DNA from: Streptomonospora litoralis | Lineage (GTDB): Bacteria > Actinomycetota > Actinomycetes > Streptosporangiales > Streptosporangiaceae | DNA length: 64,000 bases | NCBI RefSeq assembly: GCF_004323735.1 | Contig: NZ_CP036455.1 | Location: 2,351,101 to 2,415,100, forward strand | Direction: 5' to 3' | Shown: positions 1-64,000 of the stretch, piece by piece | How positions within the stretch are numbered: position 1 is the stretch's first letter | How the letters are laid out: every line of letters starts with the position of its first letter | The notes under the pieces: model-generated | Databases searched by the model: none | Seen by the model: the letters and a program-made list of their open reading frames with translations, nothing else | What the model was told of the DNA's origin: nothing | Made by a program: the position numbers and the translations under genes

Positions 1-42
1 GCCCGTTGGCGCCGGTCACGGTGCAGGCGGCAGACTGGTGGC

Positions 43-1320
43 ATGAGCCGACGCCAGCTTGAGCGCGGGCAGGCGCTGCGGGGGATCATGGGGCCCGAGG
101 GGGTCGAACCGCTGCCCGAGGGCGGCCTCGACGGCCTCGACGACGACTGCACCATCCTGCACATCGACATGGACGCCTTCTTCGCCGGCGTCGAGCGGTT
201 GGAGCACCCCGAGACCCGGGGCAAGCCCATCATCGTCGGCGGTACGGGGCCGCGCGGCGTGGTCTCCTCGGCCGACTACATCGCCCGCTCCTACGGCGTC
301 CACTCGGCCATGCCGATGGTGCGGGCGCTGCGGCTGTGCCCCGACGCCGTGGTCTTCCCGCCCGACGGCGCCGCCTACAAGCGCGTCTCCGAGGCGGTCA
401 TGGACATCCTGCTGTCGGTGACCCCCGAGGTCGAGCCCGTCTCGCTGGACGAGGCGTTCCTGGACGTCTCCGGCGCGCGCCGGAGGCTGGGCTCGCCGGT
501 GCGCATCGCCGAGCTGATCCGCAGCCGGGTGCGCGACGAGCAGAGCCTGACCTGCTCGGTGGGTGCGGCCGCGACCAAGTTCGCGGCCAAGCTCGCCTCG
601 ACCCGGTGCAAGCCCGACGGCCTGCTGGCGGTGCCCACCGAGAGGGTCACCGCGTTCCTGCACCCGATGCCGGTGGGCGCGCTGTCGGGCGTGGGCGACA
701 AGACCGAGCAGACCTTGACCCGCCTGGGGCTGCGCACGGTCGGCGACGTGGCGCGGGTCTCGGCGGCCACGTTGCGCGGCGAGTTCGGCGCCGCGCTGGG
801 GGAGCGCCTGGCGGCCTTGGCCCGGGGCCGCGACGAGCGCCCCGTCGTGCCGTCCTCGCCCGACAAGAGCATCGGTGCCGAGGAGACCTTCCCCCGCGAC
901 GTCGACGACCCGGCCACCATCCGGCGGGAGCTGCTGCGCCTCGCCGAGAAGGTCGCGCGGCGGATGCGCGGCCGCGGGCAGGTCGGCCGCACGGTGGTCG
1001 TGAAGCTGCGCCGGGCCGACTTCACCACCATCACCCGCTCGCGCACCCTGGCCGAGCCCACCGACGTCGCCCACGAGATCAACGCCGCCGCGCGCGAACT
1101 CTACGCCGCAGCCGGCCTGGAGCGGGTGCGGCTGCGGCTGGTGGGGGTGCGCGTGGAGGGGCTGGGGCCGGTCTCGGCGTCCCACCGCCAGCTCAGCCTG
1201 GAGGAGCCCGAGACCGGATGGCGGGAGGCCGAGCAGGCCATGGACGCCGTCACGCGCCGTTTCGGGGCCGGAGCCATCCGCCCGGCGGCTTTGGCCAAGC
1301 GTGAGGAGAATGACGTATAG
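43..1320 (+). CDS. dinB: DNA polymerase IV (Y family)
   Basis: Translesion DNA polymerase that copies past damaged template bases. The palm carries IDMDAFF at residues 41-47, whose Asp42 is the first metal ligand, and SLDEAFLD at 134-141 with the catalytic Asp136-Glu137 pair. A helix-hairpin-helix-like LSGVGDKTEQTL begins at residue 214, followed by a little-finger domain. QLSL at 383-386 resembles a sliding-clamp-binding motif. At 425 aa it has an N-terminal extension of about 34 residues before the usual start of the core; GTG or ATG codons inside the extension are alternatives. It stands alone, followed by a hairpin-rich gap. Family assignment is secure; the exact start is less so. Confidence 0.96.
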   Translation: MSRRQLERGQALRGIMGPEGVEPLPEGGLDGLDDDCTILHIDMDAFFAGVERLEHPETRGKPIIVGGTGPRGVVSSADYIARSYGVHSAMPMVRALRLCPDAVVFPPDGAAYKRVSEAVMDILLSVTPEVEPVSLDEAFLDVSGARRRLGSPVRIAELIRSRVRDEQSLTCSVGAAATKFAAKLASTRCKPDGLLAVPTERVTAFLHPMPVGALSGVGDKTEQTLTRLGLRTVGDVARVSAATLRGEFGAALGERLAALARGRDERPVVPSSPDKSIGAEETFPRDVDDPATIRRELLRLAEKVARRMRGRGQVGRTVVVKLRRADFTTITRSRTLAEPTDVAHEINAAARELYAAAGLERVRLRLVGVRVEGLGPVSASHRQLSLEEPETGWREAEQAMDAVTRRFGAGAIRPAALAKREENDV

Positions 1321-1360
1321 TACGGCAACTTTCGGGTCATAGGACTCGTTATAGGGGCAG

Positions 1361-1402
1361 GGGGAGCCCGCCGGCCGACCGGTTCGCGGACCGGGCATCC
1401 CC
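1361..1402 (+). terminator. hairpin after dinB
   Basis: About 40 nt after the dinB stop an imperfect hairpin can form: GGGG/GCCCG at the left pairs with CGGGC/CCCC at the right, around an inner CCGGT/ACCGG stem. There is no U-tract. It is a plausible terminator or processing hairpin; the assignment is tentative. Confidence 0.35.
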
Positions 1403-1502
1403 CGGCAGTACTGGGGACAGCAGAAGGGCGAGCGCAGCGGTGTTGCGGTTAGACGGTGAGGGTAATGTGGCCTACGTGGGCCGGCTACACGTTCATCTTT
1501 TC

Positions 1503-1532
1503 TTTTCAGTAGGCGCTAAGGCACCTTATTCT
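1503..1532 (+). promoter_or_regulatory. candidate promoter of DUF3040 gene
   Basis: TTTTCA at 1503-1508 and TATTCT at 1527-1532 are separated by 18 bp in a locally AT-richer stretch. This resembles a principal-sigma promoter for the DUF3040 gene starting at 1606. It would place the transcription start just before the palindrome at 1543-1565. Confidence 0.4.
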
Positions 1533-1542
1533 GGGCATACCA

Positions 1543-1565
1543 CTGAACAACAGCTTGTTGTTCAG
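1543..1565. promoter_or_regulatory. perfect 10-bp-arm inverted repeat, likely operator
   Basis: CTGAACAACA (1543-1552) and TGTTGTTCAG (1556-1565) are perfect inverted arms around a 3-nt centre. The element is AT-rich against its surroundings and lies about 40 bp before the DUF3040 start, at or just after the predicted transcription start. It has the form of a dimeric repressor site, or of a 5' hairpin if transcribed. No cognate regulator is visible nearby. Confidence 0.5.
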
Positions 1566-1605
1566 CAAACCTCACCCCACGCAGGGACTGTCATTGGGAG
1601 GCGCC

Positions 1606-2025
1606 GTGCCGCTCTCTGAACACGAGCAGCGTATGCTCGACCAGATCGAGCAGGCGCTGTACGCCGAGGATCCGAAGTTCGCCAACACTGTGCGCCAGAC
1701 GAACCCGGCCGTGCACTACAAGCGGTCGATCGTCCAGGCATCGATCGGGTTCGTCGTCGGGATCTCGCTCCTCATGGGCGGCGCGATCTTCCAGCAGGTC
1801 ATCGTGGGTGTCATCGGCTTCGTCGTCATGCTCGCCTGCCTGCTGTGGGGACTCTCCGCCTGGCGGCGCGTCGCCGGCGGCACCGCTGAGGCCGCCGCCG
1901 AGCCGCAGGGCAAGAGCAAGGGCAAGAGCTCCGAGCCCAAGCAGCGCCGGCGCCAGCAGCGCCCCGGGATGATGCACCGCTTCGAGGAGCGCTGGCGCCG
2001 CCGCCAGGAAGGCGACGACAAGTAG
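1606..2025 (+). CDS. DUF3040 family membrane protein
   Basis: Small membrane protein of a family common in actinobacteria (DUF3040); the molecular role is unknown. The start is GTG at 1606, preceded by GGGAGG (1596-1601), which gives the family's characteristic N-terminus VPLSEHEQRMLDQIEQAL. An earlier in-frame ATG at 1555 falls inside the upstream palindrome and is rejected. The 139-aa product has an acidic amphipathic N-terminal segment, two hydrophobic stretches at about 43-62 and 65-83, and a basic Lys/Arg/Gln-rich tail that is probably cytoplasmic. It is monocistronic, bounded by the operator-like palindrome upstream and a strong terminator downstream. Confidence 0.85.
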   Translation: MPLSEHEQRMLDQIEQALYAEDPKFANTVRQTNPAVHYKRSIVQASIGFVVGISLLMGGAIFQQVIVGVIGFVVMLACLLWGLSAWRRVAGGTAEAAAEPQGKSKGKSSEPKQRRRQQRPGMMHRFEERWRRRQEGDDK

Positions 2026-2064
2026 CAGGCCGCCGCCCCGCGGCCGGTGCCCCGAACCCAGAGA

Positions 2065-2120
2065 GCGCACACGCCAACGCGCCCGCCGGATCCTTCCGGC
2101 GGGCGCTTTGGCGTGTGCGC
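2065..2120. terminator. long-stem terminator, probably bidirectional
   Basis: Two 26-nt arms (2065-2090 and 2095-2120) are complementary at 25 of 26 positions around a 4-nt loop. They lie 40 nt after the DUF3040 stop and before the convergent transglutaminase gene. There is no long U-run, as is usual in GC-rich actinomycetes. It probably separates the two convergent transcripts. Confidence 0.75.
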
Positions 2121-2266
2121 CGGTTGAAGCGGGAACCGGCTACCGACGCGAGGCGCCTGGCGCCACCCGAGCCGTCAGGCCGGGTCACTATCTCCCGGCT
2201 TGAGCTTGAGCAGCGGCGAGGAAGCCGGCTCTGCGCGGCCCTCCCCGCCTGCCGACCCTTGCCGGG

Positions 2267-4618
2267 TCAGCTCACCGCGGGTCCGGTGCGCGGGGCCGGG
2301 CGGCTCGGAGCGGGCTGCGGGAAGGCGGTCAGCGAGCCGGGCAGCAGCAGCGCCCGCAGCACGGCTGCGCGGCCGCGCAGCCGCCGCAGTGCCGTGCGCA
2401 CCAGCCTGCTGTCGACGGCCGGGGAGCCCTCCTGGTGCACCTCGGGCGCATACCGGGCGCTCTCCTCGGCCATCGCCAGCCGCCACAGCGCCTCGCGGGC
2501 ATCGTCGCCGAGCCCGTGATCGGCTGCCAGCCGCCGGGCCGTACCGCGCGGCGACTCGGCCGCGTTCCAGGCGACACCCAGGTCGCGGCAGTCGTCGCGC
2601 AGTTCCCGCCAGGCGGCGTGCGCGCGCTGGGCCGCCGAACCCGCGCGCACCCAGCGCGTGCGCCGCACCAGCGTGCGCGCCAGCGCGGGCAGTGCGGCGA
2701 GCAGCAGCGCCGCCGGGACCAGGGCGAGCCACCACCAGCCGGGTCCGCCGCCGTCGCCCGGGCCGCCGCCGAAGACGCCCTCGTCCGCCTCCTCGGAGGC
2801 GTCGGGGCTCGTGGGCGTTTCGGTGGGCACCCGGGGCTCGTCGGGGGCCGCCGAGGGTTCGGTGCCGCCGTTCTCCCGGGAGTTCTGCGATCCGGGCGCA
2901 TCGCCGCGCTGCGGTGCCGAGGGCATCCCGTCCGCGTATTCGGGCACCGTGGCCGTGCCCTGGCCGCCGGAGGAGGAGGAGGGGGTCGGCTCGAACCGCA
3001 GCCAGCCCGCGCCCTCGAAGTACAGCTCCGGCCAGGCGTGGGCGTCGGACTCCGAGACCTCCCACACCCCGTCGCCGGCACTGGTGCCCGAGGTGTAGCC
3101 GATCCCCACGCGGGCGGGGATGCCCGCCTGCCGCGCCAGCAGCGCCATGGCGCCGGCGAACTGCTCGCAGTAGCCCACCCGGCTGTCGAACAGGAAGTGG
3201 TTCAGCGGGTCCTCGCCCGCCGGGATCGAGGGCGGGCTCAGGTCGTAGGTGAAGCGGTCACCCGCGGCGAACCAGTCCTGCAGCGCCACCGCCCGGTCGT
3301 AGGACGTGGAATCGCCGGCGGTGATCCGCTCGGCCAGTTCCCGGGTGCGCTCGCCCACCGAATCGGGCACCTCCAGATAGCGCTCGTCCAGGTCGCCGCT
3401 GGGCTCCAGGTCGGCGGCCAGCACGTCGGGGTCGGGCCGGTTCGGCAGGCTCACCACCTCGTAGGAGGTCCCGCGGGCCGGAGCGCCGGTGGTGAACACC
3501 ATGAGCGTCTCGGGGTCGGCGTACCACTCGCCGGACGCGGACACCCGGCGCGGCGGGTACGGCATGGGCAGGAAGTCGGCCTCGAACCGGTCGGCCAGTT
3601 CGACCTCGGTGGTCGTGCGCTCGCTGCCGATGAAGCTCTGGCCCGGCGGCGAGGGCAGCGTCTCGTCGCCGAGGTCGCCGTCACCGTCGGCGCGCAGCCG
3701 CGACATGGTCCAGTTCTGGCCGTCGAAGACGTCCAGCGAGTACATGCGCAGGTAGCCCGGATCGGTCGCGTCGGTCCGGTAGTTCAGTACCGGCCGGTCG
3801 GAGGTCGACGTCAGATCCCGGCGCAGGCTGACCAGGGGGTGGGTGGTCGTGATGGTCTCGCCGCCGAGCCGGCTGCCGTCGGCCAGCGCGTAGAGGGCGC
3901 TGGAGGACAGGCCCGGGACGGCGAGCGGGACGATCAGCGCCAGAGTCACCGCGACGGCGGCCACCCCCGCCGTGGTCAGCAGTTTCTGGAAGCCGCCGAG
4001 GACGGGGGCCGCGGTGTCGTGGGCCGCGCGCACGGTGATTCCCTGCCGCGAGCCGCGCGCCCAGCCGTCCACGGCGAGCAGCGCCACGTAACCCGCCGCG
4101 GCCGCGGCGAAGGCGAACGTGCTCACGCCGTCGTCGTCCACCAGCAGCGGTACGAGCAGCAGCCCTGCCAGCGGCAGCGCCATCATCGCAGCGGCCCGCG
4201 CGGTCACCGCGAGGAAATCCGAGACGATGGCCAGCAGCCCCATCGCCGCCGCGATCACCAGCGCCAGGGCCGGGGTCGCCGGGATGGGGGTGGTCTCCGC
4301 CCCGATCTGCATGCGTCCCTCGCTGAACACGGCGAGCAGTTCGGCCAGGGCGCCGGGGGTGGGCACGAACCCCAGCGGGGCGGCGTAGGGCACGAACGCG
4401 CCGGTCAGCACGCACAGCGCCGCCACCGCCTGCACGAGGGGGATCAGGACGACGGTGAGCCGGGCGGCCCGCAGCCCCAGCCCGACCAGCGCGCAGACGG
4501 CCACGATGACGGCGGAGGGGCCCCACCAGGAGCCGCCGGCGATCACCGGCGCCAGCGCAGGCAGTGCCAGCAGCAGCGCGGCGGCGGTCGCCAAGGTCAG
4601 TGCGGCCTTTGCGATCAT
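2267..4618 (-). CDS. TgpA-like membrane transglutaminase protein
   Basis: Membrane protein with a transglutaminase-like (papain-fold) domain, expected to act on proteins or peptides outside the membrane; the substrate is unknown. About six to seven hydrophobic helices occupy residues 1-225. A DUF3488-type extracellular region follows, then the transglutaminase core with nucleophile Cys484 in RVGYCEQFAG and His527 in SDAHAWPELYF. The third position is FEPTP, so a Glu appears where many homologues have Asp. A Pro/Ser/Asp-rich linker, one further transmembrane helix and a DUF4129-like C-terminal segment complete the 783 aa. The start chosen is ATG at 4618, which overlaps the stop of a 16-codon mini-ORF (ATGA); GTG at 4639 lacks a Shine-Dalgarno. 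It is last in an operon with moxR and DUF58 genes, a common trio. Confidence 0.88.
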   Translation of the reverse strand: MIAKAALTLATAAALLLALPALAPVIAGGSWWGPSAVIVAVCALVGLGLRAARLTVVLIPLVQAVAALCVLTGAFVPYAAPLGFVPTPGALAELLAVFSEGRMQIGAETTPIPATPALALVIAAAMGLLAIVSDFLAVTARAAAMMALPLAGLLLVPLLVDDDGVSTFAFAAAAAGYVALLAVDGWARGSRQGITVRAAHDTAAPVLGGFQKLLTTAGVAAVAVTLALIVPLAVPGLSSSALYALADGSRLGGETITTTHPLVSLRRDLTSTSDRPVLNYRTDATDPGYLRMYSLDVFDGQNWTMSRLRADGDGDLGDETLPSPPGQSFIGSERTTTEVELADRFEADFLPMPYPPRRVSASGEWYADPETLMVFTTGAPARGTSYEVVSLPNRPDPDVLAADLEPSGDLDERYLEVPDSVGERTRELAERITAGDSTSYDRAVALQDWFAAGDRFTYDLSPPSIPAGEDPLNHFLFDSRVGYCEQFAGAMALLARQAGIPARVGIGYTSGTSAGDGVWEVSESDAHAWPELYFEGAGWLRFEPTPSSSSGGQGTATVPEYADGMPSAPQRGDAPGSQNSRENGGTEPSAAPDEPRVPTETPTSPDASEEADEGVFGGGPGDGGGPGWWWLALVPAALLLAALPALARTLVRRTRWVRAGSAAQRAHAAWRELRDDCRDLGVAWNAAESPRGTARRLAADHGLGDDAREALWRLAMAEESARYAPEVHQEGSPAVDSRLVRTALRRLRGRAAVLRALLLPGSLTAFPQPAPSRPAPRTGPAVS

Positions 4619-4665
4619 CGTGTACCGGCGGTCCCGCACCTGGTGCGGTGCACGGCGGCGGGCAT
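4615..4665 (-). CDS. 16-aa leader mini-ORF overlapping transglutaminase start
   Basis: AAGGAGG (4674-4680 on the complementary strand) lies 8 nt before an ATG at 4665 that opens a 16-codon frame, MPAAVHRTRCGTAGTR. Its TGA overlaps the ATG of the transglutaminase gene (ATGA). The large gene's own start has no separate Shine-Dalgarno, so it is probably translated by termination-reinitiation from this mini-ORF. A frameshift error near the start is the main alternative explanation. Confidence 0.45.
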   Translation of the reverse strand: MPAAVHRTRCGTAGTR

Positions 4666-4754
4666 GCGCCGTTCCTCCTTCGCGAGCCTCGGGTGGACGG
4701 GGGACAAGGGGGTCGAAAGGGTCGAAAGGATGCGGCTACCCGCAGGCGCGGGCC

Positions 4755-6002
4755 CTAGTCGTCGGCGATCATCGCCCCGCCCGAACCGGCATGGCCCAGC
4801 GCGGCGCCGCCCCAGGCGCGCGGCAGATCGGTCGGCGAGCCGACCTCGGCCGCCGTCCACCCGGCCTCGCGCAGTGCCGTGGCCGCCTGCTGCGCTGCGG
4901 CGGGCTCCGGCCAGGCGGCGCGGGTGCACAGCAGGGCGACGCAGGAGCGCCCGCGGTTGCCGGGCAGCCGGGCCAGCGCGGCAAGGTCGGCGGCCGAAAG
5001 CGCCCCCAGCACGGCCACGACCAGGCCGTGCCCGCTGACGTGGGACTGCCCGATCGCCTCCGCGGCGGCGGCGAGGGAGGAGTTGTCCGAGGCGGGTGCG
5101 ACGGCCAGAGCGTCGAGGACATCGGGCGTGGTCTGGGCCGCCACCGCGCCGCTGTCGGTGTGCAGCCGCAACTCGTGGCCGCGGCCGACGAGGTGCGCGG
5201 CGACCGACGCCGCCGCGCTCACCGCGGTCTCCAGCGAAGAGTCCGGCCCCGCACCCGCGTGCGCGCGGCCGCGCAGGTCGGCCAGCACCGCACTGCGGTC
5301 GCTGAGGGGGTGCTCCTCGCGGCGCACCATAAGCTCGCCGTAGCGGGCCGTACTGCGCCAGTGCACCCGGCGCATGTCGTCGCCGTGCTGGTAGCCGCGC
5401 GGCACCGGGTCGTTCTCGGTCCCGCCCGCCGGGGAGCGCGCGGTGCTGTCGCCGTCCTCGGCGGTCGCGCCCGGTACGGCGACGCTGGGCAGCGCCACTA
5501 CCGGCGGCGTGACGAGCAGGGTCGTCGGCGCGCCGAGCGGGCTGCGGCGCCGCAGGCAGTTCAGCGGGTCGCTGAAGGACAGCGTCAGCGGTCCCACGGG
5601 GTAGGCGCCGCGGATCTCGGTGCGGACACGGTAGGTGAGGTCGCGCACGGCGCGCGGCCCCAGGAAGCCGACGTTGAACCGGGGCGCCTGGCCCAGCGCG
5701 TAGGGCAGCGTGTCGTCCACCGCCAGGCCGCCCACGGGCAGGCCCGTCGCGGCGTTGGCCACGCGGATCAGCACCCGCGCTTCGGATCCGGCAGCGGTAC
5801 GGGAAGGCTGCAGTGCCCGGCTGTGTACCACGCGCCGCGGCGCGCCCCACAGCGTCAGTCCCGCCAGCAGCGGCAGCGCGAACACCAGGACGCCGAATCC
5901 GACCAGGTCGCGTTCGCCGATGACCAGCCCGCTGGCGATCAGCGCGGCGCCGCCGCTGAGCAGGCCCCAGCCGCGGACGGTCAAGGCCGGCAGCAGTCTC
6001 AC
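4755..6002 (-). CDS. DUF58 domain-containing protein
   Basis: DUF58 family protein, usually encoded between a MoxR ATPase and a transglutaminase and thought to act with them at the membrane; its activity is not established. Two hydrophobic segments lie near residues 10-55. The DUF58 signature RGYQHGDDMRRVHWRSTARY follows near residue 215, in a von Willebrand A-like C-terminal half. The start is GTG at 6002 with GGGGAG five nt upstream, 16 nt after the moxR stop, so the two are co-transcribed. The 415-aa length is normal for the family. Confidence 0.9.
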   Translation of the reverse strand: MRLLPALTVRGWGLLSGGAALIASGLVIGERDLVGFGVLVFALPLLAGLTLWGAPRRVVHSRALQPSRTAAGSEARVLIRVANAATGLPVGGLAVDDTLPYALGQAPRFNVGFLGPRAVRDLTYRVRTEIRGAYPVGPLTLSFSDPLNCLRRRSPLGAPTTLLVTPPVVALPSVAVPGATAEDGDSTARSPAGGTENDPVPRGYQHGDDMRRVHWRSTARYGELMVRREEHPLSDRSAVLADLRGRAHAGAGPDSSLETAVSAAASVAAHLVGRGHELRLHTDSGAVAAQTTPDVLDALAVAPASDNSSLAAAAEAIGQSHVSGHGLVVAVLGALSAADLAALARLPGNRGRSCVALLCTRAAWPEPAAAQQAATALREAGWTAAEVGSPTDLPRAWGGAALGHAGSGGAMIADD

Positions 6003-6018
6003 GCGTGCTCCCCGGCGC

Positions 6019-7008
6019 TCAGCGCGGACTGGGGATGGGCAGGCGGGCCACGATCTCGGAGACGACCTGCTCGGGTGCGCGGCGCTCCGTCAGGGCTCCG
6101 GGGCTGGGCAGCAGCCGGTGGGCCAGCACCGGCACCGCCAGCGCCTGCAGGTCGTCGGGGACCACGTAGTGCCGCCCCTCCAGCGCCGCGTAGGCGCGCG
6201 CGGCCCGGACCAGGTGGATGGTGGCGCGCGGCGAGGCGCCCAGGCGCAGCGCCGAGGAGGAGCGGGTGGCCGTGACCAGGTCGACGGCGTAGCGCCGCAC
6301 GCCGGGGGCGACGTGGATGGCCTTGACCCGTTCGACCATGGTGCGCACGTCGGCTGCGTCGGCGACCGGCTCCAGCCTGTCCAAGGGCGAGTCGGAGCTG
6401 TGGGTGTCGATCATGTCCAGCTCCGCCTGGGGAGTGGGGTAGCCCACCGAGATGCGGGCCATGAAGCGGTCGCGCTGAGCCTCGGGCAGCGGGTAGGTGC
6501 CCTCCATGTCGGCCGGGTTCTGCGTGGCGACCACCATGAACGGGTGCTCCAGCGAGCGGGTCTCGCCGTCGACGCTGACCTGCAGCTCCTCCATGCACTC
6601 CAGCAGCGCCGACTGCGTCTTGGGGGAGGCGCGGTTGATCTCGTCGCCCAGCACGATGTTGGCGAAGACCGGGCCGGGGTTGAACTCGAACTCGTTGCGG
6701 TCCCGGTGGTAGATGCTGACGCCGGTGATGTCGGCCGGCAGCAGGTCGGGCGTGAACTGCACGCGCTGCACCGAGCAGTCGACGGCGCGCCCCAGCGCCT
6801 TGGCGAGCATCGTCTTGCCCACACCCGGGATGTCCTCGATGAGGAGGTGCCCCTCGGCGAGGAGAACGGTCAGCGCGATGCGCACGACGTCGGGTTTGCC
6901 CTCGATGACGGTCTCGATCGCTTCGCGGATCCGGTCGGCGACCGCGATGACACCGTCGCCGTCCGGTAGCCCGTCCTCCTGCGTGTTCTGCCGCGTGCCC
7001 AGTGACAC
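6019..7008 (-). CDS. MoxR-family AAA+ ATPase
   Basis: AAA+ ATPase of the MoxR family, a chaperone-like factor that remodels or matures partner proteins; here the partners are probably the DUF58 and transglutaminase proteins encoded downstream. Walker A is GVGKT at 62-66, Walker B is VLGDEINRA, sensor 1 is ATQNP, and the arginine-finger region EAQRDRFMARI is present. The GTG at 7008 follows an AGAGGGG-like ribosome site and gives 329 aa. An in-frame ATG upstream would run back through the mraZ promoter and add a low-complexity segment, so it is rejected. First gene of the leftward operon, divergent from mraZ. Confidence 0.93.
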   Translation of the reverse strand: MSLGTRQNTQEDGLPDGDGVIAVADRIREAIETVIEGKPDVVRIALTVLLAEGHLLIEDIPGVGKTMLAKALGRAVDCSVQRVQFTPDLLPADITGVSIYHRDRNEFEFNPGPVFANIVLGDEINRASPKTQSALLECMEELQVSVDGETRSLEHPFMVVATQNPADMEGTYPLPEAQRDRFMARISVGYPTPQAELDMIDTHSSDSPLDRLEPVADAADVRTMVERVKAIHVAPGVRRYAVDLVTATRSSSALRLGASPRATIHLVRAARAYAALEGRHYVVPDDLQALAVPVLAHRLLPSPGALTERRAPEQVVSEIVARLPIPSPR

Positions 7009-7045
7009 GAGTCCCCTCTCTGAGGATCCGGAGCCGATGGAACCG

Positions 7046-7073
7046 AGGCTAGAGCCAAAGTGCGCGAATGCAA
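7046..7073 (-). promoter_or_regulatory. candidate moxR operon promoter
   Basis: On the complementary strand, TTGCAT (7068-7073) and TAGCCT (7046-7051) are spaced 16 bp apart, 38 nt before the moxR GTG. The stretch is AT-rich for this genome, in the 359-bp divergent gap between moxR and mraZ. Apart from this promoter and the mraZ control region, nothing else is seen in that gap. Confidence 0.5.
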
Positions 7074-7285
7074 ACCAAATCCCAAAAACGGCTTGCGCCG
7101 TAGCGGCGAGCGGTGCGTCACGTCTGCCTGGCCCCGGCGCGCGCGGCGCGGCGCTCGGCGAGGCGGTACCACGGGCGTGTGGCGGCGGCCCCCCGGGCTG
7201 GGCCCCGCGGCCACTCCACTCTGCACCACCCTCGTTGACCTGCGGTTTCTTGGAGGGTGAAGCTTCGCGGCGGCGATTGAAACTG

Positions 7286-7327
7286 TTGACCGTGGGGAAG
7301 AGTGGAGTACAGTGGAGCATCGTGGAG
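7286..7327 (+). promoter_or_regulatory. mraZ promoter with four MraZ boxes
   Basis: GTGGGG at 7292 and GTGGAG at 7302, 7312 and 7322 form four direct repeats spaced exactly 10 bp apart, the arrangement known for binding sites of MraZ, which represses its own operon. A promoter, TTGACC (7286-7291) and TACAGT (7308-7313) with a 16-bp spacer, overlaps the boxes. Bound MraZ would therefore exclude RNA polymerase. The mraZ start codon is 40 bp downstream. Confidence 0.85.
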
Positions 7328-7367
7328 CGGGAGACTGCCTCCACTGGGGGCTTGGGAGGTGGGGCCG

Positions 7368-7799
7368 TTGTTTCTCGGCACCCACGAACCGCGCCTCGAC
7401 GAGAAGGGACGCCTGTTCCTTCCGGCGAAGTACCGCGACGAACTGTCGGGGGGACTGGTGATCACGAAGGGACAGGAGCGCTGCCTCTACGTCTTTCCGG
7501 TCGACGAGTTCCAGCGCATCACCGAGGCCCTCCGCTCGGCGCCCGTCACCGCCAAGGCGGTCCGCGACTACAGCCGGGTGTTCTTCGCCAGCGCCTCCGA
7601 CGAAGTCCCCGACAAGCAGGGGCGCATCACGGTCCCCGCCGGCCTGCGCGCCTATGCCGGCCTGGAACGCGACTGCGTCGTCATCGGGGCCAACACGCGG
7701 TTGGAGATCTGGGACGCCGCGGCCTGGGCCCGCTACGAAGCCGAACAGGAGCAGGCTTTCGCGGATCTGTCGGAGGAGGTGTTGCCGGGGGTGCTGTGA
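7368..7799 (+). CDS. mraZ: transcriptional regulator MraZ
   Basis: DNA-binding repressor of the dcw operon, of AbrB-like fold and acting as a ring oligomer. The start is TTG at 7368, eight nt after GGGAGG (7354-7359). This yields the conserved N-terminus [20 protein letters not shown]; upstream in-frame codons lie inside its own operator. Two SpoVT/AbrB-like repeats are recognisable, [16 protein letters not shown] in the N-half and [16 protein letters not shown] in the C-half, the latter with the expected Arg and Pro. The 143-aa length is typical. It is the first gene of the dcw cluster and is followed by an unusual 431-bp gap before rsmH. Confidence 0.95.
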
Positions 7800-7869
7800 C
7801 TTCGCGCGACCGCGGTGCCGGCCTCGACACCCGCGCACACCGGTCCGCCGAGCCACCGCCGACCAAGCC

Positions 7870-7991
7870 CTGTCTGGACGCCGGCCTTCAGGCGCGAGCC
7901 GCAGTCAGCTGACGCATCTTCCCCGGCGCCAGGTGGCGACCGCCTCGCAGCGCGGTCCGCGGGTCCCGCGCCTGAAGGCCAGTCCGGACAG
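7870..7991 (+). other. long imperfect stem in mraZ-rsmH gap
   Basis: The 431 bp between mraZ and rsmH (7800-8230) hold no convincing gene. They contain arms at 7870-7896 and 7967-7991 whose cores, GGCCTTCAGGCGCG and CGCGCCTGAAGGCC, pair perfectly for 14 bp. Pairing extends outwards through GGAC and CTGTC with a small internal loop. About 70 nt separate the arms, with a GTCAGCTGAC palindrome inside. In the mraZ transcript this would be a stable leader or intercistronic structure; its role is unknown. Confidence 0.5.
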
Positions 7992-8230
7992 CAGCCGGTG
8001 CCCGCAGCGCACGGTGTGCGTGAAGCGCAGGGAGCACGGCTGGAGCCGGCTCGGCCGGCAGCAGAAGACGAGACACCGACCGCGGACGCAGAACCCACCC
8101 GCAGCGCGGGCACCGCAGGGGAGCGCGGAGCCGGCCGCGGGGAGAGGCCGGCGTTCGCAGCGGCCCGACGGGGGAGGCCGCGGCGGCCCGAGGCGGCGCC
8201 GCAACGGTCGGTGAGTGAGGAGGGGGCACT

Positions 8231-9205
8231 GTGCTCATGGCAGACACCGGCAGCGAGCCCGGAGCCGGCCACACGCCGGTCATGCTCGACCGCATCGCCG
8301 AGCTGCTGGCCCCCGCTCTGGCCGCGCCCGGTGCCGTCCTCGTCGACGGCACCCTGGGCCTGGGCGGGCACGCCGCCGCCCTGCTCGACGCCCACCCCCG
8401 GATGCGCCTGGTGGGCGTCGACCGCGACACCGCGGCCCTGGAGCGCAGCCGCGCCCGCCTCGCGCCCTACGCCGACCGCGTCGAGTTCGCCCACGCCGAG
8501 TACGACGACGTGCCCGAGGTCCTCGACGGCCTCGGCCGCACCGAGGTGCAGGCCGTGCTGCTCGACCTCGGCGTCTCGTCGCCGCAGCTCGACGAGTCCG
8601 AGCGCGGATTCGCCTACTCCCACGAGGCCCCGCTCGACATGCGCATGGACCGCACCCAGCGGCGCACCGCCGCCGACGTCGTGAACACCTACTCCGTCGC
8701 CGAGCTGACGCGCGTCCTGCGCGACTACGGCGAGGAGCGCTTCGCCGGGCGCATCGCCCAGGCCGTCGCGCGCCGCCGCGCCGCCGAGCCCATCGACTCC
8801 ACCCGCGTGCTGGCCGAGTTGGTGCGCGACGCCATCCCCGCCGCCACCCGGCGGACCGGCGGCAACCCGGCAAAGCGCACGTTCCAGGCGCTGCGCATCG
8901 AGGTCAACGCCGAGCTCGACATCCTCTCCCGCGCCCTGCCCGCGGCCGTCGAGCGCCTCGCCGTCGAGGGGCGGATCGCGGTGCTGTCCTACCACTCGCT
9001 GGAGGACCGCATCACCAAGCGGGCGCTGGGCGCGCTCGCCACCGACACCACCCCGGCTGGCCTCCCGGTGCCGCTGCCCGAGCACAGCCCCCAGCTGCGG
9101 CTGCTGACGCGGGGCGCCGAATCCCCCACCGACCAGGAGAACGAAGCCAATCCGCGCGCGGCCTCGGCGCGGCTGCGGGCCGCCGAGCGCATCCGCCGGC
9201 CGTGA
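8231..9205 (+). CDS. rsmH: 16S rRNA (cytosine1402-N4)-methyltransferase
   Basis: RsmH/MraW methylates N4 of C1402 in the ribosomal P-site region of 16S rRNA, using S-adenosylmethionine. GHTPVM near the N-terminus, the SAM-binding [10 protein letters not shown], the acidic VGVDRD strand end, [10 protein letters not shown] and the late [10 protein letters not shown] motif are all present. Start is GTG 8231 after AGGAGGGGG; ATG 8237 in the same frame is equally plausible. At 324 aa it is normal length. It lies within the dcw cluster, 76 nt before the ftsL-like gene. Confidence 0.96.
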
Positions 9206-9281
9206 CGGCGGCCGGCACGGCACCCGCCGACGGGCCGCGGACCCGATGGGACACGTGGGAGACACAGCGGGGAGGACCCAG

Positions 9282-9779
9282 ATGAGCAGCGTCACCGAGG
9301 AGCCCACACGGCAGCGGCGGGCCGGCACCGAATCGCCCCCCAGGAGGCCTAAGGAGCGCACGCCCGCACCCGCCCGGAAGGCGCCCGGGCGCCGCGGCGC
9401 CGCCGCGGGCGCCCCGGCGGCGCGGCCCGCGCCGCGCGCACCCCGCATGCCCTTCGTGCTGCTGGTACTGGGCCTGCTCGGCGGCGCGCTGATCAGCCTG
9501 CTGGCGCTGCGCACCGTGCTGGTCGCCGACTCCTTCACCATCTCCGAGCTCCAGCAGCAGAACCAGCGGCTGGCCCATCAGGAGGAGGCGCTGCGCGAGG
9601 AGGTCGTGCGGCTGGAGTCCTCCGAGCGCATCGCCGATGAGGCCGAGGAGATGGGCATGCGTCCGGGCGAGGCGCCGCTCTTCCTGGATCTGGACGAGCG
9701 CCGCGTCACCGGCGACGACGGCGGTGCCCAGTCCGGGCTGCCCGGCACCGGAGCCCAGCCGCAGGCGGGCCACCGGTGA
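9282..9779 (+). CDS. ftsL: FtsL-like septum protein
   Basis: Bitopic coiled-coil division protein in the FtsL position between rsmH and ftsI, expected to bridge FtsQ-type proteins to FtsI/FtsW. ATG 9282 is preceded by GGGGAGG; an ATG 36 nt upstream lacks such a site. The 165-aa product has an Arg/Pro/Ala-rich cytoplasmic N-terminus, one transmembrane helix at about residues 57-77 (FVLLVLGLLGGALISLLAL) and a short coiled coil rich in Gln, Glu and Leu. FtsL sequences diverge widely, so the assignment rests on topology and position. Confidence 0.82.
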   Translation: MSSVTEEPTRQRRAGTESPPRRPKERTPAPARKAPGRRGAAAGAPAARPAPRAPRMPFVLLVLGLLGGALISLLALRTVLVADSFTISELQQQNQRLAHQEEALREEVVRLESSERIADEAEEMGMRPGEAPLFLDLDERRVTGDDGGAQSGLPGTGAQPQAGHR

Positions 9780-9849
9780 GCCCGCACACCCTGCGCCGGC
9801 GGCCGGTGCCCGCGCGTTCGCACAGCAGACCCGTCCGCGGGAGGCGCGG

Positions 9850-11799
9850 TTGAGCTCCTCCCGCGACGGCCGCTCCCGCGACCCGCGCCGCCCGGGCTCC
9901 TCGCCGCGACCCGCCCGCGGGCCGGCGCCGCGCGAGGGCCGGTCGCGCCCGCGCGCAGGCGAGGGCCGCGGCGCAGCCCGCGCCACCCCGCCGCCTCGCC
10001 GCCCGCGCTCGGGACCTCCGCCCGAACGCGGCGGCGGCGGTCGGCCACCGCGGCCTCCGCAGCGGCGCCCCCTCAAGCGCGGCAACCCGCGCCGCAGGCT
10101 CAACGTCGCCGGAATCCTGATGGTCGTGGTGCTGATGGTCTTCGCCGGCCGCCTGGTCCATATCCAGGTCATCAAGGCCGACCATTACGCCGCGAAGGCC
10201 GAGGAGGTCCGGCTGACCACCGTCGACATCCCCACCACCCGCGGCGCCATCACCGACGCCTCCGGCAACCCCCTCGCCATGTCGGTGGAGACGCGCACGG
10301 TCTTCGTCGATCCGGTCACCGTCCTCGACGACGAGCGCGACAAGGTGATCGACGAGCTCACCCAGCGGTTCGACCTCGAACGCGCGGACGTCGCGGCCAA
10401 GGTCGGCGACGAGTCCAGCCGCTACAAGGAGATCGCCCAGGACGTCGCGCCCGAGAAGTGGAAGAAGCTGAAGGAGGTCGGCCTCACCGGCGTGGGCGCG
10501 CTGCCCGACTACAAACGCGTCTACCCCGAGGAGACCGGGGCCGCCGACGTCCTCGGCTTCACCGGTGCCGACGGCCACGGCCTGGAGGGCCTCGAAGCCG
10601 TCCTGGACGACACCCTGGCCGGCGAGCCCGGCAAGCAGCAGGTCGAGGTGGGCTCCTCGGGCGTGCGCATCCCCATGGCCGACGGCCTGACCCAGGAGCC
10701 GGTTCCCGGCAAGGACGTCCGGCTCACCCTGGACCGCGACATCCAGTGGCACGCGAGCCAGGCGCTGAACGAGCGGGCCGAGGAGCTGGACGCCGTCGGC
10801 GGCAGCGCGATCGTCATGCGCCCGACCGGCGAGATCCTGGCCATGGCCGACTTCCCCACCTACGACCGGTCCGAGTTCTCCGAGGCCCCCGCGAAGGCGC
10901 GCCTCAACGGCGCCGTGAGCGAGGCGTTCGAACCCGGCAGCACGAACAAGGTCATCACCCTGGCCGGTGCGCTGGAGGAGGGCCTGACCACTCCGGACAG
11001 CGTCTACACCGTTCCCTACTCGATGCAGATCCACGACCGCACGTTCAAGGACGACCACTTCCACGAGACCCAGCGGCTGACCCTCAACGGCATCCTGGCC
11101 CAGTCCAGCAACGTCGGCACCATCAAGGTCGGGCAGCAGCTGGGCAAGCAGCGGCTTTACGACTACCTGCGCAAGTTCGGCTTCGGCGAGCCCACCGGAC
11201 TGGACCTGCCCGGGGAGAACGCCGGCATCCTCGCCGACCCCGACGACTGGTGGGGCACTCAGCTGCCCACCATCTCCTTCGGGCAGGGGCTCTCGGTCAA
11301 CGCCGCCCAGATGGCCAGCGTCTACGCCACCATCGCCAACGACGGCGTGCGCGTGGAGCCCAGCATCGTCGCGGGGACCGTGAGCGAGGAGGGCGGGCTG
11401 GACCCGTCTGCGGCACCGCCGCGCGAGCGGGTCGTCAGCAGCCAGACCGCGCAGGAGCTGTCGCGGATGCTGGAGGCGGTCACCGGAGAACACGGCACCG
11501 CCCAGGCCGCCCGCATCCCCGGCTACCGCGTCGCGGGCAAGACCGGCACCGCCAACCGGGTCGACCCCGAGACCGGCACCTACAACGGCGGGTACACCGC
11601 CATGTTCGTGGGCTTCGCCCCGGCCGACGACCCCGAACTGGTCGTCCAGGTCGTGCTGCACAACCCCAAGGGCGAATACTACGGCGGTCAGGCGGCCGCC
11701 CCGGTTTTCACCGACATCATGTCCTTCGCGCTGAAGTCGGAGAAAGTCCAGCCCTCGGGGACCGAGCCGCCCAACATCCGGCTGTTCGGCAATGGGTGA
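9850..11799 (+). CDS. ftsI: Peptidoglycan transpeptidase FtsI (PBP3)
   Basis: Class B penicillin-binding protein that cross-links septal peptidoglycan. The TTG at 9850 lies five nt after GGGAGG and fits the reading frame best; the frame is open further upstream, over the ftsL-like gene. The 649-aa product has an 84-residue Arg/Pro/Gly-rich cytoplasmic tail, a transmembrane helix at about 85-101, a pedestal domain, and a transpeptidase domain with catalytic Ser364 in STNK, SSN at 419-421 and KTG at 564-566. The long basic tail is typical of actinobacterial FtsI. The gene runs directly on from ftsL and is followed by a 120-nt gap before murE. Confidence 0.95.
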   Translation: MSSSRDGRSRDPRRPGSSPRPARGPAPREGRSRPRAGEGRGAARATPPPRRPRSGPPPERGGGGRPPRPPQRRPLKRGNPRRRLNVAGILMVVVLMVFAGRLVHIQVIKADHYAAKAEEVRLTTVDIPTTRGAITDASGNPLAMSVETRTVFVDPVTVLDDERDKVIDELTQRFDLERADVAAKVGDESSRYKEIAQDVAPEKWKKLKEVGLTGVGALPDYKRVYPEETGAADVLGFTGADGHGLEGLEAVLDDTLAGEPGKQQVEVGSSGVRIPMADGLTQEPVPGKDVRLTLDRDIQWHASQALNERAEELDAVGGSAIVMRPTGEILAMADFPTYDRSEFSEAPAKARLNGAVSEAFEPGSTNKVITLAGALEEGLTTPDSVYTVPYSMQIHDRTFKDDHFHETQRLTLNGILAQSSNVGTIKVGQQLGKQRLYDYLRKFGFGEPTGLDLPGENAGILADPDDWWGTQLPTISFGQGLSVNAAQMASVYATIANDGVRVEPSIVAGTVSEEGGLDPSAAPPRERVVSSQTAQELSRMLEAVTGEHGTAQAARIPGYRVAGKTGTANRVDPETGTYNGGYTAMFVGFAPADDPELVVQVVLHNPKGEYYGGQAAAPVFTDIMSFALKSEKVQPSGTEPPNIRLFGNG

Positions 11800-11907
11800 G
11801 CCCGCCGCGGGCGTCGCAGGGGCCCAGCGCCGCCGGCACGCGCCCCACCGGGCCGAATCCGTGCACGCGAGCGCGGCGCGGATTTACCCGTGGGCCCCGA
11901 CAGCCGA

Positions 11908-11922
11908 TAACCTCGCGACGTG
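11908..11922 (+). promoter_or_regulatory. candidate leaderless murE promoter (-10)
   Basis: TAACCT (11908-11913) lies exactly 6 nt before the murE GTG (11920), and no Shine-Dalgarno precedes that codon. This matches the arrangement seen before other apparently leaderless genes in this window. It would give murE its own internal promoter. No clear -35 hexamer is visible. Confidence 0.45.
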
Positions 11923-13521
11923 CCACCGGTAATGCGACCTGATCAGAACCCGCCCCGCCCGTTGTCCGAGCTCGCCCGGCTGCTGGGCTCCGAGGCGTTC
12001 GTCACGTGTGTCGAGCCCGCCGAGACCGCGGATGCGGGCGGTGGCCCGTCCGGCGAAGCCGGAACCGACCCCGCCGCCACCCCGATCGGCGGTATCACCC
12101 ACGACTCGCGCGCCGTGCGCCCCGGCGACCTCTACGCGGCCCTGCCCGGCAGCCGTGCGCACGGCGCCGACTTCGCCGGCCAGGCCGCCGCCTCCGGCGC
12201 GGCCGCCGTCCTCACCGATCCCACCGGCTACGACCGCGCCGCCGCCACCCGGCTGCCCGTCGTCACCGTCGCCGACCCGCGGGCCGTGCTGGGCCGCGTC
12301 GCCGCCTGGGTCTACGGCCGCCCGGGCGACGACCTGCTGCTGATCGGCACCACCGGCACCAGCGGCAAGACCACCGTCACCTACCTCGCGGAGGCGGGAC
12401 TGCGTGCGGCGGGCATGACCACGGGCCTGATCGGCACGGTGGAGATGCGGGTGGGCGGCCGGCGGGTCGCCTCGTCGCTCACCACCCCCGAGGCCACCGA
12501 CCTGCACGGCCTCTTCGCCCGCATGCGCGAGGAGGGCATCGCCTCCGCCGCGATGGAGGTCTCCAGCCACGCCCTGGCCCTGGGCCGGGTCGGCGGCGCC
12601 CACTACGACGTGGCCGTGTTCACCAACCTCTCCCAGGACCACCTGGACTTCCACAGCGACCTGCGCGAGTACTTCGACACCAAGGCGCTGCTGTTCACCC
12701 CCGAATACTGCCGCATCGCCGTCGTCAACTCGGACGACCGCTTCGGCCGGGTGCTCATCGACCAGGTCCGCGCCCGCGGCGACGTGCCGGTCACCACCTT
12801 CTCCGCCGACGGCGACCCCGAGGCCGACTGGCGCGCGGCCGACGTGCGGACCGGCCCCGCGGGCAGCACCTTCCGCATCGTCGGCCCCGGCGGTATGGAG
12901 GCCGCCGCGTCGGTCGGGCTGCCCGGCGCGTTCAACGTGGCCAACGCGATGGCCGCCGTGGTCGGGCTGGTCGAGGCCGGTGTGCCGCTGCACAACGCCA
13001 TCGAGGGCGTTGCCGCGGCGCCGGGCGTGCCCGGGCGCATGGAGCGCGTCGACGGCGGCCAGGACTTCACCGCTGTGGTCGACTACTCCCACAAGCCCGG
13101 CGCGATCGAGGCGGTGCTGAGCGCGCTGCGCGGGATCGCCAAGGGCCGGCTGACCATGGTCGTGGGCTGCGGCGGCGATCGCGACCGCGCCAAACGCCCC
13201 CTGATGGGCGAGGCGGCCGCCCGGCTCGCCGACGCCGTGATCATCACCGACGACAACCCCCGCACCGAGGACCCGGTCGCGATCGCCACCGCGGTGCTCG
13301 ACGGGGTGTCCAAGGTACCCCGGGACCAGCGCGCCCGCATCACCGTCGAGCCCGACCGCGCCGAGGCGATCGGGCTGGCGGTGCGCCGTGCGGGGCCCGG
13401 AGACGTGGTGGTGGTGGCCGGTAAGGGCCACGAGACCGGCCAGTACGTCGCCGGCGAGGTGCTGCCCTTCGACGACCGCGACGTGCTGCTCGCCGCGCTG
13501 CGGCGGCGCTCGGCCCACTGA
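11920..13521 (+). CDS. murE: UDP-MurNAc-tripeptide synthetase (meso-DAP adding)
   Basis: Mur ligase that adds the third amino acid to UDP-MurNAc-L-Ala-D-Glu using ATP. The P-loop TGTSGKTT has Ser148-Gly149-Lys150. The DNPR motif at 445-448 is the known signature of meso-diaminopimelate specificity, in line with a type IV actinobacterial wall. A Mur N-terminal domain (about 1-130), the central ATPase domain and a C-terminal ligase domain are in order. Start is GTG 11920; ATG 11932 is possible, but the -10-like TAACCT six nt before the GTG favours a leaderless start there. 533 aa, slightly long owing to a Gly/Ala-rich insert near residue 40. Confidence 0.96.
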   Translation: MPPVMRPDQNPPRPLSELARLLGSEAFVTCVEPAETADAGGGPSGEAGTDPAATPIGGITHDSRAVRPGDLYAALPGSRAHGADFAGQAAASGAAAVLTDPTGYDRAAATRLPVVTVADPRAVLGRVAAWVYGRPGDDLLLIGTTGTSGKTTVTYLAEAGLRAAGMTTGLIGTVEMRVGGRRVASSLTTPEATDLHGLFARMREEGIASAAMEVSSHALALGRVGGAHYDVAVFTNLSQDHLDFHSDLREYFDTKALLFTPEYCRIAVVNSDDRFGRVLIDQVRARGDVPVTTFSADGDPEADWRAADVRTGPAGSTFRIVGPGGMEAAASVGLPGAFNVANAMAAVVGLVEAGVPLHNAIEGVAAAPGVPGRMERVDGGQDFTAVVDYSHKPGAIEAVLSALRGIAKGRLTMVVGCGGDRDRAKRPLMGEAAARLADAVIITDDNPRTEDPVAIATAVLDGVSKVPRDQRARITVEPDRAEAIGLAVRRAGPGDVVVVAGKGHETGQYVAGEVLPFDDRDVLLAALRRRSAH

Positions 13522-13882
13522 GCAGGGGGTGCCGCGACGCACGGACGACGCAACCACACGCGGGCGCAGGCAGGTCAGCGCCTCGGCGAGCCGCGCAGCG
13601 GCCGGCGCGCGCCCGGTCCGAACGACGCGGGCCGCTGCGGGCGCTGCGGGACGCCGCCGCGGCATCCGCACAGCCGCGGGTTCGAGGCGGGCGCAGTAGT
13701 TCCGGTCGGCGCACAACGCGGGCAATCAAATGTTCTAAGGTAGGTCCGGCAATCGCAGCCCGGCCCGCGGCGTATCGACGCCGCCTCGGGGTCGACGGAT
13801 CGCGCCATCCCCTGTTACCGCGCCGTCACCTTGCTTGAGGCGCCTTGGGCGCAATGGGCCGGGCCAGACATGAGGAGTGGAT
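13522..13882. other. gap between murE and murF
   Basis: A 361-bp stretch with no gene I can support; open frames on both strands have Arg/Pro-rich shadow composition. A small AT-rich island near 13722-13741 includes TAAGGT (13736-13741), a possible -10 element, without a clear -35. An internal promoter for murF-murD is plausible because the tight coupling of the cluster is broken here. Confidence 0.35.
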
Positions 13883-15337
13883 TTGATCGCGCTGACGCTC
13901 GATCGGATCGCTGAGATCACCCAATCCCGAATAAGCGGACCGGCGCGTCCAACCGACGTCGTGTTCGGCCCTGTCGTCATCGACTCCCGGCGTGCCGAAC
14001 CCGGTTCGCTGTTCGTCGCCCTCGGCGGCGAGCGGGTCGACGGGCACGAATACGCGCGTTCCGCTGTCGCCGCGGGCGCCGCGGCGGTCCTGGGATCCCG
14101 GCCGGTCGCGGCGCCGCAGTTGCTCACCGACGGAGGCGACGAGGGGGTGGTTGCGGCCCTGGGCCGCCTGGCCCGGGCCGTGGCCGGCGAGCTGACCGGC
14201 GCGGACGTCGTCGGCATCACCGGCTCCTCCGGCAAGACCACGACCAAGGACCTGATGGCCCAGGTCCTCGGCGGCGTCGGGCCCACCGTCGCGCCCTCGG
14301 GCTCGTACAACAACGAGATCGGCCACCCGCTGACCGTGCTGCGCGCCGACGCCGACACCCGGTTCGTCGTCCTGGAGGTCGCCGCCCGCGGCATCGGCCA
14401 CATCGCGCACCTGTGCTCCCTCGCCCCGCCGCGCATCGGCGTGGTGCTCAACGTCGGCAGCGCCCACGTGGGCGAGTTCGGCAGCCGCGAGGCGATCGCC
14501 CGCGCCAAGGGCGAGCTGGTCGAGTCGCTGCCGTCGGCCGCCGAGGGCGGGATCGCCGTGCTCAACGCCGACGACGACGCCGTGATCGCCATGGCCGGGC
14601 GCACCGCCGCCCGCGTCGTCTCCTACGGCCTGGCGCCCGACGCGGACGTGCGCGCCGAGGACGTCGAACTGGACCCCGCCGGGCGGGCCGGCTTCACGCT
14701 GCGCGTCGGCGAGCAGTCGGCGCCGGTGCGGCTCACCCTCGTCGGGGCCCACCAGGTGCACAACGCGCTGGCGGTGGCCGCCGTCGCCGCCGAGGCGGGC
14801 ATGGACGCCGCCGCGATCGCCGCCGCGCTCGCCGGCGCCGGCCCGGTCAGCCGGTGGCGGATGGAGGTCTCGGAGACCCCCGACGGCGTCACCGTCGTCA
14901 ACGACGCCTACAACGCCAACCCCGAATCGGTCGCCGCCGCACTGAGCACTCTGGAGGCGTTCGGCGGCCACGGCGCACGCCGCACGCACGCGGTCCTGGG
15001 CGTCATGGCCGAACTGGGCGACCTCTCCGGCGAGGAGCACCGCCGCGCCGGCGCAGCGGCCGCCCGCACCGGCGTGCGGACCCTCGTGGTCGTCGGGGAG
15101 GAGGCCGCCCCCGCGGCCGAGGGCGCCGCCGCGGAGCCGGGATGGGACGGCGAGGTGGTGCGGGTCGGCGACGCCGACGAGGCGGCGGCGGTGCTGGGCT
15201 CCCGGCTGCGGCCGCAGGACGTCGTGATGGTGAAGGGATCGCGCGTGGCAGGGCTGGAGAGGGTCGCCGAACTGCTGGCGCCGGGTGAGGCGCCCGCCGC
15301 AACGGCCCGGGAGATGTCCGGGGAGGACGCCAAGTGA
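13883..15337 (+). CDS. murF: UDP-MurNAc-pentapeptide synthetase (D-Ala-D-Ala adding)
   Basis: Ligates D-Ala-D-Ala to UDP-MurNAc-tripeptide with ATP. TTG 13883 is five nt after GAGGAG (13872-13877) and gives the typical N-terminus [13 protein letters not shown]; the GTG at 13877 overlaps the ribosome site and is less likely. The P-loop is [11 protein letters not shown] near residue 115, with [10 protein letters not shown] following in the substrate-binding region and [10 protein letters not shown] in the C-terminal half. 484 aa, normal for the family. Its stop overlaps the mraY GTG (GTGA), giving translational coupling. Confidence 0.95.
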
Positions 15338-16389
15338 CCGGCATTCTCGTCGCGGCGGGCGTTTCGCTGCTCGTCTCGCTGCTCATCATGCCGTTGGTGA
15401 TCCGGATCCTGTTCCGGTTCAAGTTCGGCCAGGAGGTCCGCGACGACGGCCCCGAGGGACACAAGACCAAGCAGGGCACGCCCACCATGGGCGGCATCGT
15501 CATCATCCTCGGCGCGGTCATCGGCTACTTCGTCTCCCACCTGGTGCTCATGACGCGGCCCACGGCCTCCGGGCTGCTGGTGATGTTCCTGTTCGTGGGA
15601 ATGGGCGCCGTCGGGTTCCTCGACGACTTCATCAAGATCTACAAGCGCCGCAGCCTGGGCCTGCGCAGCGGCGCGAAGATGCTCGGGCAGACCGTCGTGG
15701 GCGCCGGATTCGCGGTGGGCGTCACCCAGTTCCCCAACGGGTACGGCTACACCCCCGCCTCCCCGCAGCTGTCGTTCCTGCGCGACTTCGGGCCGCCGCT
15801 GCTGCTGATCGTCTTCGTGGCCTGGGCGCTGTTCCTGATCGTGGGCTTCTCCAACGCCGTCAACCTCACCGACGGCCTCGACGGCCTGGCCACCGGAGCC
15901 ATGATCCTGTCCCTGGTCGCCTACGTGATCATCGGCAACTGGCAGCTGCGCCAGAGCTGCGTCTCCTACCTGGCGCCCAGCTGCTACCCCGTGCGCGACC
16001 CTCTGGACCTGGCGGTGGTGGCCGCCGCATGCCTCGGCGGTTGCATCGGCTTCCTGTGGTACAACGCCCCGCCCGCCAAGATCTTCATGGGCGACACCGG
16101 TTCGCTGGCGCTGGGCGGGCTGATCGTGGGCCTGGCCATCACCACCCGCACCCAGCTGCTGCTGCTGATCATCGGCGGCCTGTTCGTCCTCATCACCATG
16201 TCGGTGATGGTGCAGATCAGCTCCTTCCGCCTGACCGGCAAACGCATATTCCGCATGGCGCCGATCCAGCACCACTTCGAACTCAAAGGCTGGGCCGAGA
16301 CCACGATCGTCATCCGCTTCTGGATCATCCAGGGGCTCCTGGTGGGCGTGGGCATCGGCATCTTCTACCTGGAATGGATGCCGCGATGA
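15334..16389 (+). CDS. mraY: Phospho-MurNAc-pentapeptide transferase
   Basis: Integral membrane enzyme that moves phospho-MurNAc-pentapeptide from UDP to undecaprenyl phosphate, forming lipid I. About ten transmembrane helices. The conserved cytoplasmic motifs are present: KQGTPTMGG near residue 50, [28 protein letters not shown] and QHHFELKGW, including the catalytic Asp residues. GTG start overlaps the murF stop by 4 nt and its own stop overlaps murD. A somewhat Cys-rich periplasmic loop ([14 protein letters not shown]) is present, as in other actinomycetes. 351 aa. Confidence 0.97.
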
Positions 16390-17849
16390 CCCCGACGGGC
16401 GAAGCCGGGAGGACGCCGGCGCCCAGCGGCGCGCCGGCCGATCCGGCCTTCGGCGCGGCGCTGAAGGAGCGGAGCGTGTGCGTGGCCGGGCTCGGGGTGT
16501 CCGGGCCCCCGGTCGCGCGGGTGCTGCTGGCCCACGGCGCCCGGGTCGGCGTGGTCGACTCCCGGGAGGACGACGCGACGCGGGAGCTCGCCGAGCGGCT
16601 GCGCGCCGAAGGGGCGCAGGTGTTCCTCGGCGAGCACGGCTTGCCCGAGGGCGCCGACCTGGTCGTCACGTCTCCCGGGTGGCGCCCCGACGCCCCGCTG
16701 CTCGCGGCCGCCCGCGAGGCGGGCATCGAGGTCATCGGCGACGTGGAGCTGGCCTGGCGCCTGCGCCCCGCCGATCAGCGGTGGCTCGCCGTCACCGGCA
16801 CCAACGGCAAGACGACCACCGTGCGCATGCTGGAGGCGATGCTGCGGGCGGGCGGCCTCGACGCGGTCGCCGTGGGCAACGTCGGCACCCCCGTCGTCGA
16901 GGCGGCCCTGCCGGGCTCCTCGGGGCCGGCGCCGGCGGTGCTGGCCGTGGAACTGTCCAGCTTCCAGCTGCACTGGTCGGCCACGCTCGCCCCGCACGCG
17001 GCCGCGGTGCTCAACGTGGCCCCCGACCACCTCGACTGGCATGGCGGCCTGGAGCCGTACGCGCATGCCAAGGGCCGCATCTACGCCCCGGGCACACTGC
17101 GCGTCGCCAACGCCGACGACACCTGGTCGACCCGCCTGGCCGCGGAGTCCGGCGACCCCGGTACCCCGCTGTACGGGTTCACGCTGAACACGCCGCGCGC
17201 CGGCCAGCTCGGTGTCGTGGAGGACCTGCTGGTGGACCGCGCGTTCGTCGCCGACCCGCACGGCGGAGCCGAGGAGCTGGCGGAACTGTCCGACGTGGTG
17301 CCCGCGGCACCGCACAACGTCGCCAACGCGCTGGCCGCGGCCGCCCTGGCGCGCGCGGCCGGAGTCGGCGCGGGCGCCATACGCGCCGGGCTGGCCGCCT
17401 TCGCGCCGGAACCGCACCGGATGGCCGGGCTCGGCGCGGTCGCCGGCGTGGAATACGTGGACGACTCCAAGGCCACCAATCCGCACGCCGCCGCGGCCGC
17501 CCTCGCGTCCTTCGAGTCGGTGGTGTGGGTGGCCGGCGGGCTGCTCAAGGGCGCCGACGTCGACGAGCTGGTGCGCGACGCCGCGCCGCGGCTGCGCGCC
17601 GCGGTGCTGCTGGGCCGCGACCGCGACCAGCTGCGCGCCGCGCTGGCCCGCCACGCCCCCGACACGGCGGTGGTGGAGGTCGCCGACACCGGCGGCGAGG
17701 CCATGACCGAGGCCGTCGCCGCGGCCAAGGACCTGGCCCGATCCGGCGATACGGTGCTGCTGGCCCCCGCGGCGGCCTCGATGGACATGTTCGCCGACTA
17801 CAAGGAACGCGGCCGCCGCTTCGCCGCCGCCGTCGCGGCGCTCGGCTGA
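16386..17849 (+). CDS. murD: UDP-MurNAc-L-alanine:D-glutamate ligase
   Basis: Adds D-glutamate to UDP-MurNAc-L-Ala with ATP. ATG 16386 overlaps the mraY stop (ATGA), which fixes the start; upstream codons in the same frame would overlap mraY deeply. The N-terminal Rossmann-like domain starts at [10 protein letters not shown] near residue 31. The central P-loop is [10 protein letters not shown], followed by [13 protein letters not shown] and, in the C-terminal domain, [11 protein letters not shown]. 487 aa. It is the last gene of the murF-mraY-murD block; a 289-bp structured gap follows before ftsW. Confidence 0.96.
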
Positions 17850-17870
17850 GCGGCGGCTTTTCCCGTTGCT

Positions 17871-17919
17871 CTTGTACTTTTGGTCAGCGGAAATCGCATT
17901 CCGTTGCTGAAAGTGCAAG
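17871..17919 (+). terminator. hairpin after murD
   Basis: CTTGTACTTT (17871-17880) pairs with AAAGTGCAAG (17910-17919), with one G-T pair. Inside, CAGC/GCTG and GGAA/TTCC helices form around an ATCGCA loop. It begins 22 nt after the murD stop. It may attenuate read-through or stabilise the mRNA end; there is no U-tract. The rest of the 17850-18138 gap contains an 11-bp inverted repeat (17944-17954 with 18060-18070) and no gene. Confidence 0.45.
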
Positions 17920-18138
17920 CTCAACGCCGGTGAACCGGAAGATCGGACATATCGGCGCCGGACCGTCTGCGCCGCCGGGCGCCGCTCGCACGCGCGGCCC
18001 CCGGCGCCGTTCCACCGCCGCGCCCGCGTCACCTGTGCCGCAAAGAACACCAACACGCGCGATATGTCCGACGCTTCGCGCGGCCCAACCGCCAGACTTG
18101 GTCGACGCTGGAGGAACTGCGGCAGGCGGAGGTCGCGA

Positions 18139-19512
18139 ATGGCGGTGTCCACATCGGCCCCCTCGGCCAAACGGGCCGGGCAGGGCACAGCGGCGAGCGG
18201 CGGCGGGGAGCGCGCCTGGCTGCGCGAGCTGCCCAACATCCTCAACCGGCCGCTGACCTCCTACTACCTCCTGGCCGGCATCACGGCGCTGCTGACGACA
18301 CTGGGCCTGACCATGGTGCTGTCGTCGTCCATGGTCGACTCCTACACCGAGACCGGGTCGGCCTTCTCGCTGTTCCAGAAGCAGGCCCTGGCCGCCGCCT
18401 TCGGACTCCCGCTGCTGGTGCTGGCCTCGCACATGCCCGTGCACCTCTTCCGCATGGTGGGCTACCCGGCGATGCTCGCCTCGGTCGCGCTGCTGCTGAT
18501 CACCGTCTTCCGCGGTGACGCCTACGGCAGCGGCGCGGTGCGCTGGCTGGAGATCGGCAGCCTGACCGTCCAGCCATCCGAACCCGCCAAGCTCGCCTTC
18601 GCGCTGTGGGGCGCGAGCGTGCTCGCCCGCAAGGAGGAGCTCAAGCAGCTGGTGGACTGGCGCCAGCTGCTGATGCCGCTGCTGCCGGGCTGCGGCGCGC
18701 TGGTCGTGCTCGTGCTGGTCGGCACCGACCTCGGCACGTCGTTCGTGCTGCTGTCGGTCTTTCTGGCGCTGCTGTGGGTGGTGGGCGCCCCCGGCAGGCT
18801 GATCATGGCGATGATCGCGATGGTGACCTCCCTGGGCTCCATCATGATCGCCGTCGAGGATTTCCGGCTGGCTCGGGTCACCTCCTTCCTCAACCCGTCG
18901 GCCGACGCCACCGACGCCAACTTCCAACTGACGCACGGCCTCTACGCGCTGGGTACCGGAGGCGTCTTCGGCGTGGGCATCGGCGGCAGCCGCGAGAAGT
19001 GGGGATTCCTGCCCCACCCCGAGAGCGACTTCATCTTCGCGATCATCGGCGAGGAGTTGGGCCTGATCGGCACCCTCGTCGTCGTGGGCCTCTTCGGCGT
19101 TCTGGGTTACGCTGGGCTGCGCGTGGCCGCACGCGTCCGCGACCCCTTCGCGCGGCTGGCCGCGGCCGCGATCACCGCCTGGATCACCGTCCAGGCGATG
19201 GTCAACATCGGCACGGTCATCGGCGTCATGCCGGTCACGGGAATCCCGCTGCCGCTGGTATCGGCCGGCGGATCCGCGCTGATCCCGACCATGGTCGCGC
19301 TGGGCATCCTGCTCGCACTGGCCAAGTCCGAGCCGGACGCCCAGGCGGCGCTGGCCGCGCGCGGTCCCAGCCGGGTGCAAAGGGCTCTAAGCTGGCTGGG
19401 CCTGGACTACTCGGCATCCGGCGCAGGCCCCAAGCGCCCCGCTGCCGCGGCCCAGGCGAACAACCGATCGCGCTCGACGCAGGTGCAAGCGAGGAGGAAT
19501 CGGCGACGATGA
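18139..19512 (+). CDS. ftsW: Peptidoglycan polymerase FtsW (SEDS family)
   Basis: SEDS-family glycosyltransferase that polymerises lipid II at the septum together with FtsI. ATG 18139 follows GGAGG by six nt; an in-frame ATG at 18064 would add a 25-residue Arg-rich segment and is rejected. About ten transmembrane helices. Conserved stretches include GAVRWLEIGSLTVQPSEPAK, DLGTSFV, GVGIGGSREKWGFLPHPESD and GIPLPLVSAGGSA. The 457-aa product has a basic C-terminal tail typical of actinobacterial FtsW. The stop overlaps the murG ATG (ATGA). Confidence 0.95.
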   Translation: MAVSTSAPSAKRAGQGTAASGGGERAWLRELPNILNRPLTSYYLLAGITALLTTLGLTMVLSSSMVDSYTETGSAFSLFQKQALAAAFGLPLLVLASHMPVHLFRMVGYPAMLASVALLLITVFRGDAYGSGAVRWLEIGSLTVQPSEPAKLAFALWGASVLARKEELKQLVDWRQLLMPLLPGCGALVVLVLVGTDLGTSFVLLSVFLALLWVVGAPGRLIMAMIAMVTSLGSIMIAVEDFRLARVTSFLNPSADATDANFQLTHGLYALGTGGVFGVGIGGSREKWGFLPHPESDFIFAIIGEELGLIGTLVVVGLFGVLGYAGLRVAARVRDPFARLAAAAITAWITVQAMVNIGTVIGVMPVTGIPLPLVSAGGSALIPTMVALGILLALAKSEPDAQAALAARGPSRVQRALSWLGLDYSASGAGPKRPAAAAQANNRSRSTQVQARRNRRR

Positions 19513-20672
19513 GGGTAGCCCTCGCCGGAGGCGGCACGGCCGGGCATATCGAGCCCGCGCTCTCCCTGGCCGATGCGCTGATGCGTATCGACCCGCAGAC
19601 CCGGATCGTGTGTCTGGGCACCGAACGAGGACTCGAAAGCCGCCTCGTCCCCATGCGGGGCTACGACCTGGGCACCATCCCCGCCGTGCCCCTGCCGCGC
19701 CGGCTCACCCCCCAGCTGCTCTCGGTGCCCGGCAAGCTGGCCAGCGCCATCAGCGCCGCCGGCAACCACCTCTCCCGCATCGAGGCCGACGTCCTGGTCG
19801 GCTTCGGCGGCTACGTCGCCACCCCCGGCTACCTGGCCGCCCGGCGGCGCCGCATTCCCATGGTGGTCCACGAGGCCAACCCCCTCCCCGGCCTGGCCAA
19901 CCGCCTCGGCGCCCGACTGACCAGCCAGGTCTACACCGGCCACCCCCACTGCGACATCCGCAACGGCCGCTTCGTCGGCATCCCGCTGCGCGAGCAGATC
20001 TCCTCGCTGGACCGGCTGGCCACGGGCGACAAGGCCCGGGCGCACTTCGGGCTGCGCCCCGAACTGCCCACGCTGCTGATCTTCGGCGGCTCGCAGGGCG
20101 CCCAGTCGGTCAACCAGGCCGCCTTCGCCGCCGCCGACCGGTTCAGCGCCGCCGGAGTGCAGGTGCTGCACGTGGTGGGCCCCAACAACGCCGACGAGCC
20201 CGAGGACCGCACCCGCGACGGCGTGCCCTATGTCGTGGTGCCCTACGTCGACCGCATGGACCTCGCCTACGCCGCCGCCGACGTGGCCATGTGCCGCTCG
20301 GGGGCGCTCACCTGCGCCGAGCTGACCGCGGTGGGCCTGCCCGGGGCGTTCGTCCCGCTGCCCATCGGCAACGGCGAACAGCGCCTCAACGCCCAGCCCA
20401 TCGTCGACGCCGGCGGCGGCCTGCTCGTGGAGAACAACGACCTGACCCCCCAGTGGATCGGCGACAACCTGATCCCGGTCCTGACCGACACCGACCGCGT
20501 GGTGGGGATGTCGGAGGCCGCTTCGCGGATGGGCCGCCGCGACGCCGACATGGAGCTGGCCCGCGAGGTGCTGGCCATCGCCCGCGGTGAGCGCGGCGCA
20601 CCCGACCCGGTCATCGACGAGTCCGATCCCGCGGACGAGCCGTTCGTCGACGACGGGAAGGACACCCGGTGA
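19509..20672 (+). CDS. murG: Lipid II synthase MurG
   Basis: Membrane-associated GT28 glycosyltransferase that adds GlcNAc to lipid I to make lipid II. ATG 19509 overlaps the ftsW stop. The N-terminal GGGTAGHIEPAL is the actinobacterial form of the first glycine-rich loop. VGFGGY and HEANPLPGLANR follow, then in the C-terminal domain GGSQGAQSVN and the UDP-GlcNAc site region CRSGALTCAEL and GNGEQRLNA. 387 aa with an unusual acidic tail of about 25 residues (Asp/Glu/Pro-rich). Its stop overlaps the murC GTG. Confidence 0.96.
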   Translation: MRVALAGGGTAGHIEPALSLADALMRIDPQTRIVCLGTERGLESRLVPMRGYDLGTIPAVPLPRRLTPQLLSVPGKLASAISAAGNHLSRIEADVLVGFGGYVATPGYLAARRRRIPMVVHEANPLPGLANRLGARLTSQVYTGHPHCDIRNGRFVGIPLREQISSLDRLATGDKARAHFGLRPELPTLLIFGGSQGAQSVNQAAFAAADRFSAAGVQVLHVVGPNNADEPEDRTRDGVPYVVVPYVDRMDLAYAAADVAMCRSGALTCAELTAVGLPGAFVPLPIGNGEQRLNAQPIVDAGGGLLVENNDLTPQWIGDNLIPVLTDTDRVVGMSEAASRMGRRDADMELAREVLAIARGERGAPDPVIDESDPADEPFVDDGKDTR

Positions 20673-22111
20673 GCCTCGTCCCGTCCGCCGAGCCCCTGCC
20701 CGTGGACAAGCTGGGCCGGCTGCACTTCGTCGGCATCGGCGGCGTCGGCATGTCGGGCATCGCCCGCGTGCTGCTGCAGCTGGGTGCCGAGGTCACCGGC
20801 AGCGACGCCAAGGACGGCCCGCTGCTGCACGAGCTGGCCGCGCTGGGAGCGGGCGTCCATGTGGGCCACGACGCCGCCCACGTGGGCCCCGCCGACACGG
20901 TCGTGGTCTCCTCGGCTGTCCGCGAGGACAACCCCGAGCTTGCCGAGGCCCGCGAACGCGGCCTGCGGGTCGTCCCGCGCGCCGCGGCACTGGGCGCGCT
21001 GCTGTTGGGGCGCCGCGGCGTGGCCGTGGCCGGAACCCACGGCAAGACCACCACCACCTCGATGCTCACCGTGGTGCTGCAGCACGCCGGCGCCGACCCC
21101 GGTTACGTGATCGGCGGCGCGCTGGTCACCACCGGTCTGGGCGCCGACGCCGGGGCCGGCGAGGTCCTCGTCGCCGAGGCCGACGAGAGCGACGGCTCGT
21201 TCCTGATGCTCTCGCCCGAGATCGCCGTGGTGACCAACGTCGAGGCCGACCACCTCGACAACTACGGCGGCCTGGACGAGATCCACGCCAACTTCGCCGC
21301 CTTCGCCGAGCGCGTCGGATCCACCCTCGTCGTCGGAGTCGACGACCCCGGTGCCCGCCGCGTCGCAGAGATCGCCCGCGGCCTGGGCAAACGGGTGGTC
21401 ACCTACGGCGAAACCGCCGACGCCGACTACCGGGTCGCCGGCATCGCGGCCGACGGCTTCAGCACCTCCTTCACCATCACGGCCTTCGGCGGCGAGGAAC
21501 ACGCGGCGGAACTGGCGGTGCCGGGACGGCACAACGTCCTCAACGCCGCGGCCGCCGTCGCCGCCGCCGGGGTGCTGGGCCACGACCCCGCTGTGGCCGT
21601 GGCGGGCCTGGCCGGGTTCACCGGCGCCGCCCGCCGCTTCGAGCTCAAGGGCGAGGCCGGGCAGGTGGCGGTCTACGACAGCTACGCCCACCACCCCACC
21701 GAGATCGCGGCGGACCTCGAAGCGGCCCGCGCCGCCCTGGACACCCGCGGCGGCTCCGCGGGCGCATCGCCGGGCCGGGTCGTGGCGGTCTTCCAGCCCC
21801 ACCTGTACAGTCGCACGCGGATATTCGCCGACGAGTTCGCCGCGGCGCTGTCCCTGGCCGACGAGGTCGTGGTGCTGTCGGTCTACGCCGCCCGGGAGGA
21901 TCCCGAACCCGGCGTCAGCTCCGAGCTGATCACCCGGCGGATCAGCCACGGCGCAGTCGCCTACGAGCCCGATCGCGCCGAGGCGGTGGCGCGGGTCGCT
22001 GCCGCCGCCGAGGCCGGCGACATCGTGCTGACGATGGGGGCGGGCGACGTCACCGAACTGGGGCCGAGGATCGTCGAGGCGCTGTCGGAGCTGGAGCAGG
22101 CAGGCGGGTAG
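20669..22111 (+). CDS. murC: UDP-MurNAc:L-alanine ligase
   Basis: Attaches the first residue, L-Ala, to UDP-MurNAc, the opening step of peptide-stem assembly. GTG 20669 overlaps murG by 4 nt. HFVGIGGVGMSGIA at residues 19-32 is the UDP-binding loop. AGTHGKTTTT is the P-loop, followed by AEADESDGSF, NVEADHLDNYG and, in the C-terminal domain, YDSYAHHPTEI and FQPHLYSRT. 480 aa. A 48-nt gap precedes ftsQ. Confidence 0.96.
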   Translation: MSLVPSAEPLPVDKLGRLHFVGIGGVGMSGIARVLLQLGAEVTGSDAKDGPLLHELAALGAGVHVGHDAAHVGPADTVVVSSAVREDNPELAEARERGLRVVPRAAALGALLLGRRGVAVAGTHGKTTTTSMLTVVLQHAGADPGYVIGGALVTTGLGADAGAGEVLVAEADESDGSFLMLSPEIAVVTNVEADHLDNYGGLDEIHANFAAFAERVGSTLVVGVDDPGARRVAEIARGLGKRVVTYGETADADYRVAGIAADGFSTSFTITAFGGEEHAAELAVPGRHNVLNAAAAVAAAGVLGHDPAVAVAGLAGFTGAARRFELKGEAGQVAVYDSYAHHPTEIAADLEAARAALDTRGGSAGASPGRVVAVFQPHLYSRTRIFADEFAAALSLADEVVVLSVYAAREDPEPGVSSELITRRISHGAVAYEPDRAEAVARVAAAAEAGDIVLTMGAGDVTELGPRIVEALSELEQAGG

Positions 22112-22159
22112 CGCGCGGGCCCGACCCGCGCGGCCCTAGGCGAAGGGCGGCGAGAGCAG

Positions 22160-22909
22160 GTGAGCGCGACTACCGAGGAGACCGCCGCCGGCAGCGGCGG
22201 TCCCGCGGAGCGCTCGCGGGCCCGGCGCCGGTCGGACCCCTGGAAGGTCGCCTTCGTCGTTCTGCTGATCGTCGCGGTGCTGACGGTGGTGACCTGGGTG
22301 CTGCTGGGCTCGCGCCTGCTGGTGGTCCGCGACGTGGAGGTCACCGGGACCGACCGGCTCGACGCGGAGCGTGTCGCCGCCGCCGTCGACGTGGCGACGG
22401 GGACGCCGCTGGCGCGCGTGGACACCGCCGCCGCTGAGGTGCGGGCCCAGCGGCTGCGCCTGGCGGAGTCGGTGCGGGTGAGCCGCGGGTGGCCGGCCAC
22501 GCTGCGGGTGGAGGTGGTCGAGCGCACGCCGGTGCTGGCCATGCGCGCCGGCGACGGCTTCCGGCTGATCGACGGCGACGGCGTGCGCATCGCCGACACC
22601 GACAAGCGGCCCGCGAACTATCCGCTGATCAGCGTCTCCGGCGATCCCGAGGGCAGCCCGGCCGTCGCCGCCGCCGCGCGCATCGTCGAGGGGGTGCCCG
22701 CCGCCGTCGGCCGGCGCATCGACACCATCGACGCGGGCAAGCGCTCGGCCATCGGGCTGACCCTGCAGAGCGGCGCGGACGTCGACTGGGGGACGGCCGA
22801 GCGCACCGAGCGCAAGAGCCGGATCCTCACCATTCTGATCAACGAGCACCCGCCGGGCCCCGAGCGCCACTACGACGTCAGCGCCCCGGATATGGCCGTT
22901 GTGGAATGA
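22160..22909 (+). CDS. ftsQ: Division protein FtsQ (POTRA)
   Basis: Bitopic divisome protein that links FtsL/FtsB-type proteins to the septal ring. The 249-aa product has a basic cytoplasmic N-terminus of about 30 residues, a transmembrane helix at about 31-53 (VVLLIVAVLTVVTWVLLG), then a POTRA domain (VVRDVEVTGTDRLDAERV) and the FtsQ domain. The GTG start at 22160 has only a weak GAGAGCAGG ribosome site. No conspicuous loss of conserved features. Followed by the 437-bp ftsZ leader region. Confidence 0.92.
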   Translation: MSATTEETAAGSGGPAERSRARRRSDPWKVAFVVLLIVAVLTVVTWVLLGSRLLVVRDVEVTGTDRLDAERVAAAVDVATGTPLARVDTAAAEVRAQRLRLAESVRVSRGWPATLRVEVVERTPVLAMRAGDGFRLIDGDGVRIADTDKRPANYPLISVSGDPEGSPAVAAAARIVEGVPAAVGRRIDTIDAGKRSAIGLTLQSGADVDWGTAERTERKSRILTILINEHPPGPERHYDVSAPDMAVVE

Positions 22910-23346
22910 GCCGCCGCAATGCCCGGCATGCGCGAGATCAGCGTCCGCGGGACCGCTTCGGCGGCCCCGCCGAGGGCCGACATTCCAGACGCGACGCGCC
23001 GGGAGGGGACATCGCCCGGCCGCACGACACGCCGTTAGGCTGAACTCGTGGTTAGTTGCCCGCAGGCAGGCAGCGGCTTACTGTCGGGAAGCAATACCGT
23101 TGGTTGACATAAGTATGGATCTGAGACCTTAGGGCGGTTACGGCGGAAGTACCCGGAGGAGGGGACCGCCCGGCTGCGAGCCCGAAGCCCTGATGGGAAC
23201 CCGATCGGCCCCGCGCCGGTCTGAGGGGGCCCAGTGGAAAGACTGTAGAACCGGACACCAATCGGTCCGTTCGCCACCGCAGGACGGCAGGTTCCGCGCA
23301 GGCGGGACGGCGCGATTGGCCGAAGCGAGCGGAAAGGCCCCTCGTC
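22910..23346 (+). promoter_or_regulatory. ftsQ-ftsZ intergenic control region
   Basis: A 437-bp gap with no gene. TTGACATAAGTATGG at 23105-23119 provides a consensus -35 (TTGACA, 23105-23110) in an AT-richer island; the matching -10 is unclear (a CTTAG-type sequence lies 18 bp away). A separate strong ftsZ promoter in this gap is common in actinomycetes and allows ftsZ to be regulated apart from the mur genes. The rest is GC-rich and I see no further signal. Confidence 0.5.
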
Positions 23347-24822
23347 GTGGCAGCACCGCAGAATTACCTCGCGGTCATCAAGGTCGTCGGAATCGGCGGC
23401 GGCGGCGTCAACGCCGTCAACCGGATGATCGAAGAGGGACTCAAGGGCGTCGAGTTCATCGCCATCAACACCGACGCTCAGGCGCTGCTTATGAGCGATG
23501 CCGACGTCAAGCTCGACGTCGGCCGCGAACTCACCCGCGGGCTCGGCGCGGGCGCCAATCCCGACGTCGGCCGCAAGGCCGCGGAGGACCACCGCGAGGA
23601 GATCGAGGAGGTCCTCAAGGGCGCCGACATGGTCTTCGTGACCGCGGGCGAGGGCGGCGGAACCGGCACCGGCGGCGCTCCCGTGGTCGCCGACATCGCG
23701 CGCTCTCTGGGCGCGCTGACCATCGGCGTGGTCACCCGCCCCTTCGGATTCGAGGGCAAGCGCCGCGCCACACAGGCCGAGTCCGGCATTGCGATGCTGC
23801 GCGACGAGGTCGACACGCTCATCGTGATCCCCAACGACCGCCTGCTGTCCATCTCCGACCGCCAGGTCAGCGTCCTCGACGCGTTCAAGGCCGCCGACCA
23901 GGTGCTGCTGTCCGGTGTCCAGGGCATCACCGACCTGATCACCACGCCCGGCCTGATCAACCTCGACTTCGCCGACGTCAAGTCGGTGATGCAGGGGGCC
24001 GGGTCGGCGCTGATGGGGATCGGCTCGGCGCGGGGCGACGATCGCGCGGTGGCCGCGGCAGAGATGGCGATCTCGTCGCCGCTGCTGGAAGCCAGTATCG
24101 ACGGCGCCCACGGTGTGCTGCTGTCCATCCAGGGCGGCTCCGACCTCGGCCTGTTCGAGATCAACGAGGCCGCCCAGCTCGTCGCCAACTCCGCCGCGCC
24201 CGAAGCCAACATCATCTTCGGCGCGGTCATCGACGACGCGCTGGGCGACGAGGTACGGGTGACGGTTATAGCAGCCGGCTTCGACGAACCGCGCAACGAG
24301 GTGCAGCAGACACAGACACAGACACAGCAGAGAACCGCCGCGCCTCCACCCGAGCCGCAGCGGGAGCAGCCGGCGGCCCCGGCCGCCGAGCCGCGGCCCG
24401 CCGTGCGCCCGGTGGCCGAGGAGCCGCGCCCGCAGCCGCCCGCCGCCGAGCCCGCACCCGCCCCGGCCCCCGCGCCGCAGCCCGAACCGGCTCGTGAGCC
24501 GGTTCGCCAGGACCCGCCGCCGCGGCCCGAGGCAGCGCCCGAGCCCGAACCCGAGCCGGCCGCCGAGTCCGCCCGCGCGTTCGAGTCCGACGGGGCCGCC
24601 GACCGGCGCGAGCCCGAAGGCGAGCCCGAGCCCGCCGAGCCCGAGGCCGAGGACGACAACCGGGCACGCAACATCCGCCCGGTCGGCGAGTCCGACTACG
24701 GCGAGGTCCGCGGCACCGGGACCGACGGCTCGTTCTCCCGCTCGGGAGAGGTCCCCACGCCTCGGCGCCGGGTGATCTTCGACGACCCCGACGACCTCGA
24801 CGTGCCGGACTTTCTGAAGTAG
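23347..24822 (+). CDS. ftsZ: Cell division GTPase FtsZ
   Basis: Tubulin-like GTPase that forms the Z ring. The nucleotide-binding signature GGGTGTG lies at residues 103-109; [13 protein letters not shown] near residue 14 and the T7 synergy loop [11 protein letters not shown] are intact. Residues after about 320 form a long Pro/Glu/Ala/Gln-rich linker that starts with a QTQTQTQ stretch from a short repeat in the DNA. The extreme C-terminal peptide [10 protein letters not shown] is the conserved tail that binds partners such as SepF and FtsW. 491 aa, long because of the linker. GTG start with a GGAAAGG upstream. Confidence 0.98.
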
Positions 24823-24860
24823 CGGGGCCGCGAGCGGCATACCGCGCAGTGCAGCACCGG

Positions 24861-24901
24861 GCGTACCGGCGGCGGGGCACCCCGCCGCCGGTACGCTTTT
24901 T
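24861..24901 (+). terminator. intrinsic terminator of ftsZ
   Basis: A near-perfect hairpin with arms GCGTACCGGCGGCGGGG (24861-24877) and its complement ending at 24896 is followed by TTTTT (24897-24901). It lies about 40 nt after the ftsZ stop. It is the clearest classical terminator in the dcw region and separates ftsZ from pgeF. Confidence 0.9.
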
Positions 24902-24948
24902 CGCGTCCCCTCGACGACTGCGGAGGATGCGGAGGAACCGCGCACACG

Positions 24949-25674
24949 ATGAGTGCCGTGATCGAGCTGGGCCCGGGCGTGCGGGCCGGCTTCACCCAGC
25001 GCTACGACGGCGGGGTCAGTACCGCGCCGTTCGACAGTCTCAACCTCGGCCACGGGGTCGACGACGACCCCGCAGCGGTGGCCGAGAACCGCCGGGTGGC
25101 CGCCAAGAGCCTGGGATTCGACGCCGAGCGGGTGGTCTGGATGGACCAGGTGCACAGCGCCGAGGTGGCGGTGGCCGAGGAGCCGGGCGTGGCCGGGCGG
25201 GTCGACGCCGTCGTCTCCGAGTGCTCCGACCTGGTGCTGGCCGCACTGGCCGCCGACTGCCTCCTGGTGCTGGCCGCCGATGCCGAGGCGGGGGTGATCG
25301 GGGCGGCACACTCCGGGCGGCTGGGCACCGCCGCCGGTGTGGTTCCGGCGATGATCGCGGCGATGGCGCGGCACGGCGCCGACCCCGGGCGCATCGGCGC
25401 CGTGCTGAGCCCGGCCATCTGCGGCGGCTGCTACGAGGTCGGCCCCCGGGTGCAGGCCGAGGTGGCGCGCAGCGTGCCCGAGGCGGTCAGCCGCACCCGG
25501 CGGGGCACGGCGGGGATCGACATGCGCGCCGCGGTGACGGCGCAACTACGTGCGGCCGAAGTCGGTCACATCTCCTCCGACGACCGCTGCACGCTGGAGA
25601 GTCCGGAACTGTTCTCGCACCGCGGCGGGGCGCCCACCGGGCGTTTCGCCGGCTTCGTGTGGCGGCGGCCGTGA
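24949..25674 (+). CDS. pgeF: Multicopper-polyphenol oxidase/PgeF family protein
   Basis: Member of the YfiH/PgeF (DUF152) family. Members act as purine nucleoside phosphorylase/adenosine deaminase-like or peptidoglycan-editing enzymes, and the gene is typically next to ftsZ. The zinc-binding set is recognisable: His in MDQVHSAEV, Cys in ALAADCLLVL and His in GAAHSGRLG. The last motif differs from the usual AHAGWRG, with Arg-Leu in place of Trp-Arg. 241 aa, ATG start. Its TGA overlaps the GTG of the next gene. Confidence 0.88.
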   Translation: MSAVIELGPGVRAGFTQRYDGGVSTAPFDSLNLGHGVDDDPAAVAENRRVAAKSLGFDAERVVWMDQVHSAEVAVAEEPGVAGRVDAVVSECSDLVLAALAADCLLVLAADAEAGVIGAAHSGRLGTAAGVVPAMIAAMARHGADPGRIGAVLSPAICGGCYEVGPRVQAEVARSVPEAVSRTRRGTAGIDMRAAVTAQLRAAEVGHISSDDRCTLESPELFSHRGGAPTGRFAGFVWRRP

Positions 25675-26438
25675 GCGGCGCCGAAGGCGGCGGCTTCGCC
25701 GCACCGCAAGGTGTCGGCGAGACCTCGGGACGCCGCGAGCGAATCCGCGCGAACCTGGCCGCCCTGCGCGAGCGGGTGGACGCCGCCTGCGCCGCGGCCG
25801 GGCGCCGCCCGGAGGATGTGACCATCGTCGCGGTGACCAAGACGTTCCCGGCCTCCGACGTGCGCATCCTCGCCGAGTTGGGTATCGGCGACGTGGGGGA
25901 GAACCGCGACCAGGAGGCGGCGCCCAAGGCCGCCGAGTGCGCGGGCCTGGGGCTGCGGTGGCATTTCGTCGGCCAGCTGCAGACCAACAAGGCCCGTTCG
26001 GTGGCCCGCTATGCCGACGTGGTGCATTCGGTGGACCGTGCCAGACTCGCCGCCGCGCTCGGGCAGCGCGCCCGGCTGGAGGGGCGGCACCTGGACTGCC
26101 TGGTGCAGATCGATCTCGACCCCGCCGCGCAGGCCGGTGTGCTGGGCCCGCGCGGCGGTGTCGACCCGGCCGACGCCCTTGCCGTGGCCGACGCGATCGC
26201 GGCGGAGGAAGGGCTGTCGCCCGCGGGGGTGATGGCCGTCGCCCCGCGCGGGGCCGACCCCGCAGAGGCGTTCGCCCGGCTGAATGCGGTCGCCGCCGAG
26301 GTGCGGGATCGCTACCCTCGGGCGAAGGCGGTCTCGGCCGGCATGAGCGGTGACCTGGAGGCGGCCGTCGAGCACGGCGCGACACACGTGCGCGTGGGTA
26401 CGGCGTTGCTCGACGACCGCAGTACGAACGTGGGGTAA
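25671..26438 (+). CDS. PLP homeostasis protein YggS/PLPBP
   Basis: Pyridoxal-phosphate-binding protein of the YggS/PROSC family, involved in PLP homeostasis and often encoded beside sepF. The PLP lysine lies in [31 protein letters not shown] and [15 protein letters not shown] are conserved, the last one binding phosphate. GTG 25671 overlaps the pgeF stop by 4 nt and gives 255 aa; upstream in-frame codons would run back through pgeF. About 120 nt separate it from sepF. Confidence 0.93.
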
Positions 26439-26559
26439 TGTCCCCACATGGACCTTGCCGCCCAACTGTCGAGTTCGCCCGCCCGGTGGATTCGGGCCGG
26501 GTCCGACATGGACTGAGTCATCTGCGGTGCCGCACCACAGGGACGACGGAGGACAAGAG

Positions 26560-27087
26560 ATGGCCGGCGCGATGCGCAAGATGGCGGTCTACCTCGGCCT
26601 CGTGGAGGACGACCGCTACGATCACCGCTATGCGGACGAATATGATGACTTCGACGACTTCGATGAAGGCGTCGAGGGCCGGCGCGACCGGGATCTCGAC
26701 CACCTGGGCGGCGACCCCCGTGCCGACTCCGTGACGGATGCGGATGACTACAGCATGTCTCCTGTCGAAAGGCGCACCCCGACGCACACCGCCCCTGCTA
26801 CCGCGGACCTTGCGCGCATCACTACGCTGCATCCCCGGACCTACAACGAGGCGCGTACGATCGGAGAGTATTTCCGGGAAGGCGTACCGGTGATCATGAA
26901 CCTGACCGAGATGGTCGACAGCGACGCCAAGCGGCTGGTCGACTTCGCGGCGGGGCTGATCTTCGGTCTGCACGGCAGTATCGATCGCGTGACCACCAAG
27001 GTGTTCTTGTTGTCCCCGGCTAATGTTGAGGTGACTGCTGAAGACAAAGCACGCATCGCTGAGCGAGGGTTCTTCAACCAGAGTTAG
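26560..27087 (+). CDS. sepF: Cell division protein SepF
   Basis: Membrane-binding FtsZ anchor that stands in for FtsA in actinobacteria. The start is ATG 26560 with GGAGGA six nt upstream, giving 175 aa. The N-terminus [18 protein letters not shown] is the amphipathic membrane-targeting helix. A very acidic Asp/Tyr/Arg-rich linker follows, then the conserved core from [19 protein letters not shown] through [13 protein letters not shown] to the C-terminus. It is in its usual place between yggS and yggT. Confidence 0.95.
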
Positions 27088-27126
27088 ATCATCACTGATG
27101 TCCAGAGATTGGGTCGGGGAACGACC

Positions 27127-27420
27127 GTGAGTATCGTCCAGTCCGTCGTCATCATCCTGCTGAACCTGTTCATGGTGGTGCTGATCGCGCGACTCGTCTT
27201 CGAACTCGTGCAATCGTTCGCGCGCTCGTGGCGACCGAGCGGATTCGTGCTGGTACTCGCGGAGACCGTCTACACGATCACCGACCCGCCCCTGAGGTTC
27301 CTGCGCCGGTTCATCCCGCCTATACGCCTGGGGGGTGTGGCGCTCGACCTGAGCTTCACCGTGCTCTTCATCGTCGTGGTGATCGTGCTCCAGCTTGTAA
27401 GTTCGATCGCGTTCATCTAA
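27127..27420 (+). CDS. YggT family membrane protein
   Basis: Small integral membrane protein of the YggT family, of poorly known function (linked to osmotic or division roles in some bacteria). Two hydrophobic segments flank a conserved loop with ITDPPLRFLRRFIPP. GTG 27127 gives 97 aa with VSIVQSVVIILL at the N-terminus; TTG 27109 is the alternative. It lies 39 nt after sepF and is probably co-transcribed. Confidence 0.85.
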   Translation: MSIVQSVVIILLNLFMVVLIARLVFELVQSFARSWRPSGFVLVLAETVYTITDPPLRFLRRFIPPIRLGGVALDLSFTVLFIVVVIVLQLVSSIAFI

Positions 27421-27483
27421 AAGGTCACAGATGTCGGAAAGGTAAGCCCTGGTTTCGATATGTGGCCTTGGTCATGATCTGGA

Positions 27484-27511
27484 TTGCCGTAAGGTCACGA
27501 TCAGGTAGCGT
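27484..27511 (+). promoter_or_regulatory. divIVA promoter
   Basis: TTGCCG (27484-27489) and TAGCGT (27506-27511) are separated by 16 bp. They lie about 40 bp before AAGGAG and the divIVA ATG. A dedicated promoter fits the 129-nt break after yggT and the high abundance usual for DivIVA. Confidence 0.6.
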
Positions 27512-27549
27512 CCCTACGGACACAGTCCAAGCGCGCCAAGGAGACGAAC

Positions 27550-28503
27550 ATGCCGCTGACACCCGCGGATGTGCGGAACAAGCAGTTCAGTACCACCCGG
27601 CTCAGGCCGGGCTACGACGAGGAAGAGGTCGACGCGTTCCTTGATGAGGTCGAGACCGAGCTCGACCGCCTGATCCAGGAGAACGAGGAGCTTCGCGGCA
27701 AGCTCGCGGAGTGCCTGCGCGGCAAGGTGCCCAACGCCGGCATGCAGGACTTCCAGCAGCAGCAGCCGCAGGAGCAGCAGCAGCTCCCGCCCGAGCCGCC
27801 GCAGCAGCCCGAGCCGGTGCGCCAGGAGCAGCAGCCCCAACCCCAGCCGCAGCAGCAGCAACAACAGCAGCAGCCGCTGGAGCAGCAGATGGGCGCCATG
27901 GCCGCCAACATGGGCCTGCCCGGCTCCGAGGAGAACATGGACACCGCCGCGCGGGTGCTGGCGCTGGCTCAGCAGACCGCCGACCAGGCGATCTCCGACG
28001 CGCGCCGCGAGGCCGACGAGACCCTCGGCCGCGCCCGCCACGAGGCCGACGACATCCTCGGCAAGGCCCGTCGCCAGGCGGAGCAGATCGTCAACGAGGC
28101 GCGCGCCCGCTCGGAGAACCTCGACCGCGACGCCCAGGAGCGCCACCGCCAGGTGATGGGCTCGCTGGTCCAGCAGCGCGAGGAGCTGGAGCACAAGGTC
28201 GCCGAGCTCAAGGACTTCGAGCGTGAGTACCGCAGCCGCCTGAAGGACTACTTCGAGCGTCAGCTGCGCGAGCTCGCCGAGGGCGCCGAGCACAACGCCG
28301 CGGCCGGCCAGCAGCAGCAACAGCAGCAGCAGAACCCGAATACCACCGGCGGCTTTCAGACCATGTCGCCCACGGGCGGCAACCCCGGGATGCAGCACGG
28401 CCAACCGGGCAACGGGGCGCCCCAGGGCAACCCCTTCGCCCAGCCGGAGCCGGCTCAGCACGGTGGATACCACCCCGGTGAGGCTCCGCACGAGCGCCGC
28501 TGA
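27550..28503 (+). CDS. divIVA: Polar growth protein DivIVA/Wag31
   Basis: Coiled-coil protein that recognises curved membrane at the poles and organises polar wall growth. ATG 27550 has AAGGAG six nt upstream. The N-terminal DivIVA domain (residues 1-60: [30 protein letters not shown]) is canonical. Two coiled-coil segments are separated by a Gln/Pro-rich linker (about 70-115) with an eight-Gln run. A second poly-Gln run lies near 257-264 before a Gly/Pro/Gln-rich tail. The poly-Gln is encoded by CAG/CAA tracts. 317 aa. Confidence 0.95.
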
Positions 28504-28595
28504 TCACCGGATCCAGGCGCGCGGACACGGTGATACGGCTGTGCCGCGGCGCGGTAGCGCACAACAGAACCCTTGAGTGAAGGCTCTCCTTTTCC

Positions 28596-30383
28596 GTGTT
28601 CATCCTCAGTCTCGCCGTCTTGGTGGCGGCGCTGGCGGTCATCGCCTTCGGGGTGGTGTTCGCCGAGACGGTGTTGGTCTACATCGCCCTGGTATTGGGC
28701 GGCCTCGGTGCGGTACTGCTCCTCGTCGAGGCGGTGAGATCGCGCGCGTACCTGAGGGCGGGCCCGGAAGAGGCGGCGGTCGGCCATGCCGGAGCCGGAA
28801 GGCAGCGGGCACGGACGGGCGGTTTGGGGAAGGCGTCCGTCCCCGCCCCGGCGCCGCCGGGTGCACCGGCGGACCCCGCCGCGCATGGGAGCCGCGTCAC
28901 CGAGGGGCAGCGGCACTTCGCGCCCGCGTCGGCTCAGCAGCCGGGGCGGGCCGCTGCGTCTTCGGCCCCCGCGGTCGGCACCCCGGTACAGCGGGGCGCC
29001 CCGGCTGGGGAAAGCCCCCCGGCAGGCGTAGGCGGCACAGCCCCGCCGCCGGAGGCCCTCCGCGGCGAGGCCCCCGCCGGGCCGGTACCCGAGCAGCAGA
29101 GCCCGGCGGATCCTGGGCCCGCACAGCAGGCCGAGCGGTCGTCGCGGGGTGAGGAGGGACACCCCGAGTCGCGCACCCCGGCCGTCGGGCACGAGCAGCG
29201 GCCCGCACCCCCCGAGCAGAGCGGGTGGCAGGCCGAGCGGCCCGGGCAGGAGAGCGAGCCCGCTGCCGAGCCGGAGCCGCCCCAGCCGCCCCGGCCGCAG
29301 CAGCCCCCGGAGCACGGCGGTGCGGCGCGGCCGCAGCCGCGCAGGCCGGTCCGTCCGCGGATCTACCGGCTGCCCGGCGATACCGACGAAGGCGCACTCG
29401 CCGAACCCGAGGCGCGGACCACCCGAGCGGATTCCGCCGCGGCGGGTGCGGCGCCGGGCGCCGACCCGGAACGGCCGGCGGAATGGACCGACCGGGACTT
29501 CGACGACACCGCCGAGCCCGGCACCGCCGAGCCCGAGGCCGCCGCAGCGGTCGGCGGCACCGGCGCCGCGGAGCAGCTGCCCGCCCGTGAAGCCGGAGCC
29601 GATCCCGACCGGCACACCGACGCGGCGCCGAGCGCCCCGGCCGAGCCGACCGAGGCCGCCCGGTTCCCCGAATCCGAGGCCCCCGCGAATTCCCCCTCCG
29701 CACAGCCCGCGTCCGAACAGGAATCGGACGTCTCCGACGAGTCCGACCGCGACATCTCCTTCAGCGCCTTCGTCAGCGGCCTGCGCCACCATGAGGATGC
29801 CGTGCAGGAGCCGGAAGGGGACGCCGGGGCCGCAGGTTCCGACACCGACGCCAACGCCGACTACGCGGCTGCAGCCGACGAGGCCGCTGCGGCGGCCGCT
29901 GCGTCCGGGGAGTCGGCCGCCTCAGCCGACCCGGCTGTCCACGAGGCCGCCGTCGAGCCCGCCCCGAGCGACGACGCGGCCCCTGAAGGGGAATCCGCTC
30001 CGGCCCGCATCGGCGAGACCGCCGAGCGGACCGAGCCGACTCGCGGACAGGAGCCCGCGGCCGAGTCCGGCCCCGCGGAGCCCGAGCCGGTGTCGGCCGT
30101 CCCGCCCGAGACCGCCGAACCGGACGCCGAATGGAACGCGGCCCCCGAGCCGGCCGCCGAGGCCGCCGACCCCGTGACCGAGCCCATCGACCTGCGCGCG
30201 GCCACAGCCACCGAGCCCGAGGCCGAAGAGCCCGCGGCGCACCCGGAGGGCGGGGCGGACGCAGCCGTAACCGCTGAAGCCGATGCCGGCGCAGCGTCCG
30301 ACCCGGCCGACGACGAAGCGGCCGCCGTCGAGTCCGACGAGACCGTCGTCCTCCGGCGCGGCACCGACGACGACCGGCCGTAG
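28596..30383 (+). CDS. membrane-anchored, acidic low-complexity protein
   Basis: No family recognised. The 595-aa product begins with two adjacent hydrophobic segments (about residues 1-23 and 27-47: FILSLAVLVAALAVIAFGVV and VYIALVLGGLGAVLLLVEAV). It then continues as more than 540 residues of Pro/Ala/Glu/Asp/Gly-rich sequence with almost no hydrophobic residues, predicted to be disordered. A slightly more ordered patch is DISFSAFVSGLRHHEDAV near residue 390. The composition is strongly coding (third-position GC, no stops) and the gene lies between divIVA and ileS. GTG 28596 is the likely start, but only a weak ribosome site is seen. A membrane-tethered scaffold for the growing pole is a guess from context only. 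Confidence 0.7.
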   Translation: MFILSLAVLVAALAVIAFGVVFAETVLVYIALVLGGLGAVLLLVEAVRSRAYLRAGPEEAAVGHAGAGRQRARTGGLGKASVPAPAPPGAPADPAAHGSRVTEGQRHFAPASAQQPGRAAASSAPAVGTPVQRGAPAGESPPAGVGGTAPPPEALRGEAPAGPVPEQQSPADPGPAQQAERSSRGEEGHPESRTPAVGHEQRPAPPEQSGWQAERPGQESEPAAEPEPPQPPRPQQPPEHGGAARPQPRRPVRPRIYRLPGDTDEGALAEPEARTTRADSAAAGAAPGADPERPAEWTDRDFDDTAEPGTAEPEAAAAVGGTGAAEQLPAREAGADPDRHTDAAPSAPAEPTEAARFPESEAPANSPSAQPASEQESDVSDESDRDISFSAFVSGLRHHEDAVQEPEGDAGAAGSDTDANADYAAAADEAAAAAAASGESAASADPAVHEAAVEPAPSDDAAPEGESAPARIGETAERTEPTRGQEPAAESGPAEPEPVSAVPPETAEPDAEWNAAPEPAAEAADPVTEPIDLRAATATEPEAEEPAAHPEGGADAAVTAEADAGAASDPADDEAAAVESDETVVLRRGTDDDRP

Positions 30384-30412
30384 GCGGCGCACCGAGTCTG
30401 TCCGCGGGACTG

Positions 30413-30478
30413 GTGCATCCAACGCGCGGTTTCGACCGGATAGCGGCCGGTGAAAACCGCGCGTCGGATGCACTGACC
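30413..30478. repeat. hairpin element, copy of a dispersed repeat
   Basis: Two 27-nt arms, starting GTGCATCCAACGCGCGGTTT at 30413 and ending with the complement at 30478, match at 24 of 27 positions around a short loop. The core (GGTTTCGACCGG, AGCGGCCGG, GGTGAAAACCGCGC) recurs at 41340-41381 with a 5-nt insertion. It sits in the 282-bp gap between two convergent genes (28596-30383 and ileS), so it may also terminate both. Confidence 0.7.
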
Positions 30479-30515
30479 GCCCCCGGAGGAGCCCGCGCCG
30501 CCCCCGCCGGGCGGG

Positions 30516-30620
30516 CCACCTGCGAGCACCGGAACGGCGGGCGCGGGCCGGGCCCCGGTGCTGCCGTCGCCGCCGCTTTTCGGTCAACCGGCGGGCACCC
30601 GCCCGGCGCCGAGGCCGCAC
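30516..30620 (+). repeat. degenerate unit of the 40-41 kb repeat family
   Basis: CCACCTGCGAGCACC at 30516, CGCCGCTTTTCGGTCAA near 30575 and GAGGCCGCACAG near 30610 parallel, in the same order and at similar spacing, the units at 41436, 41579 and 41720. Divergence is considerable. It follows the hairpin at 30413 just as the units follow the related hairpin at 41340. Confidence 0.5.
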
Positions 30621-30665
30621 AGCGGACCCGAGCCACCGGCACCGCCGCCTCCGGCGGCGCAAGCG

Positions 30666-33600
30666 TCAGCTGCGGCGGTGCGCCGCCTCGGCGGCGGTCT
30701 TGCGCAGGTGCACGGTGACGCCGAACTCTTCGGAGGCGACCGAGTGGGCCTCGGCCTGCGGACTGCCCTCGGTGAAGGTCACGGCGAGCACCTCGCCCGC
30801 GATCGAGTGCTCATGCTCCTTCAGTGCCTGGGCGGTGACAGGGTCGCTCGCCGACCACCACAGGTCGATGCGGTCGGAGATCTCCAGACCGCTGGACTTG
30901 CGGGCGTCCTGGACCAGGCGGACCAACTCGCGTGCGAGGCCGGCGCGCTGCAGCTCCGGGGTGATCTCCAGATCCAGCGCGACCGTCTCGCCGCCTTCGG
31001 CCGCCACCGTCCAGCCCTCCCGGGGCTGCTCACTGACCAGCACCTCCTCGGAGCTGATCTCCACCGGCTCGCCCTCGACCTCGACGTGGGCCCAGCCGGT
31101 GGACCGCACTTGTTCCACCAGCCCCCGCGCGTCGGCGGAGCCGATGGCCTCGGCGACCAGCGGAGTGCGCTTGGCGAACCGCTTGCCCAGGGCGCGGAAG
31201 TTCGGCTTGACCGTGTAGTCCACCAGGTCGCCGCCGACCGCCGAGAGCGGGTCGAGTTGCTGCACGTTCAGCTCCTCGGCGATCTGGGCGCGCAGCTGCT
31301 CGGGCAGCCGCTCGAAGCCCGCGGCCCCGACCAGCACCCGCGACAGCGGCTGACGGGTGCGCACACCCGAGTCGACCCGCGCGGCGCGGCCCAGCTCCAC
31401 CAGGCGCCGGGTCAGTGCCATCTGCTCGGAGAGCCCGGGGTCGATGAGGTCCTCGCGGACCTCGGGCCAGGGCGCCAGGTGCACCGACTCCGGCGCCTCC
31501 GGTCGGCGCAGCGCCGCCCACACGTGGTCGGTGAGGAACGGCACCACGGGCGCCATTGCCAGAGTCAGCGACTCCAGCGCCTCGAACAGGGTCGCGAACG
31601 CCGATGCGCCCTCGGGGCTCTGCGCGCCGGCCCAGAAGCGGCGGCGGGAGCGGCGGACGTACCAGTTGGACAGGTCGTCGATGAACGTGGTCAGCAGCCG
31701 GCCGGCTCCGGCGGTGTCGAAGCGGTCCAGCGCCTCGCCGACACCCTTGACCACGCGGTTCAGCTCCGAGAGCAGCCACCGGTCCAGCAGTGGCCGCTCG
31801 GCAGGCGCGGGCGCCTGTGCCAGCCGGTCGTGGCTCCAGGCGTCGGCGGCCCCGGCGTAGAGGGTGAAGAAGGAGACCGTGTTGTAGTAGGTCAGCAGGA
31901 CCTTGCGGACGATCTCCTCCAGCGCCTCGTGGCCCACGCGGCGCGGCATCCACGGCGAACCGCTGGCGGCCATGAACCAGCGCAGCGCGTCGGCGCCGTG
32001 CCGCTCCATGACCTCCATGGGTTCGAGGACGTTGCCCAGGTGCTTGCTCATCTTCCGGCCGTCCTCGGCGAGGATGTGGCCGAGGCAGACCACGTTCTCG
32101 TAGGAGGAGTGGCCGAAGACGAGGGTGCTCACCGCCATCATCGAGTAGAACCAGCCGCGGGTCTGGTCGATGGCCTCGCAGATGTACTGGCCGGGGAAGT
32201 TGGCCTCGAACGCCTCCTGGTTGCGGTGCGGCGCGCCCCACTGGGCGAACGGCATCGCACCGGAGTCGAACCAGACGTCGATGACCTCGGGCACCCGCTC
32301 GGCGCGCCCGCCGCACTGCGGGCAGTCGAAGGCGACGTCGTCGACGTAGGGCCGGTGCGGGTCCAGGTCGTCGAGGTCCTGTCCGGCGAGTTCGCCCAGC
32401 TCGTGCAGCGAGCCGACGACGGTGTGGTGGTCCTCGGCGCAGTACCACACCGGCAGCGGTGTCCCCCAGTAGCGGCTGCGCGACAGCGCCCAGTCGATGT
32501 TGTTGCGCAGCCACTCGCCGTAGCGCCCCTCCTTGACGTTCTCCGGGAACCAGTTGGTGCGCGCGTTCTGCTCCAGCAGCCGGTCCTTGATGGCGGTGGT
32601 CTTGATGTACCAGGACGGCAGCGCGTAGTAGAGCAGCGGCGTGTGGCAGCGCCAGCAGTGCGGATAGCTGTGCTCGTAGGGCTCGTTGCGCAGCAGCAGG
32701 CCGCGGGCGCGGAGATCCGCCACCAGCGCGGAGTCGGCCGTCTTGAAGAACTCGCCGCCGACGAGGCCGAGATCGGCCTCGAAGGTACCGTCGGCGCGCA
32801 CCGGGTTGACCACGGGCAGCCCGTAGGCGCGGCAGACGGCCATGTCGTCGGCGCCGAAGGCGGGCGACTGGTGGACCAGGCCCGTGCCGTCGTCGACGGT
32901 GACGTAGTCGGCCAGCACGACGAAGTGCGCCGGCTCCTCGAACTCGACGAGCTCGAAGGGGCGCTGGTAGTTCCAGCGCTCCATCTCCGAGCCCTCGAAG
33001 CGCTCACCCGTCAGCGTCCAGTCCTCGCCCAGCGCGGTGGCGACCAGCGGTTCGGCGACCAGCAGCCGCTCGGTGCCGTCGGTCGCCACCACGTAGGAGA
33101 CGTCGGGGTGCACGGCCACGGCGGTGTTGGAGACCAGCGTCCAGGGGGTCGTGGTCCACACGAGCAGGGAGGTGGGCCGCTCGGGGTCGGCCAGCGGGCC
33201 GGAGGTGACGGGGAAGCGCACGTACACCGACGGATCCACGACGGTCTCGTAGCCCTGGGCCAGTTCGTGGTCGGAGAGCGTGGTGCCGCAGCGCGGGCAG
33301 TAGGGGCTGATGCGGAAGTCGCGGACCAGCAGGCCCTGCTCCCAGATGGTCTTCAGCGCCCACCACACCGACTCCACGTACTCGGGGTCCATGGTGCGGT
33401 ACGCCTCGTCCATGTTCACCCAGTAGCCCATGCGCTCGGTCATGGCGGTGAACGCGCCGACGTTGCGCAGCACGGACTCTCGGCAGTGGGCGTTGAACTC
33501 GGCGACGCCGAACTCCTCGATGTCCTTCTTGCCGCTGAGGCCCAGCTCCTTCTCCACGGCGACCTCCACGGGCAGGCCGTGGCAGTCCCAGCCGGCCTTG

Positions 33601-33866
33601 CGGTCGACGTGGTAGCCGCGCATCGTCTTGAAACGGGGGAACACGTCCTTGAACACCCGCGCCTCGACGTGGTGCACGCCGGGCTGGCCGTTGGCGGTGG
33701 GCGGTCCCTCGTAGAAGACCCAGTTGGGGTTGCCGCGCGACTGCTCCAGGGAGCGTTCGAAGATCTTCTGCTCCGACCAGCGCCGCAGCACCTCGTGCTC
33801 GGTGGCGGGCAGGTCGATCTGGGCGGGGAGCGCGGGGAAGGCGCGGGCGGCGCTGTCGTCGGGCAT
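30666..33866 (-). CDS. ileS: Isoleucyl-tRNA synthetase
   Basis: Charges tRNA-Ile with isoleucine. The class I signature HIGH appears as GVHHVEAR around residues 63-70 and KMSKS as DGRKMSKHLGN; both forms are characteristic of the eukaryotic-like IleRS group (IleS2), which is generally less sensitive to mupirocin. The large CP1 editing domain, the anticodon-binding domain and a C-terminal region are all present in 1066 aa. ATG 33866 follows GAGAGG, the ribosome site that the upstream T-box leader appears to sequester. Monocistronic, with the T-box immediately upstream. Confidence 0.97.
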   Translation of the reverse strand: MPDDSAARAFPALPAQIDLPATEHEVLRRWSEQKIFERSLEQSRGNPNWVFYEGPPTANGQPGVHHVEARVFKDVFPRFKTMRGYHVDRKAGWDCHGLPVEVAVEKELGLSGKKDIEEFGVAEFNAHCRESVLRNVGAFTAMTERMGYWVNMDEAYRTMDPEYVESVWWALKTIWEQGLLVRDFRISPYCPRCGTTLSDHELAQGYETVVDPSVYVRFPVTSGPLADPERPTSLLVWTTTPWTLVSNTAVAVHPDVSYVVATDGTERLLVAEPLVATALGEDWTLTGERFEGSEMERWNYQRPFELVEFEEPAHFVVLADYVTVDDGTGLVHQSPAFGADDMAVCRAYGLPVVNPVRADGTFEADLGLVGGEFFKTADSALVADLRARGLLLRNEPYEHSYPHCWRCHTPLLYYALPSWYIKTTAIKDRLLEQNARTNWFPENVKEGRYGEWLRNNIDWALSRSRYWGTPLPVWYCAEDHHTVVGSLHELGELAGQDLDDLDPHRPYVDDVAFDCPQCGGRAERVPEVIDVWFDSGAMPFAQWGAPHRNQEAFEANFPGQYICEAIDQTRGWFYSMMAVSTLVFGHSSYENVVCLGHILAEDGRKMSKHLGNVLEPMEVMERHGADALRWFMAASGSPWMPRRVGHEALEEIVRKVLLTYYNTVSFFTLYAGAADAWSHDRLAQAPAPAERPLLDRWLLSELNRVVKGVGEALDRFDTAGAGRLLTTFIDDLSNWYVRRSRRRFWAGAQSPEGASAFATLFEALESLTLAMAPVVPFLTDHVWAALRRPEAPESVHLAPWPEVREDLIDPGLSEQMALTRRLVELGRAARVDSGVRTRQPLSRVLVGAAGFERLPEQLRAQIAEELNVQQLDPLSAVGGDLVDYTVKPNFRALGKRFAKRTPLVAEAIGSADARGLVEQVRSTGWAHVEVEGEPVEISSEEVLVSEQPREGWTVAAEGGETVALDLEITPELQRAGLARELVRLVQDARKSSGLEISDRIDLWWSASDPVTAQALKEHEHSIAGEVLAVTFTEGSPQAEAHSVASEEFGVTVHLRKTAAEAAHRRS

Positions 33867-34110
33867 GGAGCCTACCTCTCACCAGGGCATCGGTTGTCCT
33901 GATGGAGGGACGAGGCGCGTGCCCCGCGGTACCACCCTCCTTGGGAGAGGCGGGCCGGCCGCCTCGTTCCCCACTTCGTTGCCGTGGCTGCCGGGTCTAC
34001 TGGGCCGCTGCGCGCCGCGGGCGCGCGCAGCCGTTCTTCCGGCGGCTCCGGGGTGATGTTCCCGACGGGCATACCCCCCGGGCTTCCACCGTCCCCGGGT
34101 CGCTATGGGC
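33867..34110 (-). ncRNA. ileS T-box riboswitch (translational)
   Basis: The complementary strand has the canonical T-box AGGGTGGTACCGCGG (33924-33938). Its UGGU bulge matches the A discriminator of tRNA-Ile. Upstream, AACATCACC places an ATC (Ile) specifier at 34055-34057, followed by GGAGC and CCGGAAGAACG typical of the short stem I of actinobacterial T-boxes. CCTCTC (33944-33949), just before the T-box, is complementary to the GAGAGG of the ileS ribosome site. This suggests that uncharged tRNA-Ile frees the site and switches translation on. No terminator U-run is present. Limits are approximate. Confidence 0.9.
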
Positions 34111-34362
34111 TGTGTCCGCGGTACTCGTCCCCATCCGCGCCGTGCCGTATCCCGAGGATAGCCGACACGGGGAGGGCAGGGGGCTCGCCGGAGCGGATGC
34201 CGGGTCGTCCTGTGCCGCCGACCGCGACGGTGCGGGCCGCCTTTCCCCGTGCGGCGGGCGGCGGTGCATACTTGCCTGCCGGGCCGCGTGCACCGCGCGG
34301 TCCGGCGCCGTGCGCGCGCCGTGCGGCGGGGCAGTGGTGATCGACGACGAGAGGGGCGGGCC

Positions 34363-34626
34363 GTGGCCGCGACCGGGCAGGAGGGCACCGTGCTGGTGAC
34401 GCTCTCCGACAGGGACGACGCCGAGGAGTTGGCCGAGCAGTTGGCAGACCAGGGCTACGAGCCGTGCACCGTGCACCGCGACATGCTGGCCGGCGAGGAC
34501 GACGCCGAGGACGTCGACTGGGTGATCGAGGTGAGCACCGGTCCGCACGGCGGCCCGGCCACCTTCGACGAGCCGCACCTGGCGATGCTGGCCCGGGACT
34601 ACGGCGGCTTCGCCGCCGCCCGGTAG
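34363..34626 (+). CDS. small hypothetical protein
   Basis: 87-aa acidic protein of unrecognised family: VLVTLSDRDDAEELAEQLADQ and a later VDWVIEVSTGPHGGP suggest a small alpha/beta fold, loosely like RraB-type proteins, but that is weak. GTG 34363 is preceded by GAGGGGCGGG; a longer frame upstream is Arg-rich and non-coding in look. It diverges from ileS, so 34111-34362 must hold promoters for both. It is followed by 281 bp without a gene before dksA. Confidence 0.6.
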   Translation: MAATGQEGTVLVTLSDRDDAEELAEQLADQGYEPCTVHRDMLAGEDDAEDVDWVIEVSTGPHGGPATFDEPHLAMLARDYGGFAAAR

Positions 34627-34907
34627 CGCGCCTGCTCTTCGTCCTCGACCCGCGCGGCGCCCCGGGGCGCCGCAGCGGCGGGCCTGTCGGCCTGGTGAAT
34701 CGGGCGCGCTGAATCGGGAACACCTGGGGGATAGATCTGCAGAAGGCATGGTGTGTTCCGGCTGCGCTGTCGATGGTTGATTCGCCACCGGCGGGCGCTT
34801 AAGCTACCCGGCATCTCGTGCGAACACCGCCTGATGCGGTGGAATCGCACGTCAGAACGGGGTTCACGGCCGGCGCCCAGCGCGCGGCCCAGGGGGTGAG
34901 GTGCCGA

Positions 34908-35384
34908 ATGGTGTCGACGACCGCGAGCGGCAGGTCCGGCGAGGAGGCCCGCAGGGGAGAAGGCGAGGGCAAGATGAGCGTGTCGAATGCGGCCGAGCTC
35001 CCAGTCCGCCCGGGGGAGGATCCGTGGACCGAGGCCGAGTTGGCCGAGGTGCGCGAGGGCCTGGAGACCGAGGTCGCCCGGCTGCGCGAGGGCGTCGCCG
35101 CCGCCGAGTCCGAGCTGGCCGAGCGGCTGTCGGATTCGGTCGAGGGGGCCGGAGACGACCCGACCGACACCGGTGCCAAGGCTTATCAGCGCGAGCACGA
35201 CCTGGCGCTGAACTACAATACGCGTGAGCTCCTCGCGCAGAGCGAGCGGGCGATCCAGCGGATGGACGCGGGGACCTACGGAGTCTGCGAGTCCTGCGGG
35301 AAGGCCATCGGCAAGGCCCGCCTGCAGGCCTACCCCCGCGCCACATTGTGTGTGCAGTGCAAACAGCGCGAGGAGCGTCGCTGA
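34908..35384 (+). CDS. TraR/DksA zinc-finger protein
   Basis: DksA/TraR-type protein that may bind the RNA polymerase secondary channel. An N-terminal coiled coil (about residues 45-85: LAEVREGLETEVARLREGV) is followed by the C4 zinc finger CESCGK...LCVQCKQ at the C-terminus. ATG 34908 (GAGG six nt upstream) gives 158 aa; ATG 34974, giving 136 aa and starting MSVSNAAELP, is a serious alternative. It precedes lspA and rluD, a common actinobacterial order. Confidence 0.85.
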   Translation: MVSTTASGRSGEEARRGEGEGKMSVSNAAELPVRPGEDPWTEAELAEVREGLETEVARLREGVAAAESELAERLSDSVEGAGDDPTDTGAKAYQREHDLALNYNTRELLAQSERAIQRMDAGTYGVCESCGKAIGKARLQAYPRATLCVQCKQREERR

Positions 35385-35419
35385 GTGACGTCGAGCCCTC
35401 CGGGGCCCAGAATCGTACG

Positions 35420-36145
35420 GTGAACGGACCCGCCGCGCGCAGCCCGCGGCGGTTCCTTCTGTTGACGGCGGTGGCCGCGGCGGCTCTGGCGGCCGACTAC
35501 GCCACCAAGGAACTCGCGCTGGCCGCGTTCGAGCCGGGCGAGTCGATGCGGGTCGTGGGCGAGCTGCTGCGGTTCACGCTCGTGTTCAACACCGGAGCCG
35601 CGTTCTCCATGGGCCAGGGCGTGCCCTGGCTGTTCTTCATCATCGCCGTGGGCGTGGTGGTCTACATCCTGTTCATGGCGCGCAAACTCGGCAGCGCGTC
35701 GTGGACCGTCGCGCTCGGGTTGATCCTCGGCGGTGCCCTGGGCAACCTCGTCGACCGCGCCTTCCGGCCGCCGGCGCCGCTGCACGGTGCGGTCGTCGAC
35801 TGGATCCAGGTCCCCAACTTCCCGGTCTTCAACATCGCCGACTCCTGCATCTGCGTCGGCGGGGCTTTCGCCGTGCTGCTGGCGTTCCGCGGCATCAACC
35901 TCGACGGCACCCGCGAGTCCGACAATCGGGCCGAGGAAGCCCCGGCCGATGAGGACGGCGCGGCGGCCCAGGCGAAGGGCGCCGAACGCCCCGCCGACGA
36001 GGCCGGCGGCGGCCCGCAAACGGCCGCCGATCCGAAGGAGGGCACCGGCCGCGGCGAGGGCGCGGTCGCGCCCGATTCCGGCGCGGAACCGGACGGCACC
36101 GACCGCGCGGGCACCCGCCGCGACGAAGGCGGGCGGTCGGCGTGA
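35420..36145 (+). CDS. lspA: Lipoprotein signal peptidase II
   Basis: Membrane aspartyl protease that removes signal peptides from lipoproteins. Four transmembrane helices, FNTGAAFSMGQG, and the catalytic Asp pair in GNLVDRAF and FPVFNIADSCI. After about residue 160 comes an 80-residue acidic Ala/Glu/Gly/Asp-rich tail, unusual for LspA. The start is uncertain. GTG 35420 gives VNGPAARSPRRFLLL but has no ribosome site; a CTG at 35381 overlapping the dksA stop has GAGGAG five nt upstream; GTG 35348 or 35357 would overlap dksA. Its stop overlaps the rluD GTG. Confidence 0.9.
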   Translation: MNGPAARSPRRFLLLTAVAAAALAADYATKELALAAFEPGESMRVVGELLRFTLVFNTGAAFSMGQGVPWLFFIIAVGVVVYILFMARKLGSASWTVALGLILGGALGNLVDRAFRPPAPLHGAVVDWIQVPNFPVFNIADSCICVGGAFAVLLAFRGINLDGTRESDNRAEEAPADEDGAAAQAKGAERPADEAGGGPQTAADPKEGTGRGEGAVAPDSGAEPDGTDRAGTRRDEGGRSA

Positions 36146-37086
36146 GCGGCTCCACCAGGACCGGAGACCACCGCGGCATGCCGGTGCCCGACGGCGTCGA
36201 GGGCGAGCGCATCGACGCCGCCATCGCCCGTATGTTCGGGCTCTCGCGCACCCGCGCCGCCGAGATCATCACCGAGGGCAACGTCACCGTCGACGGCGCC
36301 GCGGCCGCCAAGTCCGACCGCTTGGAGGCGGGCAGTTGGCTGGAGGTCACCCTGCCCCCTCCGCCGGAGGCGCCCTCGGCGCGTCCGGAGCCGGTGCCGG
36401 GGATGTCGGTGGTCCACGAGGACGCCGACATCGTCGTCGTCAACAAGCCGGCCGGAGTGGTCGCCCACCCCACCGTGGGCTGGACCGGTCCGACCGTGCT
36501 CCAGGGCCTGCTTTCCTCCGGCGTCGAACTGGCCACCAGCGGAGCGGCCGAGCGCCAGGGCATCGTGCACCGGCTCGACGCCAACACCACCGGGCTGATG
36601 GTGCTCGCCAAGAGCGAGGCCGCCTATTCCGTGCTGAAGCGGGCCTTCAAGGAACGCGAGGTCGACAAGGTCTACCACGCGCTCGTGCAGGGCCACCCCG
36701 ACCCGCTGCGCGGCACCGTCGACGCCCCGATCGGCCGCCACCCCGCGGGCGACGGCCGGTTCGCGGTGGTGGCCGGCGGGCGGCCCTCGGTCACGCACTA
36801 CGACACCGTGGAGGCGTTCCGCGCCGCCAGCCTGCTGGAGGTCAAGCTGGAGACGGGGCGCACCCACCAGATCCGCGTGCACATGGCGGCGCTGCGGCAC
36901 CCGTGCGTGGGCGACCACCTCTACGGCGCCGACCCCGTGCTGGCCGAGTACCTCGGTGTGCGCAGCCAGTGGCTGCACGCGGTGCGGCTGGGCTTCCAGC
37001 ACCCCACCGAGGGCCGCCGCGTCGAGTTCGAGTGCGCGTACGCCGACGAACTCGCGGCCTCGCTGGAGCTGCTGCGCGAGGATTGA
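36142..37086 (+). CDS. RluA/RluD-family pseudouridine synthase
   Basis: Converts specific uridines of 23S rRNA (RluD type) to pseudouridine. An N-terminal S4 domain (RIDAAIARMFGLSRTRAAEII) precedes the catalytic domain with HRLDANTTGLMV, whose Asp is the nucleophile; VYHALVQG and GRTHQIRVHMAALRHP are conserved. GTG 36142 overlaps the lspA stop by 4 nt. 314 aa. Exact target sites cannot be read from sequence. Confidence 0.93.
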   Translation: MSGSTRTGDHRGMPVPDGVEGERIDAAIARMFGLSRTRAAEIITEGNVTVDGAAAAKSDRLEAGSWLEVTLPPPPEAPSARPEPVPGMSVVHEDADIVVVNKPAGVVAHPTVGWTGPTVLQGLLSSGVELATSGAAERQGIVHRLDANTTGLMVLAKSEAAYSVLKRAFKEREVDKVYHALVQGHPDPLRGTVDAPIGRHPAGDGRFAVVAGGRPSVTHYDTVEAFRAASLLEVKLETGRTHQIRVHMAALRHPCVGDHLYGADPVLAEYLGVRSQWLHAVRLGFQHPTEGRRVEFECAYADELAASLELLRED

Positions 37087-37120
37087 GCGCGGCCGGGCCG
37101 CCCGCGCGCCCGCGTCGGGA

Positions 37121-38866
37121 TCATCCGTTCAACAGGCCCGCCAGGGTGGCCTCCGGGCTGATCGCGTCGGGGTCGGTGCGCACGTCGATGAGGACGGGGC
37201 CCTCGGCCGCCGCCGCATCGGCCAGCGCGTCGGCGAGTTCCACCGCGGTCTCGGCCGTGGCGCCGCCCGCTCCCAGGCCCCGCGCGTAGGAGGCCAGATC
37301 GAGCGGGCCGCTGATGTCGGTGCCCGCCCTGCGGCCGAGCTCGCTCGCCTGATGCATCGCGATCGTGCCGTAGAGCCCGTTCTGGAACACCACGACCGTG
37401 ATCGCCAGGCCGAGCCGCGCCGCGGTCTCCAACTCCTGGCCGGTCATCAGCACGCCGCCGTCGCCCACTGCGGCCACCACGGTCCGGTTGGGCGCCGCGA
37501 GCTTCGCGGCGACCGCCGCCGGGACCGCATAGCCCATGGCGCCGCTGGTCGGAGCGAGCTGGGTGCGCGGGTGCCGGTAGGTCCAACCGCGATGCAGGAA
37601 CGCCGCGAAGTTGCCGGCGTCGTTGGTGACGACGGTGTCCTCCGGCAGCGCCTTGCGCATCGCCTCGACCACCGCCCACGGGTGCAGCGGGCCCTCGGCG
37701 CGGGTGGCGGCCTCCGGGGGTGCGGTGGCGGTGCGCTCCCAACGGCGGTGGGCCTCGCTGTAGTCGCGGTCGGGCGTGTCGACGGGCAGTTCGGCGAGGG
37801 CGTCCAGCGCCACTTGGGCGTCGGCCACCGCGCCCAGCCATACCCCGGTGACCGCGCCGACCTGGTCGGGGTCGATGTCGATCTGGGCCACCGGCGAGCC
37901 CGGTCCGGGGCCGGCGGCGGTGGGCAGCCGGTAGGTCTGGCTGGTGATCTCGCCCAGCCGCGAGCCCACCACCAGGACGGCGTCGGCCTCCTCCAGCGAT
38001 CGCAGCACCGCAGCGGGGCACCCCAGGCCGAGGTGGCCGAGGTAGAGGCGGTGGTCGTTGGGGAACACGTCCTGGCGGCGCCATGAGGTGTAGACGCCCA
38101 CGTTGTAGCGTTCGGCGACGGCGACCAGCTCCTCGCGTGCGCTGCGGGCGCCGCCGCCGGCGATGATCACCGGGCGTTCGGCCGCGGCCAGCCACTCCGC
38201 GAGCCGGTCGCGCTCCTCCTCGCCCAGCGGCGGCCGCGGCGGCTGCGCCCCCGGTAGCGCATGTGCCGCGGGGACGTGTCGGCCGAACAGGTCACCGGGC
38301 ACGGCGACGGCCACCGGGCCCGGGCGGCCGGTGGTGGCCACCCGCAGCGCCTGGGCCGTGACCTCGGCGAGCCGGTCGGCGCGGTGGACCGTGGTGGCCC
38401 ACTTGGTGATCGGCGTGTAGAAGGCGGTGAGGTCGACCTCCTGGAACGCTTCGCGCCCCAGGTAGGGGCTGGTGACCTGGCCGAGGAACACGACCATCGG
38501 GGTGGAGTCCTGGCGCGCGGTGTGCACGCCCACGGCCAGGTTGGCGGCGCCGGGACCGCGCGTGGCGGCTGCGACCGCGGGGACGCCGGTGAGCTTGGCC
38601 TCGGCCTCGGCCATGAACCCGGCGCCGTTCTCGTGGCGGGTCGAGACGAGCCGCAGGTCGTCGTGCTGCTCGATCGCGTCGGCGAGTTCGAGGAAGCTCT
38701 CGCCGGGCACGGTGTAGCACCGGCGTACACTCGCGGCGGCCAAGACGTCGACGACCTCCTCGGCGGCGGTGCGCCAAGCCCGGTCGCCGCCGGCCCGGGA
38801 TCGGTCCAGGCCCTCATAGGCGCCCTCGGCGGCGCTGCCGACCGGGTTTTCGGTCTCCTCTGTCAT
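37121..38866 (-). CDS. ThDP-dependent acetolactate-synthase-like enzyme
   Basis: Thiamine diphosphate enzyme of the acetolactate synthase/benzoylformate decarboxylase superfamily. The N-terminal domain has VPGESFLEL with the catalytic Glu and TRHENGAGFMAEA. A central Rossmann-like domain and a C-terminal ThDP domain follow, the latter with GDGGVLMTGQELETAARLGL ending in FQNGLYG. ATG 38866 has GGAGG six nt upstream. 581 aa. It lies beside azlCD, transcribed the same way, so a link to branched-chain amino or keto acids is possible but only inferred. Not the biosynthetic ilvB by context, as no ilvN or ilvC is nearby. Confidence 0.85.
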   Translation of the reverse strand: MTEETENPVGSAAEGAYEGLDRSRAGGDRAWRTAAEEVVDVLAAASVRRCYTVPGESFLELADAIEQHDDLRLVSTRHENGAGFMAEAEAKLTGVPAVAAATRGPGAANLAVGVHTARQDSTPMVVFLGQVTSPYLGREAFQEVDLTAFYTPITKWATTVHRADRLAEVTAQALRVATTGRPGPVAVAVPGDLFGRHVPAAHALPGAQPPRPPLGEEERDRLAEWLAAAERPVIIAGGGARSAREELVAVAERYNVGVYTSWRRQDVFPNDHRLYLGHLGLGCPAAVLRSLEEADAVLVVGSRLGEITSQTYRLPTAAGPGPGSPVAQIDIDPDQVGAVTGVWLGAVADAQVALDALAELPVDTPDRDYSEAHRRWERTATAPPEAATRAEGPLHPWAVVEAMRKALPEDTVVTNDAGNFAAFLHRGWTYRHPRTQLAPTSGAMGYAVPAAVAAKLAAPNRTVVAAVGDGGVLMTGQELETAARLGLAITVVVFQNGLYGTIAMHQASELGRRAGTDISGPLDLASYARGLGAGGATAETAVELADALADAAAAEGPVLIDVRTDPDAISPEATLAGLLNG

Positions 38867-38900
38867 CGGCGTCCTCCGGCTCGCGGGTTGGTCACCCTTG

Positions 38901-38952
38901 CCTTCTGCCCGCCCGCGGCTCCCGATTCACCTCGGCGGGCGCGGGCGGAAGG
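38901..38952 (-). terminator. hairpin after azlD
   Basis: CCGCCCGCG (38909-38917) and CGCGGGCGG (38940-38948) pair perfectly, extended by CCTT/AAGG at the ends, around a 22-nt loop. It lies between the azlD stop and the next leftward gene, so it may terminate the azlCD transcript. No U-tract. Confidence 0.4.
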
Positions 38953-38998
38953 GCCGGACGGGGGCGGCGGCCCGCAATGGGGGAGTGCGGTGGCGTCC

Positions 38999-39313
38999 TC
39001 ACAGGCCCAGCAGGCGCAGCCCGGCCGCCGTCGCCGCGGCGACGACGAGAACGACGAGGAAAGGCGCGCGCAGCAGCAGGGCTACGGCCGCGGCGGCGAT
39101 ACCGCCGACACGGGCGGGGTCGAAGACCAACTGCTGACCGCCGTCGGTCGCGGTCTGTACGGTGATCAGCGCCGCAAGCAGCGCCACCGGGACCGCCATC
39201 GCGAAGCGCTGCACGAGAGGATGGTCGAGCAGCCGCCGCGGTGCCGAGAGGCCGGCCAGCTTCAGCAGGTAGCAGCCCGCGCAGGTGCCGATGATCACCG
39301 CCCAGAGCGCCAT
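38999..39313 (-). CDS. azlD: AzlD-type small exporter subunit
   Basis: Small four-helix membrane protein of the AzlD family, which pairs with AzlC to export branched-chain amino acids or related compounds. ATG 39313 follows GGGGAGG by seven nt. The 104-aa product has LWAVIIGTCAGCYLLK and a conserved RFAMAVPVALLAAL. Its start lies inside the end of azlC (19-nt overlap), so the two are translationally coupled. Confidence 0.9.
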   Translation of the reverse strand: MALWAVIIGTCAGCYLLKLAGLSAPRRLLDHPLVQRFAMAVPVALLAALITVQTATDGGQQLVFDPARVGGIAAAAVALLLRAPFLVVLVVAAATAAGLRLLGL

Positions 39314-40074
39314 GTGCGGACCTCCCCGCGATCCGTCCGTCCCGTACCGCCGTCGTCCGAGGGAGCGCCGCTGTCGCCGCGCTCCGGGGTGCTCCCTCCG
39401 GTGGCTGCGCGCCCGCCGGGCACGACCAGCGCCGCCGCCGAGGCGAGCAGCACGGGAACCCCCGGCGGCAGGAAGGGCACCGCCGCCAGCGCGATCGCGG
39501 CGGCGAGCACCGCCACGGCCCGCTCCCGGCGCCCCTCCCGCAGCCGCGGCGCGATCAGCGCAAGGAACACAGCCGCGCCCATGGCGTCCAGCCCGAACGC
39601 CTCGGTGTTCCCGATCCGCTCGGTCGCCAGGGCGCCGACCAGCGTGGTCGCGTTCCACATCACGTAGATGGTGGCGAAGACCGTGAGGAACGAGGTGCGC
39701 GCCCACGCGCCGGTGGGTTGGGCCAGGGCGCCGGCGGCGGTCTCGTCGATGATGCCGTGCGCGGTCAGCAGCCTCCGGGCGCCGCGCCAGGGCAGCAGGT
39801 CGGCCATCCGCAGGCCGTAAAGGGTGTTGCGGGCACCCAGCAGCAGCGCGCCGGCGGCGCCCGCGGCCAGACTGCCGCCGCCGGCGAGCACCCCGACGAG
39901 GGCGAACTGCGACGCGCCGGTGAAGGCGAGCAGGCTCAGTACGCACGCCTGGGGAACCGACAGCCCCGCGGTGACGGCGGCGGCGCCGAAGGCGACACCG
40001 GACAGACCCACCGCGATACCCATGCCCAGTCCGTCGCGGACGGGAGGCGACAGCCGTCCAGAAGTGATGTCCAC
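39295..40074 (-). CDS. azlC: AzlC-type exporter subunit
   Basis: AzlC/YgaZ family permease, the large subunit of an amino-acid exporter (leucine, valine, methionine or azaleucine in characterised members). Five to six transmembrane helices; AFTGASQFALVGVL and GARNTLYGLRMADLL are family hallmarks. 259 aa with a Gly/Asp-rich cytoplasmic tail that overlaps azlD. GTG 40074 lacks a ribosome site; a TAGCGT hexamer (40083-40088, complementary strand) 8 nt upstream suggests a leaderless mRNA. The AraC-type gene beyond the repeat region could regulate it. Confidence 0.9.
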   Translation of the reverse strand: MDITSGRLSPPVRDGLGMGIAVGLSGVAFGAAAVTAGLSVPQACVLSLLAFTGASQFALVGVLAGGGSLAAGAAGALLLGARNTLYGLRMADLLPWRGARRLLTAHGIIDETAAGALAQPTGAWARTSFLTVFATIYVMWNATTLVGALATERIGNTEAFGLDAMGAAVFLALIAPRLREGRRERAVAVLAAAIALAAVPFLPPGVPVLLASAAALVVPGGRAATGGSTPERGDSGAPSDDGGTGRTDRGEVRTWRSGR

Positions 40075-41187
40075 GTCAGTCGACGCTAGCCGCGCGGGGG
40101 CGGCGGCGTCTTGAACGTAATTGCAGGCCCTTTCGCCGTACGGGGCCCCCGCCGAGCGCAGCGCGCCCGGCGCAGGCGGGCGGCCGGACGGTCGAATCCG
40201 ATGGCGGCGGGTGGCGGGCGGCCTTGCCGACCTGCCGAGATGCGGGTGACCTGGAGGAAAAGCGGCGCCGAGGACGGCGGATGGCTCGGCCCGCGGTCAT
40301 CGGGCCGGGTGCCCGCCGGTGGCGGTTGCGGCGGGGCGGCAGCGGTTTGCTGTGCGGCCTTGCCGACCTGCCGAGATGCGGGTGACCTGGAGGAAAAGCG
40401 GCGGCGAGGGCGGCGGATGGCTCGGCCCGCGGTCATCGGGCCGGGTGCCCGCCGGTGGCGGTTGCGGCGGGGCAGCGACGGCAACAATGGGTCCGGGCCC
40501 GCGGTCGTCGGTTCGGTGCTCGCCGGTGGCCCGCCCGGCGGGGGCGGCGAGGGCGCCGCGGCGTCGGGCCCGCGGTGGTCGGCGGTGGTGGTCACCGGCC
40601 CCGGCCGCGGGTGGTCGAGCCGTGGCGGCTGCCGCCCGGTTATCGGCGCGGGCCTGCGGGGCGCTCGGCGGCGGCCATGCGGCCAGGTTGAGGGCCACGA
40701 GATGCACGTACGTGCGGCGGCATCGGCATCGGCGTCGCCCCGAGGTGCCGCCCCCACACCGTGATTCCGCGATACGAAACAACGCAGGGTGTTTTGTACA
40801 TCAATGCCCGATTTCTCAGTGGGTCCGCGGCCGCGCTGCGGCGGCGACGGCCCACGAAGCGCGCCGAATGGCGCGAAAACAGCCCCGGAGTCAACTTTTC
40901 GTGCGCCTCGTGGCCACGGCGTCCGCCGAGGCCGCCCGAAAAACGGGCATAGACCCCAAAAGTCCACCCCATCGGGGGGTGCGGCTCTCGGAGGCGACAC
41001 CCAGGCGCAACGAGCGACGCGGCGTCGCCCCCGACCCCCGATCCCGCGCACCCCCGGGGCGTGCGAGCGCCCGCGACCGCGCCCCGCCGCGCGGCCTCCG
41101 GCCGGTGCCGGCCCGGCAGGGGACACGGCGAGACCCAGCCGGCGCACCGGCGCCGGTAGGTCCCCTATGCCGGTCCATCCGGCGATG

Positions 41188-41240
41188 ATCGCGAACTTAT
41201 GGCCGCGGAATGCGCTTACCTGCGACCATAAGTTCGCGAT
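41188..41240. repeat. 15-bp perfect inverted repeat
   Basis: ATCGCGAACTTATGG (41188-41202) and CCATAAGTTCGCGAT (41226-41240) are perfect complements, 23 nt apart, and are AT-richer than their surroundings. The element sits 19 bp before the 56-bp palindrome. It could be a protein-binding site, a transposon-end-like structure or an RNA hairpin. Confidence 0.8.
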
Positions 41241-41258
41241 AGACGGGCCAAGCCGCGC

Positions 41259-41314
41259 CGAGTCTGTCTCCAGGGCTGGATTCGGCGCCGAATCCAGCCC
41301 TGGAGACAGACTCG
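41259..41314. repeat. perfect 56-bp palindrome
   Basis: Positions 41259-41286 are the exact reverse complement of 41287-41314 with no spacer: 28-bp arms beginning CGAGTCTGTCTCCAGG and centred on GGCGCC. Such a long perfect palindrome is improbable by chance and tends to be unstable, so it is either recent or maintained. It is located between the inverted repeat and the rightward repeat array. Confidence 0.95.
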
Positions 41315-41339
41315 ATGGGACCGGTGCCACCTATTGCGG

Positions 41340-41381
41340 GGTTTCGACCGGACAGCGGCCGGAATCCGGTGAAAACCGCGC
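41340..41381. repeat. hairpin core related to 30413-30478
   Basis: GGTTTCGACCGGACAGCGG and GGTGAAAACCGCGC, with AATCC inserted between them, repeat the core of the 30413 hairpin almost exactly. The following ATTCGATGCGCCGACC parallels GTCGGATGCACTGACC there. The outer left arm is not conserved in this copy. Confidence 0.7.
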
Positions 41382-41817
41382 ATTCGATGCGCCGACCGGC
41401 CCGCGGCGGCCCAACGCCGTCCCCGCCGGCCGCCGCCACCGGCGAGCACCCGACCCGTCGACCGCGGGCCGGACCCGGCGCCGTCCTCGCTGCCCGTCGT
41501 TCCCCGTCAAACGCCCCGTCGCCCGGCAGACCAACAAGGCCGCCCAGCAGACCGCTGCCGCCCCTTCGCTACGTACCGCCACCGGCGCACACCCGACCCG
41601 ACGACCGCAGGCCCAGCCCACCGCCGCCCTCGGCGCCGCTTTTCAGTCAAGTCCACCCGGCACCCGGCAGACCAACAAGGCCGCCCAGCAGACCGCTGCC
41701 GCCCCTTCGCTACGTACCGCCACCGGCGAGCACCCGGTCCGACAACCACAGGCCCGACCCACCGTCACCCTCGCCGCGCCTGCGGCCGTCTTCCACGGGC
41801 ACCGGCCTCCCGCACCA

Positions 41818-42669
41818 TCACGGCTGATCACCGTCGGGCCCGCCCAGTACCCCCCTTTGGAAAGCACCCGGCGGGACCCCGGTGATGCGTTTGAAGTGCC
41901 GTGTGAAGTGCGGCTGGTCGGCGAAGCCGAGTCCGGTGGCGACGTCGGCGAGCGGGATGCCGTCGGCGAGCAGCCGGCGGGCGCGCTGCACGCGCACGTC
42001 GTTGACGTAGGCGTGCGGCGGCAGGCCGTGCGCGGCGCGGAAGGCGCGCAGCAGCGCGAAGGGCGGCGTGTCCACCTCCGCGGCCAGTTCCTCCAGGCTG
42101 GGCGGGTCGGCCAGGCGCGAGCGCAGCAGTTCGCGGGCCTGCGCGACGGCGCGCGCGGGGCCGGGCGGCCCGGCCGTCTCGGTGGGGGAGGGGGCATGGG
42201 TGTGGCGGGCAAGCAGCCGATGCAGCGCCTGGCGGGTCAGCGTGGAGGCGCTGAGGCGGTCGCCCCGCTCGGTGGCGCGGTGGGCGGAGCGCAGCAGGGC
42301 GGCGGAGGCGGGGTCGCGGATCTCGCCCGCCGTGAACGGCGGAACCGACCCCATCCCGAGGTCGCGGGCAGCGGCGGCGACCACCTCCACCTCGGGGTAG
42401 AGGACCCGGTAGCGCCAGCCCTCGGGCACCCCGGCATGGCCGGTGTGGACCTCGTTCGGTTCCACGGCGGCGATCCCCCCGGCCGAAACCCGGTGGAGCC
42501 CTCCGCGGTGGGTGAACTCCTCCACGCCGGTCTCGATGAGGGCGAAGGTATAGGTGTCGTGGGTGTGGCGGTTGAAGCTGTGGCGCACATAGCGGGCTTT
42601 GAGCAGCTCGACTCCGGGCAGGCCGGGATGGCGCCAGAAGCGGGCGCGCTCGCCGGACTCGTCGGTCAT
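41818..42669 (-). CDS. AraC-family transcriptional regulator
   Basis: Transcription factor with an N-terminal cupin-like sensing domain (SFNRHTHDTYTFALIETGVEEF, GGIAAVEPNEVHTG) and two C-terminal helix-turn-helix motifs of the AraC/XylS type (SLEELAAEVDTPPFALLRAFR and PLADVATGLGFADQPHFTRHFK). Regulators of this subgroup commonly control neighbouring amino-acid exporters such as AzlCD or LysE. ATG 42669 lies 6 nt from TAAGCT on the complementary strand, suggesting a leaderless mRNA. 283 aa. The ligand is unknown. Confidence 0.88.
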   Translation of the reverse strand: MTDESGERARFWRHPGLPGVELLKARYVRHSFNRHTHDTYTFALIETGVEEFTHRGGLHRVSAGGIAAVEPNEVHTGHAGVPEGWRYRVLYPEVEVVAAAARDLGMGSVPPFTAGEIRDPASAALLRSAHRATERGDRLSASTLTRQALHRLLARHTHAPSPTETAGPPGPARAVAQARELLRSRLADPPSLEELAAEVDTPPFALLRAFRAAHGLPPHAYVNDVRVQRARRLLADGIPLADVATGLGFADQPHFTRHFKRITGVPPGAFQRGVLGGPDGDQP

Positions 42670-42862
42670 AGCGCCAGCTTAGGCAAGGGGGCGGCAGCGG
42701 TGCGCGCCCTGGTCGGCCACCGGCTCCCTCGTTCGGGCGCAGTCGTCGGCGGGGCGTTTCGCTCCGGCGTACGCCGGCTCGGAATCCGGGAAGCCGGGAA
42801 GCCTGCGGGAACCGTTCCGGCGCCGCCACCACGCAGGTTTGGGCAGGACCTAGACTTTCCGC

Positions 42863-43291
42863 GTGCTCACCATCGACGTCGCCGAGAACCTCGCCGACCG
42901 CGCCGCCGTGTTCGCCATCCGGGGCGCCGTCTTCGTCGCCGAACAGCGCGTGCCCATCGCCGAGGAGTGGGACGCGCGCGACCTCGACGCCGAGCACCTG
43001 CTGGCCCGTACCGACGGTGTGCCCACTGGAACCGGCCGTCTGGTCGTGGAAGGGGTGCGGGGCCTGCTCGGGCGCCTGGCGGTGCTTCCCGAGGCGCGGG
43101 GGACGGGTGCCGGCGCCGCCCTGGTCCGCGCGATCGAGGAGCGGGCGCGCAAACTGGGGCTGGGCGAGATGGAGCTGCACGCGCAGACCCACGCGCTGGG
43201 CTTCTACGAGCGCCTCGGCTACACCGCCCGGGGCGAGGAGTTCCTGGACGCCGGGATCGCGCATCTGGACATGCGCAAGCCGCTGGACTGA
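42863..43291 (+). CDS. GNAT family N-acetyltransferase (ElaA/YjcF-like)
   Basis: Small acetyl-CoA-dependent acyltransferase of the GNAT fold. IRGAVFVAEQRVPIAEEWD near the N-terminus is typical of the ElaA/YjcF subgroup; the acetyl-CoA loop is LAVLPEARGTGAGAALV, followed by ELHAQTHALGFYERLGY. 142 aa. GTG 42863 has no ribosome site, but TAGACT (42851-42856) lies exactly 6 nt before it, a clear leaderless arrangement. The substrate is unknown. Confidence 0.87.
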   Translation: MLTIDVAENLADRAAVFAIRGAVFVAEQRVPIAEEWDARDLDAEHLLARTDGVPTGTGRLVVEGVRGLLGRLAVLPEARGTGAGAALVRAIEERARKLGLGEMELHAQTHALGFYERLGYTARGEEFLDAGIAHLDMRKPLD

Positions 43292-43550
43292 GCGTCCGCT
43301 GCGGGGCCGCGCAGTGGCAGTTGCGTGCCGATTGTCACGAAATAGCGCCACGACGTGCTCCCGTTGGCGGTTGTGACGGTCGTCGCGTTGCTTGTATCGG
43401 GGCCCTGGGCGACCATGAAGCTACCAGGGAGTAACCTCAATGGTCGGCCGACGCCCCGGCGTCCCGCACGAATTCGCGGGACCGGCGGCCCGGCCCCGCC
43501 GCAGCAGCACCGAGTCCTAGCAAGCCGCACCCAGCACAGCAGAGGAAGCC

Positions 43551-44225
43551 ATGACGGTCGAGACCGAGCCGGTTGCCGAACTCCCCGACCCGCGGGACTT
43601 CGGGCTCCCCGTGGTCGGCGAGGAGGAGATCCCGGCGGAGTTGACGTCCCTGGTCGAGGAGGTGCGCACGCTCGTCGACGCCGTCGCCCACACCCGGGCG
43701 GGCGCCGAGGACCTCGCGGCCGCGCGCACGGCCGTCGCCGAGGCCGCCTCGCGTCTGCAGGGCGACCGGCACGACATCGGCACCATGGTGCGCCACACCT
43801 GGCCCGACGGCCGGGTGGAGTACGGCACCCTCGCCAACATCGTCGCCGGCCCGACCAACGCCGCGGCACCGCCGCTGCGCCTGGAGCGGGCCTCCGGCGG
43901 CGGACTGCACGGCGGGTTCCGGCTCAACGGCGTCTACCAGGGACCGCCCGGCCTGGTGCACGGCGGCTGGCTCGCCGCCCTGCTCGACCAGGCCCTCGGC
44001 GCCGCCGCCGGAGCCGAGGGGATGCCGGGCCTCACCGCCAACCTCGACGTGAACTACCGCCGTCCCACGCCCGTCGAAGCGCCGCTGGAGATCACTGCCC
44101 GCGTCACGGGCACCGAGCGCCGCAAGGTTTTCGTCGCGGCCGAGATCAGCCACGACGGCGAGGTCACCGCCGAGGGCACCGCCCTCATGGTGCGCCTGGA
44201 CCTTCCCGGCGACGGCGGCGCCTGA
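43551..44225 (+). CDS. PaaI-type hotdog thioesterase
   Basis: Hotdog-fold acyl-CoA thioesterase-like protein. The C-terminal domain (about residues 110-220) has GPPGLVHGGWLAALLDQALG, the PaaI-type active-site helix, and LTANLDVNYRRPTPVEAPLEI. The N-terminal 100 residues are helical and acidic with no recognised domain. ATG 43551 with GAGGAAG upstream; 224 aa. A strong terminator follows, shared with the convergent gene. The acyl substrate cannot be predicted. Confidence 0.82.
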   Translation: MTVETEPVAELPDPRDFGLPVVGEEEIPAELTSLVEEVRTLVDAVAHTRAGAEDLAAARTAVAEAASRLQGDRHDIGTMVRHTWPDGRVEYGTLANIVAGPTNAAAPPLRLERASGGGLHGGFRLNGVYQGPPGLVHGGWLAALLDQALGAAAGAEGMPGLTANLDVNYRRPTPVEAPLEITARVTGTERRKVFVAAEISHDGEVTAEGTALMVRLDLPGDGGA

Positions 44226-44268
44226 CGGCCGCCGCCGCGCCCGGCCGCCCGGGCCCGGATACACGAAA

Positions 44269-44307
44269 GCGCCGCGCGGGGCGCCTTCCGGCAGCCCCGC
44301 GCGGCGC
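44269..44307. terminator. convergent-gene terminator
   Basis: GCGCCGCGCGGGGC (44269-44282) and its exact complement (44294-44307) form a 14-bp stem with an 11-nt loop. It lies between the stops of the convergent thioesterase gene and the small basic protein gene, so it can serve both. No U-tract. Confidence 0.8.
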
Positions 44308-44325
44308 GATCGCGCCAATCGGGAA

Positions 44326-44604
44326 TCAGCGGCGGCGCAGCGCCCGGCGCAGTCGACCCTCGACCTGCCGGATGCCGCGCTGCACCTCCGGCGGCATGCC
44401 GCCGCCGCGCCGCGTGCGCGCGCCCGTGCCGCGGTTCGTCCGCGACGGACGGCCGAAACCGCCCAGCCCGCGGGTCGGCGCGGCGCCGCCCGTGCGGTGG
44501 GGGCGGTGAGTGCGGCTGACGGGGGCGCCGCCGCCCATGCCGTTGAGCCTGCCACCGACGACCTGGCGCGCCTTGCGTTCGATCCAGTTCCTACGGGTCC
44601 CCAT
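44326..44604 (-). CDS. small Arg/Gly-rich basic protein
   Basis: 92-aa protein with no recognised family, about one-quarter Arg plus many Gly and Thr, starting MGTRRNWIERKARQVVGG and ending in GIRQVEGRLRRALRRR. ATG 44604 has a strong AGGAGG seven nt upstream, and a terminator follows, so it is likely real. The composition suggests nucleic-acid binding; that is inference only. Confidence 0.65.
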   Translation of the reverse strand: MGTRRNWIERKARQVVGGRLNGMGGGAPVSRTHRPHRTGGAAPTRGLGGFGRPSRTNRGTGARTRRGGGMPPEVQRGIRQVEGRLRRALRRR

Positions 44605-44940
44605 GGGATGTCCTCCTCGGGGGGATGGCTCTGTTTCGCTCTGCTCAGGGAGACGGTCTCTCGTCTGATCCCTGGTGTGTTATCTACCCGTGACACGCCG
44701 GGTTATGGGGGCCGTCCCGGCGACCGGCCCGCCGGTCCGCCGCTCGGGCCGGGCCCCGCCGCTTGCGCGTCCTGTCGACTGTATGGAGAACGTGCAGCTC
44801 ATGCGGCTTGCGTGCGTTTGCGGTGCGCTGCGCAACAGGCTCCGACGATGCCGGAGACCCGGTCGGATTATGAGCTAGATCATGCCGCGGCGGCACCCGG
44901 TTCGGGTGGTTTCGTGGCGGATGTCCGATAGACCGGAGAG
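44605..44940. other. divergent gap before acyl-CoA ligase
   Basis: A 336-bp gap between divergent genes. It contains AGGGAGACG and CGTC..TCCCT that can form a small hairpin near 44648-44672, and AT-richer islands near 44680 and 44870. GATAGA (44927-44932) lies 8 nt before the acyl-CoA ligase GTG and could be a -10 element. No gene is supported. Confidence 0.35.
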
Positions 44941-46755
44941 GTGACGACGAGCATCGCCGAACCCGCGCAGGCCGACCTTCCCGCACACGGCGGATTGGCC
45001 GACACCCTCTTCGGGCGCGCCGAACGCCACCCCGACGCGCCCATGCTCAGCCGGCAGGAGAACGGCCGCTGGCAGGACATCCCGGCCGCAGCGGTGCGCG
45101 ACGACGTCGTGGCGCTGGCCAAGGGGCTGATCGCCCGCGGCGTGCACCCCGGCGACCGGGTGGGGCTGCTGTCGGGCAACCGCTACGAGTGGACGCTGCT
45201 GGACTACGCGATCTGGACGGCCGGCGCCGTCTCCGTGCCCGTCTACCCCTCGTCCTCGGCCGAGCAGATCTCGCTCATCCTCGGCGACTCCGGCGCTGTG
45301 GCCTGCGTCGTCGACGACACCTCGCACGCCGCGGCGGTCGAAGGCCTGCGCGGCGGCCCCGGCGGCCCCGAAAGCCTGGAGCACGTCTGGTGCTTCGACA
45401 CCGGCGCCCTCGACGAGCTGCGCTCAGCCGGTGCCGGGGTGCCCCACAGCGCGGTCGAGGAGCGCCGCGCCGGCGTCGACCCCGCCGACCCGGCCACCAT
45501 CGTCTACACCTCGGGCACCACCGGAACGCCCAAGGGATGCGTGCTCACCCACGCCAACTTCCTGGCCGAGATCCGCGCGGTCGTCACCGCGCTGCCGGTG
45601 CTGTTCGAACCCGCTCCCGACGGCGCGCAGCCCTCCACACTGCTGTTCCTGCCGCTCGCCCACGTCTTCGGACGCATGGTCCAGGTCGGCGTCATCCACG
45701 CCGGGGCCCGCCTCGGCCACACCGACAGCGTCGGCTCGCTCATCGACGATCTGGGATCGTTCCGGCCCACCTTCCTGCTCGCGGTGCCCTACGTCTTCGA
45801 GAAGATCCACGCCACCGCCCGCAAGGGCACCGGCGGCCTGCGCCGGCGCATCTTCGACGCCGCCACCGAGACCGCCGTCGCCTACAGCCGAGCCCGCGAC
45901 AGCCGGGGGCCGGGGCCCGTGCTGCGGCTGCGCCGCGCCGTGCTGGACCGGCTCGTCTACCGCAAGCTGACGGATGCCCTGGGCGGCCGCTGCACCCGCG
46001 TGATCTCGGGCGGCGGGGCCCTGGACACGCGGTTGCTGCACTTCTACCGCGGTATCGGACTGGAGGTCTACGAGGGCTACGGGCTGACCGAAACCACCGC
46101 AGCCGTACTGGCGAACACTCCCGGACACGTCCGGCCCGGAACCGTGGGCGGCCCGCTGCCCGGGGTCGAGGTGCGCCTGGCCGAGGACGGCGAGGTGCTG
46201 CTCCGGGGCGGGCCCGTCTTCACGCGCTACTGGAACCGCCCCGAGGCCACCGCGGACGCGTTCGTCGACGGCTGGTTCGCCACGGGCGACCTCGGCGAGA
46301 TCGACGGCGACGGCTACGTCAGCATCACCGGCCGCAAGAAGGAGATCCTGGTCACCGCCGGCGGCAAGAACGTCGTCCCCGTGCCGATCGAGGAGCGCGT
46401 CTGCGCCGACCCGCTGATCGAGCAGTGCATGCTGGTCGGCGACGGCCGCTCCTTCGTCACCGCGCTGATCACCCTGGAGCCCGACGAGCTCGCCCGGTAC
46501 AAGGAGCGCAGCGGCTACGCCTCCGGTGAGCCGCACGACCTCGACGCCGATCCGGCGCTTCGCGCGCGGGTGCAGGAGGCGGTCGACTCCGCCAACGCGG
46601 CTGTGTCGCGCGCCGAGTCCATCCGCGCCTTCCGCATCCTGCCCGAGCAGTTCAGCGTGGAGGACGAGACGCTCACACCGACGCTGAAACTCCGCCGTTC
46701 CCGCATCGCCGACCGCTACAGCTCATCGATCGAGGAGATGTACGCGAAGCGCTGA
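44941..46755 (+). CDS. Long-chain acyl-CoA synthetase
   Basis: AMP-forming ligase that activates fatty acids to acyl-CoA. The ATP/AMP signature YTSGTTGTPKGCVLTHANF starts near residue 184. VYEGYGLTETTA, GWFATGDLGEID and the C-terminal GRKKEILVTAGGKNV hinge follow. The 604-aa length and the LPLAHVFGRM and GGALDTRLLHFYRGIG regions fit the FadD15-like long-chain group. The GTG start has GGAGAG immediately before it, too close for a standard ribosome site, so a leaderless start is possible. Monocistronic by context. Confidence 0.92.
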   Translation: MTTSIAEPAQADLPAHGGLADTLFGRAERHPDAPMLSRQENGRWQDIPAAAVRDDVVALAKGLIARGVHPGDRVGLLSGNRYEWTLLDYAIWTAGAVSVPVYPSSSAEQISLILGDSGAVACVVDDTSHAAAVEGLRGGPGGPESLEHVWCFDTGALDELRSAGAGVPHSAVEERRAGVDPADPATIVYTSGTTGTPKGCVLTHANFLAEIRAVVTALPVLFEPAPDGAQPSTLLFLPLAHVFGRMVQVGVIHAGARLGHTDSVGSLIDDLGSFRPTFLLAVPYVFEKIHATARKGTGGLRRRIFDAATETAVAYSRARDSRGPGPVLRLRRAVLDRLVYRKLTDALGGRCTRVISGGGALDTRLLHFYRGIGLEVYEGYGLTETTAAVLANTPGHVRPGTVGGPLPGVEVRLAEDGEVLLRGGPVFTRYWNRPEATADAFVDGWFATGDLGEIDGDGYVSITGRKKEILVTAGGKNVVPVPIEERVCADPLIEQCMLVGDGRSFVTALITLEPDELARYKERSGYASGEPHDLDADPALRARVQEAVDSANAAVSRAESIRAFRILPEQFSVEDETLTPTLKLRRSRIADRYSSSIEEMYAKR

Positions 46756-47476
46756 GCGCGCGTAGGAAGCCGTCGGAGGCAGCGCCTCCAAGGCTGCGCG
46801 CCGTGATCATCGCTGCGCCGCCCGACCGCGGCGCCGCTCGGCCCGAGCGGTGCGGCGGAGACCGGATTTAAGGCTTGGACCTGCCGTTTCGCCGACCAGG
46901 ACGGTGGTGGCCGGTTCCGCGACGCGTACCCGATCCGGCGACGGGCGCACCGGACCGGCCGTATTCAGTGGGTTGTATCGGGTCAACCGATTCCGTCGTT
47001 ATCGACTGCCCTAAATTGACTCCGTAGTGTAATAGTGCACGCGCAAAGAGTTGTGCGGCGTTTGCCCGACCGCGTTGCCGCTTTGCCCCCGGCCGCCGCA
47101 GGCGATCATCCGGTCACACCCGACTCAGGCTGCCCGCATACCCGCTGGCGTGGCACAAAGCGCCCGCCATCCCCGATCCGTCGGCGGATCGGCGCGCCCC
47201 GCCGCCCACCCGCGGGTCAGCGTCCGGCAAAACCGCCCGCGGTTCAGTCGGTCGGCCCGAATGTCCGTACGTGGCCACCCGTGTTGCCGCAGGGCCCTCC
47301 CGCGCCGAAGGTGCAGGGGAGTGATTGCTGCGCGACGGCCGCCGGTCGCGCCGGGTGCCACAGGCACACCGCCGCCGGACCTTTGCGCCGGGGCGCCCGC
47401 GCCCGTCGGCGGCCGCCCGTCCTCGCGCCGCAGCAGTCCGCACCTTCGAGGAGCCGGCAGAGATGAGGACGCCGCC
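46756..47476. other. 721-bp gap before haem peroxidase
   Basis: No gene is supported. A small hairpin follows the acyl-CoA ligase (AGCC, GGAGGC and their complements, 46768-46795). An AT-rich island at 46970-47040 holds TCGACT (47002-47007) and TAGTGT (47025-47030) with a 17-bp spacer, a fair promoter. From there the leader to the peroxidase ATG would be about 440 nt. A 143-codon frame starting at GTG 47035, close to this -10, is Arg/Pro-rich and unlike a real protein. Confidence 0.4.
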
Positions 47477-48982
47477 ATGAAGTCGACCGTCGAGACAACC
47501 GAGGTACCCGAGCAGCGCACCGGACCGGCGACCGCGCAGCACCGGAGCGCGCCCCGGCGCGGCCGGGGCCACGGCGCCGGCCTGCGCGGGCTCGGCCACG
47601 TGCCCGAGTCACCGCTGTACGAAGGCCGGTTCGGCCGCATGTTCCGCCGCCTGCCCCCGCTCGCCCTCGGCGAGGACGAGATCACCGCCCTCGCCGAGCG
47701 CATGGTCGAGCGCAGCCCGGGAGACCCGGGGCTGGACAATCCGCGCATCCCGAGCGGATACACCTTCCTCGGGCAGTTCATCGACCACGACATCACCCAC
47801 GATCCGACGCCGCTGCAGGTCGGCCGCCGCGATCCGGACGCGCTTACCAATTTCCGCTCGCCGTTCTTCGACCTGGACTCCGTCTACGGGCGCGGCCCCG
47901 CCGACCAGCCCTACCTCTACGACGACGAGAAGCCGGGACACTTCCTCGTGCCGGAGCGCGACGGCCAGTACGACCTGCAGCGCAACGCCCAGGGCTCGGC
48001 GATCATCCCCGATCCGCGCAACGACGAGAACCTGTTCGTCACCCATCTTCAGCTGACGCTGCAGCTGTTCCACAACGAGGTGCTGGACGCACTGCCTGAG
48101 CTTCCGGAATCCGCGCGGCTCGGTGAGGAGGACGATTTCGCGGCGGCTCAGGGCATCGTGCGCCGGCACTACCAGTGGGTGGTGATCCACGACTTCCTGC
48201 GGCGGATCGTCGGCGAGGAGACCTTCCGCGACGTCCTGCGCAGCGCGCAGCCCACCGCGCGGGGCCGCGGCGTCGAACGGCCCGACCTGCGCTACTACCG
48301 CTGGCGCAACAACCCGTTCATGCCGGTGGAGTTCTCCGTGGCGGCCTACCGGTTCGGGCACTCGCTGATCCGGGCGCGTTACAAGCTGAACACGTCGGTC
48401 CCGCAACTGCCGATCTTCACCGCCGATCCCGTCTCCGAGAGCGACCCGCTCTCCCACCTGGGCGGCTTCCGCGCGCTGCCGGAGGGCTGGCAGATCGAGT
48501 GGCGCCGGTTCTTCCCGCTCGGCGCGGACGGCGGCGGACCGGAGTCCGCGCGGGCGATCGACCCGTTCCTCGCGCCGCCGCTGATGGAGCTGCCGGAGGA
48601 GGCGGCCGAGGGCGTGGCGTCGCTGGCCCGGCGCAACCTCACCCGCGGCGTGAGCCTGGGGCTGCCCTCGGGGCAGTCGGTGGCCTGCGCGATGGGTGTG
48701 GAGCCGCTCGCCGACGCCGACCTGGGTTTGCCCCGGCCGGGACCCGCTCCGCTGTGGTACTACATCCTGCGCGAGGCCGAGGTCGTCGCCGAGGGGCGCC
48801 ATCTGGGCCCCGTCGGCGGGCGCATCGTCGCCGAGGTGTTCCTCGGCCTGCTCGCCGCCGACCCGGCCTCGTACCTGAGCAGGGACCCGGGCTGGAAGCC
48901 GACGCTGGAGAGCGCCGAGGACGGCGACTTCACCATGTCCGACCTGATCCGCTTCACCGGATTCGGCCTCGGCGAGGTCTGA
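47477..48982 (+). CDS. Animal-type haem peroxidase family protein
   Basis: Member of the peroxidase-cyclooxygenase (animal haem peroxidase) superfamily. FLGQFIDHDITHDPTPL near residue 95 contains the distal His of the QF-DHD motif. AYRFGHSLIR holds the proximal His, and LYDDEKPGHF and DLDSVYG agree with bacterial peroxinectin-like members. No signal peptide is seen, so export is not evident. ATG 47477 follows GAGG by eight nt; 501 aa. The oxidised substrate is unknown. Confidence 0.88.
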   Translation: MKSTVETTEVPEQRTGPATAQHRSAPRRGRGHGAGLRGLGHVPESPLYEGRFGRMFRRLPPLALGEDEITALAERMVERSPGDPGLDNPRIPSGYTFLGQFIDHDITHDPTPLQVGRRDPDALTNFRSPFFDLDSVYGRGPADQPYLYDDEKPGHFLVPERDGQYDLQRNAQGSAIIPDPRNDENLFVTHLQLTLQLFHNEVLDALPELPESARLGEEDDFAAAQGIVRRHYQWVVIHDFLRRIVGEETFRDVLRSAQPTARGRGVERPDLRYYRWRNNPFMPVEFSVAAYRFGHSLIRARYKLNTSVPQLPIFTADPVSESDPLSHLGGFRALPEGWQIEWRRFFPLGADGGGPESARAIDPFLAPPLMELPEEAAEGVASLARRNLTRGVSLGLPSGQSVACAMGVEPLADADLGLPRPGPAPLWYYILREAEVVAEGRHLGPVGGRIVAEVFLGLLAADPASYLSRDPGWKPTLESAEDGDFTMSDLIRFTGFGLGEV

Positions 48983-49006
48983 GCGTGCCGATCGGGCACG
49001 ACCCTT

Positions 49007-49039
49007 CCCCCGCCCGCGGGGCCTTCCCGCGGGCGGGGG
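49007..49039 (+). terminator. terminator of peroxidase gene
   Basis: CCCCCGCCCGCGGG (49007-49020) and its perfect complement (49026-49039) form a 14-bp stem with a 5-nt loop, about 25 nt after the peroxidase stop. Without a U-tract, but a strong stem. Confidence 0.75.
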
Positions 49040-49111
49040 CACCGCCGCCCCAACCCGCGGGCGGCCCCGCCGAGCGCGCGCACGACGTTCCCGCCGCCGC
49101 GCTCGGCGCGC

Positions 49112-49117
49112 TAGAAT
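49112..49117 (+). promoter_or_regulatory. -10 element of chorismate mutase leader
   Basis: TAGAAT at 49112-49117 matches the TANNNT -10 consensus and is identical to the hexamer preceding hisD. It lies 7 nt before the ATG of the leader ORF, indicating a leaderless transcript starting at or just before that ATG. No good -35 is visible. Confidence 0.55.
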
Positions 49118-49124
49118 CGAGGCC

Positions 49125-49187
49125 ATGAACCGCCGCTATCGCTGCTTTAGACCGCCGGCTGCGCGCCGGACGGCCGCCGATAGCTGA
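49125..49187 (+). CDS. 20-aa leader peptide upstream of chorismate mutase
   Basis: A 20-codon frame begins at the ATG seven nt after TAGAAT and reads MNRRYRCFRPPAARR then TAADS. It contains Tyr as TAT, Phe as TTT and Arg as AGA, three codons that are rare in this GC-rich genome. It ends 26 nt before a terminator hairpin. Aromatic codons before a terminator upstream of an aromatic-pathway gene suggest ribosome-mediated attenuation. It could also be a chance ORF in a small RNA. Confidence 0.5.
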   Translation: MNRRYRCFRPPAARRTAADS

Positions 49188-49212
49188 GCGGTCGCGGTTC
49201 GCACGCCGGCTC

Positions 49213-49245
49213 AGAGCGCCAAGGCACCCGCCTTGCGCTCTTTTT
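49213..49245 (+). terminator. intrinsic terminator inside chorismate mutase leader
   Basis: AGAGCGCCAAGGC (49213-49225) pairs with GCCTTGCGCTCT (49230-49241), with one bulged base, and runs into TTTTT (49241-49245). It lies between the TAGAAT promoter and the chorismate mutase start, 69 nt before the ATG. Transcripts from that promoter must therefore read through it: an attenuator, or the 3' end of a roughly 120-nt RNA. Confidence 0.85.
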
Positions 49246-49313
49246 CTGTTCAGCGGCGGCTCCGCGACCCTTCGACCCGGCGGGGCGGCCGCCCCCGAGT
49301 GTTGGAGGATCCC

Positions 49314-49604
49314 ATGGCCGATTCGCCCGCCCGCGTCCACGAGCTCCGCAACCGTATCGACGTGCTCGACGCCCGGCTCGCCGGGCTGCTGGAGGACCGC
49401 GCCCGGCTCGCCGCCGACGTGCAGCGCCTCAAGCCGGTCGGCGGCTTCGCCGGGCGCGATGCCGAGCGCGAGCGGGCCCTGGTCACCGCCATGGCCGAGC
49501 ACGCGCCGCGGCTGGGCGGCGACCGGCTCGCGCGCATCATGGCCGCGGTGATCGAAACCGGCCTGGAGGCCGCGGAGGAGGAACTGCGCAACGCCGCGGG
49601 TTAG
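49314..49604 (+). CDS. Chorismate mutase (AroQ type)
   Basis: Small all-helical AroQ-type chorismate mutase, converting chorismate to prephenate for Phe and Tyr synthesis. LRNRIDVLDARLAGLLEDRARLAA holds the first helix with its substrate-binding Arg residues. Lys in VQRLKPVGG, Arg/Glu in GRDAERERAL and the last helix complete the fold in 96 aa. ATG 49314 has GGAGG five nt upstream. The leader with its mini-ORF and terminator suggests control by aromatic amino-acid supply. Confidence 0.88.
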   Translation: MADSPARVHELRNRIDVLDARLAGLLEDRARLAADVQRLKPVGGFAGRDAERERALVTAMAEHAPRLGGDRLARIMAAVIETGLEAAEEELRNAAG

Positions 49605-49643
49605 CGGGCGCCGCGCTGCGAACGCGGCGGCGGACGCCCGCGG

Positions 49644-50594
49644 CTAGGACTCCCGCCGCTCCAGCTTCGCCAGGCGCTCCGCCGCCTTGCGCGGCGAGCG
49701 GGCCCGGCGGGCCATGCCCTTCCACGGGTCGCCGTCCGCCTCGTCCAGCCGCTGCAGCCGGTCGCCCAGCGTGCGCACCGTCCACGCCCGAGCCGAGCCG
49801 ACCCCGTCCAGCTCGTCCCAGGACAGCGGGACGGCCACCGGCGCCTCGGCCAGCGCGCGCACCGCGTAGGGCGCCACGGCGTGCTGGGCGTAGGCGTTGC
49901 GCATGACGTCCAGGAACAGCCGTCCGCGGCGCTTGTCCTTGCGGAACTCGGTCGTATAGGTGTCGGGCCTGCGCGCGGCGACGACGTCGGCGAGGCGCCG
50001 GGCGAACGAACGCACCTCGTCGAAGTGCTCGTCGGGGCGGATCGGCGACGTCACGTGCAGTCCGCGCGATCCCGTGGTCATCACGAAGCCGACCAGGTCC
50101 ACCTCGTCCAGCGCGGCGCGGATGTCGTGCGCGGCCTCGCGGACCAGCCCGAAGTCGTCGCCGGCGGGATCGAGGTCGACGATGATGCGGTCGGGGTGCT
50201 CCAAGCTGTCGGCGCGGCTGAGCCAGGGGTGCGGGGTGATGACGGCCTGGTCGGCCAGCCACAGCAGGCTCGCGGTGTCGTCGCAGACCGCCATGGTGAC
50301 GCTGCCGCCCTGCTCGCGCGGGACCTCGACCCCGCCGATGAAGTCGGGGGCGTGGGCGGGCAGCTGCTTCTGGAAGAACCCCTCCGTGCCGCCCTCGGCG
50401 AAGACGCCGTCGGGGAAGCGGTGCAGGGCCAGCGGCCGGTTGCGCACGTGCGGCAGCATCAGGGGCGCCACGGCGCGGTAGTGCTCGGCCAGTTCCCGCT
50501 TGGTGACTCCACCCTGTCCGAACAGCTCCTTGTCGGGCTTGCCCAGGTCCACCGTGTGGCGCCCGGCCTTCAACGACGTCGGCGAGGCGCTCAT
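49644..50594 (-). CDS. LigD polymerase-domain protein (NHEJ primase-polymerase)
   Basis: Stand-alone LigD polymerase domain (archaeo-eukaryotic primase family), which fills or extends DNA ends during non-homologous end joining. DRIIVDLDPAGDDF carries the catalytic Asp pair, TTGSRGLHVTSPI the conserved Ser-Arg-Gly-His motif, and EFRKDKRRGRLFLDVMRNAYAQ the later conserved block. 316 aa. ATG 50594 overlaps the stop of the phosphoesterase gene (ATGA), so the two are co-translated. Neither a ligase domain nor Ku is encoded in this window. Confidence 0.9.
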   Translation of the reverse strand: MSASPTSLKAGRHTVDLGKPDKELFGQGGVTKRELAEHYRAVAPLMLPHVRNRPLALHRFPDGVFAEGGTEGFFQKQLPAHAPDFIGGVEVPREQGGSVTMAVCDDTASLLWLADQAVITPHPWLSRADSLEHPDRIIVDLDPAGDDFGLVREAAHDIRAALDEVDLVGFVMTTGSRGLHVTSPIRPDEHFDEVRSFARRLADVVAARRPDTYTTEFRKDKRRGRLFLDVMRNAYAQHAVAPYAVRALAEAPVAVPLSWDELDGVGSARAWTVRTLGDRLQRLDEADGDPWKGMARRARSPRKAAERLAKLERRES

Positions 50595-51286
50595 CGGTCC
50601 TCCCCGTCGCGGGGGCGCCCCTTGAGCGTGCGGCCTTCGTCCTCGGCGACGTCGCCGATCTCCCGGTCGGTGCGCACCGACCGGGGCTGGGTGGAGACCG
50701 GATTGCGGCGGGCGTCGGCGGCGGAGTCGCGCTCCTTGACCAGCAGCCACGCCTCCTCGTCGCCGTCCCCGCCGGAGCGGAAGCGGTTGAGCGCGTAGCG
50801 ACCGGTGAGCTTCTCGCCGTGCAGTTCGAAGGAGACGTGTCCGTGTTCCAGGCCCTCGGCCATGCTCATCGGCCGCCCCTGCTTCGAGGTGGTGCCGACG
50901 TAGGTGCCGGTGTCCCAGACGAGCACCGTGCCGCCGCCGTACTCGCCCGCGGCGATGGAGCCTTCGAAGTCGGCGTAGTCGATCGGATGGTCCTCGGTGG
51001 GCACCGCGAGCCGCTTGTCGCGCGGGTCGGTGGAGGGGCCTTTCGGTACGGCCCACGACTTCAGCACCCCGTCGACCTCCAGGCGCAGGTCGTAGTGCTC
51101 GCGCCGGGCGACGTGGTGCTGGATGACGAACAGCGCCTCCTCGCGCTCCCGACCGCCCGCGGCGCCTTCGGGCTCCGCGGTGCGGGCGAAGTCGCGCCGG
51201 CGGCGGTACTCCGAGAGCGCGGAGTCGGCGCCGCCGGAAGAGGTGGTTTCCGACGTGCGGGAGCCGGGCTTGTCGGACCGGTTCAT
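50591..51286 (-). CDS. LigD 3'-phosphoesterase-domain protein
   Basis: Separate 3'-phosphoesterase domain of the LigD type, which trims 3' phosphates and ribonucleotides at breaks. The active-site set lies in FVIQHHVARREHYDLRLEVD, followed by VLKSWAVPKGPS, TEDHPIDYADFEG and EYGGGTVLVWDTG. 231 aa from ATG 51286 (GTG 51292 is possible). First gene of a two-gene unit with the polymerase domain. Confidence 0.9.
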   Translation of the reverse strand: MNRSDKPGSRTSETTSSGGADSALSEYRRRRDFARTAEPEGAAGGREREEALFVIQHHVARREHYDLRLEVDGVLKSWAVPKGPSTDPRDKRLAVPTEDHPIDYADFEGSIAAGEYGGGTVLVWDTGTYVGTTSKQGRPMSMAEGLEHGHVSFELHGEKLTGRYALNRFRSGGDGDEEAWLLVKERDSAADARRNPVSTQPRSVRTDREIGDVAEDEGRTLKGRPRDGEDR

Positions 51287-51333
51287 GCTCACCCCCGTCC
51301 TGCGGCCTGCGGCCGCGTCGTCCCTGGGCCGCG

Positions 51334-51374
51334 GCTACCCGCGCCCGGCGCGGTTACACGCCGGGCGCGGTAGC
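51334..51374 (-). terminator. terminator of secreted EEP gene
   Basis: The arms at 51334-51350 and 51359-51374 pair along GCTACC and CGCGCCCGGCG with a single bulged base and an 8-nt loop. It lies about 75 nt beyond the stop of the leftward gene at 51448. Confidence 0.7.
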
Positions 51375-51447
51375 GGGCACTCGGTCGCAGCCGGGTGAGA
51401 CGGGCGGAACAGGCGGGCGGTAGCCGGGCCCTGCACCGGCGGGCCGG

Positions 51448-52719
51448 TCAGCGGAAGCGGCGGACGTCGAGCCAGACCAGGCGGTGGTCGGAGGCCTGCG
51501 CGGCGGCCGCGGCGCCCGGGCGCCCCTCGGCGGGCCAGAACACGCCGGTCTCGCGCACCGGGAGGCCGCGGGAGGGCAGCACGTAGTCCACGCGGAGGTT
51601 GCCGGGGCCGGGGACGTCGCCGAAGTCGGCCGTGTCGTAGGCGGGATCGCCGATGTGCTCGGCGTTCGCGCCGCCCTGGGTCGCGGCGGCCTGCGGCGCG
51701 CCCTCGCTGGCGGGCGTGAGATGGCCCTGCACGCGGCGCGCCTGGAGCAGTTGGCGGGTGGCGCGCGGGTGGCCGTCGCCGTCCTCGGGGTCGGCGTTGA
51801 GATCGCCGGCGATCACGAACTTCGCGCCGGGGTGCAGCCCGCCGCGGCGGCCCGCGTCGTCGTAGATGTAGCGGCTGCGGCGCGGCGACACGTAGTCGGC
51901 GAAGAACCGGTTCTCGTCGTGGTTGCGGGCGACGTTGCGCTCTTCAGGGCCGTCGAAGCCGGGCGGAGTGGGGTGGGAGGCCAGCAGGTGCACGGGCCTG
52001 CCGCGGCCGATGCGGACGGGCACGTCCCAGTGGCTCTTGGAGGACAGCCGCAGCACCTTGCGCTCCTCCTCGGAGTAGAAGGGCTCGCCGGTCGCGGGGT
52101 CGGTGGGCAGCATGTTGCCGGGCATGTCGGCCCAGCGGAAAGTCTGGAAGGTGCGCGCGGCCTCGCGGTCGATCGGGTACCGCGAGTAGACCACCATGCC
52201 GTACTGGCCGGGGAACATGCCGAACCCGTAGGCGTCGTCGCCGTAGCCGGGGGTTCCGGGCTCGGTGACCGCCTTGCCGTCGTTGTTGAGGTCCAGCCCG
52301 GTGGCAACGCCGGTGTTGCTGGGGGCGGTGTAGCGGTACCGGTAGCGGATCGGCTCGGCGCCGTCCTGGGGGAGGGAGAGGTAGTTGCGCTGGAACAGCT
52401 CGGCGGCGCGGCCCCGCTCGTCGTAGTCGAACTCGTTGACCAGCAGCACATCGGGACGCGCGCGCTGGATGACCTCGGCGGCCGCTTGCGCCTGCTCGTC
52501 GCCGGGGCCGGAGAGGTCCTCGACGAGTTCGCCCTGGGCGGACCTGTTCAGCGAGGCGTTGAACGTCGCGAAGCGCACGGAGCCGAAGCCGTGGTCGCGG
52601 TCGTGGTGGTGGCCGCGACCGTGGCCGGAGTCGGCGTAGGCGGCGGCTGGAGCGGCGGTCAGCGCGCAGACCAGCGCCGTCGACAGGGCGAGGAGCGCGC
52701 GGGGACGCGGACGGGGCAT
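51448..52719 (-). CDS. secreted endonuclease/exonuclease/phosphatase-fold protein
   Basis: Exported protein of the EEP (DNase I-like) superfamily. A Sec signal peptide at residues 1-28 (basic MPRPRPRALL, hydrophobic core, AAPAAAYA cleavage region) precedes a His-rich stretch. The EEP core follows with FATFNASLNR, VLLVNEFDYD, HLLASHPTPPG, FVIAGDLNADP and, at the C-terminus, RVDYVLPSRG and SDHRLVWLDV; these hold the metal and catalytic Asn/Glu/His/Asp set. ATG 52719 follows AAAGGA. 423 aa. The substrate (nucleic acid, phospholipid or phosphoester) is undetermined. Confidence 0.88.
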   Translation of the reverse strand: MPRPRPRALLALSTALVCALTAAPAAAYADSGHGRGHHHDRDHGFGSVRFATFNASLNRSAQGELVEDLSGPGDEQAQAAAEVIQRARPDVLLVNEFDYDERGRAAELFQRNYLSLPQDGAEPIRYRYRYTAPSNTGVATGLDLNNDGKAVTEPGTPGYGDDAYGFGMFPGQYGMVVYSRYPIDREAARTFQTFRWADMPGNMLPTDPATGEPFYSEEERKVLRLSSKSHWDVPVRIGRGRPVHLLASHPTPPGFDGPEERNVARNHDENRFFADYVSPRRSRYIYDDAGRRGGLHPGAKFVIAGDLNADPEDGDGHPRATRQLLQARRVQGHLTPASEGAPQAAATQGGANAEHIGDPAYDTADFGDVPGPGNLRVDYVLPSRGLPVRETGVFWPAEGRPGAAAAAQASDHRLVWLDVRRFR

Positions 52720-52913
52720 GCGGGGGTTCCTTTCGAGCCGGGATGGCCGGTCGCCACCGGGCCGAGTGTGCCCGGCGGCGTCCCACAGTGCCATTGCCGG
52801 GCGTCACCGCGACGATCGGCGGGTGAACAGCGTGCTGCCGCGTCGCAGGGCCGCAACCGCCCAACCGTCGACCGGCGCGGGCAGGCGCAGTGCGGCGGCG
52901 TACGCGCCGGTGG

Positions 52914-53480
52914 TCACTCGCCCCGCGTGCCGTCGGCGAGTTCGCGCAGGATGTCCAGGTGCCCGTTGTGCCGGGCGGTCTCCTCGATCATGTGCACCAG
53001 GACCCAGCGCAGCGTGACCGCCTGGCGCCCCGGCAGCCGGCCCGCACCCCCCAACTCCATCCGGGCGGTGATCGCGCGCGAGCGCTCGCACTGCTCGGCG
53101 TACTCGGCCAGCAGCTCCGGCAGCGGCCGCCGGCCGCCCAGCCGCCACTCCGCGTCGGGATCGTCGGCGGTATAGGGCCCCTCGTCGGGCCCGCCCCGCA
53201 GGCACACCTCGAACCAGGCGTGCTCCACCCAGCGCAGGTGCGCGACGACGCCGCCGACCGACACCAGCGGAGAGGTCGGCAGCGGGGCGGCACGAGCGAG
53301 GCCCGCGTCCAGCCCGGCGCACTTTTCCCATACCGTTGAGCGGTGCCAGTCGAGCCAGGCCGTGAGCATGGTCCGCTCGTCGGCCGAGGTCGGCGCGTCC
53401 ACCCGGGGCGCGGGCGGCGGTGGTGTTGGAGCCGCTCCGGCCGCCTGGGCGGCTTCGGCGCCGCGCGTCGTGTCCGTCAT
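52914..53480 (-). CDS. DinB/DUF664 family protein
   Basis: Four-helix DinB-superfamily protein; members often use mycothiol or bacillithiol as cofactor with a metal bound by three His. Visible candidates are His in HLRWVEHAWFE and His in VHMIEETARHNGHLDILREL. ATG 53480 gives 188 aa with a 30-residue Ala/Pro-rich N-terminus; a start 48 nt upstream is possible. It diverges from the DUF2567-like gene. Unrelated to DNA polymerase IV despite the name. Confidence 0.85.
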   Translation of the reverse strand: MTDTTRGAEAAQAAGAAPTPPPPAPRVDAPTSADERTMLTAWLDWHRSTVWEKCAGLDAGLARAAPLPTSPLVSVGGVVAHLRWVEHAWFEVCLRGGPDEGPYTADDPDAEWRLGGRRPLPELLAEYAEQCERSRAITARMELGGAGRLPGRQAVTLRWVLVHMIEETARHNGHLDILRELADGTRGE

Positions 53481-53584
53481 GCGGTGATTGTCCGCCGCAG
53501 TCGGACCGGGCGCCACCGGTTTTCCCACCGCGGCGGCAGGAAAGGAGCCAAGAGATTCAATCGGACAAGGGGGTGCGGCGCCCG

Positions 53585-54265
53585 ATGATGCGCCGAAGAC
53601 TCGCCGCGGGCGGAGCCGTCCTGGGCGCCAACGCTGCGCTGGGCCTGCCGCTGGGCCTGCTGTGGTGGCTCCTGGCCCCGCGGCCGCGGGTCACGGTCGG
53701 CCGCGACGGCGGAATCCTGCCCTTCCCCGTCTCCGAGACGAATTTCGCGGTCGACGGCTACTTCGCGCTGATCATGATGATCACCGGCCTGCTGTGCGGA
53801 TACGCCGTCTACATGCTGCAGTACCGGCTGGCCGCGCGCGACGCCACCGACCTGCGCCTGGTGTGCCTGCTGGGCATGGCCGCGGGCGCCGCCGCGGGGT
53901 CGGTCCTCGCGTGGCAGGTGGGCACCCTGCTCGACGCCGCCGAGTTCCAGCGGGCCGTGGAGGCGGCGGGCCCGGGCGAGGTGATCCGCTCGGGCTTGCG
54001 GCTGGAGGCGCTCAGCGCCCTCGTGGCCTGGCCGTTCGTCGCCGTGCTGCAGTACGGGCTCTTCGACGCGGTGAGCCTGTGGCGCGGCGACCTGCCCGCG
54101 CAGCGCCGCGCCGCCGGGCACGAGGCGGGGTCCGAAGCCGTGCCCGCCGGATCCGACACCGCCGACGCACCCACGGGCGGTGCACAGCCCTCCGGCGCGC
54201 CGGAGGCCGCCGAGGCGCCCGCGGCCGAGCGCCCCGAGGACACCGGCCCGCACGGCCCCGGCTGA
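53585..54265 (+). CDS. DUF2567-like membrane protein
   Basis: Predicted four-helix membrane protein of 226 aa resembling the actinobacterial DUF2567 family. Hydrophobic segments lie near residues 10-30 (LGLPLGLLWWLLAP), 58-77, 95-115 and 145-165, and a Pro/Ala/Glu-rich cytoplasmic tail follows from about 180. ATG 53585 or the adjacent ATG 53588 starts the gene. Convergent with the next gene only 19 nt away. Function unknown. Confidence 0.7.
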   Translation: MMRRRLAAGGAVLGANAALGLPLGLLWWLLAPRPRVTVGRDGGILPFPVSETNFAVDGYFALIMMITGLLCGYAVYMLQYRLAARDATDLRLVCLLGMAAGAAAGSVLAWQVGTLLDAAEFQRAVEAAGPGEVIRSGLRLEALSALVAWPFVAVLQYGLFDAVSLWRGDLPAQRRAAGHEAGSEAVPAGSDTADAPTGGAQPSGAPEAAEAPAAERPEDTGPHGPG

Positions 54266-54284
54266 GCCGCCGTACCCCGCGGAT

Positions 54285-55448
54285 TCAGGCCGCGGCCTGC
54301 GGGCCGCTCGGCCCGCCCGTGCCGCCCGTGCCGTCCCCTGGCCGTCGGCGGATCGCCGTGGAGGCGGTGCCCTCGCCGCGCCAGTCGCCGCTGCCGCCGT
54401 CACCGCCGAAGTTGCCGCCCAGCCCGCTGTTGGGGCGGCCCACACCCGTTCCGCACGCCGCGGCGAACGAACGTACCGCGGCGAACTCGGCGCAGTCGGG
54501 ATCGTCCAGGTCGATCACCGGCAGGTGCCGGCCGCGGCGCAGCGCCCGGAAGCCCAGCAGGGCACTCGACCGCAGTGCCTCTGCGGTGGGACCGCCGCCG
54601 CCCGGCCGCGCGTGCGCCTCGGCCAGCACCGCGTCCCCGGCGGCCGTGCGCGGCCCCAGTTTGCCGCCGCTGAGGTGGTAGAGGCTGTGGACGAGCCCCC
54701 AGCACGCCATGAGCGCCAGCCCGGCGGCCGCGACACGCGGTTGTGCGACCGCCGGGATCGCCGCCGCCGTCGCGGCGGCCGCGACGGCGACCGCGCCCAG
54801 CATCCCGCCGATCAGCCGCTCGGCGGCATAGACCAGGGAGGGGTAGACGATCAGCACCCCCGCGAAGACCAGCGGAACGGCGTCGACGCGTTCCCCCTCG
54901 GGGATCATCGCCCACAGCACCGCGGCCCCGCCGGCCGGCACCGCGGCCGCGCCGAACAGCGTGTGCAGCACCCAGGCGGCGGCGCGCACCGCAGCCACCC
55001 GCGCCAGCCGCTCGGGAGTGAGGAACAGGCCCAGCCGGCGCAGCCGCCACAGCACGGCGGTCGCGGGGTCGGCTTTGGCGGCCAGGCGCACCAGCTGGTC
55101 GGCCGCGATCGGGCGGGCGGAGCCCAGGCGGGCGTCCAGCAGGCGGGCGAAGGGTGCGCGCGAGAGCCGGGCGGCCTGCTCCTCGGCCTGCTGGGGGCGG
55201 GCCACCATGCCGTGGCCCCGCGCCACGGCGCGCCCGCTCAGGTACAGCTCGGCCAGCGCGACCTCGCCCATGCGCTGGCGACCGCCGGCGAGCATGGCCA
55301 GTTCGAAGGAGTCCAGATCCTCGGGACCCACGGGCGGACGCTGCGGACCGCGCCGGCGGATGCGCGCATAGGCCCAGCGGGTGCCGAGGTAGCAGGCGGC
55401 GACGGCCAGGTGGCCCAGGGTTAGCGCCAACACGATCCCGGCGACCAT
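54285..55448 (-). CDS. TIGR04222-like membrane protein
   Basis: Membrane protein resembling the TIGR04222 family (function unknown). One N-terminal transmembrane helix precedes the characteristic LDSFELAMLAGGRQRMGEVAL. A soluble region and then a cluster of hydrophobic helices (about residues 155-265) follow. The C-terminal 50 residues are Gly-rich (GLGGNFGGDGGSGDW). ATG 55448 has GGAGGAGG six nt upstream. 387 aa. Confidence 0.75.
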   Translation of the reverse strand: MVAGIVLALTLGHLAVAACYLGTRWAYARIRRRGPQRPPVGPEDLDSFELAMLAGGRQRMGEVALAELYLSGRAVARGHGMVARPQQAEEQAARLSRAPFARLLDARLGSARPIAADQLVRLAAKADPATAVLWRLRRLGLFLTPERLARVAAVRAAAWVLHTLFGAAAVPAGGAAVLWAMIPEGERVDAVPLVFAGVLIVYPSLVYAAERLIGGMLGAVAVAAAATAAAIPAVAQPRVAAAGLALMACWGLVHSLYHLSGGKLGPRTAAGDAVLAEAHARPGGGGPTAEALRSSALLGFRALRRGRHLPVIDLDDPDCAEFAAVRSFAAACGTGVGRPNSGLGGNFGGDGGSGDWRGEGTASTAIRRRPGDGTGGTGGPSGPQAAA

Positions 55449-55602
55449 CGCGCCTCCTCCACGCGCCCCGCTCTATTCACGTCGGTGACACAACGGTAAG
55501 CCGGAACGGGCAGCGAGGAAAGAGGCCGCAGGCGCCTGCTCGCAAGCGGATCGGGCGCCTCGGCGGGGCCGGGAAGACGCCGGCGGCGAAAGGCGCGCCC
55601 GC

Positions 55603-56100
55603 TCAGCCCGCGGCCGCCTCCGTGATGCGGGCGGTGGCGGCGTCCGCGGCGCGCAGCAGGTCGCCGGGGGAGAGCTCCATCTGCAGGCCGCGCCGACCCG
55701 CCGAGACGAACACGGTGTCGTGGTCGGCGACCGAGGAGTCGACGACCGTGCGCAGCCGCTTGCGCCCGCCCAGCGGGCTGATGCCGCCGCGCACGTAGCC
55801 CGTGGCCCGCTCGGCGTCAGCGGGATCGGCCATGGCCGCGCGCTTGCCGCCCGCTGCCGCGGCCAGCGCCTTGAGGTCCAGACCGCCGGAGACCGGTACC
55901 GCGCCCACCGTCAGGCGCCCGTCGACCTCGGCGACCAGCGTCTTGAACACCCGGTCCGGGCTCACCCCGAGCGCGTCGGCGGCCTCGGCGCCGTAGGAGG
56001 AGCCCGGTTCGGCCCGGCCGGCGGTTTCGTAGGTGTGCAGCCGGTAGGCGATGCCGGCGCGCGCGGCCGCGACCGTGGCCGGTGTCTGCTTGCCGCTCAC
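55603..56100 (-). CDS. ybaK: YbaK/EbsC Cys-tRNA(Pro) deacylase
   Basis: Trans-editing enzyme that hydrolyses Cys-tRNA(Pro). The YbaK-type core is clear: FKTLVAEVDG with the conserved Lys, VSGGLDLKALA, and GYVRGGISPLGGRK, the typical loop near the active site. GTG 56100 is five nt after GGAGG and is preferred over ATG 56112, which overlaps that ribosome site. 165 aa. Confidence 0.92.
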   Translation of the reverse strand: MSGKQTPATVAAARAGIAYRLHTYETAGRAEPGSSYGAEAADALGVSPDRVFKTLVAEVDGRLTVGAVPVSGGLDLKALAAAAGGKRAAMADPADAERATGYVRGGISPLGGRKRLRTVVDSSVADHDTVFVSAGRRGLQMELSPGDLLRAADAATARITEAAAG

Positions 56101-56157
56101 CGCGGCCTCCATTCCGCTTTCGACGCGGCCCGTAGCGGGGCCGCATCCGTCGGGGTG

Positions 56158-56838
56158 TCAGTTGAGGTTGACCTCGGGCTGCAGCAGCCGCCCGGGCGGG
56201 AGCACCGGCAGCGAGGTGAGCACGCGGTTCTCGCGGCGCAGCAGCTCGGCGGCCAGTTGCAGGCGCTGTGCGGCGTGGTCGGCCTCCAGCAGTCCCTGCT
56301 TGTCGCTCTGGTCGACGACCATCGCCGCGGCGACGGCATAGGACAGCGGCAGGGGAGCCGAGGGGAACTCCCGCGGCGGCTCGGCGGAGACGCCGACGCC
56401 GCGCAGGCGCTCGCAGTAGACCCCGAACAGGCGGCCCACCCGCTCAGCGTACTCGTCGGCGCCGTCGCCGAGCTCGTCGGGCAGGAACGTGGTCTCGGCG
56501 CGCAGGTAGGGGGTGTCGCCGTCGGACTCCTGCACCGTGTCCAGCCGGAACCGCGAGCCCCCGGCGACCACCAGGTCGTAGGTGCCGTCGGAGTGGCGGC
56601 GGGCCGAGCGGATCTCGGCGGTGCAGCCGACCCCCGCGAGCTGGGGGGCCGAGGCGTCGCCCACCTCGTGGCCCAGTTCGATGCCCACGACGCCGAAGGT
56701 GCCCGCGGCGGCGTGGCCGGGTTCCTCCAGCACGTCGGCCACGAGTCGGCGGTAGCGCTCCTCGAACACGCGCAGCGGCAGGGGCGCGCCGGGGAAGAGC
56801 ACGCTGTTCAGCGGAAAGAGCGGCAACCGGTGTGGCAT
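56158..56838 (-). CDS. Lon substrate-binding domain protein
   Basis: Stand-alone homologue of the Lon protease N-terminal (LAN/PUA-like) domain, without protease or ATPase parts. LPLFPLNSVLFPGAPLPLRV at the N-terminus and FEERYRRLVADVLE are signature. 226 aa. ATG 56838 has CATACT 6 nt upstream on the complementary strand and no ribosome site, suggesting a leaderless mRNA. Role unknown. Confidence 0.88.
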   Translation of the reverse strand: MPHRLPLFPLNSVLFPGAPLPLRVFEERYRRLVADVLEEPGHAAAGTFGVVGIELGHEVGDASAPQLAGVGCTAEIRSARRHSDGTYDLVVAGGSRFRLDTVQESDGDTPYLRAETTFLPDELGDGADEYAERVGRLFGVYCERLRGVGVSAEPPREFPSAPLPLSYAVAAAMVVDQSDKQGLLEADHAAQRLQLAAELLRRENRVLTSLPVLPPGRLLQPEVNLN

Positions 56839-56941
56839 TGCACAAGTATGCCCGACTCCGCGGCGGCCGACCCGCGTCGACGGGGGGCGCTGCCGGGAGC
56901 CGGGCGGAGACCGGCGGTGCTCGTGCGGGCCGGCGACGGCG

Positions 56942-57502
56942 TCAGCCGACCAAGGGGCCGGCGGTCTCGGGCGCGTGCGGGTCGTCCGAGTGGCCGGACA
57001 GCTCGCGGTGCACCCAGGTCTCGACGTCGAACATGTTGCCGTTGCCCCGGTCGACCACGTTGAGCAGCGTCGACATGGTCGACACCTCCTCGACCTGCTC
57101 CTGCAGGAACCAGTTGAGGAACTGCTCGCCGGTGTAGTCGCGCTCGTCGCGGGCGGCCTCGGCCAGCTGCTTGATCTGCTCGGTCACCTGCTGCTCCTGG
57201 CGCAGGGCCAGTGCGACGAGTTCGCGCGGCTCGGCGAAGTCGGTCCGGATTTCGCCCACGCCGGGAATGTCGGGGGCCACGCCGTTGTCGATCAGATAGC
57301 GGACCATCATCGTCGCGTGGTCGCGCTCCTCCAGCGACTGGCGGTAGAACAGGCGCGCGACCCCCGGCAGGTCCCGCTCGTCGAACCAGGCCGCCAGCGC
57401 GAAGTACTGGTGCGAGGCGGTGAATTCGTGTCCCACCTGGTCCAGGAGGAGGCGGTGGAACTTGGAAAGGCCGTGCTCGGAGGTCCGTGTCGTCGCGTTC
57501 AT
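56942..57502 (-). CDS. Ferritin (BfrB/FtnA type)
   Basis: Iron-storage ferritin forming a 24-mer shell. The four-helix bundle has ferroxidase ligands in VGHEFTASHQYFAL (Glu) and SLEERDHATMMVRY (Glu-Glu and His), with Glu and Gln in later helices (EQQVTEQI, FLQEQVEE). No haem-binding Met of bacterioferritin is evident, so a non-haem ferritin is more likely. ATG 57502 sits 6 nt from TATTGT on the complementary strand, so it is probably leaderless. 186 aa. Two iron-box-like sites lie upstream. Confidence 0.92.
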   Translation of the reverse strand: MNATTRTSEHGLSKFHRLLLDQVGHEFTASHQYFALAAWFDERDLPGVARLFYRQSLEERDHATMMVRYLIDNGVAPDIPGVGEIRTDFAEPRELVALALRQEQQVTEQIKQLAEAARDERDYTGEQFLNWFLQEQVEEVSTMSTLLNVVDRGNGNMFDVETWVHRELSGHSDDPHAPETAGPLVG

Positions 57503-57508
57503 AGTTAC

Positions 57509-57537
57509 ACAATAGCCCCCGAAAAATGCCTTGTCGA
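57509..57537 (-). promoter_or_regulatory. ferritin promoter
   Basis: On the complementary strand TCGACA (57532-57537) and TATTGT (57509-57514) are separated by 17 bp. The ferritin ATG follows the -10 by 6 nt. Confidence 0.7.
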
Positions 57538-57562
57538 TTAATTTCGAAGTAATGTCCGACAC

Positions 57563-57581
57563 TTAGGAAAGCCTTCCCAGG
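57563..57581. promoter_or_regulatory. iron-box-like site (IdeR/DtxR), proximal
   Basis: TTAGGAAAGCCTTCCCAGG matches the 19-bp DtxR/IdeR consensus TTAGGTAAGGCTAACCTAA at 13 positions. It starts 26 bp upstream of the ferritin -35, a position that suits activation. Known mycobacterial bfrB is activated by IdeR from upstream sites. Confidence 0.55.
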
Positions 57582-57632
57582 GAGGATTCGAGTTAGGTAT
57601 TGCGAAGTAAGGCGACGCTAAATTGTCCGGCA

Positions 57633-57651
57633 TTCGGTAAGGCTCTCCTCA
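57633..57651. promoter_or_regulatory. iron-box-like site (IdeR/DtxR), distal
   Basis: TTCGGTAAGGCTCTCCTCA matches the same 19-bp consensus at 15 positions, including the central GGTAAGGCT half. It is 70 bp from the proximal site, roughly on the same helix face. A weaker TTAGGTATTGCGAAGTAAG lies between them at 57593. Confidence 0.55.
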
Positions 57652-57747
57652 ATTCGTGTTCCGGTGCCGGGGGCCGCACCGCCCGCACACCCGCGCCACG
57701 CCTGCGGCCCCGCCCGGAGCAGGCCGCTCCACCGCACCCGCGCCCCT

Positions 57748-57753
57748 TAGAAT
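57748..57753 (+). promoter_or_regulatory. -10 element of his operon
   Basis: TAGAAT (57748-57753) lies exactly 6 nt before the hisD GTG, with no ribosome site between. The his operon is therefore probably transcribed as a leaderless mRNA from here. A -35 is not obvious, and no his leader peptide is seen. Confidence 0.6.
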
Positions 57754-57759
57754 GAAACC

Positions 57760-59070
57760 GTGATCTCCCGAATCGACCTCCGAGGAAGCGCCGGGGACCC
57801 GCGCGAGCTGCTGCCGCGGGCCGAGCTGGACATCGGGGCCGCTCTGGATGCGGTGCGCCCCATCTGCGAGGACGTCCGCCTGCGCGGCACCGAGGCGCTC
57901 GCCGAGCTCACCGAGCGCTTCGACGGCGTCCGGCCCCCGGCCATCCGCGTTCCCCGCGCCGAGCTCGACTCCGCGCTGGCCGGGCTCGATCCCGCGGTCA
58001 GAGCCGCGCTGGAGGAGTCGATAGAGCGCGCCCGCCGCGTCCACGCCGCGCAGCGCCGCGAGGACACCACCACCCGCGTGGTCCCCGGCGGAACCGTCAC
58101 CGAGCGCTGGGTCCCCGTCGGCCGTGTGGGGCTCTACGTCCCCGGCGGACGCGCCGTCTACCCCTCCAGCGTTGTCATGAACGTCGTGCCCGCGCAGGAG
58201 GCCGGCGTCGACTCGCTCGCGGTCACCTCGCCGCCCCAGGCGGAGTTCGGCGGACTGCCGCACCCGACGATCCTCGCCGCCTGCGCCCTGCTGGGCGTCG
58301 ACGAGGTCTACGCGGTCGGCGGCGCACAGGCCGTGGCCATGTTCGCCTACGGCGCCGGCGAGTGCGAGCGCGCCGACATGGTCACCGGGCCCGGCAACAT
58401 CTGGGTGGCCGCCGCCAAGCGGCTGCTCAAGGGCGTCATCGGCATCGACGCCGAAGCCGGCCCCACCGAGATCGCCGTCCTCGCCGACGACACCGCCGAC
58501 CCCGGCTACATCGCCGCCGACCTCGTCAGCCAGGCCGAGCACGACACGGTGGCCGCCTCCGTGCTGGTCACGCCCTCGGCCGAGCTCGCCGACAAGGTCG
58601 AGACCGAGCTGTCGGCGCGCGTGGCCGCCACCCGCCACCGCGACCGCGTCGCCGAGGCGCTGGGCGGGCGCCAGTCCGGCATCGTGCTGGTCGACGACAC
58701 CGCCCACGGGCTGGCCGTCGTCGACGCCTACGCCGCCGAGCACCTGGAGGTCATGACCGCCGACTCCGCGGGCGACGCCGCCGCGGTGCGCAACGCCGGC
58801 GCCGTGTTCGTCGGCCCCCACTCGCCGGTGTCGCTGGGCGACTACTGCGCCGGCTCCAACCACGTGCTGCCCACCGGCGGCAGCGCCGTGCACTCGGCGG
58901 GGCTGAGCGTGCAGACGTTCCTGCGCGGCATCCACGTCGTCACCTACGACCGCGACGCGCTGGCCGAGGCGGCCCCGCACGTGATGGCGCTGGCCGAGGC
59001 CGAAGACCTGCCCGCCCACGGCGAGGCGGTGGCCGCGCGCGTCGGCGGCGCATCGGGGGGAGCCGCGTGA
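57760..59070 (+). CDS. hisD: Histidinol dehydrogenase
   Basis: Zinc enzyme catalysing the last two steps of histidine synthesis (histidinol to histidine, NAD). [18 protein letters not shown] and [18 protein letters not shown] are conserved. [28 protein letters not shown] (Gln/His zinc ligands) and [19 protein letters not shown] follow. 436 aa. First gene of the his operon; its stop overlaps the hisC GTG. Confidence 0.97.
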
Positions 59071-60221
59071 GCGAGGCGAACGGCACCGCACCGGGCGGCG
59101 GGAGCGACGAGGAGTCCCAGGCCGCCGAGCCGATCACCCTGGAGGACCTGCCGCTGCGCGACGACCTGCGCGGGCGCGCCCCCTACGGCGCGCCGCAGCT
59201 GGAGGTCCCCGTCGCGCTGAACACCAACGAGAACCCCTACCCTCCCTCGGCCGCCCTCGCCGCGGCGCTCGCGCGCAACGTCGAGGAGGCGGCGGCCGGG
59301 CTCAACCGCTACCCCGACCGCGACGCCACCCGGTTGCGCGCCGACCTCGCCGGCTACCTCGGCCACGGGCTCGACGGGCGCCGCGTGTGGGCGGCCAACG
59401 GCTCCAACGAGATCCTGCAGCAGATCCTGCAGGCGTTCGGCGGCCCCGGCCGCACCGCGATGGGCTTCGAACCCTCCTACTCGATGCACCCGGTCATCTC
59501 CCGGGTCACCTGCACCGAGTGGACGCCCGTCGAGCGCTCCGGCGGCGACTTCGACATCGACCCCCGCACCGCCGTGCAGGCCGTCCGCCGCAACCGGCCC
59601 GACGTGGTCTTCCTGACCTCGCCGAACAACCCCACCGGCACCGCCCTGCCGCTGGAGACCGTCGCGGCCGTCGCCGAGGCCGCCCCCGGCATGGTCGTCG
59701 TCGACGAGGCCTACGCCGAGTTCCGCCGCGAGGGCACCCCCAGTGCGCTGACCCTGCTGGAAGACCACCCCCGGCTGATCGTCTCGCGCACCATGTCCAA
59801 GGCCTTCGCTCTGGCCGGGGCCCGGGTGGGCTACCTCGCCGCGCACCCCGCCGTCATCGACGCGCTGCAGCTGGTGCGGCTGCCCTACCACCTCTCGGCC
59901 GTCACACAGGTGGTCGCCGCGACCGCTCTGGAGTTCGCGGACGAGCTGCTGGGCCAGGTCAAGCAGCTGCGCCAGGAGCGCGACGCCCTGGTGGAGTGGC
60001 TGCGCGCCAACGGCTTCGCGGTCGCCGCCTCCGACGCCAACTTCGTGCTCTTCGGCGACTTCGGCGACCGCTCCGCTATCTGGCGCGGCCTGCTGGAGCG
60101 CGGGATCCTGGTACGCGAGGTCGGTCCGCCGCACATGCTGCGCGTCACCGTCGGCACCGCCGCGGAAATGTCGAGGTTCCGCGAAGCGTTGCTCCAGGTG
60201 AGCGCCGAGCATCCGGCCTAG
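59067..60221 (+). CDS. hisC: Histidinol-phosphate aminotransferase
   Basis: PLP aminotransferase (fold type I) converting imidazoleacetol phosphate to histidinol phosphate. [43 protein letters not shown] and [17 protein letters not shown] with the PLP Lys are all present. GTG 59067 overlaps hisD by 4 nt and has GGGGGGAG just upstream; 384 aa with a 25-residue Gly/Glu-rich N-terminal extension. Confidence 0.95.
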
Positions 60222-60303
60222 CGCCGAGCCGTGAAAGCATGAGCCGGGCCCGCGCGGCCCGCCCCACCGCCACCCTCAGCAGCCTCAGGAGAGACCGCCA
60301 GCC

Positions 60304-60897
60304 ATGAGCCGCACCGGCCGCGTCGAACGGACAACCAAAGAGACCAAGGTCGCCGTCGAGATCGATCTGGACGGCAGCGGGGTCGCCGACATCTCCACCG
60401 GTGTCGGCTTCTACGACCACATGCTCGACCAGCTCGCCAAGCACGGCCTGTTCGACCTCACCGTGCACACCGAGGGCGATCTGCACATCGACTCCCACCA
60501 CACCATGGAGGACACCGCGCTGGCGCTGGGCGCGGCCTTCGCCGAGGCGCTCGGCGACAAGGCCGGCATCCGCCGCTTCGCCGACGCCAAGGTGCCGCTC
60601 GACGAGGCGCTGGCCGAGGTCACCGTGGACGTCTCCGGACGGCCCTACCTCGTCCACAGCGAGCCCGAGGGCATGGCCCCCGTCATCGGCCGCGACTACG
60701 ACACCACGATGACCCGGCACATCTTCGAGTCGTTCGTCGCCCAGGCGCGGGTGGCCCTGCACGTCCGCGTGCCCTACGGCCGCAACGCCCACCACATCGT
60801 CGAATGCCAGTTCAAGGCCCTCGCGCGGGCGCTGCGCCAGGCATGCGAGCCCGATCCCCGGGTCAGCGGCGTCCCCTCCACCAAGGGCGCACTGTAG
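60304..60897 (+). CDS. hisB: Imidazoleglycerol-phosphate dehydratase
   Basis: Manganese-dependent dehydratase forming imidazoleacetol phosphate; the monofunctional type without a phosphatase domain. The metal-binding motifs are HMLDQLAKHGLFDL, DLHIDSHHTMEDTALALG and, near the C-terminus, YGRNAHHIVECQFKALARAL. ATG 60304 with AGGAGAG upstream. 197 aa. The TAG stop overlaps the next start by one base (TAGTG). Confidence 0.97.
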   Translation: MSRTGRVERTTKETKVAVEIDLDGSGVADISTGVGFYDHMLDQLAKHGLFDLTVHTEGDLHIDSHHTMEDTALALGAAFAEALGDKAGIRRFADAKVPLDEALAEVTVDVSGRPYLVHSEPEGMAPVIGRDYDTTMTRHIFESFVAQARVALHVRVPYGRNAHHIVECQFKALARALRQACEPDPRVSGVPSTKGAL

Positions 60898-61061
60898 TGA
60901 CCCAGGTATGGGGCGTGCTGCTCGTCGCCCTGGGCGGACTGCTGGCCGGAGGCACGGCCGCGCTGTGGAAGACGAACAGGGCCCTCTCGGTCGCTCTGGG
61001 CCTGTGCGCCGTGCTGGCGGTGGCCGCCGGCGTCCTGCGGTTGGGCTACTTCGGCGCCTGA
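60897..61061 (+). CDS. small two-helix membrane protein in his operon
   Basis: 54-aa protein with two hydrophobic segments ([20 protein letters not shown] and [20 protein letters not shown]) joined by WKTNRA. GTG 60897 overlaps the hisB stop. Small membrane proteins between hisB and hisH occur in other actinomycete his operons; no function is known. Coupled translation suggests it is genuinely expressed. Confidence 0.7.
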
Positions 61062-61197
61062 GCGGCCGCAGCCGCGCGCCGTGCCGCACGCGGCGGGCGC
61101 ACCGGCGGTGGAGCGCATCCGCCCGGGGCCCGACGCCGCCGCCCGACCGCGACCGACCCCTACGACGACCCACGACCTTCGAAAGGCGGGATCCACC

Positions 61198-61833
61198 GTG
61201 CGCAAGCGCGTCGTCATCCTCGACTACGGCTCGGGCAACCTGCGCTCGGCCCAGCGCGCCGTCGAGCGCACCGGCGCCGAGGTCGCCGTCTCCGGCGACC
61301 CGCATGCCGCCCTGGAGGCCGACGGCCTCGTCGTGCCCGGTGTCGGCGCCTTCGCCGCCTGCAGCGAGGGGCTGCGGGCCGCCGGCGGCGACCGGGTGAT
61401 CGGCAAGCGGCTCGCGGGAGGGCGGCCCGTCCTGGGTATCTGCGTGGGCATGCAGGTGCTCTTCGAGCGGGGCGTGGAACACGGCTCGGCCAGTGAGGGC
61501 TGCGGCGAGTGGCCCGGCACCGTGGAGCGGCTGCAGGCGCCCATCGTGCCGCACATGGGCTGGAACACCCTGCGCGCCCCCGAAGGCACCCGGCTCTTCG
61601 CCGGTCTGCCCGCCGACGAGCGCTTCTACTTCGTGCACTCCTACGGCGTGCTGGAGTGGACCCTGCAGCCGGCCTCGCCGCACATGGCTCCGCCCCTGGT
61701 CACCTGGAGCACCCACGGCGGCCCGTTCGTGTCGGCCGTGGAGAACGGGCCGCTGTCGGCCACCCAGTTCCACCCCGAGAAGTCCGGCGACGCCGGCGCC
61801 CAGGTGCTGGCCAACTGGGTCGGCACGCTGTGA
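61198..61833 (+). CDS. hisH: Imidazole glycerol phosphate synthase, glutaminase subunit
   Basis: Class I glutamine amidotransferase supplying ammonia to HisF. The nucleophile Cys is in [13 protein letters not shown], and the His-Glu pair is in [24 protein letters not shown] precedes. GTG 61198 gives the expected N-terminus [17 protein letters not shown]; the frame is open further up, but those residues are Pro/Thr-rich filler. 211 aa. Together with hisF it forms the HisHF complex. Confidence 0.96.
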
Positions 61834-61901
61834 CCACCCGCGCGCCGCACGCGTTCCCGCCCGCAGACGAACCCGCACGCACACCACCAGTAAGGCCATC
61901 C

Positions 61902-62633
61902 ATGTCCTCCACCCTTGAACTGCTGCCCGCCGTCGACGTCGCCGGCGGGCAGGCCGTCCAGCTCGTCCAGGGCAAGGCCGGCTCCGGCGGCCGGTACGGC
62001 GACCCGCTCCAGGCCGCGCTGGGCTGGCAGGAAGCGGGGGCCGAGTGGATCCACCTGGTCGACCTGGACGCCGCCTTCGGCCGCGGCCATAACCGCGACC
62101 TGCTCGCCGGGATCGTCGGCCGCCTGGACATCCGGGTCGAGCTCTCCGGCGGCATACGCGACGACGACTCGCTGCGCGCCGCTCTGGCCACCGGCTGCAC
62201 CCGCGTCAACATCGGCACCGCCGCACTGGAGAACCCCGACTGGTGCGCGCGCATCATCGCCGAGCACGGCGAGAGCATCGCCATCGGACTGGACGTGCGC
62301 GGCAGCACGCTGGCCGCCCGCGGCTGGACCCGCGACGGCGGCGACCTCAGCAGCACCCTGGACCGCCTGGAGGCCGAAGGCTGCGCCCGCTACGTGGTCA
62401 CCGACGTCACCAAGGACGGCACACTCAAGGGGCCCAACCTGGAGCTGCTGCGGACCGTGGCCCGGCGCACCGACAAGCCCGTGGTCGCCAGCGGCGGCAT
62501 CGCCACGCTGGACGACCTCACCGCCATCGCCTCGCTCACCGGGGAGGGCGTCGAGGGCGCCATCATGGGCACCGCGCTCTACGAAGGCGCCTTCACCCTG
62601 CAGGACGCGCTCAAGGCGGTGCGTGCAGCATGA
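61902..62633 (+). CDS. priA: Phosphoribosyl isomerase HisA/PriA
   Basis: TIM-barrel isomerase converting ProFAR to PRFAR. In actinomycetes the PriA form often also does the TrpF reaction of tryptophan synthesis. [21 protein letters not shown] and the catalytic Asp near the N-terminus, [13 protein letters not shown], and [19 protein letters not shown] with the second catalytic Asp are visible. 243 aa. ATG 61902 with AAGG six nt upstream. Dual activity is inferred from the lineage; no trpF is present in this window. Confidence 0.93.
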
Positions 62634-63400
62634 GCCTGGCCGTGCGCGTCATCCCCTGCCTCGACGTGGACGCCGGGCGGGTGGTCAAGGGCGTCAACTT
62701 CCAGAACCTCCGCGACGCCGGCGACCCGGTGGAACTGGCCGCCCGCTACGACGCCGAAAGCGCCGACGAGCTGACCTTCCTGGACGTCACCGCCTCCAGC
62801 GGCGACCGCGAGACCACCTACGAGGTCGTGCGCCGCACCGCCGAGCAGGTGTTCATCCCGCTGACCGTCGGCGGAGGCGTGCGCGCCCCCGCCGACGTCG
62901 ACCGGCTGCTGCGCGCCGGTGCGGACAAGGTCGGTGTGAACACCGCGGCCATCGCCCGCCCCGAGCTGATCCGCGAGATCGCGCGGCGCTTCGGCAGCCA
63001 GGTGCTCGTGCTCTCCGCCGACGTGCGCCGCGCCTCGGGGGAGGAGCCCACCCCTAGCGGATTCGAGGTCACCACGCACGGCGGCCGGCGCGGCACCGGC
63101 GTCGACGCCGTCGAGTGGGCCGCCCGCGGTGCCGAACTGGGGGCCGGCGAGCTGCTGCTGAACTCCATGGACGCCGACGGCACTCGCGCCGGATTCGACC
63201 TCGAGTTGATCCGGGCCGTGCGCGCCGTGGTGGAGATCCCGGTGATCGCCAGCGGGGGAGCGGGCAAGGTCGAACACTTCCCGCCCGCCGTCGACGCCGG
63301 AGCCGACGCCGTCCTGGCCGCCAGTGTGTTCCACTTCGGCGAGTTCACCGTCGCCGACGTCAAGGCCGAGCTGCGCGCCCACGGCAACCCCGTGCGCTGA
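62630..63400 (+). CDS. hisF: Imidazole glycerol phosphate synthase, cyclase subunit
   Basis: TIM-barrel cyclase that makes imidazole glycerol phosphate and AICAR from PRFAR and ammonia. [18 protein letters not shown] contains the first catalytic Asp; [37 protein letters not shown] with the second Asp, and [12 protein letters not shown] follow. ATG 62630 overlaps the priA stop (ATGA). 256 aa; last gene of the his operon seen here. Confidence 0.97.
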
Positions 63401-63447
63401 CCCCCGGCCGCGCCGGCACGGATCGCGGCTGTGGGGCTGCGCGGGAA

Positions 63448-64000
63448 TCACGTCCAGGCGACACGCTCCAGCCAGAATCCGAGCAGGTCCGCATCGCCCT
63501 GCACGTCCACCGTGCCCGCCTGCGGGGAGCGGCGCCGCATCAGCACCAGCAGCAGTTCGCTCGGAGGGCCGACGACCGTCACAGCCGCCGGCCCCCGGCC
63601 GCGGGAGCAGGAGATCGCGGTGCCGGTGAGGTCGACCCGCCAGTCGGCGAGCGCCTCGCCGCCGGGACCGGCGGCCCGGAACGCCAGGACGCGGCCGGTA
63701 CCCGGCAGGTCGCGCTTGTCCGGCCGGGCCTCCAGCATGCCCGGCAGCGACTCCAGCTCCATCCACTCGTCGACGCCGTCGACGGCGAGCTCGTCGTCCA
63801 AATCGAAACCGACGCCCAGCGCCAGCGCGGCGTCGGCGCGGTGCACCGCGGTCTCGTGGGCGAAGCGGCGGGCGTAGAAGCCGGACCGCTGCACGCCCGG
63901 CACCGGGGTCCACACGGCGGCGTCGGGACCCGCCTCGCGCAGGGTCGCCACCAGGCGCGCGGCGCCGGCGGCGAGCCACGCCGCCAGCGCGGCGCCTTCG
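63448..64000 (-). CDS. mycothiol-dependent maleylpyruvate isomerase family protein (partial)
   Basis: The frame runs off the right edge, so the N-terminus is missing. The visible 183 codons include AAWLAAGAARLVATL, then FYARRFAHETAVHRADAAL with the conserved His residues of the DinB-like, mycothiol-dependent maleylpyruvate isomerase family. A C-terminal domain ends with GDADLLGFWLERVAWT. Convergent with hisF, 47 nt apart. The specific reaction is unknown; most members are not true maleylpyruvate isomerases. Confidence 0.82.
   Translation of the reverse strand, partial: EGAALAAWLAAGAARLVATLREAGPDAAVWTPVPGVQRSGFYARRFAHETAVHRADAALALGVGFDLDDELAVDGVDEWMELESLPGMLEARPDKRDLPGTGRVLAFRAAGPGGEALADWRVDLTGTAISCSRGRGPAAVTVVGPPSELLLVLMRRRSPQAGTVDVQGDADLLGFWLERVAWT

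Follow-up and report, generated by a model that had tools for sequence, protein, structure and literature searches.

The 64,000-nucleotide stretch of Streptomonospora litoralis DNA analyzed here (the window) contains a gene-free gap filled with repeats between an azlC-like gene and the gene of an AraC-family regulator, which raises the question of what kind of locus this is. The first-pass annotation had described two oppositely oriented tandem arrays around a center with a 15-bp inverted repeat and a perfect 56-bp palindrome, and had offered an undescribed non-autonomous element, a structured RNA locus, or a protein-recruiting site as readings. The sequence and the repeat calls confirmed the arrays, their periods, and their orientations. 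The repeat scan placed 128-nt copies at 40218 and 40354 in the left array (period 136, 96% identity) and copies at 41433, 41576, and 41717 in the right array (periods 143 and 141), and the two arrays were mutually inverted, with 79-nt arms that were 84% complementary. The palindrome was found as described, and so was an inverted repeat in the center, the length of which was 19 bp at 95% complementarity (41188-41206 / 41222-41240) instead of 15 bp. The features are collected in Table 1. Elsewhere in the window, at 27754-27888, the tandem repeat scan reported a CAG-rich imperfect repeat of 45 triplets.

Table 1. Features of the azlC-araC locus in window coordinates, with the strand and the basis of each call.
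Feature	Position	Strand	Basis
Whole element copy	40216..41777	+	limits of homology to 40 fetched loci
Array unit L1 (outermost left)	40217..40323	-	unit profile
Array unit L2	40336..40459	-	unit profile
Half unit L3 (A half; overlapping the beginning of the core model)	40471..40530	-	unit profile
Core, conserved blocks, without coding signal	40495..41360	+	profile match 3-866
Core stem-loop GCGAACTTATGG..CCATAAGTTCGC	41188..41240	+	repeat calls and core folding
Perfect 56-bp palindrome	41259..41314	.	repeat calls
Array unit R1	41435..41561	+	unit profile
Array unit R2	41578..41702	+	unit profile
Half unit R3 (A half; outermost right)	41719..41778	+	unit profile
Left neighbor, azlC-like host gene	39295..40074	-	ORF; name from the first-pass annotation, orthology by tblastn
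Right neighbor, AraC-family regulator, host gene	41818..42669	-	ORF; name from the first-pass annotation; relatives

From stop to start, the azlC-araC gap measured 1,744 bp in the window, versus 116-162 bp between the araC and azlC protein matches in all five congeners compared (L010, L011, L012, L013, and L170, including S. sp. PA3, S. mangrovi, and S. alba), in which the unit and the core were absent from the gap. Among three loci outside the genus, the gap was 81 and 164 bp in two and held 722 bp of other sequence in the third. Since the site was empty in five congeners, the window copy can be regarded as an insertion, which would have occurred in the S. litoralis lineage, or else the element would have been lost in all the others. 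This comparison covered the window site alone of the 76 loci described below.

The genome of this beach-sand bacterium comprises 5,814,190 bases in two contigs of 5,724,192 and 89,998; for strain M2T, the 89,998-bp replicon was described as a potential prophage or episome, and the chromosome contig was given as 5,878,427 bp (PMC8448680). A search of the genome with positions 40150-41950 returned strong matches at at least 40 loci (the best 40 of 837 candidate places), and the core motif occurred 59 times exactly, 65 times with up to one mismatch, and 70 times with up to two, compared with four times for the reversed control. The repeats in the window are therefore not due to chance, and the further copies by which the first-pass annotation wanted its element judged proved to be numerous. 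At least 76 dispersed, gene-free loci with a core were counted, which together span 83.7 kb, or at least 1.46% of the chromosome. These were the loci with a core among 78 fetched S. litoralis loci (L020-L097, of which L095 and L097 consist of units without a core); loci L254-L269 of the same genome lie outside this count, and all copy counts are lower bounds. The span of an element had a median of 1,087 bp and ranged from 271 to 1,951 bp.

The core and unit profiles revealed a common plan of units, core, and units, with a core of up to approximately 0.87 kb and units of approximately 125-140 bp. The units beside the cores pointed outward in 260 of 260 cases, a count that excludes units inside the core span. 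Each side carried zero to five units, single units being common, with none on the left in 10 loci and none on the right in six. The S. litoralis family thus has the inverted termini of tandem repeats around a middle domain by which foldback elements are recognized. The unit consists of an A half (CCACCGGCGNGCACCCG) and a B half (an AAAAG box and CAAGGCCGC-CAGCAGACC), and half units were also found within arrays. Units of the same array had a similarity of 0.797, and homogenization between the arms of the S. litoralis arrays was absent, as units of the left and right array of one element were no more similar (0.759) than units of different elements (0.759). In L040, approximately 1.3 kb at 3588-4900 (G000:C1 2274087-2275399) with an IS110-like transposase ORF, recognized by eye, interrupts an array unit and is a separate insertion.

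Between copies, the core had a median identity of 81.8%, with a range of 70.0 to 99.6% over 1,711 pairs. No predicted genes lay inside the 76 chained spans (at least 90 aa, GC3 rule; simple G+C-based ORF calling), and a coding core was rejected on account of stops in five of the six consensus frames and many single-base indels; the sixth frame was open, as is common at such a G+C content. The core alignment looked mosaic, and near-identical stretches ended within the arrays, a pattern in the sequences that suggests gene conversion.

At the outer edges of many copies, a common terminal repeat was found, TA followed by AGCCGTGTTTAAGAA, which occurs in two end types, T1 and T2, both containing AGCCGTGTTTAAGAA. 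The pattern recognized 49 outer ends of the 156 possible at 78 loci. TA preceded 36 of the 49, and at 12 of the 49 the border triplet (TAA, TAG, or TGA) was the in-frame stop codon of a predicted flanking gene. Among the 14 two-ended copies of a relaxed search, nine had TA on both sides and five did not (L021, L023, L035, L037, and L086); the strict search gave a partly different two-ended set, in which L065, flanked by TA at both ends, and L085, with TA at a single end, were found by that search only and are not among the 14. The target reconstructed for the nine TA-flanked copies was CTAG in six and TTAG, CTAA, and CTAC in one each, against a background in which 101 of 4,741 TA sites stood in a CTAG context (498,743 sampled bases outside elements). 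Ten of these 101 background sites were TAG stop codons, so the placement at stop codons is partly a consequence of the CTAG target. The TA could also be part of the terminal repeat instead of a duplication.

For the window copy itself, a convincing outer terminal repeat was not found at either edge. The best match at the right edge had 8 mismatches in 19 positions and was equaled or bettered in 49 of 500 shuffles; 41810-41828 was accordingly rejected as a degenerate outer end, being no better than shuffled sequence. At the corresponding site of S. sp. PA3, the araC gene (L170, about 4843-4860) ends in TAG followed by GCCGTGCTC, which resembles the terminal repeat, either by chance or as a remnant. 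A shorter S. litoralis element, L254 2011-2804 (G000:C1 952607-953419), has ends of a GCCCTG variant, T2 being its left end and T1 its right end.

The exact repeat AGCCGTGTTNAAGAA was present in seven of 297 genomes of the bacterial family, 15 times in S. litoralis, three times in G004, and once in each of five others. A looser search of six Streptomonospora genomes returned 70 ends in S. litoralis, 95 in G004, 12 in G005, and one to three in the rest, with controls giving one to five per genome. The 12 ends in the congener G005 formed six pairs of TA followed by GGCCCTGTTTAAGAA, which enclose a 302-aa IS5-family transposase (Pfam DUF4096 and DDE_Tnp_1; NCBIfam transpos_IS5_3, NF033580, E 2.5e-74). 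Five of the six insertion sequence (IS) copies were 99-100% alike in protein and one 83%; their ends read TA followed by GGCCCTGTTTAAGAAG, and their targets were CTAG or TTAG in the copies read. The terminal repeat of the S. litoralis family was identical to that of this IS at 13-14 of 14 bp, L254 having the same 14 bp (GCCCTGTTTAAGAA). The two share the terminal repeat GCC[C/G]TGTTTAAGAA, the TA flanks, and the CTAG/TTAG target, whereas the IS encodes a transposase, is unlike in its interior, and has its ends about 1,034 bp apart. Beyond the approximately 15-bp repeat, the similarity between element and IS ends was weak (best z 1.7). Within IS5, the usual target of the IS427 group is TA.

The G005 transposase protein had no match in the S. 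litoralis genome, and the family therefore looks orphaned. Elsewhere, it matched one 106-residue piece in G004, many more distant proteins in G002, and weakly G001 and G003. Two copies of a more distant IS5-type element in G002 (L276 and L280) have a reading frame that appears split in two and end at GGCTAGG. The IS630 elements of S. litoralis were rejected as mobilizer, since they have other ends, TA-GTGTTCTGCGCC. IS630 and Tc1-mariner elements resemble the family in their TA target, which ISY100 duplicates (PMC2170065), and an IS630 composite transposon prefers CTAG according to a title in the reference list of that article. In S. litoralis, an IS630-type element of about 1,147 bp was found in three nearly identical copies (L126, L127, and L128; G000:C1 1968776, 3903579, and 5228281), of which L126 is located at the TA of one family end (AACAGGGCT-TA).

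The undescribed non-autonomous element of the first-pass annotation is thus well supported by the dispersed copies, the empty site, the terminal inverted repeats, the TA flanks, and the autonomous IS in a congener, and it is the best of the three readings. We consider it probable that the locus belongs to a family of non-autonomous, foldback-like transposable elements mobilized through IS5-type ends in the S. litoralis lineage. Like a miniature inverted-repeat transposable element (MITE), a copy holds no transposase gene, shares its terminal inverted repeats with an autonomous IS (a partner found only in a congener), and, in the window, occupies a site that is empty in relatives. MITEs are usually shorter than about 600 bp, which the median span here exceeds; membership among IS5-derived MITEs is therefore supported by the ends and the target, not by length.

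The IS5 features would be silent on the spread of the arrays if the S. litoralis elements were accidental composites, in which array-core elements happened to be bracketed by IS5-type MITE ends. The genome of G004 speaks for this. It contains elements of the same plan with units of approximately 72 bp, which stood on both sides and pointed outward at 19 of 21 loci and on one side only at the other two. These arrays had no IS5-type outer ends, so such ends do not explain arrays generally. Nested in the core at 17 of the 21 loci (within L106-L125) was an IS5-ended MITE; these G004 MITEs are approximately 280-360 bp long, have long internal inverted repeats, and are also free-standing (L134, L137, and L139), with L137 lying exactly at a stop codon. 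Elements in other genera end in the B box without an IS5-type repeat. Against a composite by accident, 40 of the 47 S. litoralis ends with a core nearby followed one arrangement, T1 being 5' and T2 being 3' of the core, and the TA flanks lay outside the whole composite; this fixed order and the outer TA indicate that at least part of the spread used the IS5-type ends. Seven of the 47 ends broke the order. In L082, L085, and L088 (G000:C1 971122-972708, 293113-294154, and 1503163-1504122), both ends were swapped, that is, the core was reversed between T1 and T2, and L029 had T1 on both sides. These four exceptions fit later recombination, but they weaken the argument from end order. The three reversed cores may have arisen by recombination between the inverted arrays, which would make the core an invertible segment, and they fit the foldback-like model. 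On balance, we judge an accidental composite rather unlikely.

Simpler relatives, in which one long inverted repeat on each side encloses a noncoding core, were found in three other genera. In G026, G103, G028, and G012, elements were bounded by inverted B halves ending at GGTCTGCTGNGCGGCCTTGT and had cores of a few hundred bases, with the box on one side only in many of the fetched loci. Among 345 genomes of the order, the B box (up to one mismatch) was found 184 times in S. litoralis, 52 times in G026, 20 in G012, 15 in G028, and 10 in G103; no other genome had it more than once, and G004 lacked it. The G004 core was largely different, with only short and weak matches to that of S. litoralis; it has its own near-perfect palindrome of approximately 54 bp with the same center, CGGCGCCG, and, following GGCGATGATC, a stem-loop that is also similar. 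Across 13 elements from the congeners G026 and G103, arms belonging to one element had a mean identity of 0.87 over positions 21-90 (range 80-97%), compared with a mean of 0.75 and a maximum of 0.91 for arms of different elements. Variable stretches there are common to both arms of an element but not to different elements, as if the arms had been copied onto each other (L282-L284, L294-L298, and L162-L168). At the loci examined, no transposase accompanied the older array ends, and an autonomous array element was rejected, as the longest G026/G012 box pair among those listed, 1,668 bp, had no transposase-like ORF.

In S. litoralis, the palindrome was kept in 19 loci with a core. In 13 of these it was perfect across 56 bp or more, and six arm sequences were represented among the 13. 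Its arms were paired in 94.0% of cells versus 89.5 in shuffles, and double changes were found in 20 cells versus 8.0, a number reached in 0 of 500 shuffles, whereas further pair types did not exceed shuffles (11 vs. 12.2). Four of five such measures exceeded most or all shuffles and one did not, and related copies can exceed shuffles without structure. A palindrome that is rewritten between copies and stays palindromic may indicate selection for a hairpin or copying from arm to arm. These observations leave room for a further reading, which we advance tentatively and consider doubtful, namely that an old noncoding lineage with inverted GGTCTGCTGNGCGGCCTTGT termini in four genera had a separate mobilizer and that S. 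litoralis captured IS5-type ends, which would make it the first foldback to be described in bacteria. The arms that seem mutually copied in the 13 elements of G026 and G103, together with core palindromes that are rewritten yet palindromic, would point to a hairpin or cruciform copying step.

Conserved boxes in the units also fit the protein-recruiting site of the first-pass annotation, and they recur across four genera, as would be expected if the loci were functional host sites for nucleoid organization, segregation, or domain boundaries, with a host protein on the arrays and spread by occasional recombination. The conserved core columns were clustered as well (variance of 12-column means 0.00242, whereas 2,000 shuffles averaged 0.00158 and reached 0.00244 at most), an unevenness that a plain passenger would not need and that weakens the plain passenger reading. 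The first half of the chromosome, which opens with a reading frame that we take from its sequence to be DnaA-like, held 48 loci versus 28 in the second half, and the placement was intergenic: by a simple G+C gene rule, 40 of the 76 loci stood between tandem, 26 between convergent, and only four between divergent genes (four of the 70 classified), with six unclassified. However, the spacing was random (CV 0.96 vs. 0.98 expected), there was no strand bias in either half (24/48 and 12/28), and co-orientation with tandem genes was absent (22/40). The random spacing and strand argue against a polar chromosomal signal, and a chromosome-organizing site of the KOPS or parS kind, with polarity and an origin-centered or regular placement, was rejected. 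Only five of the 345 genomes examined in the order had the B box more than once, as did one of the six from Streptomonospora, and the empty window site in congeners also counts against a host function, which we regard as quite unlikely. The placement is consistent with an element that is tolerated at a distance from promoters.

Long structured noncoding RNA genes or bidirectional 3'-end elements (terminators or insulators), kept for their position after genes, would account for the gene ending toward the element at 66 of the 70 classified loci, for the excess of convergent pairs (26/70 vs. 6/43 in the window, with 32 tandem and 5 divergent), and for the stem-loop and the covarying palindrome in the core. 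This reading is very unlikely, because no covarying helix was found among 204 distinct units, double changes affected only 7 of the 151 core pairs predicted for one strand and 11 of the 165 for the opposite strand, no Rfam match reached the gathering threshold in the window, the palindrome is confined to 19 core loci, and the CTAG target already predicts part of the stop-codon placement. The core stem-loop (columns 768-822) was paired in most of 28 cores with a mostly unchanged sequence, hence without covariation support. Covariation, the mark of a structured RNA, was thus seen in the palindrome only; the structured RNA locus was rejected for the units and is only weakly supported for the core. 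A plasmid or phage origin was rejected, as no DNA match was present in 72,556 plasmid and 50,697 phage records (own-genome records possibly excluded); plasmid records also lacked matches to the elements of two relatives (with the same possible exclusion), and the exact core motif was absent from the genome and viral contigs searched (own genome possibly excluded).

A limited literature search on bacterial foldback and MITE precedents, Streptomonospora, targets, and Nocardiopsis repeats returned no description of the family and no bacterial foldback, the foldback examples found being eukaryotic; "undescribed" is meant within the bounds of that search. Tetris of Drosophila virilis has inverted termini with internal tandem repeats of approximately 220 bp (PMC4079207), and Galileo, of the P superfamily, has inverted termini with tandem repeats, approximately 140 bp in one copy, and with extra transposase binding sites (PMC4168063). 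Both resemble the S. litoralis family in their inverted tandem-repeat termini, their middle domain, and their copies without transposase, but they are eukaryotic, whereas the present family is bacterial and has IS5-type ends, a TA target, and zero to five units per side. Most foldbacks are said to be Mutator-like (PMC4168063); here, no copy carries a transposase of the Mutator or P superfamily or any other, and the matching ends are those of IS5. Among bacterial MITEs, a close counterpart is RUP, a 107-bp noncoding intergenic MITE with TA termini and repeats common to IS630-Spn1, its proposed mobilizer (PMC2229807). RUP is likewise noncoding and intergenic, with terminal repeats common to an IS and TA at the termini, but its IS resides in the same species, whereas the S. 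litoralis family is about tenfold longer by its median, carries tandem arrays, and finds its matching IS in a congener only. By analogy, the family seems to work like both, as a passenger on IS-type ends with foldback-type termini.

Under the preferred reading of a non-autonomous foldback-like element, the array unit would have arisen by multiplication of an older, long terminal inverted repeat with the boxes GGTCTGCTGNGCGGCCTTGT and GAAAAGCGGC, and the S. litoralis composite would additionally bear outer terminal repeats (AGCCGTGTTTAAGAA) that resemble the ends of an IS5-family IS. An IS5-type transposase acting in trans would have bound these ends and spread the element, choosing TA, preferably in CTAG and often in the TAG stop codon of a gene, and presumably duplicating the TA, and it would since have been lost from the S. 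litoralis genome. The copies would now diverge, swap core segments, and gain or lose units, with the core flipping between the inverted arrays; recombination would be the likely cause of the mosaics, the flips, and the variable unit number. The units may in addition bind a protein.

What is new is the architecture in bacteria, the staged relatives, and the orphaned IS5 link. The stages, from single long repeats through doubled units and arrays to arrays with IS ends, would make the origin of such arrays traceable and testable in a culturable bacterium. The TA/CTAG target would let the element occupy stop codons harmlessly, because its first base restores the stop. The reversed cores suggest that the repeats would also readily serve as substrates for recombination.
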